From: Pseudomonadota bacterium
GTDB taxonomy: Bacteria > Desulfobacterota > Desulfovibrionia > Desulfovibrionales > Desulfomicrobiaceae
Reading direction: 5' to 3'
Length of the DNA: 39,596 bases
Assembly: GCA_030529235.1 (NCBI GenBank)
Contig: JAUMXF010000010.1
Coordinates: 1 to 39,596 of the forward strand
A program made the position numbers and the translations under genes. Every line of letters begins with the position of its first letter. Position 1 is the first letter of the stretch. Positions 1-39,596 of this stretch are shown here, one piece after another. Under the pieces are notes generated by a model. That model worked only from the letters and a program-made list of their open reading frames with translations. It was not told where the DNA came from and made no database searches.

Positions 1-539
1 TCGTGGAAAAGCAGCGGATCATCCACCTCCACATGGAGTACATGCTGGGCATGCTGGCGCAGTAGTTGCCGCGCTCCGGTGTCCCCAGTCAGAGTGAGGG
101 CTTCCTGTGTCAACTCTCGGCCTAAAATGACCGGATTGCCGGGCCGATTCTGATGGACCGGCATCACGGCCAGAGGATGTGCGACCAGAAATTGAGTGAT
201 GAGCAGATTGATGAAGGCGGTGTGAACAAGAGGCTGATCACCTAACAGAAACATCACTCCCTCGGTGTTTGGGCCGTTGTTCAGTCCACTGACGACGGAC
301 GTAGCCTGACCTGTGTCAAATAGGTTGTTGACGACAATCTGAAGTCCGCTGATGTCGATTCTTTGTAAAATGTCTGTATGGGCATGGCCAAGCACCAGTA
401 ACAGGTGCGCGAGCTGCGAGCCGCGTGCCGCATCAATGACGTGCTGTACCAAGGGTTTGCCGCGAAAAGGCAGGAGTTGCTTGATCGCGCCCATGCGCTG
501 GCTTTTTCCAGCGGCGAGAATTACGCCCCGTACACTCAT
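1..539 (-). CDS. mocA: MocA-like molybdenum cofactor nucleotidyltransferase (3' end cut by window edge)
   Basis: The leftward frame starts with ATG at 539 and stays open to base 1, about 179 codons. The N-terminus reads VILAAGKSQRMG and then KQLLPFRGKPL, the nucleotide-binding signature of the MobA/MocA NTP-transferase family. FLLGDQPL, at about residues 98-105, matches the metal-binding GDQP motif, and RPGNPVIL follows. Family members are about 190-200 residues, so only the extreme C-terminus is missing. MocA-type enzymes attach CMP to molybdopterin to make the cytosine dinucleotide cofactor of xanthine-oxidase-family hydroxylases. The start overlaps the yqeC stop as ATGA, so the two are translationally coupled, in an operon with yqeB and a Mo hydroxylase. 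That context favours a dedicated cofactor role. CTP versus GTP preference cannot be read here. Confidence 0.88.
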   Translation of the reverse strand, partial: MSVRGVILAAGKSQRMGAIKQLLPFRGKPLVQHVIDAARGSQLAHLLLVLGHAHTDILQRIDISGLQIVVNNLFDTGQATSVVSGLNNGPNTEGVMFLLGDQPLVHTAFINLLITQFLVAHPLAVMPVHQNRPGNPVILGRELTQEALTLTGDTGARQLLRQHAQHVLHVEVDDPLLFH

Positions 540-1300
540 GGGTAGACTTCCATAACACATGCAGCGTGGGCGGTGGCGCCTATGCAGACCCGGTGAGGCA
601 TGGCATTGGCGCGGCGCAGGCATTTGATGATGAGACGGCCATGCTCTGGCGCATGCGGTGTGTCGGCTTGGTTCAGCCAGAGCAGGCGCGTGGCCCCTTG
701 GGGCGTACCTTTGAAAGCACCTTCGGGATGAGTGCATACTGCGGCTACAGATTCCGGGCTGATCGGCTGTCCGGCAGAAAGTCCGCTCAACTCCGCGTAG
801 CGCTGACTTCTACAAACGTGATCTTCGTCCAGTGGAGTGCCGATAGCTGTTAGACCAATGATGGCTAGTACGTGCGTACTGCGTTCGGGAATGACAGGTT
901 CAGAGGCTGCAGGCACCTTGAGAGGTAGGCGGCGCGCGCCGTCGGCTTCCACCAAAAGCCAGTCACATATTCCAGAATCAAAAAGATGATGTAGAAAATC
1001 AGGCGGAAGCCCTAACAATTTGTTGCCTTCTGCCGCCCAGACCACGCACGCGGGCTCGCCGTTATCCACGATTCGGGAGCATTCTTCAGTCACATGCTCG
1101 TTATCTTTTGCCAGAACCAGCCTAGCTTGGCTGGAGCTCGGCCGGAATATCTTGGTGGTGGTGCTGCAGATAACTCGGCGTTTCCGTTCAACCAGCTCTT
1201 TGGCTAGGCGAAACATGGCTGTGGTCTTGCCGCCCGCGCCAATGATGCTCAGAAGACCTTGGGACGGCAGACCCAAAGCCTCGGCCATGGTGCTTGTCAT
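536..1300 (-). CDS. yqeC: YqeC-like accessory protein of selenium-dependent molybdenum hydroxylase
   Basis: A 254-residue protein with the P-loop-like motif IIGAGGKTT near residues 19-27. Downstream, STTTKI and LLVEADGARRLPLK match the YqeC family. YqeC occurs with YqeB and MocA in genomes that encode selenium-dependent molybdenum hydroxylases; its biochemical step is not established. I chose ATG 1300 because it overlaps the yqeB stop as ATGA. An in-frame ATG at 1324 would add eight residues and lengthen the overlap. Neither start has a strong ribosome binding site; a weak GAGA precedes 1300. The stop overlaps the mocA start by four bases. The role in maturation of the upstream hydroxylase is inferred from family and position. 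Confidence 0.87.
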   Translation of the reverse strand: MTSTMAEALGLPSQGLLSIIGAGGKTTAMFRLAKELVERKRRVICSTTTKIFRPSSSQARLVLAKDNEHVTEECSRIVDNGEPACVVWAAEGNKLLGLPPDFLHHLFDSGICDWLLVEADGARRLPLKVPAASEPVIPERSTHVLAIIGLTAIGTPLDEDHVCRSQRYAELSGLSAGQPISPESVAAVCTHPEGAFKGTPQGATRLLWLNQADTPHAPEHGRLIIKCLRRANAMPHRVCIGATAHAACVMEVYP

Positions 1301-2103
1301 GTATTGTAATTTCTCATGATGCATTCCAGCACGGCTCCGCCCAAGGCGCGTCCTTTGTCAGAAATGGTGTGCAAAAAGGACCGATCGCCCCTGGGGTCAA
1401 TATCGCCCAGCTTCAGGCCGCGTGGCACATGGTTTCTGGCCCGAATTTGTCCGCGCAGCAGGCCGGGAATGGAGGCCGTGAGCGGCACTCCTGCCACGTC
1501 TCCCAGTATTTCTCCCGCTTCGACCAGATCGCCCAAAGCGTGAGTCCAGGTTAGCTTGCCCTCGACCGGCGCTCGCAACACCCGTTCTCCGGCATAACCG
1601 TTGATGCTGCCGGGAGTGCTCGTGTTGGGAGCTGCTGGGCCCTGTGTGATGACGCGACCCAGATCGTGTCCCCGGTTGGTTTCGACCACCAGATGGGTAT
1701 CCTTCCCGGCCTCGAAGCCTGGCCCCAGAGCGATGACCAAAGGCGCGTCGGCTATCTGTGTGCCCAGATTGCGCTTGGCAATAATGGCGTCGACCAGCAC
1801 GTCCGGGCCGATGGTGGCAAGACTCCCCCAGGTTGGGTCCACTAGTATGGGTAGGCTCCCTGCCGTCCAAGTATCTTCGATTTGATCCAAGCTGTCTACG
1901 CGCACGCCGCGCACGCCTTCTACTTCGCATTCTCCGTCATGTACGGCCTCGCAGAAGCTGACCGTGCGGCGCACCGCCAGCGGATGGGGTGTTTCCAAAA
2001 TGAGCATGCGCCGCATCCGGGCTTGGTACAGTCGCCAAGCAATGGCTGACCCCATTTCGCCACCGCTTTTGATGGCGATGACGAGTTTGCTCAGACTGGC
2101 CAT
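1297..2103 (-). CDS. yqeB: YqeB-like protein of the selenium-dependent molybdenum hydroxylase system
   Basis: A 268-residue protein starting with ATG at 2103 behind a clear GGAGG. The N-terminus VIAIKSGGEMGSAIAWRL looks like a nucleotide-binding fold. The middle carries VIALGPGFEAGKD and HLVVETNRGHDLGRVI, and near residue 175 APVEGKLTWTHALGDLVEAGEILG resembles a biotinyl/lipoyl-like segment. These are features of the YqeB (EF2563-type) family, which co-occurs with YqeC, SelD and selenium-dependent molybdenum hydroxylases. Exact function is unknown; a part in installing labile selenium at the Mo site is the usual proposal. It sits 30 bp after nfnB and overlaps yqeC, so it is in the same leftward transcription unit. 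No selD or other selenium gene lies in the window. Confidence 0.88.
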   Translation of the reverse strand: MASLSKLVIAIKSGGEMGSAIAWRLYQARMRRMLILETPHPLAVRRTVSFCEAVHDGECEVEGVRGVRVDSLDQIEDTWTAGSLPILVDPTWGSLATIGPDVLVDAIIAKRNLGTQIADAPLVIALGPGFEAGKDTHLVVETNRGHDLGRVITQGPAAPNTSTPGSINGYAGERVLRAPVEGKLTWTHALGDLVEAGEILGDVAGVPLTASIPGLLRGQIRARNHVPRGLKLGDIDPRGDRSFLHTISDKGRALGGAVLECIMRNYNT

Positions 2104-2133
2104 GAATCCTCCGCATGGTGCCGGGACATGTCG

Positions 2134-3531
2134 CTACCAGCCCCAAGTCAGGTATTCGTGAATGGAGTCCGCAGCTTTGCGTCCCGCACCCATAGCCAGA
2201 ATGACTGTAGCCGCTCCGGTAACGATATCGCCTCCGGCCCAGACAGCCTTTTTTCCCGTCTTGCCTGTTTCTGCGTTGGCCACGACATAACCCCATTTGT
2301 TCAGGGGGAGATCGGATGTGGAGCGGGTCAGGAGTGGATTGGCTCCGGACCCGATAGCCACCACAGCCAGATCACAGTCGATGATAAACTCCGATCCAGG
2401 TATGAGCACGGGGCGTCTGCGGCCAGAAGAGTCAGGTTCGCCCAATTCCATGCGCGCGCATTCAATACCGACCAAGCGCCCTTTGTCGTTTCCTAAATAG
2501 CGGACTGGGTTGCAGAGCAGCTCGAAGTGGAGTCCTTCTTCCTCGGCGTGATGAATTTCCGCCGCGCGGGCAGGCATTTCAGCGCGGGAACGGCGGTACA
2601 CAAGGCTGACCTTGTCCGCACCCAGACGTATGGCCGTGCGTGCGCTGTCCATGGCCACGTTGCCGCCGCCAAGCACGACCACACTGTGTCCGCGCGGAAT
2701 AGGGGTGTCCGTATCAGGGAAACGATAGGCTTTCATCAGGTTGGCCCGGGTCAGGTATTCGTTGGCCGAGAGGACGCCCACCAAGTTTTCACCCGGAATA
2801 TTCATGAATTTGGGTAAACCCGCGCCCACGCCCAGATATACGGCGTCAAAACCTTGTTCAAAGAGTTCATCCACTGTTACGGTACGGCCCACCACTGCGT
2901 CACATTCAAGTTGTACTCCTTGAGCCTGGAGACAGGAGACTTCGGCCGCAACGATATCCTTGGGCAGTCGGAACTCAGGAATTCCATAAACCAGCACTCC
3001 GCCGGGTTTGTGAAAGGCCTCGAACAGGCTGACTTCGTGTCCCTTGAGAATGAGATCGCTGGCCACGGTCAATCCCGACGGCCCCGAACCAATTACGGCC
3101 ACCTTCTTGCCCGTGGCATCGTTCCGGAGAGGCAGTTGGCAGACGTGATGCTCACGCTCCCAGTCAGCGGCAAAGCGCTCCAGATTGCCAATGGCCACGG
3201 CCTCGCCTTTTTTGCCCAGCAGACATCTGCCTTCACACTGGACTTCCTGCGGGCAGACTCGGCCACAGACTGCGGGCAGACTGTTGCGCTCCCATATAGT
3301 GCCAATGGCTTTATCAAAATTTCCTTCGGCAATGTGTTTGATAAAACCCGGAATGTTCACACTGACCGGACAGCCTTGTACGCAAGCTGGATTTTTGCAT
3401 TGCAGGCAGCGGCCAGCCTCGGCCATGGCCATCTCACGCGTGTAGCCCAAAGGAACTTCTTCAAAGTTATGGGCCCGGACCAGAGGTGCCTGTTCCGGCA
3501 TGTGTTGGCGGGGAGTTTTTTCGGCACTCAT
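2134..3531 (-). CDS. nfnB: NfnB/SudA-type large subunit (glutamate-synthase small-subunit-like FAD/NADPH oxidoreductase)
   Basis: A 465-residue protein. The N-terminus has two iron-sulfur cysteine groups, CLQCKNPACVQGCP and CGRVCPQEVQCEGRC. An FAD Rossmann motif, GSGPSGLTVASDL, and a second NAD(P) motif, LGGGNVAMDSA, follow, with a terminal GGDIVTGAATVILAMGAGR. This is the layout of the large subunit of NfnAB (ferredoxin-dependent NADPH:NAD transhydrogenase), also annotated as SudA or homotetrameric glutamate synthase. I set the start at ATG 3531 because AAAGGAGGTG lies just upstream and the start shares one base with the nfnA stop (TGATG). Pairing with nfnA supports NfnAB rather than glutamate synthase. 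Its place in a molybdenum-hydroxylase operon suggests it takes electrons from that enzyme; this is inference. Confidence 0.85.
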   Translation of the reverse strand: MSAEKTPRQHMPEQAPLVRAHNFEEVPLGYTREMAMAEAGRCLQCKNPACVQGCPVSVNIPGFIKHIAEGNFDKAIGTIWERNSLPAVCGRVCPQEVQCEGRCLLGKKGEAVAIGNLERFAADWEREHHVCQLPLRNDATGKKVAVIGSGPSGLTVASDLILKGHEVSLFEAFHKPGGVLVYGIPEFRLPKDIVAAEVSCLQAQGVQLECDAVVGRTVTVDELFEQGFDAVYLGVGAGLPKFMNIPGENLVGVLSANEYLTRANLMKAYRFPDTDTPIPRGHSVVVLGGGNVAMDSARTAIRLGADKVSLVYRRSRAEMPARAAEIHHAEEEGLHFELLCNPVRYLGNDKGRLVGIECARMELGEPDSSGRRRPVLIPGSEFIIDCDLAVVAIGSGANPLLTRSTSDLPLNKWGYVVANAETGKTGKKAVWAGGDIVTGAATVILAMGAGRKAADSIHEYLTWGW

Positions 3532-4367
3532 CAGGCACCTCCTTTTTCCCATTTGCAGCGTTCGTGGCTACGTCGTTCCTGTTCGGTGTATGCTTGGAGG
3601 CGTAGGATGAGTTCGTCGAAATCGACCTTATGGCCGTCGAATTCCGGGCCGTCCACACAGCCGAATTTGGTTTCTCCACCCACAGTGACCCGGCATCCGC
3701 CGCACATACCCGTACCGTCGATCATGATGGGATTGAGACTGACCAGGGTCGGTACATCAAATTCCTTGGTCATAAGAGAGACGAACTTCATCATGGGCAC
3801 CGGGCCGATGGCCACTACCAAGTCCACACCACCTGCCTGGAGTTTCTCCTTAAGCGCTTCGGTCACGAATCCTTTGCGGCCGTAGGAGCCGTCATCGGTA
3901 CAAATGCACAGATCGTGAGAGGTTTGGCGCATTTTATCTTCCAGGATGATCAGCTCTTTGTTCCGTGCGCCGACGATAGATGTCACGGTACAACCCGCGT
4001 TTTTCATGCCGCGGGCAATGGGATGCAGAACGGCCACGCCGGTACCGCCGCCTACACAGATCACGTTTTTCCCTGGTTCAATGTGCGTGGGTTGTCCCAA
4101 TGGGCCGATGACGTTCTGGTAACAGTCGCCAGGTTTGAGACGCTTGAAAAGTTCAGTGCTTTTGCCCACGACCATATAGATGACAGTCACCGTTCCTTTT
4201 TCCGGGTCGGTTTCGGCCATGGTCAGCGGGATTCGCTCTCCGTCTTCATAGGCTTTGAGAATCAGAAACTGGCCCGGCCGGGCCTTGGCCGCGATGCGCG
4301 GAGCAGTGATTTCATTGAGGATAACCGTGCCTCCAGCCATTTCTTCTCGTCTGACAATGGTAAACAT
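3531..4367 (-). CDS. nfnA: NfnA/SudB-type small subunit (FAD/NAD-binding [2Fe-2S] ferredoxin-NADP reductase-like)
   Basis: A 278-residue protein. The N-terminal half is a ferredoxin-reductase-like FAD domain (RPGQFLILKAY, ERIPLTMAE). An NAD-binding motif, VGGGTGVAVLHPIA, begins near residue 104. The C-terminus has the cysteine pattern MCGGCRVTVGG then KFGCVDGPEFDG, expected for the [2Fe-2S] cluster of NfnA and dihydroorotate-dehydrogenase electron-transfer subunits. No pyrimidine gene is nearby and the next gene is the NfnB-type large subunit, so an NfnAB complex is the best reading. The start at 4367 is preceded by GAGGGA. A 92-bp gap containing a strong terminator hairpin separates it from the upstream molybdenum subunit gene, so its expression may be lower or separately driven. 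Confidence 0.85.
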   Translation of the reverse strand: MFTIVRREEMAGGTVILNEITAPRIAAKARPGQFLILKAYEDGERIPLTMAETDPEKGTVTVIYMVVGKSTELFKRLKPGDCYQNVIGPLGQPTHIEPGKNVICVGGGTGVAVLHPIARGMKNAGCTVTSIVGARNKELIILEDKMRQTSHDLCICTDDGSYGRKGFVTEALKEKLQAGGVDLVVAIGPVPMMKFVSLMTKEFDVPTLVSLNPIMIDGTGMCGGCRVTVGGETKFGCVDGPEFDGHKVDFDELILRLQAYTEQERRSHERCKWEKGGA

Positions 4368-4425
4368 AGTTTTCCCTCATGAGGTGGTGTGGATATTGGC
4401 CTTAACATCCACTGGTCTCCAGACG

Positions 4426-4454
4426 AAAACGGCGCGGAGGATACTCCGCGCCGT
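4426..4454 (-). terminator. Strong intrinsic terminator inside the Mo-hydroxylase operon
   Basis: On the minus strand an 11-bp perfect GC-rich stem (ACGGCGCGGAG against CTCCGCGCCGT, bases 4429-4439 and 4444-4454) closes on a four-base loop and is followed by TTTT. It lies six bases after the Mo-subunit stop and about 60 bases before nfnA. A second hairpin follows at 4390-4413 (9-bp stem, one mismatch). The structure should stop many transcripts after the three hydroxylase subunits. Confidence 0.75.
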
Positions 4455-4459
4455 CAGTT

Positions 4460-6799
4460 TTATGAATTCAAGGCCGCGAATACGCGCTCCGGAGTCATAG
4501 GCAGCTTTTTAAGACGGTACCCGGTGGCATTGGCTACGGCATTGGCTATGGCTGAAGCCGGGCAGACCAAGCTACATTCTCCCGCTCCCTTGGCCCCGAA
4601 GGGGCCGGTGGGATCGCTGGACCGGACGATGATGGAATGAATTTCAGGCATGTCCTCGGCTGTGGGTAACATGTAGTTGTGCATGCTGTACTGCTGTTGC
4701 TGGCCTTTGGCGTTGTAGGTGATTTCTTCACTCAGAGCGTAACCTATGCCCTGAGCAGCACCGCCTTCAATTTGCCCTTCAACTATCATGGGATTGATAG
4801 CCTGTCCCACGTCGTGAGCGGCGGCCAGCTTGATGACCCGGACCTGTCCCGTGCAGGTGTCCACCTCCACCTCGGCGAAACAGGCGTGCCAAGGTGGGGC
4901 GTTTTCCGGGACAATCCGTCCCACGCCAATAAATTGCTTATTACGTACGTGGGCGTGATAGGCCAGTTCTTCCACGGTTACAGAGTTGCCTTTACCTTCC
5001 GTGACTTCTTCCAACAGGCACAGGCCGGAACCAGCGCATTCATGCATGCTGGAGACTACCGGGGTGACGACACCGTCTTTGATTTCCAGCCGCTCGGGTG
5101 CGATATTGAAGTATCCTGCTGCGTATTCCAGAAGCTGACGCCGGGCGTCGGTAGCGGCGGCTTTGATGGCCGTCCCCGCCGCATAGCAGCAACGACTGGC
5201 GTGGCTGCCAATGTCGAAGGGTGTGCTCAGAGTATCGCCGTAGGTCAGACTGATGCACTCTATGTCAATGCCTAAAGTTTCGGCTGCGATCTGCACTAGG
5301 CTGGTGCTGGTGCCCGTGCCAATATCCGGTACACCGGAGGCCACGTGAGCCGAGCCATCGGGTTGAATGGTCACGTAGGCGTTGTCGTAGTCCACGCAGA
5401 AGGGCCAAGCATTGCTGACGTGCGTGCCCACGGCCATACCTATGCCACGCACTTTGCCGTCTTGGGGTTGACCTGGCTGGGTACGCCGCTCCCAGCCGAT
5501 ACTTTGGGCCCCCTGACGTATGCATTCGGCCAACTCCGTGGTGCCGCAGGGGTAGGGCAGGCACCACTTGTCGCCAACACGCATAATGTTTTTCATGCGT
5601 AGTTCCAACGGGTCCATGCCCAATTTTTCGGCCATCATATCTACGGCCTGCTCCATGGCCATGTTGCCCTGAGGGTTGCCAAAACCACGCATGGCTCCGG
5701 CGCTGGTGCAGTTGGTGTATACGCTATGTCCAATATAACGTTGGTGTGGAATGCGGTAAATGGCCAAGGTCATGGCCCCGGATACACCAGGCAGTTCCAC
5801 GCCGAAAGTACAGAAAGCGCCCGTGTTAAAGACGCCTTTCAGGTCCAGAGCTTGAAAGGTGCCATCCTTCTTGGCGCCAAGCTTCACAGTCATGTATGCG
5901 GCATGACGGGTGTCCGAGGCAATAAAGTCTTCTTTGCGCGTGTATACGAGCTTTACCGGACGTTTGGCCAGCAGGGCCAGACCCATAGCGATGGGTTCGG
6001 CCTTGCCGCTTAATCCAATACGCACTCCAAAACCACCGCCTATATACGGAGGGGCCAGAACGCGAATTTTACTGGCCGGAATCCCGAAGATTTTTCCCAG
6101 GATAGCCCTCGACGGATGTGGGGTCTGGCTGGTGGACCATACGGTCACATCGCCGTTGCCGTCCACTTGGGCCACGGCGGCCTGGGTTTCCATCTGGACC
6201 TGCTTTTGCACGGGTACTTCAAAGGTTTCTTCGATGATCACGTCGGATTCGGCAAAGCCCTTGTCCACATCGTTGAAAGGAATCTTTACTATTTCTCCAG
6301 GAATATTTTTTCCTTCGGGAGTGCAGCCCTTGCCGGGGTGCAATTCCGGTGCTCCAGGTTTCATGGCTTCAAGTGCATCAAAGACGGCAGGCAGAATTTC
6401 GTAGTCGACTTTGATTAAGGATAAGGCTTTTTCCGCCACAGTCTCGCTGGTGGCAGCCACAGCCGCTACTTCGTCACCCACATGGCGAACCACTTCGTCA
6501 AAAAGGTATTGATCCAGTACCCGTTCCAGTTGCGGAATGGTCAGAAACATGGGTACGGCCGCATTGAAAAGATTTTTAGGACTGTTTTTGTGGGTCATAA
6601 CCGCCTTCACGCCAGGCAGTTTTTCGGCCTCGGATGTGTCGATGCTTACAATGCGGGCATGAGGGTGGGGGCTGCGCAGTACCTTAGCGTAAAGCATTCC
6701 TGGCAGAAAGATATCCGAGGTGAAGAGACCTCGGCCTGTGGTCTTGTCCACACCGTCCCGTCGGCCAACGTTTTTTCCAATATATTTGAACTGATTCAT
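4460..6799 (-). CDS. Molybdopterin-dependent hydroxylase, large (Mo-binding) subunit of xanthine-dehydrogenase family
   Basis: A 779-residue protein of usual family length. The N-terminus GRGLFTSDI and VLRSPHPHARI is the a/b hammerhead domain. PPYIGGGFGVRIG and SAGAMRGFGNPQGNMAMEQ are molybdopterin-binding segments. HDVGQAINPMIVEGQIEGG and then PFGAKGAGE carry the conserved C-terminal loop, with catalytic Glu at about residue 741. It hydroxylates an aromatic heterocycle or aldehyde with water as oxygen donor; the substrate is not evident (xanthine, purine, nicotinate and others share these motifs). Maturation genes yqeB, yqeC and mocA in the same run suggest the selenium-dependent subgroup. 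ATG 6799 has GGGAGGAG upstream and overlaps the iron-sulfur subunit stop as ATGA; an in-frame upstream ATG at 6838 lacks that. No in-frame UGA was seen. Confidence 0.9.
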   Translation of the reverse strand: MNQFKYIGKNVGRRDGVDKTTGRGLFTSDIFLPGMLYAKVLRSPHPHARIVSIDTSEAEKLPGVKAVMTHKNSPKNLFNAAVPMFLTIPQLERVLDQYLFDEVVRHVGDEVAAVAATSETVAEKALSLIKVDYEILPAVFDALEAMKPGAPELHPGKGCTPEGKNIPGEIVKIPFNDVDKGFAESDVIIEETFEVPVQKQVQMETQAAVAQVDGNGDVTVWSTSQTPHPSRAILGKIFGIPASKIRVLAPPYIGGGFGVRIGLSGKAEPIAMGLALLAKRPVKLVYTRKEDFIASDTRHAAYMTVKLGAKKDGTFQALDLKGVFNTGAFCTFGVELPGVSGAMTLAIYRIPHQRYIGHSVYTNCTSAGAMRGFGNPQGNMAMEQAVDMMAEKLGMDPLELRMKNIMRVGDKWCLPYPCGTTELAECIRQGAQSIGWERRTQPGQPQDGKVRGIGMAVGTHVSNAWPFCVDYDNAYVTIQPDGSAHVASGVPDIGTGTSTSLVQIAAETLGIDIECISLTYGDTLSTPFDIGSHASRCCYAAGTAIKAAATDARRQLLEYAAGYFNIAPERLEIKDGVVTPVVSSMHECAGSGLCLLEEVTEGKGNSVTVEELAYHAHVRNKQFIGVGRIVPENAPPWHACFAEVEVDTCTGQVRVIKLAAAHDVGQAINPMIVEGQIEGGAAQGIGYALSEEITYNAKGQQQQYSMHNYMLPTAEDMPEIHSIIVRSSDPTGPFGAKGAGECSLVCPASAIANAVANATGYRLKKLPMTPERVFAALNS

Positions 6800-7293
6800 A
6801 CGTCTCCTCCCTTGACGGCGGATGCCCGCATATTGCAAGCGGCGTCCTCCACGGCTTCCTCTATCTTAAGGTATCCTGTGCAACGGCAGATGTTGCCACC
6901 AATGGCTTCCCGGATTTGGTCTCTGGAGGGGGACTTGTTTTTGTCCAGCAAAGCTTTGGCCGACATGATCATGCCTGGCGTGCAGAAACCGCATTGTACC
7001 GCACCTTTGTCAATGAAGCTTTGCTGCAACGGATGCAAACCGTCAGGGCTTTCAACTCCTTCAATGGTCTGGATGTCCGCTCCCTTGGCGCGCATAGCCG
7101 GGATCAGACAGGCGTTCATGGCTTTGCCGTTGAAAATGATAGTGCAGGCTCCGCATTCACCCTTGCCGCAACCGCGTTTAGTTCCGGTTAAGTGCATGTT
7201 TTCGCGTAGTACATCGAGGAGCATCTCCGATGGAGACACGGCTATTTCGATGACTTCGCCATTCAGTCTGAATGAAATGATCTGGTTTGCCAT
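6796..7293 (-). CDS. Molybdenum hydroxylase [2Fe-2S] subunit
   Basis: A 165-residue protein with two [2Fe-2S] sites typical of the xanthine-dehydrogenase family. The plant-ferredoxin type cluster uses Cys42, Cys47, Cys50 and Cys62 (GCGKGECGACT). The second uses Cys101, Cys104, Cys136 and Cys138 (CGFCTPGM and ICRCTGY). It passes electrons from the Mo centre to the FAD subunit. I placed the start at ATG 7293, preceded by GGGAGG; the reading frame stays open upstream into the FAD subunit gene but that part is not protein-like. The stop overlaps the large-subunit start by four bases, showing coupled translation. Confidence 0.95.
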   Translation of the reverse strand: MANQIISFRLNGEVIEIAVSPSEMLLDVLRENMHLTGTKRGCGKGECGACTIIFNGKAMNACLIPAMRAKGADIQTIEGVESPDGLHPLQQSFIDKGAVQCGFCTPGMIMSAKALLDKNKSPSRDQIREAIGGNICRCTGYLKIEEAVEDAACNMRASAVKGGDV

Positions 7294-7307
7294 GTTTTTT
7301 CCTCCCA

Positions 7308-8177
7308 TTAAGCCTTGCGGGCGTCCTCGACCGCTGCATGCAGAACCCGTTCGACGAAAACGGGCAGGACTCCGATCCGGTATTCCTTGGAGCCGCGGAT
7401 GGCGCTGCTGCGGAATTTGGCCTGATTCCGGGCTAGCTGGCCGGCTTCGGCCAGGGTAGTGGCGTTGATGGGCGCACCCTTCAGAAATTCCTCTGCATCC
7501 ACAGCGTGCTGTGGTCCGGCACCTACAGGGGCGATGAGCACCCGTGCCCACTGAAACCTGTCACCATCCAGAGCGACCATGGCCGAGACTGCGAGCATAG
7601 GCAGGGCCAGGGCTTTACGTTGCTCCATGCGTAGGTAGGCCGACCCCTGGCCAGGCTGTTTCAGGGGGAATCTGACATGGGTCACCACTTGGCAGCAGCT
7701 GTCGATGCAGGACAGACAGACCCCGGCGTACATGTCAGCCAAAGGCATGGTCTGTATGCCTTCCAGAGTGGTCACCTCGGCTGTGGTTTCCAGGCAGGAA
7801 AGGGCCACAGCAGCGTCGGCGGCGGGGTTACCGGTGACGATGTTGCCGATGATGGTTCCCATGTTGCGGATCTGTAAGGAACCGACCTTGCGGCAGGCTT
7901 GAGCCAAGGCCGGAGCGTGTTTGAGAACGAGTTCGGATTTAGCGGCCTGGGCGTGGGTGACGCTTGCGCCGATACGGACGAAGCCGTTCTCTTCCGTGAT
8001 GTTTTTGAGTTCCGCGATTTGGGTCAGGTCCACCAACACGTCACAGGTGTTCTTGCCGTCCTGTAATTCCAAGATCAGGTCGGTGCCTCCGGCGATGATC
8101 CGAGCCTTTCCCCTGTTGGTGCTGAGGGCCGTGACTGCTTCGGAAACAGTCGTCGGAAAGAGGTAGTTTTGGATCAT
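7308..8177 (-). CDS. Molybdenum hydroxylase FAD-binding subunit
   Basis: A 289-residue protein matching the medium subunit of three-part xanthine-dehydrogenase-type enzymes. FAD contacts are seen in RIIAGGTDLILEL (about residues 26-38) and in IRNMGTIIGNIVTGNPAADA (about 105-124), a variant of the usual GGN..N.SPAAD loop. The C-terminal CO-dehydrogenase flavoprotein-like domain follows. I set the start at ATG 8177 with GGAGG six bases upstream, four codons inside the longest frame. It is the first gene of the hydroxylase operon. The 297-bp upstream gap holds a perfect inverted repeat and a terminator of the preceding regulator gene. The FAD subunit normally passes electrons to NAD; here NfnAB-type genes downstream offer another route. 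Confidence 0.92.
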   Translation of the reverse strand: MIQNYLFPTTVSEAVTALSTNRGKARIIAGGTDLILELQDGKNTCDVLVDLTQIAELKNITEENGFVRIGASVTHAQAAKSELVLKHAPALAQACRKVGSLQIRNMGTIIGNIVTGNPAADAAVALSCLETTAEVTTLEGIQTMPLADMYAGVCLSCIDSCCQVVTHVRFPLKQPGQGSAYLRMEQRKALALPMLAVSAMVALDGDRFQWARVLIAPVGAGPQHAVDAEEFLKGAPINATTLAEAGQLARNQAKFRSSAIRGSKEYRIGVLPVFVERVLHAAVEDARKA

Positions 8178-8397
8178 GGTTTCCTCCATTATAGAACTCA
8201 GGCAGATACGTGGAAAATAGAAAAGATAATGAAAGAAACATACCTTTTGTAATATCTTATATCAAACTGATTTATTTTATTATTTTTAGAAGAAGGAAAA
8301 TCAAATTATAGTAAAATTCATAACTTTACGGCGAGGCAGGCATCGATATGGCTGTAAGGAGTGCAGTATTGCGGGGTAATATACTGAAAAGAAAAGA
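8178..8397 (-). promoter_or_regulatory. AT-rich promoter/leader region of the molybdenum hydroxylase operon
   Basis: This stretch between the inverted repeat and the FAD-subunit gene is markedly AT-rich. On the minus strand a TATAAT lies near 8308-8313 with no good -35. A TTGATA, 17 bases, TATGTT arrangement lies around 8234-8262. I could not find a convincing -24/-12 sigma-54 promoter, although the adjacent regulator belongs to the sigma-54 activator family. Promoter position is therefore open. Confidence 0.35.
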
Positions 8398-8431
8398 TTC
8401 ATGCGAAGTTTTTATGCATTCTTCGCATGAA
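8398..8431. promoter_or_regulatory. Perfect 11-bp inverted repeat with 12-bp spacer (possible operator or second terminator)
   Basis: TTCATGCGAAG at 8398-8408 is exactly mirrored by CTTCGCATGAA at 8421-8431. Arm centres are 23 bp apart, about two helical turns, and the site centre is about 237 bp upstream of the hydroxylase operon start, a usual place for an NtrC-type activator site. On the minus strand it is also followed by TCTTTTCTTTT, so a second terminator for the regulator operon is an alternative reading. Confidence 0.5.
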
Positions 8432-8458
8432 AATAGCCCATAACAGAAGTTATGGGCT
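8429..8458 (-). terminator. Intrinsic terminator of the kinase-regulator operon
   Basis: A 10-bp perfect stem (AGCCCATAAC at 8435-8444 against GTTATGGGCT at 8449-8458) with a four-base loop is followed on the minus strand by ATTTTC. It lies 16 bases after the response-regulator stop, so the hydroxylase operon probably needs its own promoter. Confidence 0.65.
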
Positions 8459-8474
8459 GGTGGGCGTAGTATGG

Positions 8475-9842
8475 TCAAGGTAATGGCTTATTTTTCTTCA
8501 GCCGTTTGCTCAAAGCAGGCTGTGAGATGCCAAGCCAGCGGGCGGCCACGGTTTGTACGCCGTTAGCTCGCCGCATGGCCTCGTCAATTAGGGCCTGTAC
8601 GGCTTCTTCAATAGTAGGCAGGGTGGCGGGGAAGTCGGGCTTTTTGCTATCACCGGGACTGGGAAGGCCGCTGTTCGGGCCACAGAAGAAGTTTCCGCCG
8701 TTCCAGCGGCTCATAGCGTCAAAGACAAAGGCGCGCAGCTCCCGGACATTTCCTGGAAAGGAATAAGCTCGCAATCGATTGACGAGATTCAGATCCAGGC
8801 TGGGCGCATCCTTGCTTAGGTTGGTGGCAGCCTGCCGCATGAAAAAGTCGAGCAGGAGCGGAATATCTTCCGGACGCTCGCGCAAGGGCGGAATACGGAT
8901 CATGTGTGTACACAGGCGGTAGTAGAGATCTTTGCGGAAGGTGCCTGCTTCGGCCATGGCCTCCAAGTCGCGGTTGGTGGCCAGGACCATCCGTGCTTCG
9001 GACGGACGAGAAATGTCGGCTCCAAGGGGCAGATATTCACGCTCCTGAAGAAGCCGTAACAGTTTGGTTTGCGACAATTTTTCCAAGTCGCCGATTTCGT
9101 CTAGAAAGAGCACTCCGTCCCCTGCCTGTTCCACAAGTCCCTTTCGAGAGGTAGCTGCTCCTGTGAATGCGCCTTTGCGGTGCCCGAAAAGGGTGTCGTT
9201 GAACATCATGTCATCTAGGCCGGCCGCGTTTACGGCTACAAAGGGCTTTTGAGGGCAGATCAGCTTGTGCACGGCTTGGGCCACAAGTTCCTTGCCTACC
9301 CCCGTTTCGCCGGTAATGAGGATAGGCTCCGGAGAAATGCTGATGGCTTCCAGATATTGAAATATTTGACGGAGCTTGGGGCTTGCGGTGATGAAATGGG
9401 CGAAAGCCTCGGGTTTGGCCAGTTGGTCCAGAGCGAGGCAGCGCCGAAGAGAGCTGTTTTCCCGGCGCAGACGGCTCATTTCCAGGGCTGTGCGCACGGA
9501 GGCGGCTAAGCGTTCTTCTTCCACGGGTTTCGCTAGATAATCAATGGCTCCAAGTTTCATGCATTCCACGGCCGATTCTATGGACTCCACTCCGGTGACC
9601 ACGATGACGGGCAGGTCGGGGCATGTTTCCCGGACGTGGGACAGAATGGCCTGACCGCTGATGCCGGGCATGTTCAAGTCTAGAATCATGGCTCCCAGCA
9701 TTCGGTCGCCAATAATTTCCAGAGCTCGGGCCGGGTTTTGGCAGGAGAGGATGTGGTTCACGCCGCTTGCACGCAGACATAGCTCAAAACTGTTGAGGAT
9801 ACTGGTTTCATCGTCGACGATGAGTACTGGAGTCGCGGACAT
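8475..9842 (-). CDS. Sigma-54-dependent response regulator (NtrC family)
   Basis: A 455-residue protein with three domains. A receiver domain (residues 1 to about 120) has acidic residues D10-D11, phosphoacceptor Asp55 in LDLNMPG and a conserved Lys in LAKPVEEE. A central AAA+ domain has Walker A GETGVGKE, the sigma-54 contact loop GAFTGA, Walker B VLFLDEIGD and the arginine-finger region YYRLCTHMIRIPPLRERPEDIP. The C-terminal Fis-type helix-turn-helix ends AARWLGISQPALSKRLKK. It shares one base with the upstream kinase stop (TGATG), so the two form one system. It most likely activates a sigma-54 promoter in response to the kinase; the neighbouring hydroxylase operon is the obvious target, by position only. 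Confidence 0.93.
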   Translation of the reverse strand: MSATPVLIVDDETSILNSFELCLRASGVNHILSCQNPARALEIIGDRMLGAMILDLNMPGISGQAILSHVRETCPDLPVIVVTGVESIESAVECMKLGAIDYLAKPVEEERLAASVRTALEMSRLRRENSSLRRCLALDQLAKPEAFAHFITASPKLRQIFQYLEAISISPEPILITGETGVGKELVAQAVHKLICPQKPFVAVNAAGLDDMMFNDTLFGHRKGAFTGAATSRKGLVEQAGDGVLFLDEIGDLEKLSQTKLLRLLQEREYLPLGADISRPSEARMVLATNRDLEAMAEAGTFRKDLYYRLCTHMIRIPPLRERPEDIPLLLDFFMRQAATNLSKDAPSLDLNLVNRLRAYSFPGNVRELRAFVFDAMSRWNGGNFFCGPNSGLPSPGDSKKPDFPATLPTIEEAVQALIDEAMRRANGVQTVAARWLGISQPALSKRLKKNKPLP

Positions 9843-11956
9843 TATTCATCCTCCAAACCGGAGACAGGAAAGGTCAGACGGACACAGGTTCCGTGTTCTG
9901 GGATGGATTGGATGGCTAAATTCCCTCCGTGCTCTTGCATGATACGAGAGGAAATGGGTAGTCCAAGACCGGTACCCCCGGAGGCGCGTTTGGTGGTGTA
10001 AAAGGGGTCGGTTACATGAGGTAGGTCGGCGCTTGCGATGCCTTGGCCCTCGTCGGACACTTCCAGCCAGATTTCTTTCCGGTTGTGTCCGGTACGGACA
10101 CGGATGGCTTGGTTCTTGTTCTGCAAGGCCTCGCAGGCGTTCTGTAAGATATTGATGATGACTTGTTCAATTTTTTGAAAATTTCCCTGGAAGTGCGGAA
10201 TGCCGAATCCAAAGGAAACTTCCAGCTTGTTCGTGGCCTTGCACAGTTGGTTATCAATCAATTGCAGGGCGGTTTTGAGTGCGCTGTTTATGTCGACGAT
10301 CTCGTCCAACACTGCGGAGCCTTGCCGGGCATAATCCTTCAGATTCTGAACGATGGTTTTGATGCGCCGGGACGCATTCATGATGCCGGAAAAAAGCTGC
10401 GGGATGTGCTCCCTGGCATAGGAATAACGCAGGTTACCGAGCACGAAATCTCCGTTTTCATCCATGTATTCGTCCAGAATGACCTGCGCGTCCCGCCATA
10501 TGCGCTCAAGCAGGGGAACATTCAGGATGATGGCATTGTTGGGGTTGTTGATTTCATGGGCCACTCCCGAAACCAGTATCCCTAAGGACACCATCTTGCC
10601 CGCTTGCACGAGTTGTTCATATTCAATCTTGGCTTGTTTTTCCGCAGCCTTGCGTTCAGTGATATCCCGAAAGGCGATGAGGGTGGTGCCCGAGCGAATC
10701 AGGGCGCGTTTGATGTTGGCCATGAGCACACGCTTTTGGCTGGTCTTGTCCGTAATCTCGACTTCTCGACTGCGTATTTCCTGATGTTCCCTCAATTCTT
10801 GGGGCGAATAGAACTGGTATCCCACGAGATTGAAGATAGTGCGGGCAGCAAGAATTTCTTCTGTATCCCGGCCAAAAACATTAGCGGCATTACAGCTGAC
10901 GAAAACAAGGTCGCCCGCGTCTGTGGTAAGAAAAATGGCGTCCCAAATGCTTTCCAGGGTGATGCGATGGAATGCTTCGGATTCTTGGAGCATGTCCACC
11001 CGGTGTTTGTAGCTGGTTAGATCTTTGTAGCTCTTAACGATACCAAGTATTTCCCCGGTACTGTCGCGCAGGGCCGCAACCTTGACCAGACAAGACTTCC
11101 TTTCCCCCGACGAAGAGAAAAATTCCTTTTCAAAATCGGTCTTGAAGGAGCCGACTACCAGCTCCTGAAGGATGCAGTGATCCGTGCATTTATGACGACA
11201 GGGAATGACATTAAAGCATTTTTGGCCGATCAATCTGGCCACGGGTTTTTCTACCAGATCGGCAAAGGCCCGGTTTGCACGGACAATATTGCGCTCCGTG
11301 TCCAGAACGAGCAGGCCGTCGCCAGATGCGTCAAAAATTTCCTTCAGCTCCGCATAAGCCTGCTCCAGACTGAGCTCTATACTCTTGCGGCGTTCGATTT
11401 CAGCATTGAGTGAGTCTGCGTACTCCCGCAAAGCCTGTGTCCTGTCCTCGATAATTTTTTCCAACATGTGCAGAAGCGCTTGCCGTTCATTTTCTTTAGC
11501 TTTGATATCAGTGATGTCTTTGAAGGTGGCCAGAACATAGCCTTTTCCCTCGGCTTCGATGCGACTTAAGGTCACTTGAGTGTCGATGGGAACGCCGTCG
11601 CGGCGGATGTCTTTCCACTTAAACTGCTGGATATTGCCGTTTAACGCCTCGTTTATTTTTCTCTGGGCCGATTCATGAGAGCATTCTCCGTCAGGCTGGA
11701 GCTGGGGGGCGAAGTCACTGGGAAAAAAGCCGATAATGTCATTTTTTTCACAGCGCCAAATATGGCAGGCCGCTTGATTACATTCCACGAGTTTTTCGTC
11801 GATGAGCAGTACGCCATCGGACAGGCCCTGGAGGATGGCTTCGTACTTTTGTATTTTTTTGTGCAGTTCCTCGATTTTTTGATCTTTTTTTTGGAGCAGG
11901 CCGGAAGTTTCGGAGTGCGCTGCTAAGGATGGCCTGGCTGGGTGGGGAGTATGCAT
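9842..11956 (-). CDS. Multi-PAS sensor histidine kinase
   Basis: A 704-residue, apparently soluble kinase with no membrane segment. A short coiled coil (about residues 22-40) is followed by three PAS-like segments, at about 45-155, 205-325 and 330-440. The second holds an unusual cysteine group, IPCRHKCTDHCILQ (about 253-266). The dimerisation domain has phosphoacceptor His467 in GVAHEINNPNN. The ATPase domain has ILQNACEAL, VSDEGQGI and GGTGLGLPI. The start at 11956 has no good ribosome binding site, so it is less certain. Cysteine-bearing PAS domains of this kind often sense redox state or bind iron-sulfur clusters; that is an inference. It is co-transcribed with the response regulator. The 200-bp upstream gap showed no clear promoter. 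Confidence 0.92.
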   Translation of the reverse strand: MHTPHPARPSLAAHSETSGLLQKKDQKIEELHKKIQKYEAILQGLSDGVLLIDEKLVECNQAACHIWRCEKNDIIGFFPSDFAPQLQPDGECSHESAQRKINEALNGNIQQFKWKDIRRDGVPIDTQVTLSRIEAEGKGYVLATFKDITDIKAKENERQALLHMLEKIIEDRTQALREYADSLNAEIERRKSIELSLEQAYAELKEIFDASGDGLLVLDTERNIVRANRAFADLVEKPVARLIGQKCFNVIPCRHKCTDHCILQELVVGSFKTDFEKEFFSSSGERKSCLVKVAALRDSTGEILGIVKSYKDLTSYKHRVDMLQESEAFHRITLESIWDAIFLTTDAGDLVFVSCNAANVFGRDTEEILAARTIFNLVGYQFYSPQELREHQEIRSREVEITDKTSQKRVLMANIKRALIRSGTTLIAFRDITERKAAEKQAKIEYEQLVQAGKMVSLGILVSGVAHEINNPNNAIILNVPLLERIWRDAQVILDEYMDENGDFVLGNLRYSYAREHIPQLFSGIMNASRRIKTIVQNLKDYARQGSAVLDEIVDINSALKTALQLIDNQLCKATNKLEVSFGFGIPHFQGNFQKIEQVIINILQNACEALQNKNQAIRVRTGHNRKEIWLEVSDEGQGIASADLPHVTDPFYTTKRASGGTGLGLPISSRIMQEHGGNLAIQSIPEHGTCVRLTFPVSGLEDE

Positions 11957-12096
11957 GTGCTTTGTACAGGAAGAAGGTTTTCCGGTAGCAACGTGATTCC
12001 GCTGGAGACCTGCTGCCTTTGCTTGGCATCTTTTTCCGGTCTTGTCACGGTGGAAAGGGATGAAATAGCATGGCAGGTCCGTGTTTATGCCAAGTT

Positions 12097-12133
12097 TTCG
12101 CCCCGTTGCCGGTCGTATCGGCGGCGGGGCGAA
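12097..12133. other. GC-rich hairpin between rarA and the kinase gene
   Basis: TTCGCCCCG at 12097-12105 mirrors CGGGGCGAA at 12125-12133, with a GCCG/CGGC inner stem. It sits 22 bases past the rarA stop. It may end the rarA operon, but the minus strand lacks a T-run after it, so termination is doubtful. Confidence 0.35.
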
Positions 12134-12154
12134 GCGTTCATGGCCGGAGTGCCT

Positions 12155-13408
12155 TCAGTCGTTCCAGTCCCGGTCTCTGCCTTTCGGTTTTACACGGGCT
12201 CCCCTGGTCCGGCGCAGCCACATGGTCAGCCGTTCTTCGTGCCCCAGGCTCTTGGGCTGGTAGAAGGCCCGGCCCTTGAGTTCCGGAGGCAGATAGTCCT
12301 GCTCCACCCAGGCTTCGGGGTAGGCGTGGGGATATTTGTACCCCTGCCCGAATCCCCATTCCCGTTGCAGGCTGGTGGAAGCGTTGCGCAGATGCAGGGG
12401 CACGGGTTTGGGGCCGCTGGCGCGGATTTCCTTCTGGGCCGAAAGATAGCCCGCGTAGGTGGAATTGCTCTTGGGCGCCAGAGCCAGGTACACGGCCGTT
12501 TCGGCCATGGGAATCCAGCCTTCGGGCATGCCCACGCGCTCCACGGCCTGCTCGCAGGCCACGGCCAGAGGCATGGCCATCGGGTCGCCAAGGCCCACAT
12601 CCTCGGATGCCGAAAGGATCAGTCTGCGGCAGATGAACCGGGGATCTTCGCCGGTCTCCACCAGACAGGCCAGATAGTAGAGGGCCGCGTCCGGATCCGA
12701 CCCGCGGATGGATTAGATCAGGGACGAGGCCAGCTCGTAATGGGACTCACCTACACGGTCTCCGCGCAGCACGATCTCTGGCAGTTTGGTTTTGAGATGC
12801 TCGGGATCCAGGTCTTCGTCCGCCAGTCCGGCCACGAATTCCACCAGATTGAGCATGGTCCGGGCGTCGCCGCTGGACAGGGCGGCCAGGATTTCCAGGC
12901 TTTTCTCCGGGATGTCCCGCCCCGTTCCTGCCGCGCCGCGCCTGCCCACGTCCAGCAGTTCCGCCGGGCTCATGGAGCGCAGGCGCAGCACATGCAGCCG
13001 GGACAGAAGCTGCCGGGTCACGCTGAAGGACGGATTTTCCGTGGTGGTGGCGATGAGAGTCAGCTCGCCCGTTTCCAGAATGGGCAGGAAGAAATCCTGC
13101 TGGGCTTTGGAATAGCGGTGCAGTTCGTCCAGAATGAGGATGTCCTTGTCCTGAATCTGCTTGCGCAAGGCGGTAATGCCCACGTCCGGCGCGCTGACCC
13201 GCACGAAGGGCCTGCCGCTGTGCCGGGCCAGGAGCAGGGCCACGGTGGATTTGCCGCATCCCGGCGGGCCGAAGAGGAGCAGGCTCGGCAGTTCTTTGGC
13301 CTGCATGAGGGTGCGCAGACGTTCGCGGAAATGGCTCTGTCCGATGAAATCGTCCAGAGTTTCCGGCCGCAGGGATTCGGCGAGGGGGCGTTTGGCTGAT
13401 ACGGACAT
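12155..13408 (-). pseudogene. rarA: rarA (replication-associated recombination AAA+ ATPase), interrupted by an in-frame TAA
   Basis: The leftward frame starts at ATG 13408 with LAESLRPETLDDFIGQ, has Walker A FGPPGCGKST, Walker B ILDELHRYSKAQQD and sensor 1 TTTENPSF, and reaches ELASSLI. There TAA (12713-12715) interrupts it. The same frame continues at once with SIRGSDPDAALYYLACL and the full C-terminal RarA region (QREWGFGQGYKYPHAY) to a natural stop at 12155. The family reads LIKS-RGSDPDAA at this point, so a Lys codon (AAA) has become TAA by one base. The total is 416 residues plus the stop, a normal length, with no frameshift. RarA/MgsA acts at stalled replication forks. Either the gene is newly inactivated, the two halves work separately, or the base is a sequencing error. 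TAA rules out selenocysteine recoding. Confidence 0.85.
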
Positions 13409-13413
13409 GAGAT

Positions 13414-13884
13414 TTACACGCCGCCGCCCAGAACTCGCTCCAGAAAGAGCCGGGCCTGTTCGTCGCTGGCGGTGAAGCGCACGGTCCGGACGTCGTCCTT
13501 CACGTCCCAGTCCATGGTCACGAAGGATTCCGGCCGGGACGCCTCGGGCAGGAATTCGGCCCATTCCACCAGGCAGAATGCGCCGGATTCGAGAACTTCT
13601 TCCAGATCGGCCGAAAAACCCTGCCCTTCCGTGCGGTACAGATCGAAATGGGCCACGGGCGGCGTGGTCGGGTAGAGATTGACGAGATTGAAGCTGGGGC
13701 TGCCGACCTCGGCGTTTTCGCTGCCCGGCAGCAGCTCGACCAGCGCCCGCACGAAGGTGGTTTTCCCCGCGCCCAGCTGACCGTTCATGAGTATGGCGGG
13801 AAGAACATCGGCCGCCGCGGCGGCGCGGGCGAAGGCCCGGGCCATGGCGGCGGTGGCGGCGGGAGTTTCGAGGGTCAGGATCAT
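13414..13884 (-). CDS. tsaE: TsaE, ATPase of tRNA threonylcarbamoyladenosine (t6A37) synthesis
   Basis: A 156-residue protein of family length. Walker A is NGQLGAGKTTFVRAL (about residues 34-48). It continues with GSPSFNLVN, the TsaE-typical SPTF-like switch, then HFDLYR and CLVEWAEF. TsaE hydrolyses ATP to drive the TsaBCDE complex that makes t6A on ANN-decoding tRNAs. The start overlaps the CBS-protein stop as ATGA, and rarA begins six bases after its stop. A TsaC/YrdC-family gene, which would supply the threonylcarbamoyl-AMP, is also in this window at about 23 kb. Confidence 0.93.
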   Translation of the reverse strand: MILTLETPAATAAMARAFARAAAAADVLPAILMNGQLGAGKTTFVRALVELLPGSENAEVGSPSFNLVNLYPTTPPVAHFDLYRTEGQGFSADLEEVLESGAFCLVEWAEFLPEASRPESFVTMDWDVKDDVRTVRFTASDEQARLFLERVLGGGV

Positions 13885-14333
13885 CGGGGCAGCAGGGTGC
13901 GCAGTATGTCGCGTTTGCCCACCACGCCCACCAGCCGTCCCTGATCCACAACGGGCAGGGTGTGGAACTGCTTGTCCACCATGAGGGCGGCGATGACGTC
14001 CACGCCCGTGTCCAGACTGATGAACTCCACCTTTCTGGTCATGGCGTCGGCCACTTTGGACGCGGCGATGCGTTTTACTTCCGTTTCCAGAAGCGCGGTG
14101 GTGGACAGGGGCACGAAGCCGTCCAGCAGGGTGAACAGGGAAGGAATGGGCAGGGATTTCTGCATCCTGACCAGATCGCTCTGACAGATGATGCCGGCTA
14201 CCCGGCCGGAGTCATCCACCACGGGCAGGCCGTTGATGTCCCGGTCCAGCAGTATCTTCGCGGCCTCGGTGATGTCCGCGTCGGGACCGATGGTGATGGC
14301 GGGCGACGTCATGATGTCTTTGGCTGTGCGCAT
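13881..14333 (-). CDS. Two-CBS-domain protein
   Basis: A 150-residue protein made almost wholly of a CBS pair. The first has [36 protein letters not shown] and the second DAMTRKVEFISLDTGVDVIAALMVDKQFHTLPVVD. CBS pairs bind adenine nucleotides and act as energy or ligand sensors; there is no attached catalytic domain, so the partner is unknown. I chose ATG 14333 because AAGGAG lies eight bases upstream; an in-frame GTG at 14342 would sit too close to it. The start lies inside the 3' end of nnr and the stop overlaps tsaE, so all are translationally coupled. Confidence 0.88.
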   Translation of the reverse strand: MRTAKDIMTSPAITIGPDADITEAAKILLDRDINGLPVVDDSGRVAGIICQSDLVRMQKSLPIPSLFTLLDGFVPLSTTALLETEVKRIAASKVADAMTRKVEFISLDTGVDVIAALMVDKQFHTLPVVDQGRLVGVVGKRDILRTLLPR

Positions 14334-15862
14334 TGTTTCCACTCCTTCAGGGCTGCGGGCAGGTTTTCGGCGATATCCAGCGGGGTGTTACCCCGGTACG
14401 GAAAAACTTTTTCCAGCAGGCGTCCGGCATAACCATGCCAGTACACTCCGGCCCGAGCCGCGGTCAATGGCGCGAGCCCTTGGGCCATGAGGCTGCCGAT
14501 GACTCCGGCCAGCACGTCGCCGGACCCGGCCACGGCCAGATTGGGGACGTGAAAGGGCGAGATGGTCACGGGCTCTTCCATTCCGGCCACGATGCTGGCC
14601 GCGCCTTTCAGCACCAGAGTGCAGCCGTGACCTGCGGCGAATTCGCGGGCGTGCCGGATGCGCTCGCGGCTGATCTCCGCACCCGGCATCCCGAGCAGAA
14701 AGCCCATTTCTCCGGGATGAGGCGTGAGCACGGCTTCCGGCCCCAGGCGGGAGAGCAGCTCCTGGTTCTTCCCCAGCAGATACAGGGCGTCGGCATCGTA
14801 TAAGGTGCGTGGATGGGGCGCGTCCAGATAACGCCTGAGAAACCGCTCGGCCCCGCTGTCGCGGCCAAGGCCCGGCCCCAGAACCACGGCGGAGAACCGG
14901 CGCGGCTGCGCCGCCAGATCCGTGTGGCATTCTTCGCTCCAGTGTTTTCCGTTTCCCAGCCCCAAGGCCATGATTTCGGGGAAGCTTCCATAGGACGGAC
15001 TGAGTCCTTCCGGGCATCCGAGGGTGACCAGCCCCGCCCCCGAGCGCAGGGCCGCCCGGGCGGCCAGAAGCGGCGCTCCGGTCATGCCCGCCGAACCGCC
15101 CAGAACGAGCAGGTGCCCGGCGTCGCCCTTGTGCATGTCCGGGGCGGGCCGCGGCAGCAGGTCCGCCAGTTTTTCCGTAAGGAGCGCATGTCCTGCGGGG
15201 TGACTGGCTTTGACCTGCCGGGGGATGCCGATATCCGCCACAACCAGCCTGCCTGTGTACGGCTCGGCCGGGGGCTGGACCAGGCCGAGCTTGGCCGCCT
15301 CGAAGGTCACGGTCAGATCCGCCCTGACGGCCAGAGGCATGGGGGTGCCGGTCAGGCCGTTCAGACCCGAGGGGATGTCCAGAGCCAGGATGAAGGAGTT
15401 TTCCTTCATGTCGTTCATGGCCGTGATCCAGGCCCGCATGTCCGGGCGCAGTTCACCCTGTGCGCCCGTGCCCAGCAGACCATCCACAAGCAGATCGGCC
15501 TTTGGAAAGACGGGCGGCGGAGCGGACAGAAGAGCGCAGGGAATATCCATGTTCCTGGCCAGATTCAGATGGTAGGCAGCGTCGCCCGTGTAGTCGTCCA
15601 GAGGCCGGGAGTGCATGATCCGGACGGCCAGACCGTCGTTGGCCAGATGCCGGGCCAGGGCGAAGGCGTCGCCGCCGTTGTTGCCGGGGCCGGCGAACAC
15701 CAGAGCCGATCCGAATTTTCGCCCGGCCGTTTCGGCCCGCAAGGCGTGCAGCGCGGCCCGGCTGGCGTTTTCCATCAGTATCTGTCCGGACAGGCCGAAG
15801 TTGTGGATGGTCTGCTGATCCCAGACGCCCATTTCACGAGGGGTCGGCAACGGAGAGAGCAT
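14309..15862 (-). CDS. nnr: Bifunctional NAD(P)H-hydrate epimerase / ADP-dependent dehydratase
   Basis: A 517-residue fusion. The N-terminal YjeF domain (to about residue 210) has [27 protein letters not shown] and [10 protein letters not shown] and epimerises damaged NAD(P)HX. The C-terminal ribokinase-like domain has [51 protein letters not shown] and [16 protein letters not shown] and dehydrates it with ADP. The repair reaction acts in the cytosol. It is the first gene of the operon nnr, CBS protein, tsaE, rarA. An ATG start at 15862 has AGGACC just upstream. The upstream 244 bp separate it from a divergent chemoreceptor gene. Confidence 0.95.
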
Positions 15863-16106
15863 AGGTCCTCCAGTAGCTTTTTTCCGGGATTATGGTCCGG
15901 AACATCCGGCCAGGGCAACACCTTTATGGCCGGGGCCGGTTGTGCCCCGCATTGTGGCTATCCGGGCGGTTACATCTATCCCCTTGATTTACAGCGGGTT
16001 TGTTGCCTTTACCTCGTCCCGGGCGTATGCCCTGAACATTCATGGACAGAATTTCCCGGACGCGGTGGCTTCCCCGCATCAACATTCTCGCAAGAAGGTA
16101 TGCCCC

Positions 16107-17828
16107 ATGTGGAACAGGCTCGGCCTTACCTGGAAAATGCTCCTCATTATTTCCGTCGGCCAACTGCTTCTGGCCGTGGTCATGATATCCATGCACGTCA
16201 CAGACAGCAGGAAAGCCGCCATTGAGAGCCGTCTGCAGGAAAGCCGCTCCGTGGTTCTCATGGCCGAGTCCGTACGTGAGGATATGGCGCGCAAGCTTCA
16301 GGACGGGGTCTTGCGCCCCCTTGACGAACTTCGGGAAGACCCGCCGCGTCTTTTGCAGGCCGTGCCCATTGTCTCTTCCATGAACACGGCCAGGGCCAAG
16401 GCTTCCGAACTGGGGGTGGAATTTCGCGTGCCCAAGGAAAGCCCCCGCAATCCTGAGAACGCGCCCGACGAGCTGGAAAGCCGGGTGCTCAAAGAGTTCG
16501 CGGACACGGGCCTGCGCGAGAAGGTCATCGTGGAAAAAGACCGCATTTTGTACTTCAAATCCATCATCCTGTCGGAGGACTGCCTCTATTGTCACGGCGA
16601 CCCCAAAGGAGAGCGCGATCCCTCGGGCGGGCTCAAGGAAGGATGGCGTGCCGGGGAGGCGCATGGAGCGTTTGTCATCATTTCCTCGCTTAAGGAATCC
16701 AACGCCGCGCTCACCGCGTCCATGCTGAAATTTGCCGGATGGACGGCTGGCGTGCTGCTGCTGGCCGGAGGGCTCGGATGGCTGATGGTGCGGGGCAGCG
16801 TGCTGGCGCCGCTGCGCACGGCCGGAGCCTTTCTGGAGCATCTGGCCGTGGGCGACATGTCCGGAGAGCTGCCCGTCACCCGCCGGGACGAACTGGGAGA
16901 GATGCAGCGCCATCTGAACAAGACGGCTCAGGGCATCAGGTCCATTGTCTCGGAGATCGCCGGGAGGTCCAGAATGCTGCGGGAATCTTCTTCCACGCTG
17001 GAGGAGATGTCCGACGAACTTCTCGGCAGCGCGGAAGAATTGGCGGGCAAGGCCACCACGGTGGCCGCCGCGTCCGAGGAGATGAGCGCCAACATGCACT
17101 CCGTGGCGGCGGCCATGGAAGAGGCATCCGTCAACGTGGGCACCGTGGCCACGGCCTCGGAGGAAGTGCATTCCACGGCGCGGGAGATTGCCGGAAGCAC
17201 GGACCGGACCCGGGAAGTCGCCAGACGTGCCGTGAGCACGGCGGCTTCGGCATCGGACCGGGTTGGCAGGCTGAGCGCGGCCGCGCAGGAAATAGGCTCG
17301 GTCACGGCCGCCATCACGGCCATTTCCGCACAGACGAACCTGCTGGCCCTGAACGCCACCATCGAGGCGGCCCGGGCCGGAGAGGCCGGCCGGGGTTTTG
17401 CCGTGGTGGCCAACGAAATCAAGGAGCTGGCCAACCAGACGGCGGCGGCCACGGAAGAAATCCGGGAACGGGTGGAAGACATCCAGAGTTCGACCACGGC
17501 CACCACCGGGGACATCACGCAGGTCATGGCGGTCATCGAGGAGGTCAGCTCGTTCGTGGCGGCCATCGCCTCCGCCGCGGAGGAGCAGACCGCCGGAACA
17601 GAGGAAATCGCCCGCAACGTCGGTCAGGTTTCTTCAGGCATTCAGGAGGTCAACGAGAACGTGTCTCAGGCCTCTACGGTGACGGGAGCCATCGCCGAGG
17701 ATGTGAGCAAGGTCAGCGAGGCTTCGCGGCATATCTCCGGAAGCAGTTCGGCCCTGAAGCGCAATGCGGAAAGTCTGGCCGGGCTGGCCCAGAGTCTGGA
17801 AGAACTGGTGCAGAAGTTCAGGTTGTAG
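16107..17828 (+). CDS. Methyl-accepting chemotaxis protein with c-type heme (DUF3365-like) sensor domain
   Basis: A 573-residue receptor. A membrane segment at about 10-30 ([17 protein letters not shown]) precedes a periplasmic domain of about 175 residues containing CLYCH (Cys159, Cys162, His163), a c-type heme attachment motif. A second membrane segment lies at about 206-228, then a HAMP domain. The cytoplasmic signalling domain has the conserved tip [20 protein letters not shown]. Heme-bearing periplasmic domains of the Tll0287/DUF3365 kind sense redox state or gases, so aerotaxis-type signalling is likely. I chose ATG 16107, with AAGG upstream, because the longer open frame back to 15942 encodes no plausible N-terminus. 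No che gene is nearby. Confidence 0.9.
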
Positions 17829-17837
17829 GCAGGCGTA

Positions 17838-17895
17838 CCGCCGGAATATGCGGCTTTTTCCCGAACCTCTCGGTCCGGCGGTGAAGCCGGGAAAA
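17838..17895 (+). other. Two crossing inverted repeats between the chemoreceptor gene and potA
   Basis: CCGCCGGA (17838-17845) mirrors TCCGGCGG (17874-17881), and TTTTCCCG (17856-17863) mirrors CGGGAAAA (17888-17895). The pairs interleave, so they can form a pseudoknot or two alternative hairpins, but not a nested fold. This may be part of the chemoreceptor 3' end or of the pot operon leader. No clear T-run terminator is present. Confidence 0.35.
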
Positions 17896-17976
17896 TATCC
17901 TTGACTCCGCAGCGCATCTTCTCCAGAAAAAAGGGCCTCCTGAAACGTCCGATCCGCAGCTCACAAGGGGAAGACC

Positions 17977-19128
17977 ATGACCGATTTCGCCGCGTCCGGC
18001 CCCGACTCCGGGGCGCCTGTTGTTCAGCTGCGGGGCGTGACCAAAGACTACGACGGCCAGCCGGCCCTCGGAAACGTCTCTCTGGACGTCCGCCGGGGAG
18101 AATTTCTGACCATCCTCGGCCCTTCGGGATGCGGCAAGACCACCATCCTGCGTCTTGTGGCCGGCTTTGAGACCCCATCCACAGGTTCCATCTTCATCGA
18201 CGGGCGGGACGTGACAAACCTGCCGCCGGAACGCCGCGCCGTGAACACGGTCTTCCAGAGCTATGCCCTTTTTCCGCACATGAACGTCTTTGCCAACGTG
18301 GCTTTCGGCCTGCGCATGCAGGGGCGGCCCGAGGAGGAAATCCGCCGCGAGGTGGGCGAGGCTCTGCGGCTGGTGAAAATGGAAGGCTTCGAGACGCGCA
18401 TGGTCAACCGGCTTTCGGGCGGCCAGCAGCAGCGCGTGGCCATTGCCAGGGCCATCATCAACCGGCCTCTGGTGCTGCTTCTGGACGAACCCCTCTCAGC
18501 CCTGGATTACCGCCTGCGCAAGCAGATGCAGCTCGATCTGAAGCACCTTCAGCGCAAGCTGGGCATCACATTCGTGCTGGTCACCCACGACCAGGAAGAA
18601 GCCTTCTCCATGTCCGACAGAGTGGTGGTCATGAACAACGGCCACATCGAGCAGACGGGCACTCCGTCGGCCGTGTACGAGGAACCCTGCAATCTGTACG
18701 TGGCCCGCTTCGTGGGCGAGATCAACATCATCAACGCCGAAGTGGTGGAGCAGCTGGAAGGCCGGGCCAGGGTCCGGGGCCAGGGGCTTGACGTATTCAT
18801 GGGCACCCGGCGGAAATTCGCGCCCGGCGATCAGGTGCACATTCTGCTGCGGCCCGAGGACTTGCGCGTGGAGACGCTGAAGGATCTGGCCGAGGATCCG
18901 GAGCTCGAGGACAGCTTCGACAAGGGGCGGTCCATCGTGGGCACGGTAGCGGAAACCATCTACAAGGGCGCGACCTACGACGTGGTGGTGCGGCTGGACG
19001 CGGGCAGCACGGTCACGGCTACCGAATTTTTCAACGAAGACGATGAAACCGTGTATTTCCGCGCCGGAGACAGGGTGGCCGTAAGCTGGGTCGAAGGCTG
19101 GGAAGTGGTGCTGCCCCATGAAGAATGA
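17977..19128 (+). CDS. potA: Polyamine ABC transporter ATP-binding protein
   Basis: A 383-residue ATPase. It has Walker A GPSGCGKTT, the Q-loop in VFQSYALFPHM, signature LSGGQQQRVAIARA, Walker B VLLLDEPLSALD and the H-loop LVTHDQEEA. The C-terminal TOBE region (about residues 250-380) includes LLRPEDLRVE. It energises uptake of spermidine or putrescine through PotB and PotC. The start at 17977 has AAGGGG upstream. The 3' end overlaps potB by 11 bases. The order potA-B-C-D with overlaps throughout supports one operon; substrate preference among polyamines is not readable. Confidence 0.94.
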   Translation: MTDFAASGPDSGAPVVQLRGVTKDYDGQPALGNVSLDVRRGEFLTILGPSGCGKTTILRLVAGFETPSTGSIFIDGRDVTNLPPERRAVNTVFQSYALFPHMNVFANVAFGLRMQGRPEEEIRREVGEALRLVKMEGFETRMVNRLSGGQQQRVAIARAIINRPLVLLLDEPLSALDYRLRKQMQLDLKHLQRKLGITFVLVTHDQEEAFSMSDRVVVMNNGHIEQTGTPSAVYEEPCNLYVARFVGEINIINAEVVEQLEGRARVRGQGLDVFMGTRRKFAPGDQVHILLRPEDLRVETLKDLAEDPELEDSFDKGRSIVGTVAETIYKGATYDVVVRLDAGSTVTATEFFNEDDETVYFRAGDRVAVSWVEGWEVVLPHEE

Positions 19129-19969
19129 CGGATTCTTCAAAAACGCCGTCATTGCCGGAACCATCGGGTGGATGGCCGTCTTCGCCTTCACGCCCAACCT
19201 GCTGGTTTTTCTGGCCAGCTTTGGAACCACGTCTCCCGAAAATTTCGTGGAACCCGGACTTTCCCCGGCCAACTACGCCCGGCTCATGGACGCGAGCCAT
19301 CTGGGCATTTTCTGGTCTTCCCTGAAGCTGGCCGGACTGGTCACCCTGATCTGTCTGGCTGCGGCCTATCCCTTCGCCGCCATTCTGGCCCGGACCAGAA
19401 AATCCTTGCGCGGCGTGCTGCTTCTGCTGGTGGTCATTCCCTTCTGGACCAATTCCCTGGTGCGCACCTATGCCATCACGGCCATGCTGAACGCCAGCGG
19501 CATAGTGAACAGCCTGCTGCTGTCTCTGGGGATCATCGCCGAACCCCTGGCCATGATGTATACGCCTGGCGCGGTAGTGTTAGGTCTGACGTACACTCTT
19601 CTGCCGTTCATGATTCTGCCCCTTTACGCGGCGCTAGAGCGGCTGGACCAGCGCTATCTGGAAGCGGCGCGGGATCTTGGCGCCACTCCGTGGAATGCCT
19701 TCTGGCGGGTCACCGTGCCGCTGACCATGCCCGGCATCGTGTCCGGCTGCATGCTGGTCTTTCTGCCCGGCATCGGCATGTTCTACGTGTCCGACGTGCT
19801 GGGAGGGGCCAAGGCCATGCTGCTTGGAAACTTCATCCGCGACCAGTTTCTGACCACCAGAGACTGGCCCCTGGGTGCGGCGGCCAGCGTGACCCTGACC
19901 GCCCTTCTGGGACTCATGCTTCTCCTTTACTGGAAAAGCGCGGCCCGTCTGGGCCGGGAGGATGCCTGA
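19118..19969 (+). CDS. potB: Polyamine ABC transporter permease PotB
   Basis: A 283-residue inner-membrane permease with about six hydrophobic helices. The EAA loop that docks on PotA reads EAARDLGATPWNAFWRVTVPLTMPG (split here: EAARDLGAT, then FWRVTVPL). VIPFWTNSLVRTYA is characteristic of PotB. It overlaps potA by 11 bases and its stop shares one base with the potC start. It forms the heterodimeric channel with PotC. Confidence 0.93.
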   Translation: MKNDGFFKNAVIAGTIGWMAVFAFTPNLLVFLASFGTTSPENFVEPGLSPANYARLMDASHLGIFWSSLKLAGLVTLICLAAAYPFAAILARTRKSLRGVLLLLVVIPFWTNSLVRTYAITAMLNASGIVNSLLLSLGIIAEPLAMMYTPGAVVLGLTYTLLPFMILPLYAALERLDQRYLEAARDLGATPWNAFWRVTVPLTMPGIVSGCMLVFLPGIGMFYVSDVLGGAKAMLLGNFIRDQFLTTRDWPLGAAASVTLTALLGLMLLLYWKSAARLGREDA

Positions 19970-20733
19970 TGCGCGTGTGGAAACGCCTCTATCTGGGGCT
20001 TGTCTATTTCTTTCTGTACCTGCCGCTTGTGGTCATGGTCGTCTATTCCTTCAATTCGTCGCGTTTTTCCCTGGCCTGGAAGGGTGCGACCCTGGAATGG
20101 TACATGAAGCTCTTCTCCAACACGGCCCTCATCCAGGCGGCCTGGAACTCCCTTGTCATCGCGGCCCTGGCCGCAACCTGCTCGAGCATCCTGGGCACGC
20201 TCATCGCCATGGCTCTGCAACGGTGGCGTTTCCCGTCGCGCAAGGTCATCCACACAACGCTTTTCGTGATGATGATGTCTCCGGATATCGTCATCGGCAT
20301 CTCTTTGCTGGTGCTGTTCATGGCCCTGTCCCTGCCGCTGGGATTCTGGACTCTGCTCATGGCCCACATTACCCTGTGCGTGCCCTTCGTGGCCATCACC
20401 GTGCACGGGCGGCTCCAGGGTTTTGATCCGCATGTGGTGGAGGCCGCCCGCGATCTGGGGGCGGGCGAGTACGAGGTCTTCCGCCATGTGGTGCTGCCCA
20501 TGGTCTTTCCGGCCGTGCTGTCGGGCTGGCTGCTCAGTTTCACCCTGTCCATCGACGACGTGATCATCAGTTTCTTCACCACGGGGCCCACGTTCGAGGT
20601 GCTGCCCCTGCGCATTTATTCCATGGTCCGGCTGGGCATCAAACCCGAGGTCAACGCCCTGTGCGCCATCATGATCCTCATAACCGCCGTGGCGGTGTTC
20701 CTGTCCCGGCGTCTGCTCAAGGAGAAAGCATGA
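19969..20733 (+). CDS. potC: Polyamine ABC transporter permease PotC
   Basis: A 254-residue membrane protein starting at ATG 19969, which shares its first base with the potB stop (TGATG). The N-terminal helix LVYFFLYLPLVVMVVYSFNSS is typical of PotC. The EAA loop reads EAARDLGAGEYEVFRHVVLP, and SFTLSIDDVIISFFTTGP follows. The frame is open far upstream, but that part overlaps potB and is not protein-like. It ends in an ATGA overlap with potD. Confidence 0.93.
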   Translation: MRVWKRLYLGLVYFFLYLPLVVMVVYSFNSSRFSLAWKGATLEWYMKLFSNTALIQAAWNSLVIAALAATCSSILGTLIAMALQRWRFPSRKVIHTTLFVMMMSPDIVIGISLLVLFMALSLPLGFWTLLMAHITLCVPFVAITVHGRLQGFDPHVVEAARDLGAGEYEVFRHVVLPMVFPAVLSGWLLSFTLSIDDVIISFFTTGPTFEVLPLRIYSMVRLGIKPEVNALCAIMILITAVAVFLSRRLLKEKA

Positions 20734-21761
20734 AACGGATCCTCCTGTCCCTTTTCTGTCTGCTGCTGGCCGCTCCGGCTCTGGCCGCGTCCGGGGAACT
20801 CTATGTGTACAACTGGTCGGAATATCTGCCGGACAGCGTGCTGCGCGACTTCACCAGGGAAACGGGCGTCAAGGTCATCATGTCCACCTACGACAGCAAC
20901 GAGGCCATGTACGCCAAGGTCCGCATGATGGATGGGAAGGGCTACGACGTCATCGTGCCGTCCACGGATTTTGTGGCCCGCATGCGCAAGGAAGGGCTGC
21001 TCCTGCCGTTGGATAAGAGCAGACTGACCAATCTGGGCAACCTGGACCCGAGCCTCATGAACCAGCTCTTTGACCCGGACAATGTTTACAGTGTTCCGTA
21101 TATGTGGGGTTCCACGGCCATCGCCGTGAACGGGAAAAATGCGGACGCGGCGGGCATCGTTTCTTTTGCCGATCTGTGGAAGCCGGAGTTCAAGGGAAAA
21201 ATTCTTTTGCCCAATGACATGCGCGGCGTGCTGGGCATGGGGCTCAAGCGTCTGGGATATTCCCTGAACGAGGCGGATCCGGCCAAGGTGGCCGAGGCTT
21301 GCGAACTGCTCATGCCTCTCATGCCCGGCGTGCGTGTGTTTGACTCCGATTCCCCCAAGCTGGCCCTGCTGAACAACGAAGTGCTGGCGGCCGTGCTCTG
21401 GAATGGAGAAGCCTACGCCGCATCAGGGGAAAATCCGGATATCCGCTACATTTATCCCGAAGAGGGCTTCAGCCTGTGGGCGGACAGTCTGTGCATTCCC
21501 AAGAACGCGGCCAACGTGGAGAACGCGCATCTTTTCATCGATTATTTGCTCCGGCCCAAGGTCAGCGCCCTCATCTGTCAGGAAATGGGCTATTCCTCTC
21601 CCAATCTGGCCGCCAAGGCCCTTTTGTCCGAGGAGGTGCGCGGAAACGAAATCGTCTACCCGTCCCATGAAACCATTATGCGCGGCGAGTTCGAGACGGA
21701 TCTCGGGCCGGCGGTGAAGGCCTATGAAGAATGCTGGATGCGGCTCAAGACCGGGAGATAG
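20730..21761 (+). CDS. potD: Periplasmic polyamine-binding protein
   Basis: A 343-residue secreted protein. The signal peptide (about residues 1-19) ends LLLAAPALAA. The mature start GELYVYNWSEYLP is the hallmark of the PotD/PotF family. YDVIVPSTDFVARM and WGSTAIAVNG match the binding lobes. AAGGAG lies just upstream of ATG 20730, which overlaps the potC stop as ATGA. It captures polyamine in the periplasm and delivers it to PotBC. A GC-rich hairpin without a T-run follows, at about 21778-21813. Confidence 0.93.
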   Translation: MKRILLSLFCLLLAAPALAASGELYVYNWSEYLPDSVLRDFTRETGVKVIMSTYDSNEAMYAKVRMMDGKGYDVIVPSTDFVARMRKEGLLLPLDKSRLTNLGNLDPSLMNQLFDPDNVYSVPYMWGSTAIAVNGKNADAAGIVSFADLWKPEFKGKILLPNDMRGVLGMGLKRLGYSLNEADPAKVAEACELLMPLMPGVRVFDSDSPKLALLNNEVLAAVLWNGEAYAASGENPDIRYIYPEEGFSLWADSLCIPKNAANVENAHLFIDYLLRPKVSALICQEMGYSSPNLAAKALLSEEVRGNEIVYPSHETIMRGEFETDLGPAVKAYEECWMRLKTGR

Positions 21762-21844
21762 CTCGGTGCGGCAAACTCTTCCCGGCCGGTCCCTTATGTG
21801 CGGCCGGCCGGAAGAAATGCTGAGCGGGAGGACGCGAGGTCAAT

Positions 21845-22342
21845 ATGCGGCTTGACGACGAACACCTTGCCGCGCGTCTGGGCGCGGCCCTCAGTGCCCG
21901 GGGATGGCGCATGGGCACCGCGGAGTCATGTACCGGAGGGCTCATGGCCAGTACGCTGACCGATACTCCGGGAAGCTCCGCCTGGTTCGAGGGCGCTGTC
22001 GTGGCGTATGACAACCGCGTCAAGACGGGCCTGCTGGGAGTTTCCGGGGACATTCTGGCCGGGCATGGCGCCGTCAGCCGGGAGTGTGTGGAAGCCATGG
22101 TCGCCGGACTGTGCGCGCTTCTTCGGGTACCTGCGGGTATCGCTGTTTCCGGCATTGCCGGGCCCACTGGTGGAAGCACGGACAAGCCGGTCGGCACGGT
22201 GTGGATGGCCTGGAGTGTGGAGCGTAGGATCTGGAGCCGAATGTTTCATTTTGCGGGGGACAGAGCGGCCGTCAAACGGCGGAGCGTGTTGGCCGGACTT
22301 GGGGAACTGGAGGATTTTCTGACAAAAAACGGCGCGCCATGA
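21845..22342 (+). CDS. pncC: Nicotinamide-nucleotide amidohydrolase (CinA C-terminal family)
   Basis: A 165-residue stand-alone CinA C-terminal domain. It has TAESCTGGLMAS (about residues 25-36), then VVAYDNRVKTGLLGV, AVSRECVEAM and VSGIAGPTGGSTDKPVGTVW, all family signatures. It deamidates nicotinamide mononucleotide to nicotinate mononucleotide in pyridine-nucleotide salvage. The N-terminal CinA domain is absent, as in many bacteria. A GGGAGG lies about 18 bases upstream and GAGG about 7 bases upstream of the ATG. Its stop lies within the loop of the terminator of the convergent gene. Confidence 0.93.
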   Translation: MRLDDEHLAARLGAALSARGWRMGTAESCTGGLMASTLTDTPGSSAWFEGAVVAYDNRVKTGLLGVSGDILAGHGAVSRECVEAMVAGLCALLRVPAGIAVSGIAGPTGGSTDKPVGTVWMAWSVERRIWSRMFHFAGDRAAVKRRSVLAGLGELEDFLTKNGAP

Positions 22343-22352
22343 AGACGCGCCG
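22324..22352 (-). terminator. Intrinsic terminator for the leftward gene at 22386-22847
   Basis: CGGCGCG (22330-22336) mirrors CGCGCCG (22346-22352). On the minus strand the hairpin is followed by GTTTTTTG. The pncC stop codon sits in the loop, so the convergent genes share this short segment. Confidence 0.65.
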
Positions 22353-22385
22353 AAAAAAAGAGCAAGACTGGATTTTCCGGAGTCC

Positions 22386-22847
22386 TCAGTTCATGTAGTC
22401 CCCACGGTTGAACTTGAACTCCTCCGTGACGGCCAGGATATCCAGTTCTTCGATCATACGGTCGAGGTCCCCTTTCCCGGCGGCTATGGAGGCATCTCCT
22501 TTGACGTCCCGGACGTGGCTGCGTATTTCGTCCAGTATCCGGTAGCCCGCACGCAGGTCGCCCTGCGGTGCGGCGAGGGTCTGGGAATAATTTTCCCACT
22601 TGGCAAGCAGGGTGTCCATCTTGTCCATGATCGTTCGCTCTGTTGAGGTGTGCAGCATCGATGCCTGCAAAACCTGATCAATTCCCGGCTGGGGCATGAC
22701 CGGGAGTGCGGTTGCGGCCGGTTGCGCGGCGTTTTCGGACTGCATTTCCTGGGTGAGAAAACGTGCGAAACCGTCTCCCTGATTGTTTTGGGAGATTTTT
22801 TTCTGTTGGGGCAGCAGAGCTGCCAACTGATCCGGAGTGATTTTCAT
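22386..22847 (-). CDS. Uncharacterised small helical protein
   Basis: A 153-residue protein that I do not recognise. It has a good ribosome binding site (AAGGAG, seven bases before ATG 22847) and its own terminator, so it is very likely expressed. It is acidic-to-neutral with no signal peptide or membrane helix. The N-terminal 50 residues (KITPDQLAALLPQQKK, FARFLTQEMQ, AAQPAATALPV) look flexible. From about residue 58 it is predicted-helical by eye (QVLQASMLHTS, MDTLLAKWENYSQTL, DLDRMIEELDILAVTEEFKFNRGDY). The FARFLTQEM and helical layout loosely recall flagellar export-apparatus accessory proteins, but no flagellar gene is nearby, so no function is assigned. Confidence 0.75.
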   Translation of the reverse strand: MKITPDQLAALLPQQKKISQNNQGDGFARFLTQEMQSENAAQPAATALPVMPQPGIDQVLQASMLHTSTERTIMDKMDTLLAKWENYSQTLAAPQGDLRAGYRILDEIRSHVRDVKGDASIAAGKGDLDRMIEELDILAVTEEFKFNRGDYMN

Positions 22848-22958
22848 GGTCTTTTCTCCTTTTTGCAGGCTTTAAAGCAAGGAGTCTGCCAAAAGAGATT
22901 TTCTTTCATCTCGTTGAAATTTTGCGTATTTTTCTTTCCAGTCGGCAAGGTTTGCCGG

Positions 22959-23630
22959 ATGAACACATTCCGTTCCGCTCATAACGTGGCACTGGAAACG
23001 GGTCAATGTGGAGGGTGGCCGGAAGTGAGTTGGACACAAGAAGCTCAGGTGCTGCGGCAGGGGGGCCTGCTGATTTATCCGACGGAGACGTTTTACGCTC
23101 TGGGATGCCTGGCGACGGAGCATAGTGCTGTGGAGCGGATTTTCGCGGCCAAGGGGCGGTCCCGGGAGAAGACCGTACCCCTTATCGTCTCCAGCTGGGG
23201 CATGGTGGAGAAATTTCTCCGTCTGTCCCGAGTTGCTCAGGCCCTGGCTGAGGCTTTTTGGCCCGGACCGCTTTCCATTGTGACGGATGTGGATGAATCC
23301 ATCAGTGCGTTGGCGCGCGATGGTGCGGGGCAGGCGGCTGTACGTATGACCCCGCATCCCGTTGCCCGGATACTGTGCGAGTCAGCGGAAGCCCCTCTTG
23401 TTTCCTCCAGCGCGAATTTCAGCGGCAGGCCCCCCGTATGTGCGCCGCAGGATCTGGACGCCGGGCTTGTGCGGCTCTCTGGAGCCATGGTGATCGATGC
23501 CGAACCCTGGCCCCAGGGCGGATTACCCTCGACTCTGGTGAAGCCAGTGGACGGTCGGGCGCTGCGGATATTTCGGGAAGGTGCGGTGCGGGTATCGGAA
23601 CTGACGGCTCAGGGGTACGAGATAGTGTAG
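22959..23630 (+). CDS. tsaC: L-threonylcarbamoyladenylate synthase family protein (TsaC/YrdC/Sua5)
   Basis: A protein of 223 residues from ATG 22959, or 201 from GTG 23025. The GTG has GGAGGG nine bases upstream and is the better start by ribosome binding site. The YrdC domain starts GGLLIYPTETFYALGC, has KGRSREKTVPLIV, the conserved binding segment, and SSANFSGRPP. It makes threonylcarbamoyl-AMP from threonine, bicarbonate and ATP, the first step of tRNA t6A modification, or belongs to the related YciO group. The divergent upstream gene is the uncharacterised protein at 22386-22847, with 111 bp between. Confidence 0.87.
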   Translation: MNTFRSAHNVALETGQCGGWPEVSWTQEAQVLRQGGLLIYPTETFYALGCLATEHSAVERIFAAKGRSREKTVPLIVSSWGMVEKFLRLSRVAQALAEAFWPGPLSIVTDVDESISALARDGAGQAAVRMTPHPVARILCESAEAPLVSSSANFSGRPPVCAPQDLDAGLVRLSGAMVIDAEPWPQGGLPSTLVKPVDGRALRIFREGAVRVSELTAQGYEIV

Positions 23631-23749
23631 TTCAATTTTTTTTACGGTATAATTCCTGTTCTCCAGCTGTAACAAGGGTCTGTAAAAATAATTGTATCAA
23701 GAATAGCTGTGTTGTTTTGTGTCACTTGAAAATAAGTATTGTATTCTGG

Positions 23750-23905
23750 TGAGATACAGGCTTTTCAAATAATTTCCTTTTTGGCCCGGACCTTGCTTTA
23801 TCTCAGGTAACTTCCTCTTTTTGCCAGAATCGGCTCCCGCATCGAAAGGTCCGGGAGCCGATTTTGTTCGGGCTCCTTTTCGGGCCAACAGCCCGGACAG
23901 TCTAC
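23750..23905 (+). ncRNA. Candidate structured RNA or attenuator leader upstream of the Nudix-glgA cassette
   Basis: Several exact inverted repeats compete. TGAGATA (23750-23756) pairs with TATCTCA (23799-23805). CCCGGACCTT (23785-23794) pairs with AAGGTCCGGG (23846-23855). The second would block the terminator arm at 23852-23863. Downstream, GTTCGGGCT is nearly mirrored by AGCCCGGAC (23891-23899), and CGGGC/GCCCG flank a five-base loop. Mutually exclusive helices plus a terminator are the layout of transcription attenuators. A short free RNA ended by the same terminator is the alternative. No known riboswitch class was recognised. Confidence 0.4.
23828..23866 (+). terminator. Strong 12-bp intrinsic terminator-like hairpin
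   Basis: AATCGGCTCCCG (23828-23839) is perfectly mirrored by CGGGAGCCGATT (23852-23863), with a 12-base loop, followed by TTG after the stem's own TT. It lies about 200 bases after tsaC and 290 bases before the Nudix gene, so it either ends tsaC or a small RNA, or acts as an attenuator. Confidence 0.6.
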
Positions 23906-23962
23906 TCTTTCACCTGACTTCAGCCATTCCGCCGGATTCCTTCCCTGCTGTCCATGCCGAGA

Positions 23963-24130
23963 TTACTGCTGGTCCCGCATTCCTTTCCGGATGACCCGCC
24001 AGTGAGATGTTTTGCCGTGGGAGTGGTCCAAATATTTTGTCCGGGCTTTATTGTTCGGAAGGCGCTTTTTGAGCCGCTTGGGGACTTCTGCTTCAGAAAA
24101 ATTGATGGTAGGCTGATTCCAATGGGGCAA
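23963..24130 (-). CDS. Possible small basic protein (55 residues, TTG start)
   Basis: A leftward frame ending in TAA (23963-23965) encodes, in part, PTINFSEAEVPKRLKKRL, TKYLDHSHGKTSHW and RVIRKGMRDQQ. The composition is protein-like, basic and rich in Lys, Arg and His. No ATG lies upstream before a stop near 24228; TTG at 24130 is the best start I can place and it has no ribosome binding site. It could equally be the C-terminal remnant of a lost gene, or chance. Family unknown. Confidence 0.25.
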   Translation of the reverse strand: MPHWNQPTINFSEAEVPKRLKKRLPNNKARTKYLDHSHGKTSHWRVIRKGMRDQQ

Positions 24131-24156
24131 GAAGATGGAAACAGGGAGGAATCCAC

Positions 24157-24600
24157 TTGGAATCTCAGGCTTCCAGTGAAACCCGATCGAGGCCGCGAAA
24201 CCCTTTTCCAGCGGTGGACGTGGTCATCTTTTTGCCGGACCGGGGCGTTCTGCTTGTCCGGCGGAAGAACCCTCCGCTTGGCTGGGCTCTGCCCGGAGGG
24301 TTCATCGACTACGGAGAAAGCGCCGAGCAGGCCGCGGTGCGGGAAACTCTGGAAGAAACCGGGCTCAGGGTGCAGCTCACGGGCCTTGTGGGTGTATACT
24401 CGGATCCGGCCCGCGACCCGCGTTTTCATACCCTGAGCATAGTCTATACGGCCGGGGTGGAAGAGGGGGCCCGTCCGCATCCCGGAGACGATGTGGCCGA
24501 GGCCTGTTTTTTTCCCGTTCACGCCCTGCCGGACGATGTGGCTTTCGATCACCGGAAAATTATTGCAGACTTTGTCAAACAGAAAAGACGGGGCTTATGA
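24157..24600 (+). CDS. Nudix hydrolase (TTG start)
   Basis: A 147-residue protein with a perfect Nudix box, GX5EX7REUXEEXGU, at about residues 48-70 (GFIDYGE, then RETLEETGL). It uses TTG at 24157, chosen because GGGAGGA lies eight bases upstream and no in-frame ATG gives a full domain. Family members hydrolyse nucleoside diphosphates linked to another group. Its stop overlaps the glgA start as ATGA. That coupling suggests an ADP-ribose or ADP-sugar substrate connected to glycogen synthesis, but this is inference from position; NADH, 8-oxo-dGTP and other substrates are possible. Confidence 0.9.
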
Positions 24601-26063
24601 TTACACTACCCCATGACATCGTATTTCTGGCGTCGGAAATATTTCCTTTTTCCAAATCCGGGGGGCTGGCCGACGTCATGGGCATATTGCCTCTGACCTT
24701 GTCCCGCATGGGCGTGCGCGTGGCCGTGGTCACTCCGTTTTACGGGAGACTCTCCACCGGCCAGTACCCGGTGCGGCTGGTGCACGAGAACTGTCCGGTG
24801 GGCTATCCATGGTCCGATTCCACGGCGGACATCTATATGGCCGATTATCACGGTCTGCCCGTATATTTCGTGGAAAGGGGGGAGTATTTCGACCGCCGCC
24901 ACTATTATTGCACGCACAAGGGCGATTATTTCGACAACGGCGAGCGGTTTATCTTTTTCTGCCGGGCGGCGTTGTGCGCCATCCGGCACATGGGCATGGG
25001 AACGCGGATCGTGCATTGCCAGGACTGGCATACCGGGCTGGCCGTCGCATACCTGGCCTTCTGGCGGCGCAGCGATCCGTTCTGGTCCGGAATCCGCACC
25101 ATCATGTCCATCCACAATCTGGCCTACCAAGGACGTTTCTCCTACCGCCTGTTCGAGGCATCCGGCCTGCCTGTGGAGGCCTGGAACATGGAGGGCGTTG
25201 AATTCTATAACAGCTTTAACCTGCTCAAGGCCGGGATCGCTTACGCCGACAAGATTACCACGGTCAGCCCCAGTTATGCCGAGGAAATCATGACGCCGAA
25301 ATTCGGATACGGACTGGAGGGGATTCTGGCCCGCAGGAAGAACGATCTGGTGGGGATCCTGAACGGGGCGGACTATTCCATCTGGAGTCCCGAGAACGAT
25401 CCGGTTCTGGAGAGCACCTATTCGGCGGAGAACCCGGAAGGAAAGAAGGACTGCAAGCGCCATCTGCTGGAACTGCTCGGTCTGCGGCCGGCTTTGATGG
25501 AGCGCCCCGTACTCGGCTTTATCGGCCGTTTGCGCGGCCAGAAGGGCATCGACATCCTGCTCGACATCATTTCCGAGGTGATGAAGCTCGATGTGGGGCT
25601 GGTGGTGCTGGGGGAGGGACGGGCGGAGCACGAGGCCCGGCTCATGTCCGTCATGGAGGATTATCCGGGACGGCTGGTAGGCATTATCGGCTACACGGAG
25701 GAAATGTCGCATCTCATTCAGGCCGGGGCGGATATTTTTCTCATGCCTTCGAGGTACGAGCCGTGCGGCCTGACTCAGATGTACAGCCTGAGCTACGGCA
25801 CGCCGCCTGTGGCCACGGCCGTGGGCGGCCTGCGGGACACCATCATCCCTTACCCGGCCGAGAACGCCACCGGTTTCGTCTTTCCGTCCGCCGCGCCGGA
25901 GAGCTTTCTGGATGCCATCCGGCAGGCCGTCCAGGTGTGGGAGGACAAGGACCGGTGGGCGCGGCTCAGGCACAACGCCATGCGGGCCAATTTTTCCTGG
26001 GAAAAATCGTCATTGCGTTATATGGACATTTACAGGTCATTGCACGGAGATATCTTTTCCTGA
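24597..26063 (+). CDS. glgA: Glycogen synthase (ADP-glucose type)
   Basis: A 488-residue GT5 glycosyltransferase of usual length. The ADP-glucose-binding KxGGL is at residues 20-24 (SKSGGLADV). [21 protein letters not shown] and [11 protein letters not shown] follow, and the C-terminal lobe has [22 protein letters not shown] with the catalytic Glu of the E-X7-E type. It elongates alpha-1,4-glucan from ADP-glucose in the cytosol. ATGA overlap with the Nudix gene and a 12-bp gap to a CBM48 protein show a three-gene cassette. No glgB, glgC or glgP was found in the window. Confidence 0.95.
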
Positions 26064-26075
26064 AGGAGGGCTTAA

Positions 26076-26384
26076 ATGAGCTTCAAGAAACAGTATTTCA
26101 AGACGAAAAATACGTGCAAGGTGACGTTCATGCTGTCCGCAAACGAATCCGGCCGGGCCGATACGGCATTTCTGGTGGGCGAATTCAATGATTGGGCCAT
26201 GCATTCCCTGCCCATGAAGAAAATGAAGGACGGATCCTTCAAGGTCGTTCTGGAGCTCGAACCGGGAAGAGAGTTTCAGTTCCGTTACCTGCTGGACGAC
26301 GAACGCTGGGAAAACGACTGGAATGCGGACAGATACATGTACAGCGAGTTCGGCAACTGCGAGAATTCCGTGATCGTCACCTGA
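26076..26384 (+). CDS. Stand-alone CBM48 (glycogen-binding, AMPK-beta-like) domain protein
   Basis: A 102-residue protein that is one CBM48/isoamylase N-terminal-like domain. FLVGEFNDWAMHSLPMKK, then KDGSFKVVLELEPGREFQFRYLLDD and RWENDWNADRYMYSEFG, are the fold's signature. The conserved Trp and Lys residues of glucan binding are visible. There is no catalytic domain. AAGGAGGG lies just upstream of ATG 26076, and it follows glgA by 12 bp. It probably tethers to glycogen or to GlgA; no enzymatic role is expected. A weak hairpin with T-run follows at about 26401-26420. Confidence 0.88.
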   Translation: MSFKKQYFKTKNTCKVTFMLSANESGRADTAFLVGEFNDWAMHSLPMKKMKDGSFKVVLELEPGREFQFRYLLDDERWENDWNADRYMYSEFGNCENSVIVT

Positions 26385-26597
26385 GCTATACGGTATTCCT
26401 CGATAATCGGTTATTGCTTTTTGTCCCCAGACGCCGTAGCCATGCCTGCGCCGCCGGATATATATCGCCGCCTGTTTCTGTGCGGAAGAGGTCCGGTCCG
26501 CGGGAGATGGACGGCGTTTTTCGTTTCGGGCGGTTCGACGGCGCGCCTAGGCATGGAATTTCGAAACAGAGCGGAGAGCGTGTTTTAAGGAGACGGC

Positions 26598-27158
26598 ATG
26601 GATACGCATCGGCCTGCATATAAAGACATCGCGCCCCGGTTGCGGGGTCTGCGGGACGCCATGGACATGACGGTGGAGGAGATGGCTGCCCAGCTGGATG
26701 TTCCGCCGGCGGACGTCCGCAAGTACGAATCCGGTGAGAACGAGATTCCGGTCAGCTATCTGTTCACCGTGGCTCAGGTTTTCCAGGTGGATCTGACCGT
26801 GCTCATTTCCGGCAAGGAAGCCCATCTGCACACTGCGTCTCTGGTCCGCGCCGGGAAGGGCATGAGTGTCGAGCGGCGTAAGGACTATGATTACAAGAGT
26901 CTGGCGTACCGCTTTGTGGGCCGTAAAATGGAGCCGTTCATCGTTCTGGTCCCGCCCAAGGAGAAGGAAGCCCTGACCTTCAACGAACATCCGGGGCAGG
27001 AATTCATCTACATGCTGGAAGGCAGGCTGGAGATCACTCTCGGCTCCGCGGTGTATGTCATGGAAGCCGGGGATAGCCTGTACTTCACCTCGCGCACGCC
27101 TCACGCCCTGCGCGGTCTGGACGGTCGTCCGGCCAGATTTCTGGATGTCATCATCTAG
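26598..27158 (+). CDS. XRE-type HTH and cupin-domain transcriptional regulator
   Basis: A 186-residue protein. The N-terminal XRE helix-turn-helix spans about residues 12-70 (LRGLRDAMDMTVEEMAAQLDVPPADVRKYESGENEIPVSYLFTVAQVF, in parts). The C-terminal cupin spans about 110-186 and has FNEHPGQEFIYMLEGRLEI and GDSLYFTSRTPHALRGL. Such regulators bind a small ligand in the cupin barrel. AAGGAG precedes the ATG. The acyl-CoA synthetase gene follows after 95 bp in the same direction, so it may control or sense that pathway's acid or CoA ester; no operator was identified. Confidence 0.9.
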   Translation: MDTHRPAYKDIAPRLRGLRDAMDMTVEEMAAQLDVPPADVRKYESGENEIPVSYLFTVAQVFQVDLTVLISGKEAHLHTASLVRAGKGMSVERRKDYDYKSLAYRFVGRKMEPFIVLVPPKEKEALTFNEHPGQEFIYMLEGRLEITLGSAVYVMEAGDSLYFTSRTPHALRGLDGRPARFLDVII

Positions 27159-27253
27159 CGGCGGAGCGTTTTTTCTCTCCATCCGGACGCCGCGCATGGC
27201 AGCGGTTTCCGGAGTGGCGGACTGTTTTTTTGTAACCGGCATAAGGAGCATTC

Positions 27254-28894
27254 ATGGCCGCCAAGCTGCGTCCCCGGTCTTATGAGGAATTTCTGCGGGA
27301 TTTTTCTCTGGACCTCCCGGAGAAGTACAATTTCGCTTTCGATATGGTCGATGCTGCGGCCAAGAAGGAGCCCGGGCGGCTGGCCATGATCCATGTGGAC
27401 GACGCCGGAGTCCGCCGGGACTATTCTTTCGGTTTTTTTTCGGAACAGTCCGCCCGTCTAGCCGGAGCCCTGCATGCTCTGGGCGTTGCCCGCGGAGACA
27501 AGGTCATGCTCATTCTGCATCGCCGGGTGGAGTTCTGGATTTCCATGCTGGCACTGCACAAACTGGGTGCCGTGGCCGTGCCGTCACCCGCGTTGCTGAC
27601 GGTCAAGGACATTGTGTATCGGGTGCGATTTGCCTCCATCAAGGCCGCCATTGTGGACACCGACGTGCAGCCGGTCATGGACGAGGCGCGAGCGGACTGT
27701 CCGTCTCTGGGGATACTGGTGGCCGCCGGGCTGGAAGAAGATCGTGACGGCTGGAAGAGCTTCGCGGCCGTCACGCGGGAGGCTCCGGCGTCTTTTCCAC
27801 GCGCGGCCGATGCGGCGGGCGGCGGCGACCCCTCCATCATCTTTTTTTCCTCGGGCACCACTGGGCATCCGAAGATGGTGCAGCACGACTTTCATTACGC
27901 TCTGGGGCATCTGACCACCGGTCTTTACTGGCACGACATCGAACCCGGCGGGCTGCATCTGACTCTGGCCGACACGGGCTGGGGAAAGGCCGTGTGGGGG
28001 AAATTCTACGGCCAGTGGCTGGCCGGAGGCGTGGTTTTCGTGTGGGATTTCCGGGGCAAGTTCGACCCGGCCCGGCTGCTGCGCGTCCTGTCGGAGTACC
28101 GCGTGACGAGTTTCTGCGCGCCACCCACGGTGTACCGTTTTTTAATCCGGGAAGATCTGGCAGGGCATGACCTGTCGGCCCTGCGGCATTGCACCACGGC
28201 CGGAGAGCTGCTGAACGAAAGTGTTTTTGCGGAGTGGCGGGAAAAACTGGGGCTGCCTATCTATGAAGGATACGGGCAGACGGAGACGGCCTTGCAGATT
28301 GCCACATTCCCCTTCATGGAACCCAAGCCGGGCTCCATCGGCAAGCCGTGTCCGGGCTGGGATATCGCTTTGCTGGACGAGCATGGTGAGGCCTGTCCTC
28401 CGGGTGTGGAGGGCGAGATCTGCATCCGCATCGATTCCGGCCGCCCGGCCGGGCTTTTTTCCTGCTATCTTCACGACGAAGCCAAGACCGCGAGTGTCAC
28501 CAGCGGCGGGTATTACCACACGGGCGACAAGGCCTGGATGGATGAGGACGGGTACTTCTGGTTTCTGGGGCGCATCGACGATCTGATCAAGAGTTCCGGT
28601 TACCGCATTGGTCCTTTTGAAGTGGAAAGCGCCCTGGTCAGCCACCCGGCGGTGGTGGAGGCGGCTGTGACCGGAGTCCCCGATCCGGACCGCGGCCAAG
28701 CCGTGAAGGCCACCATTGTTCTGGCTCAAGGCTACGCTCCCTCGGCCGAGCTGACCAAGGAATTGCAGACTCACGTCAAGAAAGTCACTGCGCCTTACAA
28801 GTATCCGCGCGTCATCGCCTACGTGCCGGAACTGCCTAAAACCATCAGCGGCAAGATCAAACGGGCTGAAATCCGGGCCAAAGACCGGGGGTGA
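27254..28894 (+). CDS. AMP-forming acyl-CoA synthetase (medium-chain/acetyl-CoA synthetase-like)
   Basis: A 546-residue ANL-superfamily ligase. The P-loop is IIFFSSGTTGHPKM (about residues 196-209). YGQTETA, the adenylate-binding YHTGDKAWMDEDGYFWFLGRIDD and C-terminal PKTISGKIKR with the catalytic Lys are present. It forms an acyl-AMP and then the CoA thioester; overall layout resembles the medium-chain (ACSM-type) group, but chain length is not readable. The ATG has AAGGAG upstream. The cupin regulator lies upstream, and dnaA converges after 81 bp. Confidence 0.9.
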   Translation: MAAKLRPRSYEEFLRDFSLDLPEKYNFAFDMVDAAAKKEPGRLAMIHVDDAGVRRDYSFGFFSEQSARLAGALHALGVARGDKVMLILHRRVEFWISMLALHKLGAVAVPSPALLTVKDIVYRVRFASIKAAIVDTDVQPVMDEARADCPSLGILVAAGLEEDRDGWKSFAAVTREAPASFPRAADAAGGGDPSIIFFSSGTTGHPKMVQHDFHYALGHLTTGLYWHDIEPGGLHLTLADTGWGKAVWGKFYGQWLAGGVVFVWDFRGKFDPARLLRVLSEYRVTSFCAPPTVYRFLIREDLAGHDLSALRHCTTAGELLNESVFAEWREKLGLPIYEGYGQTETALQIATFPFMEPKPGSIGKPCPGWDIALLDEHGEACPPGVEGEICIRIDSGRPAGLFSCYLHDEAKTASVTSGGYYHTGDKAWMDEDGYFWFLGRIDDLIKSSGYRIGPFEVESALVSHPAVVEAAVTGVPDPDRGQAVKATIVLAQGYAPSAELTKELQTHVKKVTAPYKYPRVIAYVPELPKTISGKIKRAEIRAKDRG

Positions 28895-28975
28895 TTTTCC
28901 GGGCGGATTGCACCGGGAGAATCTTGGGCCTGCCAAGCGAAAGCACAGAGGGAGCCGTCAGGGATGGCGGCCTTG

Positions 28976-30325
28976 TCAGGCCTGTATCTGGCTGATGGTG
29001 TGGGAGAGCTGATTGCCGAGGGCGGTTTTGCGGGCCACTTCCTGCTCCACGGCGGCAATGCCCTTGATGACGGTGGAGTGCTTGCGGTTGAACCGGCGGC
29101 CGATATCCGCAAGGGACAGTTCCGTGTGTTTTCGGGCCAGATAGAAGGCCGTGTTGCGGGCCATCACGCGGTCTCTTTTGCGGCTTTTGGAACGCAGTTC
29201 GTCCAGGCCGAATCCGTAAGCCTGGCAGACGAAACTGATGATTCTTTCCAGATCGATGGAAGGACTGTCCAGATCGTAGTTCTGCAGAGTTTCCCAGGCC
29301 AGATCCATGGAAATCTCTGCATTCAGCAGCCGGGCCTTGAGAATGATGTTTTTCAGGCAGCTCTCCAGCTGACGGATATCGGACCGGATCCGGTCCGCCA
29401 AGAGGGCGGCCACATCGTTTGGTACATGCACCTGGGCCGCACGGGATTTGGCCTGGATGATATTCAGGCGGGTGGCGCTGTCGGGTTTGTCCATGACGGC
29501 CAGGAAGCCCTGGGCGAAGCGCGAGAGCAGGCCCGGATCGATATCCGAAAGCTCCCTCGGCAGAAAGGTGCTGGTCATGACCACGCGCCGTCCCTTATTC
29601 TGGAGGGACTTCAGGATATTCAGCAACTCGTCCTGCATTTTCTCCTTACCCTGAAAAAAATGCACGTCCTCCAGCATGAGCAGATCCACGCCGGACCGGA
29701 ACCGCTCCTTGAACTGATCCACGGTTCTGGATTTGATGGACATGACCAGCTGGCTGGCGAATTCCTCTCCGCTCAGGTAGCAGATCCGCAGGTGGCGGCG
29801 GTTGGACTGTCGGGCGATCTCAGCCCCGATGGCCTGGGTCAGGTGGGTTTTTCCCAGACCGGGCGCGGAACATAGAAAAAGCTGATCGGAACCGGGAAGC
29901 TCCTGGCAGAATCCGCGTGAAGCGGCGTAAGCCAGACTGTTGCACGGGCCCACCACGAAATCGTCGAACTGGTGCCGCCAGGATTGCACGCTCTGCGTCG
30001 GCAGGGTGTGAGTCACGGGCAGGCTCATCTGTCGGGAGACGGTCCGGGTCTGCACTGTACTGTCTGTCAGGGCAAGGACAGGAGCCGGGCTGTTTTCACA
30101 TAGAAAGGAAATATGTGGCGTGCAGGACAGTACTTCTCCCGCTATTTCCATTATCTCTTCCTGTAACCGGCGCTGCACGTGGTTGCGAACAAATTCGTTG
30201 GGCGCATGCAGCACGAGGGTGCCGTTCTCCAGCTTTCCCCGCAGAGGCTTGATCCAGAGCTGATAGGCTCCGGGTGCCAGTTTTTTCTCCAGCAGATCGG
30301 CAATGCGTTCCCAAGTGTCGCTCAT
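28976..30325 (-). CDS. dnaA: Chromosomal replication initiator DnaA
   Basis: A 449-residue protein with the DnaA domain order. Domain I has WERIADLLEKKLAPGAYQLWI. The AAA+ domain starts FDDFVVGPCNSLAYAA, has Walker A CSAPGLGKTHL, slightly unlike the usual GGVGLGKTHL, Walker B LLMLEDVHFF and sensor segments TSTFLPREL. The DNA-binding domain IV ends IGRRFNRKHSTVIKGI. I chose ATG 30325; a longer frame reaching 30412 adds residues unlike DnaA. GAGG lies eight bases upstream. The gene is not next to dnaN or rpmH here. The gap of about 1.1 kb upstream is AT-rich and carries repeats. Confidence 0.93.
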   Translation of the reverse strand: MSDTWERIADLLEKKLAPGAYQLWIKPLRGKLENGTLVLHAPNEFVRNHVQRRLQEEIMEIAGEVLSCTPHISFLCENSPAPVLALTDSTVQTRTVSRQMSLPVTHTLPTQSVQSWRHQFDDFVVGPCNSLAYAASRGFCQELPGSDQLFLCSAPGLGKTHLTQAIGAEIARQSNRRHLRICYLSGEEFASQLVMSIKSRTVDQFKERFRSGVDLLMLEDVHFFQGKEKMQDELLNILKSLQNKGRRVVMTSTFLPRELSDIDPGLLSRFAQGFLAVMDKPDSATRLNIIQAKSRAAQVHVPNDVAALLADRIRSDIRQLESCLKNIILKARLLNAEISMDLAWETLQNYDLDSPSIDLERIISFVCQAYGFGLDELRSKSRKRDRVMARNTAFYLARKHTELSLADIGRRFNRKHSTVIKGIAAVEQEVARKTALGNQLSHTISQIQA

Positions 30326-30344
30326 GGGAAGGGCCTCTAAGGCG

Positions 30345-30620
30345 AGAAAGTGTCTGGCTACAACTCTGGTAAATTTGGGCTGACACTTTTTGGGGAATAG
30401 ATTTGTATACAACTTAACATTTTGAATTTAATATATAAAATGTGATTCTTCGAGTTCCGGGAAGAAAGCGGGATGATTGATTCCTCGCACCGGCCCGGCC
30501 CTCGGAGAGTGTCAATATTTTCTTTTCAACATGTATTTTATTATTTCAACAGGAAAATATATACAAATATCGATATTTCTCCATTTTACTCAATTTTTTG
30601 ATATCTGCCCGTGACACTTC
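30345..30620. repeat. Four TGACACTY-type repeats upstream of dnaA, in both orientations
   Basis: Copies: 30345-30354 (minus strand, GACACTTTCT), 30381-30391 (plus, TGACACTTTTT), 30506-30514 (minus, TGACACTCT) and 30612-30620 (plus, TGACACTTC). Orientation alternates minus, plus, minus, plus. A further GACACTT within the dnaA start codons (30313-30319) may be coincidental. They could bind a dnaA repressor or an initiator-type protein. Confidence 0.45.
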
Positions 30621-31383
30621 TTTTTGCATGAGAAAAATTTGAATTATTTTTTAATCATCTTAACATGCTGAAAATAATTAATAAAAAATTCTTAAAAAAA
30701 TTCAGTTAGATTGGAATCCACCATCAGCCCGATAGGATGCATATTTTGGGGATACCCGCAATTTGAGGTCCTTCTGGGGATATATAAATATTTCCTATTT
30801 ATTTTAGTCTGTTACAGTTTAGTTGAAAATGCCCATATGAATGCCTTCAGGAGTGATTTCTCTTTTTCGGGAAAAAAGTCATGTGAGAGGTATTTTGCGG
30901 CGAAGTATCCCGCTTTTGGCAAGGTTTTCATGGGCCACCCGGCTTCGGACATCCGCGGCAGGAGTCTGGATCTGGCATCATGAAAAGCCGTCGTAAGAAG
31001 TCTCTGGTCCAGACATCCGGCTGTTTGAAGATCACGTCCGAGGCGAAGACCTGATTGCATGAAAGTAGGAGGGGCCGGGAAAGGCAGGTGTTGGTCAATT
31101 CCATGCAGTCCGACATCGATGAGGGAGAGGCAGGATGGGCATGCCTACGCCATGCTCCGCCCGATCCTCAAGAGACAATGATCCATAAACGGTTTGCCGG
31201 GCTCTTGTTGTCAAGTAACGGGCCTTGAACTATCTCCCTAAAAGCCGGTGTCGCGGTGTGGGTCTTCACCCAAATGATACATTTCCCCTCAGACTGCGCG
31301 TTTGTACGGCAATTTTCATCGGATGCAGGGGGCCCGGGGCAGATGGTATTCCGGCGGGCCCGGACTCCTGATTTTCACGGCCA

Positions 31384-31410
31384 TGCCGGAACAGATACCG
31401 GCAATTTTTT
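31384..31410 (+). terminator. Intrinsic terminator-like hairpin 18 bases before the DUF4390 gene
   Basis: TGCCGG (31384-31389) mirrors CCGGCA (31398-31403), and ATTTTTT follows directly. It ends 18 bases before the start of the DUF4390 gene, where a ribosome binding site would be expected but is absent. It may be a terminator of an upstream transcript or an attenuator. Confidence 0.45.
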
Positions 31411-31428
31411 CCATGGATCCCGTCCAGC

Positions 31429-31986
31429 ATGCGTCAATTACGAACCCTTTTCGGCACGCTTTTGTTTGCGCTTTTCCTTTGCGGCAGCGCCCGCGCCGAT
31501 TTTATTTCCATCAGCAATCTGGGAGTGGACAACGCCCAGGGGCTGGTCTCCGTGGGATTCAGCATCGTAGTCGCCGACATCGATCCGCTGTTGCGGGCTC
31601 TCCAGGAGGGCGGCGAGTACGAGGTGGTCTGCACCGGAAAGTTGTATCACCGCCGGGCCGGCATCTGGAACGAACTGCTGGCCGAGGCGTCCTACACCTG
31701 TTCCCTCTCGGCCAAGCCCATCGCCAGAGAATGCCTGGTGCGCGACTACCGCGGCAACCACACTGTTGATTTCGCCGAGCTGAGCACGGATTTGAACCGT
31801 TTCTGGTCCGCCTTGAGTCTGTCCATGGGCAGCTGGGAAGCGGTGGAGCGTAACCGGCTGTACCGGGTGGTGCTGACCTTCCGGGTCAAGCGGACCAATG
31901 TCCCGCAATGGGTCAGCCGGTCACTTTTTTTTGTGGACTGGGACCTGCTGCCCGAGGCTGTCTATGAGTTGCAGTTCGACTACTAA
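31429..31986 (+). CDS. DUF4390 secreted protein of NtrYX cassette
   Basis: A 185-residue protein. The N-terminal signal peptide reads LFGTLLFALFLCGSARA, with cleavage near residue 23. The mature part has SISNLGVDNAQGLVSVGFSIVV and a conserved tail VPQWVSRSLFFVDWDLLPEA typical of DUF4390, a small domain found next to NtrY-like kinases. Its function is unknown; an envelope role as sensor partner of the kinase is possible. ATG 31429 has no good ribosome binding site. The kinase starts 78 bp after its stop, in the same direction. Confidence 0.8.
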   Translation: MRQLRTLFGTLLFALFLCGSARADFISISNLGVDNAQGLVSVGFSIVVADIDPLLRALQEGGEYEVVCTGKLYHRRAGIWNELLAEASYTCSLSAKPIARECLVRDYRGNHTVDFAELSTDLNRFWSALSLSMGSWEAVERNRLYRVVLTFRVKRTNVPQWVSRSLFFVDWDLLPEAVYELQFDY

Positions 31987-32064
31987 AGGCTGCCACGGAG
32001 AGGGCATGTACTCTGGATACCGGGAATCCGTCACGGCTGCCGGGCTCTGGCGCAAGGGGACGAC

Positions 32065-34272
32065 ATGAACGCCCCCCGCTTCATTCCGGTACAGCAGCGC
32101 TCGGGCCAGGAGCGGCGCAAGCGGCGGCGGGAAATCGCGCTGGCCGTCGCGGCGGTCCTGCTCATCGTCATCCTGAGCTGGGTCGAGCTGCGGCTTCTGG
32201 GCCTCAAATCCTATCTCTTTTTCGCTCTGTTCAACGTCAATCTGATCCTGCTCATTCTGGTCCTGTTTCTGGTTCTGCGCAATGTGATCAAGCTCTTGCT
32301 GGACCGCCGCCGCCGCGTATTGGGCTCCGGCCTTAGGTCCCGGCTGGTGCTGGCGTTCGGCACCCTGTCTCTGGTGCCGACTCTGATCATGTTTCTGCTG
32401 TCCCTGTGGTTTGTGCAGACATCTGTGGATTACTGGTTTCATTCTCAGGTGGAAACTTCCATGGATCAGGCCTTGAGCGTGGGGCAGGATTTCTACGCCT
32501 CCGCCGAGGCCGGACTTGAAGTAAAGGCCCGCGGATTTCTGGAATACACCCGCAGATCCCGCATGGGCTGGACGGGCAAGAGTCTGAACCAAGCCCTGAA
32601 AGCCAAAAGTGCAGAGTACGGCCTGACTCTGGCCGGAGTCCTCGGCCCTGACATGCGGGCCAGGGCTTGGGTTGCCGACCCGGTATGGGAGGACGTCTGG
32701 CCCGGGGTCCTGGAGAAAATCCCTCACGAGGAACTGACCCGGCAGCCCAGATATTGGGCCACCCTGTGGCCGCACAGGGAGAGTGATCTGGTGGTGGGGG
32801 TTATGCCCGTAGACGCTTCGGGCACCCTGTTTCTTGTGCTTGGAACCGGGGTGGGGCCGCGTTTTCTGGACCGCTTGGAGCAGATCGCCAGAGGCGTTGG
32901 CGAGTACAAGCAGTTGCGCTCCCTGAAATACCCGCTCAAATGGACCCTGTACATGGTTCTCGGGCTCATGACGCTGGTCATTCTGCTCGGGGCCACATGG
33001 TTCGGATTCCGTCTGGCCAGAGAGCTGAGCGCGCCGATCCAGGCTCTGGCGGCCGGCACCCAGCGCATCGCCAGGGGGGATCTGTCCGTGCGGCTCATGG
33101 ACGACTCTCGGGACGAACTGGGGCTTCTGGTGCGTTCCTTCAACAGCATGGCCGAGGATCTGGAACAGAGCAGTCTGCGGCTGACCAGGGCCAACCGGCA
33201 GCTGGAGGAACAGTACCAGACGCTCATAGCCAGAAACCATTATGTGCAGGCCATTTTGGAGAACATCACGGCCGGAGTGGTCTCTCTGGATCGCAGCGGC
33301 CGCGTCACGACCATGAACCGGGCGGCGGAGGCCATTCTCGGGGTGGAGGAGGGTGCTTTGCTGGGCCGTTCCGCCCTGGAGCTTCTGGGGCCGGAGCATC
33401 GCGGGCTGGTGGAGGAGGTGCGTTCACTGCTGGAGAGCAGTCCTGGCTCGCAGTGGCAGCGGCGGCTGGATCTGGAGGCCGACGGAGAGAGCATCCGCCT
33501 TCTGGTCAACGCCGTGGCCCTGATGGACAGCGAAGGCGGCGACAGCGGCATCGTGGCGGTTTTCGAGAACATATCCGAACTGGAAAAGATGCAGCGGCTG
33601 GACGCCTGGAAGGAAGTGGCCCGGCGCATCGCCCACGAGATCAAAAATCCGCTCACGCCCATCAAGCTGTCCGCCGAACGTCTGGAGCGCAAATTCGGAA
33701 GCCGGATCGGCGACCCGGTGTTCAGTCAGTGCACGGAGCTGATAGTCAAGCAGGTGGAGCACCTGCAGGAAATGGTGCGGGAGTTTTCCGCCTTCGCCAA
33801 ACTGCCCGAGGTCCGTCTTCGTCCGGGGGCCCTGGAGCCCCTGCTGCGGGAAGTGGCTGACGTGTTCGCCAGAAGCTACACGCATATTCAGTGGGCCGTA
33901 CGGGCGGAGCCCGTGCCGCAGGTCATGCTCGACCCTGAGGCCATGCACCGGGCTCTGTACAATATCTTTCTCAATGCCACCGAAGTCCTGTCCGGCCGGG
34001 AAAACGGCCGGGTGGAGGCGGTTCTCTACGCCCGCAAGCGCAAGGGCCGCGTCTATGTGGAGATCGGCGACAATGGTCCGGGCATCAAACCCGAGGAGCA
34101 GGCGCGCATGTTCGAGCCGTACTACTCCACCAAGCGCGGAGGAACCGGTCTTGGCCTGACCATCGTCAAATCCGTCGTGGGCGATCATCACGGTCATGTG
34201 CGGGTCAAACCCGGAGACCCGTCGGGGACGGTCTTTGTCATCGAACTTCCGGCGGCCAGAGCGGAGGAATGA
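32065..34272 (+). CDS. NtrY-like membrane sensor histidine kinase
   Basis: A 735-residue kinase. Membrane helices near the N-terminus (IALAVAAVLLIVILSW, LFFALFNVNLILLILVLFLVL, LIMFLLSLWF) precede an extracytoplasmic domain. A further helix (MVLGLMTLVILLGATWF, about residue 295-311) leads to a HAMP domain. A PAS domain (about 390-500) follows. The kinase core has phosphoacceptor His524 in AHEIKNPLTPIK, N-box IFLNATEVL, DNGPGIKPEE and GGTGLGLTIV. This is the NtrY layout. It overlaps the ntrX-like gene as ATGA. NtrY/NtrX systems regulate nitrogen and redox genes through sigma-54; the signal here is unknown. Confidence 0.92.
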   Translation: MNAPRFIPVQQRSGQERRKRRREIALAVAAVLLIVILSWVELRLLGLKSYLFFALFNVNLILLILVLFLVLRNVIKLLLDRRRRVLGSGLRSRLVLAFGTLSLVPTLIMFLLSLWFVQTSVDYWFHSQVETSMDQALSVGQDFYASAEAGLEVKARGFLEYTRRSRMGWTGKSLNQALKAKSAEYGLTLAGVLGPDMRARAWVADPVWEDVWPGVLEKIPHEELTRQPRYWATLWPHRESDLVVGVMPVDASGTLFLVLGTGVGPRFLDRLEQIARGVGEYKQLRSLKYPLKWTLYMVLGLMTLVILLGATWFGFRLARELSAPIQALAAGTQRIARGDLSVRLMDDSRDELGLLVRSFNSMAEDLEQSSLRLTRANRQLEEQYQTLIARNHYVQAILENITAGVVSLDRSGRVTTMNRAAEAILGVEEGALLGRSALELLGPEHRGLVEEVRSLLESSPGSQWQRRLDLEADGESIRLLVNAVALMDSEGGDSGIVAVFENISELEKMQRLDAWKEVARRIAHEIKNPLTPIKLSAERLERKFGSRIGDPVFSQCTELIVKQVEHLQEMVREFSAFAKLPEVRLRPGALEPLLREVADVFARSYTHIQWAVRAEPVPQVMLDPEAMHRALYNIFLNATEVLSGRENGRVEAVLYARKRKGRVYVEIGDNGPGIKPEEQARMFEPYYSTKRGGTGLGLTIVKSVVGDHHGHVRVKPGDPSGTVFVIELPAARAEE

Positions 34273-35657
34273 TGTTTTCCGGCGCATCCATTCTCATTAT
34301 CGACGACGAACAGGACATCCGTCTTTCTCTGCGCGGCATTCTGGAGGACGAAGGCTGGCGGGTGAGCGAGGCCTCATGCGGCGAGGATGGACTGGAGATG
34401 CTGTGCGGCGGGGATTTCGATCTCGTCTTTCTGGACATCTGGATGCCGGGCATGGACGGCATGGAGACGCTTCGGGCCCTGCGGGAAAAGGGCGTGGACA
34501 TCCCGGTGATCATGATTTCCGGCCACGGTAATATCGAGACGGCGGTTACCGCCCTGAAGGGCGGGGCCTTCGACTTCATCGAGAAGCCCCTGTCGCTCGA
34601 CAGCATTCTGGCGGCCGCGGCCAAAGCTCTGGAGCTTTCGTGGCTGAAGCGCGAAAACAAGGCCCTGCGTTCCCGGATCGGGTCCGGAATTTCTCCGGTC
34701 ATCACCGGGTCGTCACCACAGATCGTGAAGCTGCGGGAACTGATCGGTCAGGTGGGGCTGTCCGACGCCTGGGTGCTGATCACCGGCGAGAATGGAACAG
34801 GCAAGGAAGTGGCGGCCCGGTGCATCCATCTGGCCGGGAAACGGGGACAGCGGGAAATGGTCTGCGTCAACTGCGCGGCCATTCCCGAGGAGCTGATCGA
34901 ATCGGAACTGTTCGGACACGAGAAGGGCGCGTTCACCGGGGCGGACAAAGCCAGGAAGGGCAAGTTCGAACTGGCCGACCAGAGCACGCTTTTTCTGGAT
35001 GAAATCGGGGACATGAGTCTCAAGACCCAGGCCAAGATTCTGCGCATCCTGCAGGAGCAGCGCTTCGAGCGGGTGGGCGGAACCAAAACCATTCATGTGG
35101 ACGTGCGGGTCATCGCGGCTACCAACAAGGATCTGGGGCAGGAGATACTGGCCGGGCGGTTCCGTCAGGATCTCTTCTATCGCCTGAACGTCTTTCCCTT
35201 GTCCGTTCCGCCCCTGCGGGAGCGGGCTCAGGACATCCCGGAGCTGATCGGTTTTTTTTCGGCGCGCATGGTAGAGGAGCACAATCTGCGCCCGGTACGG
35301 CTGACTTCAAAGGCGCTGGACGTGCTGAAAACCTACGCCTGGCCTGGCAACGTGCGTGAACTGAAGAATTTTGTGGAGCGCATTTTCATTCTCTATCCGG
35401 GCCAGGAAGTGGACGCGGCCATGCTGCCGCCCGAATACCGGGCCCGGACCGCGAACGGCGGTTCAGACCCGCTGGAGGAATTGACGGATTTCAAGGAGGC
35501 CAGGGCCCGCTTCGAAGAGCGTTTTCTGCGCAGAAGCCTGGCCCGCTCCGACGGCAACATCAGCCGCCTGGCCGAGACCATCGGCCTGGAGCGGACCTAT
35601 CTGTACCGCAAGCTCAAGGCTTACGGCATCAGCGTGGATGAGGGCCGGGGCGACTGA
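34269..35657 (+). CDS. NtrX-like sigma-54-dependent response regulator
   Basis: A 462-residue NtrC-family activator. The receiver domain (to about residue 125) has phosphoacceptor Asp56 in FLDIWMPGMDG and the ISGHGN, IEKPLS motifs. The AAA+ domain has Walker A GENGTGKE, sigma-54 contact GAFTGA, Walker B LFLDEIGDM and ERAQDIPELI. A Fis-type helix-turn-helix ends ISRLAETIGLERTYLYRKLKAYGI. It overlaps the NtrY-like kinase gene as ATGA. It is the cognate partner of that kinase by position and family. Confidence 0.93.
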   Translation: MMFSGASILIIDDEQDIRLSLRGILEDEGWRVSEASCGEDGLEMLCGGDFDLVFLDIWMPGMDGMETLRALREKGVDIPVIMISGHGNIETAVTALKGGAFDFIEKPLSLDSILAAAAKALELSWLKRENKALRSRIGSGISPVITGSSPQIVKLRELIGQVGLSDAWVLITGENGTGKEVAARCIHLAGKRGQREMVCVNCAAIPEELIESELFGHEKGAFTGADKARKGKFELADQSTLFLDEIGDMSLKTQAKILRILQEQRFERVGGTKTIHVDVRVIAATNKDLGQEILAGRFRQDLFYRLNVFPLSVPPLRERAQDIPELIGFFSARMVEEHNLRPVRLTSKALDVLKTYAWPGNVRELKNFVERIFILYPGQEVDAAMLPPEYRARTANGGSDPLEELTDFKEARARFEERFLRRSLARSDGNISRLAETIGLERTYLYRKLKAYGISVDEGRGD

Positions 35658-35691
35658 ACGTCCCGGGGGCCGGGATTTCTGCGGTCTGCCA

Positions 35692-36294
35692 TCAATGCGT
35701 TTCCCTGTCCCGGACCAGATAGATGGCGGGCAGCGAGACCAGAGTGGTGGCGAACTTGATGATGGTGTTGCTGAAGAAGATGGACCAGACCACGGCGGCC
35801 TCGAACAGTCCGCCGAAGGCGATCCAGGAAAAGAGCAGGCTGTCCAGCGGGATGCTGACCGCGTTGCTGACCAGCACCCGCGACCACTGGTGCCTGCGGG
35901 TGACCCGTTCCTTCCACAGACTGTACACTTCCGTGTCCGTCAGTTCGGAAATCACTTCCGCGATGATGGAGGCGAAAACCAGCCGCCACAGCGGCGCCAG
36001 CACCAGCCCGAATTCCGGCTGCGGGCCCACCTCCAGGTCCGGGGGCAGGATGGACACCAGCCAGAAATACCCGGCCATGAACAGGTTGAAGCCGGCCGCG
36101 GTGAGAATCATGATCCGCGTGCCCTGCTTGCCCATGATTTTGTGCACCATGTCGCGCAGGGTGAACGTCAGCGGGTAGATGAAGGTGCCCGCGTCGATGG
36201 ACATGCCCGCCAGGCTGACGATGCGCAGGGAGCCGATGTCGGAAAAGATCTGCAGGCTGATGTACGAGGCCACGAGAAGAATGGTGGCGTGCAT
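35692..36294 (-). CDS. yhhQ: YhhQ-family queuosine-precursor transporter
   Basis: A 200-residue membrane protein with about six hydrophobic helices. GTFIYPLTFTLRDMVHKIMGKQGTR (residues about 36-60) and IAEVISELTDTEVYSLWKER are the conserved segments of the COG1738/YhhQ family. It imports a queuosine precursor such as queuine, preQ0 or preQ1 for tRNA modification. The ATG at 36294 has AAGGAG five bases upstream. No que biosynthesis gene or preQ1 riboswitch was seen. It converges with the ntrX-like gene, 34 bp between the stops. Confidence 0.87.
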   Translation of the reverse strand: MHATILLVASYISLQIFSDIGSLRIVSLAGMSIDAGTFIYPLTFTLRDMVHKIMGKQGTRIMILTAAGFNLFMAGYFWLVSILPPDLEVGPQPEFGLVLAPLWRLVFASIIAEVISELTDTEVYSLWKERVTRRHQWSRVLVSNAVSIPLDSLLFSWIAFGGLFEAAVVWSIFFSNTIIKFATTLVSLPAIYLVRDRETH

Positions 36295-36316
36295 GAATAC
36301 TCCTTGAAAAAGTGAA

Positions 36317-36340
36317 GAAAAAACCGGCCCTGAGGCCGGG
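36317..36340 (-). terminator. Intrinsic terminator of the leftward acyl-CoA synthetase gene
   Basis: CCGGCC (36324-36329) mirrors GGCCGG (36334-36339), with a four-base loop. On the minus strand six T bases follow (36323-36318). It lies about 50 bases after the synthetase stop and 23 bases before the yhhQ start. Confidence 0.7.
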
Positions 36341-36390
36341 AGGGAGCCGGTTTTCCGGTGTGAATCCGGGCGTTTTGCTCCGGCCGCCCT

Positions 36391-38016
36391 TCAGTCGTCC
36401 TTATCCAGATGGGCCGCCCGCAGCGCGAGCTTGTCGGTCTTGCCCACACTGGTTCTGGGTATGGCTTCCACCAGGCGCACCCGGACCAGCACCGCTTCTT
36501 TGGGCAGTACGCCCCTGGTCACAAATCCCTTCACATGCCGGACTATTTCCCGCTCCGGCTCCACGGCATCCGGTCTGGCCACGACCAGCGCCAGAGGGGT
36601 TTCTCCCCAGCGCGGATCCGGTCTGGCAATGACCGCGGCATCGGCCGCGGCCGGGTGCCGCAGAATGATGTCTTCCAGCTCCAGAGAACTGATCCACTCT
36701 CCTCCGGTCTTGATCACGTCCTTGGTTCTGTCCGTGATGCGCAGACTCCCCGCGCTGTCGCGGCAGGCCACGTCTCCGGTATTCATCCATCCTCCGGACC
36801 ACAGCCCGGCCTTGTCTTCGGGATCCTTCAGATAGGATCGCGTCAGCCAGGGTGCGCGTACCTGCAGGGCTCCCGGAGTCCTGTCGTCATTTGGTACGGT
36901 CTGTCCCGTCTCGTCGATCAGGCGCAGCCGGACCATGGGCATGGCCTTTCCCGTGCGGGTACGCAGCGATGTCTGCGTTTCCCTGTCGGAAGTGAGCTCG
37001 GCCCCGGACAGATGGGACAGCGTCAGGATAGGGCAGGTTTCGGACATGCCGTAACCCACGAACACGTCGATGCCCCTGTCCAGCGCCATATCGCAGAGCG
37101 CTCCGGGCAGCGCCGCGCCGCCGACAACCACTTTCCAGCCGGACAGGTCATAGCCGGCGCATTTGGGGTCCGTGAGCAGCATGTGCAGGATGGTGGGCAC
37201 GCAGTGACTGAAGGTGACCTTCTCCTTGTGGATGAGCCGGGCCAGCGGCTCGGGGACGTATTTGCCCGGATAGACCTGTTTCACGCCGAGCAGGGTGGCC
37301 ATGTACGGAATGCCCCAGGCATGCACGTGAAACATGGGCGTGATGGGCATGTACACGTCTTCACGGTGAAAGCGACCCTGGACCAGATTGGAAGCCAGGG
37401 CGGCCACCCCGGCCAGAGTGTGCAGGACGATCTGCCGGTGACTGAAGAAAACGCCCTTGGGCAGGCCGGTGGTTCCGGTGGTGTAGAATGTGGTGGCCCG
37501 CGTGTTTTCGTCGAAATCCGGAAAATCCGGCAGGGGGGCGCTGCCGGTCAGCAGCGCTTCATATTCTCCGTCCAGACGCAGAGAAGTTTGAGGAATTTGC
37601 GGCTCATCCGTAAGGAGAATGATCCGCCGGACCGTCCTCAGACTGTCCCGGATTTGTTCCAGCAGGGGCAGAAAGTCGGCATTGACCAGGATTACCGTGT
37701 CCTCGGCATGGGCGATGGTGTGTCCCATCCGCTCGGGTGAAAGCCGGATGTTTATGGTGTGCAGCACCGCGCCCATCATGGGGATGGCAAAGTAGCATTC
37801 GAGATAGCGGTGACTGTCGTAATCCATGACCGCCACGGTATCCCCGGGTCCGACGCCCTGCCCGGTCAGCATGGCGGCCAGCCGGGCCACGCGCTCCCTG
37901 AATTGGGCATAGGTGAAGCGCCGGGATTCGGCCTGGACGATTTCCTGGTCCGGATGATCCTGGATGGGGGCCTGAAACAGGCTTTTGATCAGCAGCTGGT
38001 CGGAGAATGTGGACAT
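36391..38016 (-). CDS. AMP-dependent fatty acyl-CoA synthetase
   Basis: A 541-residue ANL-family ligase. The P-loop is FYTTGTTGLPKGVFFSH (about residues 175-191). FVGYGMSETCPILTLSHLSGAEL is the adenine-binding segment. NTGDVACRDSAGSLRITDRTKD, then GGEWISSLELEDI and the C-terminal PRTSVGKTDK with the catalytic Lys follow. It resembles the medium/long-chain fatty acid:CoA ligases (AlkK type), but the substrate is not readable. I chose ATG 38016, where the family's N-terminus begins; there is no strong ribosome binding site, and in-frame ATGs at 38049 and 38121 would add unlike residues. It is divergent from the MoxR-type gene. Confidence 0.88.
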   Translation of the reverse strand: MSTFSDQLLIKSLFQAPIQDHPDQEIVQAESRRFTYAQFRERVARLAAMLTGQGVGPGDTVAVMDYDSHRYLECYFAIPMMGAVLHTINIRLSPERMGHTIAHAEDTVILVNADFLPLLEQIRDSLRTVRRIILLTDEPQIPQTSLRLDGEYEALLTGSAPLPDFPDFDENTRATTFYTTGTTGLPKGVFFSHRQIVLHTLAGVAALASNLVQGRFHREDVYMPITPMFHVHAWGIPYMATLLGVKQVYPGKYVPEPLARLIHKEKVTFSHCVPTILHMLLTDPKCAGYDLSGWKVVVGGAALPGALCDMALDRGIDVFVGYGMSETCPILTLSHLSGAELTSDRETQTSLRTRTGKAMPMVRLRLIDETGQTVPNDDRTPGALQVRAPWLTRSYLKDPEDKAGLWSGGWMNTGDVACRDSAGSLRITDRTKDVIKTGGEWISSLELEDIILRHPAAADAAVIARPDPRWGETPLALVVARPDAVEPEREIVRHVKGFVTRGVLPKEAVLVRVRLVEAIPRTSVGKTDKLALRAAHLDKDD

Positions 38017-38224
38017 GAAAAATCCGTTATCTTGGGGCCTTTGGGTCATAATCGCGGCGCTGGAAAATACTGGAGGGAGAAGAGAAAGGCAACCTGATGC
38101 CTGCCAGATCGGCCGGGGCATCGCCCTGTCGGGGACGAAGCATCTTTCGTCGATAAATAATTAGTTGATTCAAACTGCATGCTTGATTATCTGACTTCGA
38201 AATCGATCAAGGAGTCCTTGAATT

Positions 38225-39214
38225 ATGAAGCCTTCCGAGATTGTCAGTGCGCTTGAAACCCTTTTCGATATTTGCCAGCCCGTATTTTTGTGGGGTGCGC
38301 CGGGGGTGGGCAAGAGTCAGGTCGTGGCCCAGGTGGCGGCAAAACGCGGGCTCAGGCTGGTGGACGTACGCGCCGTGCTGCTCGATCCCGTAGATTTGCG
38401 GGGCATTCCACGCATTGACGAAAGCGGTGCCGCTGTGTGGTGCCCGCCGTCTTTTCTGCCCCGCACCGGACGGGGAGTGCTTTTTCTGGATGAGCTGAAC
38501 GCCGCGCCGCCACTGGTGCAGGCCGCCTGTTATCAGCTCATTCTGGACCGCAAGCTGGGTGAATACGAACTCCCGGAAGGCTGGATCGTTGTAGCGGCGG
38601 GTAACCGGGAGTCGGACCGGGCGGTCACGCATCGCATGCCGTCGGCTCTGGCCAACCGGCTGATCCATCTGGATTTCGACTCTGACCCTCAGGACTGGCA
38701 GGAGTGGGCCGAAAAAGCCGGTATCGATCCGCGCATCCGCCATTTTCTGCGTTTCCGGCCGAAACTTCTGCATGTCTTCGAGCCGGGCCGGTCGGAAAAA
38801 GCCTTTCCTTCTCCCCGCTCGTGGGAATTCGCCTCGCGCATTCTGCAGGCCGGGCCGCGCTGGAGCACGACCCTTGAGTTGCTCAAGGGGGCTGTGGGGG
38901 AGGCCGCAGCATTGGAATGCATGGGATTTCTGAAAATATACGCGCAGATGCCCTCCGTAGACGAGGTTCTGGCCGATCCCGGCCGGGTGCCCATTCCCGA
39001 GGACCCGGCCGTGGTGTACGCCCTGTGCGAGGCTCTGGCCCGCAGGGCCTCCGAACTGACCATGACCAGTCTGGCCACGCTGGCCGGGCGTCTGCCCGCC
39101 GAATTCGGGGTTTTGCTCATGCGCGACGCGGCGGCTGCGGAACCGGACATCGTGGAAACGGACGCCTTTCACGACTGGGCCCGCGCCAACAGCTCCCTGC
39201 TGGTCCGGGCATGA
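38225..39214 (+). CDS. MoxR-type AAA+ ATPase
   Basis: A 329-residue ATPase. Walker A is FLWGAPGVGKSQV (about residues 21-33), Walker B GVLFLDELNAAPP (about 86-98), and IVVAAGNRESD and LANRLIHLDF follow as sensor segments. The family usually pairs with a von Willebrand or metallopeptidase-like partner and remodels or loads metal enzymes. AAGGAG lies upstream of ATG 38225. The 3' end overlaps the next gene as ATGA, so the two are coupled. The upstream gap holds AT-rich promoter-like sequence (TTGATT, then TTATCT, 38167-38194 by eye). Confidence 0.9.
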   Translation: MKPSEIVSALETLFDICQPVFLWGAPGVGKSQVVAQVAAKRGLRLVDVRAVLLDPVDLRGIPRIDESGAAVWCPPSFLPRTGRGVLFLDELNAAPPLVQAACYQLILDRKLGEYELPEGWIVVAAGNRESDRAVTHRMPSALANRLIHLDFDSDPQDWQEWAEKAGIDPRIRHFLRFRPKLLHVFEPGRSEKAFPSPRSWEFASRILQAGPRWSTTLELLKGAVGEAAALECMGFLKIYAQMPSVDEVLADPGRVPIPEDPAVVYALCEALARRASELTMTSLATLAGRLPAEFGVLLMRDAAAAEPDIVETDAFHDWARANSSLLVRA

Positions 39215-39596
39215 CTTCGGCTCATGCCAGAATGATGCAGGCCCGCGCCGAGCTGGTGCTGGACCATCCCTTTTTCGCCACGCTGGCTCTGCGCCTGGAA
39301 CTGCGCGAGGACCCGCATTGCGCCACGGCATGGTCCGACGGGAAAATTCTGGGTTACAATCCGGCCTACATCGCCGCCCAGAGTCTGGAACAGATCAAGG
39401 GCATGCAGTGTCACGAGGTGCTGCATCTGGCCTGTTCCCATCATCTGCGCCGGGATAGCCGCGACCAGGGGCTGTGGAACCGGGCCTGCGACTATGCCAT
39501 CAACCCCATCCTGCTGGAGGCGGGCATCCGCCTGCCTGACGGTTTCCTGGACGATCCGGCCCATCACGGCAAAAGCGCCGACCTGATCTACGAAAC
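39211..39596 (+). CDS. Putative metallopeptidase-domain protein (DUF2201-like), 3' end beyond window
   Basis: The first 128 codons of a frame open to the window edge. The N-terminal part has TAWSDGKILGYNPAYIAAQS and the zinc-site-like HEVLHLACSHHLRR (His70 region), then NRACDYAINPILLEAG. This is the DUF2201 N-terminal putative metallopeptidase; full-length members have a von Willebrand-like C-terminus, which would be outside. It overlaps the MoxR-type ATPase as ATGA and is its likely partner. Whether it cleaves protein is unknown. Confidence 0.85.
   Translation, partial: MTSAHARMMQARAELVLDHPFFATLALRLELREDPHCATAWSDGKILGYNPAYIAAQSLEQIKGMQCHEVLHLACSHHLRRDSRDQGLWNRACDYAINPILLEAGIRLPDGFLDDPAHHGKSADLIYE

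Follow-up and report, generated by a model that had tools for sequence, protein, structure and literature searches.

A predicted sigma-54-controlled small RNA gene widespread in the Desulfovibrionales

Among the small RNAs known to depend on sigma-54, several have named activators: Qrr (LuxO), GlmY (GlrR) and CrcZ (CbrB). Some small RNAs also carry unpaired, pyrimidine-rich seeds of the anti-Shine-Dalgarno kind, which the locus described here resembles, by description, in having an unpaired run rich in C and U whose complement would be a ribosome-binding site. With Qrr, GlmY and CrcZ it has in common a small RNA gene with a -24/-12 promoter, a distant activator and the occurrence of tandem copies; unlike them it has no Rfam match at gathering thresholds, belongs to another bacterial order, specifies a shorter RNA and is found where no Hfq was found. 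Within the Desulfovibrionales, four sigma-54-regulated ncRNAs have been reported from Desulfovibrio vulgaris Hildenborough (PMC4641369; PMC3333781), and the parts of the first account drawn on here place them relative to DVU0653, DVU0679, DVU3282 and DVU2357 and name DVU0653, DVU0679, DVU1419 and DVU2359 as their activators (PMC4641369). These share with the present small RNA the order, the sigma-54 control and the ncRNA nature; none is described next to sua5 in those parts of the account (PMC4641369), the comparison being one of descriptions, so that identity with one of the four is possible. Since the control logic is that of Qrr, GlmY and CrcZ while the sequence is different, we regard the small RNA as a new family within a familiar type of gene, presumably sigma-54-controlled and set apart from the D. 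vulgaris ncRNAs by description only. A term search of a paper on the ncRNAs of Oleidesulfovibrio alaskensis G20 (PMC11124144) returned no mention of it, and a literature search, mostly at the level of titles and abstract openings, brought up no paper recognised as describing it. The preliminary description of this DNA had recognised no known class, and at gathering thresholds no Rfam family matches the window or 20 homologous loci. A lone match at E 4.2, which is chance level, was rejected as a sign of Rfam membership.

The window, meaning the whole stretch of 39,596 nucleotides that was analysed, corresponds to a single contig from a genome of 2.3 Mb, 99% complete. The features at the locus are as follows.

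23037..23630, + strand: sua5/tsaC-like gene, start codon approximate (PF01300, 147.7 bits; TIGR00057 above cut-off)
23630..23645, + strand: predicted enhancer palindrome 1, GTTCAATTTTTTTTAC, 0 mismatches to GTWMAAWWWWTTKWAC
23682..23697, + strand: predicted enhancer palindrome 2, GTAAAAATAATTGTAT, 52 bp from palindrome 1, 1 mismatch
23781..23796, + strand: predicted sigma-54 promoter TTGGCCCGGACCTTGC, with GG at 23783-23784 and GC at 23795-23796, conserved as GG-N10-GC; it contains the former 'competing' arm, 23785-23794
23808..23869, + strand: small RNA of about 60 nt with predicted ends, start at 23808 or 23809 (covariance models R1 and R2)
23809..23825, + strand: unpaired 5' region AACTTCCTCTTTTTGCC, putative seed, invariant in the genus and with almost only C/U changes at positions 4-17 across the order
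23826..23865, + strand: terminator hairpin of 18 bp, with covariation

We consider it highly probable (roughly 0.85) that these make up a free-standing, activator-driven sigma-54 small RNA gene, widespread in the Desulfovibrionales, whose product of about 60 nt would act as an antisense on ribosome-binding sites without Hfq. Comparison of related sequences brings out the predicted promoter and enhancer pair, the hairpin, the constant 5' end and the neighbourhood; the exact start, the activator, the antisense mechanism and the targets are what we infer from them. An enhancer-binding protein, possibly NtrX-like, would bind the two palindromes, about 110-178 bp before the start, and once bound would switch on sigma-54 RNA polymerase at the promoter. 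The polymerase would then make the RNA from near 23808 to the hairpin, and the unpaired 5' end (CUUCCUYYUUUUGC) would base-pair with target mRNAs at their purine-rich ribosome-binding sites, repressing translation, again without Hfq.

The most prominent element is the hairpin, inverted repeat CAGAATCGGCTCCCG/CGGGAGCCGATTTTG (23825-23839 with 23852-23866), which is 93% complementary with its inner 12 bp perfect. A second inverted repeat, CCCGGACCTT/AAGGTCCGGG (23785-23794 with 23846-23855), is 10/10 complementary, so that both the perfect 12-bp stem and the exact 10-bp upstream repeat of the preliminary description were found where it had placed them; further repeats near the hairpin also appear in the inverted-repeat listing. 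Folding of the 126-nt strand is better than in 200 of 200 shuffles (z -3.76). A simple terminator scanner has no entry at the hairpin, where the U-tract, TTTTGTTC, is interrupted. The ends of the small RNA are predicted from the -12 element (start) and from the terminator (end).

When the intergenic region is searched as DNA, a match is found in 15 of the 16 genus genomes including this one (14 of the 15 others), and the one without a match, G007, is an assembly only 63% complete. Beyond the near relative G011 the matching part is a block of about 60-105 nt with diverged flanks, and its layout is the same in 15 of 15 genus copies: GG-N10-GC, 11-13 nt, AACTTCCTCTTTTTGCCA and the hairpin (the G010 copy is truncated at a contig end). 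Contigs G003:C435, G006:C20 and G010:C380 and C216 end inside or near the element, as if the hairpin had broken the assembly. In the genus alignment (14 sequences, 12 of them distinct) 97.2% of the hairpin cells pair, and two-sided changes occur in 5 of the 18 pairs, exceeding all 500 shuffles. Covariance model R1, built from these 14 sequences, finds matches, at E<=0.01, in 77 of 297 genomes of the order, part of them to the hairpin only. Among 44 full-length matches from outside the genus, double changes are seen in 15 of the 18 stem pairs, with 176 double-changed cells vs 46.6 in shuffled alignments, counts that lean towards the R1 structure because the rows were fitted to it; the signal is lost when the partner column is shifted by one to three columns. 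The hairpin thus has the compensatory changes in relatives for which the preliminary description had suggested looking, and the competing 10-bp pairing lacks them; the small RNA that it had offered as its alternative is strongly supported.

Model R2 was built from the 44 non-genus matches, with no genus member inside, after six R1 matches (L057, L180, L184, L185, L188, L189) that have neither 5' region nor promoter had been judged false. Of the 16 genus genomes it recovers 14, each with an E of 4.2e-11 or lower, and at E<=0.001 it matches 122 of 348 order genomes; each of the six families is represented, and some among the weakest matches cover the hairpin only. Of 297 genomes sampled across the phylum, matches are seen in 21, and 3 of these belong to the Desulfovibrionales; the 18 from outside the order are weak (best E 2.4e-6), and promoter and sua5 are absent at all three of those loci that were inspected. 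For the census of copies 77 were taken from 102 rows and 74 counted: hairpin-only and reverse-strand rows, one partial L176 row, one weak L186 row and the L184 and L185 rows were left out, and the outside-order rows L319, L320 and L321 are listed but do not belong to the 74.

Ahead of the block lies GG-N10-GC, which we take to be the signature of sigma-54 promoters. It is present in 15 of 15 genus copies, and in 72 of the 74 counted copies it ends 3-18 nt ahead of the model start (12.4% at random positions of the same loci); the two without it are the lower copy of L186 and the second copy of L191. The ten-base spacer that separates GG from GC in the window is CCCGGACCTT, identical to the 'competing' arm. 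If GC occupies -13/-12, the predicted start falls near 23808, so the arm at 23785-23794 should not be in the RNA.

Further upstream lie the putative enhancer sites. The palindrome motif GTWMAAWWWWTTKWAC was drawn from 15 upstream regions that also belong to the later counts, for which one copy was taken per locus with at least 200 nt upstream (n=63) and up to 2 mismatches were allowed 45-330 nt upstream. At least one site is found at 63 of 63 loci and at least two at 58 of 63, against 2.25 and 0.0 in simulated sequences and 7 of 61 and 2 of 61 in downstream controls. The distance between the two is mostly 51-54 bp, or some five turns of the helix. The small RNA locus is the only place in this genome with the exact motif, and pairs of an enhancer-like site and a promoter elsewhere are nearly all the element itself. 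When up to 2 mismatches are allowed, the window holds just one further enhancer-like palindrome, its third, GTTCAATTTTTTGAAA at 10165-10180, with one mismatch.

The 5' region, invariant as AACUUCCUCUUUUUGCCA in the genus, is the most constant part of the RNA, with a mean identity over 44 rows of 0.95 vs 0.70 for the stem. Across the order it takes the form CUUCCUYYUUUUGC, and many non-genus copies read CUUCCUCCUUUUGC, both presumably resembling the anti-Shine-Dalgarno sequence of 16S rRNA. Over 58 rows, positions 4-17 show C/U exchanges only, plus one G to A, and a C/U exchange retains pairing with G. Because of this resemblance, and because the changes keep pairing, the 5' region most likely pairs with purine-rich ribosome-binding sites of mRNAs. 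An unlikely alternative is that it binds a protein and not mRNAs: a fixed pyrimidine-rich sequence for which pattern searches of limited reach found no conserved target would fit this, as would the failure to find Hfq, but protein binding does not account for changes limited to C/U exchanges, which preserve pairing with G or A. Hfq (PF17209) was found in 0 of 61 genus, family and order genomes at E 0.001, while the same search gave a signal in 5 of 14 controls, so that an antisense small RNA would need to work without it. With regard to targets, a search of the 16 genus genomes for the complement of the 5' region with at most one mismatch returned, at zero mismatches, the elements themselves and, at one mismatch, scattered places. 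The pattern AGAGGAAG-N2-12-ATG occurs at 87 places in five genus genomes with no conserved target among them; one pair of recurring proteins (at least 40 aa) lies near such sites, in G001 and G015, and was read as GAPDH-like, and the near relatives G000 and G011 have four protein matches in common there, one of them weak.

Could the small RNA be real and yet be a local regulator of the adjoining Nudix gene? In this genome the Nudix leader (24122-24140) is complementary to the 5' region, with a pairing energy of -18.3 kcal/mol (p 0.004), which speaks for such a role, but among relatives the pairing is not conserved, reaching p<0.05 at only 3 of 24 loci, two of which are this genome and its nearest relative, and the Nudix gene does not always adjoin the element. 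We regard local regulation as improbable.

The neighbour that does recur is sua5, which precedes 63 of the 74 copies in the same orientation; among the other 11 copies, the DNA available upstream is shorter than 2 kb for 8, and in L187, L198 and L199, which have more, none was found. This position, together with the strength of the hairpin, is what would be expected if the element were only the terminator of sua5, with no RNA of its own, but such a terminator leaves unexplained why 18 nt ahead of the hairpin are constant, and likewise the promoter, the palindrome pair and the tandem copies, and we think it very unlikely. Downstream there is less constancy. Nudix or glgA follows 59 of the 74 copies, and 10 copies whose downstream DNA runs to 3 kb or more are followed by neither, among them that of G015, of the same genus, where a rubrerythrin-like frame lies downstream; in L153 a downstream frame oriented towards the element was read as heptosyltransferase-like. 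The glycogen cassette is no constant neighbour, and control of glycogen genes, which had been proposed as the output of the locus, is not implied by it; the earlier reading is corrected in this respect. The least probable explanation, and one we would set aside, is the attenuator originally proposed for the leader of a Nudix-glgA operon, in which pairing with the arm at 23785 would displace the terminator: the exact 10-bp complementarity in this genome and the frequent Nudix or glgA gene downstream agree with it, but the arm is the spacer of the sigma-54 promoter (the start point itself being predicted) and hence promoter DNA, its pairing with the terminator falls from 10/10 here to 9/10 in G011 and 6-8/10 in the other 12 aligned relatives, so that the exact repeat is peculiar to this genome and carries little weight as a switch, and no co-directional downstream gene is constant, the cassette being missing after those 10 copies.

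If the small RNA gene is driven by a sigma-54 activator, the best candidate is encoded in the window itself, as one of a pair of genes.

32065..34272, + strand: sensor kinase resembling NtrY, the partner of the candidate listed next (PF19312 NtrY_N reaching its cut-off; also HAMP, PAS and HisKA)
34269..35657, + strand: NtrX-like sigma-54 activator, candidate regulator (PF00158, Response_reg, Fis-type HTH; occurrence in six genomes)

The best NCBIfam model for the second protein is NtrX, at 472.5 bits and below the 600-bit cut-off, and it carries the GAFTGA motif. Sigma-54 activator domains match at 15 places in this genome, two of them inside the window. Occurrence was compared over six genomes: this one, the element-positive G018 and G058, and the R2-negative G030, G042 and G054 (all one genus). 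Only 2 of the 15 activators, the NtrX-like protein and a regulator in L358, find a best-hit partner in each positive genome and in none of the negatives. NtrX is reported to recognise CAAN3-5TTG in Brucella abortus, CAAN2-5TTG in Sinorhizobium meliloti and GCAN9TGC in Rhodobacter sphaeroides (PMC9223101). Enhancer sites such as GTTCAAAAAATTGTAC include CAA-N4-TTG, and other sites carry half of it only. On balance the NtrX-like protein may well be the activator, at somewhat less than even odds.

The Desulfovibrionales are rich in sigma-54 activators, but the literature searched describes few small RNAs from them. The present family comes delimited, with a predicted promoter, an enhancer pair, a 5' end, a terminator, a candidate activator and a covariance model that reaches across six families, and where Hfq is not found the control of translation by sigma-54 through a small RNA becomes directly testable. 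More speculatively, and we think this rather unlikely, the RNA might be order-wide and Hfq-independent, with a 5' end that copies the 16S anti-Shine-Dalgarno sequence, and be activated by NtrY/NtrX via sigma-54 as a broad brake, under stress, on translation that starts at strong ribosome-binding sites; if so, it would link NtrYX directly to translation in bacteria with no detectable Hfq.

Some loci carry more than one copy. Two or three tandem copies, about 300-1000 nt apart and each with its own promoter, are present in L174, L175, L178, L179, L223, L323 and L324. There are also degenerate extra copies, one at L191:5001-5062 (minus strand), which is without a GG-N10-GC promoter, and one at L176:4786-4846, which has both the enhancer pair and the promoter.
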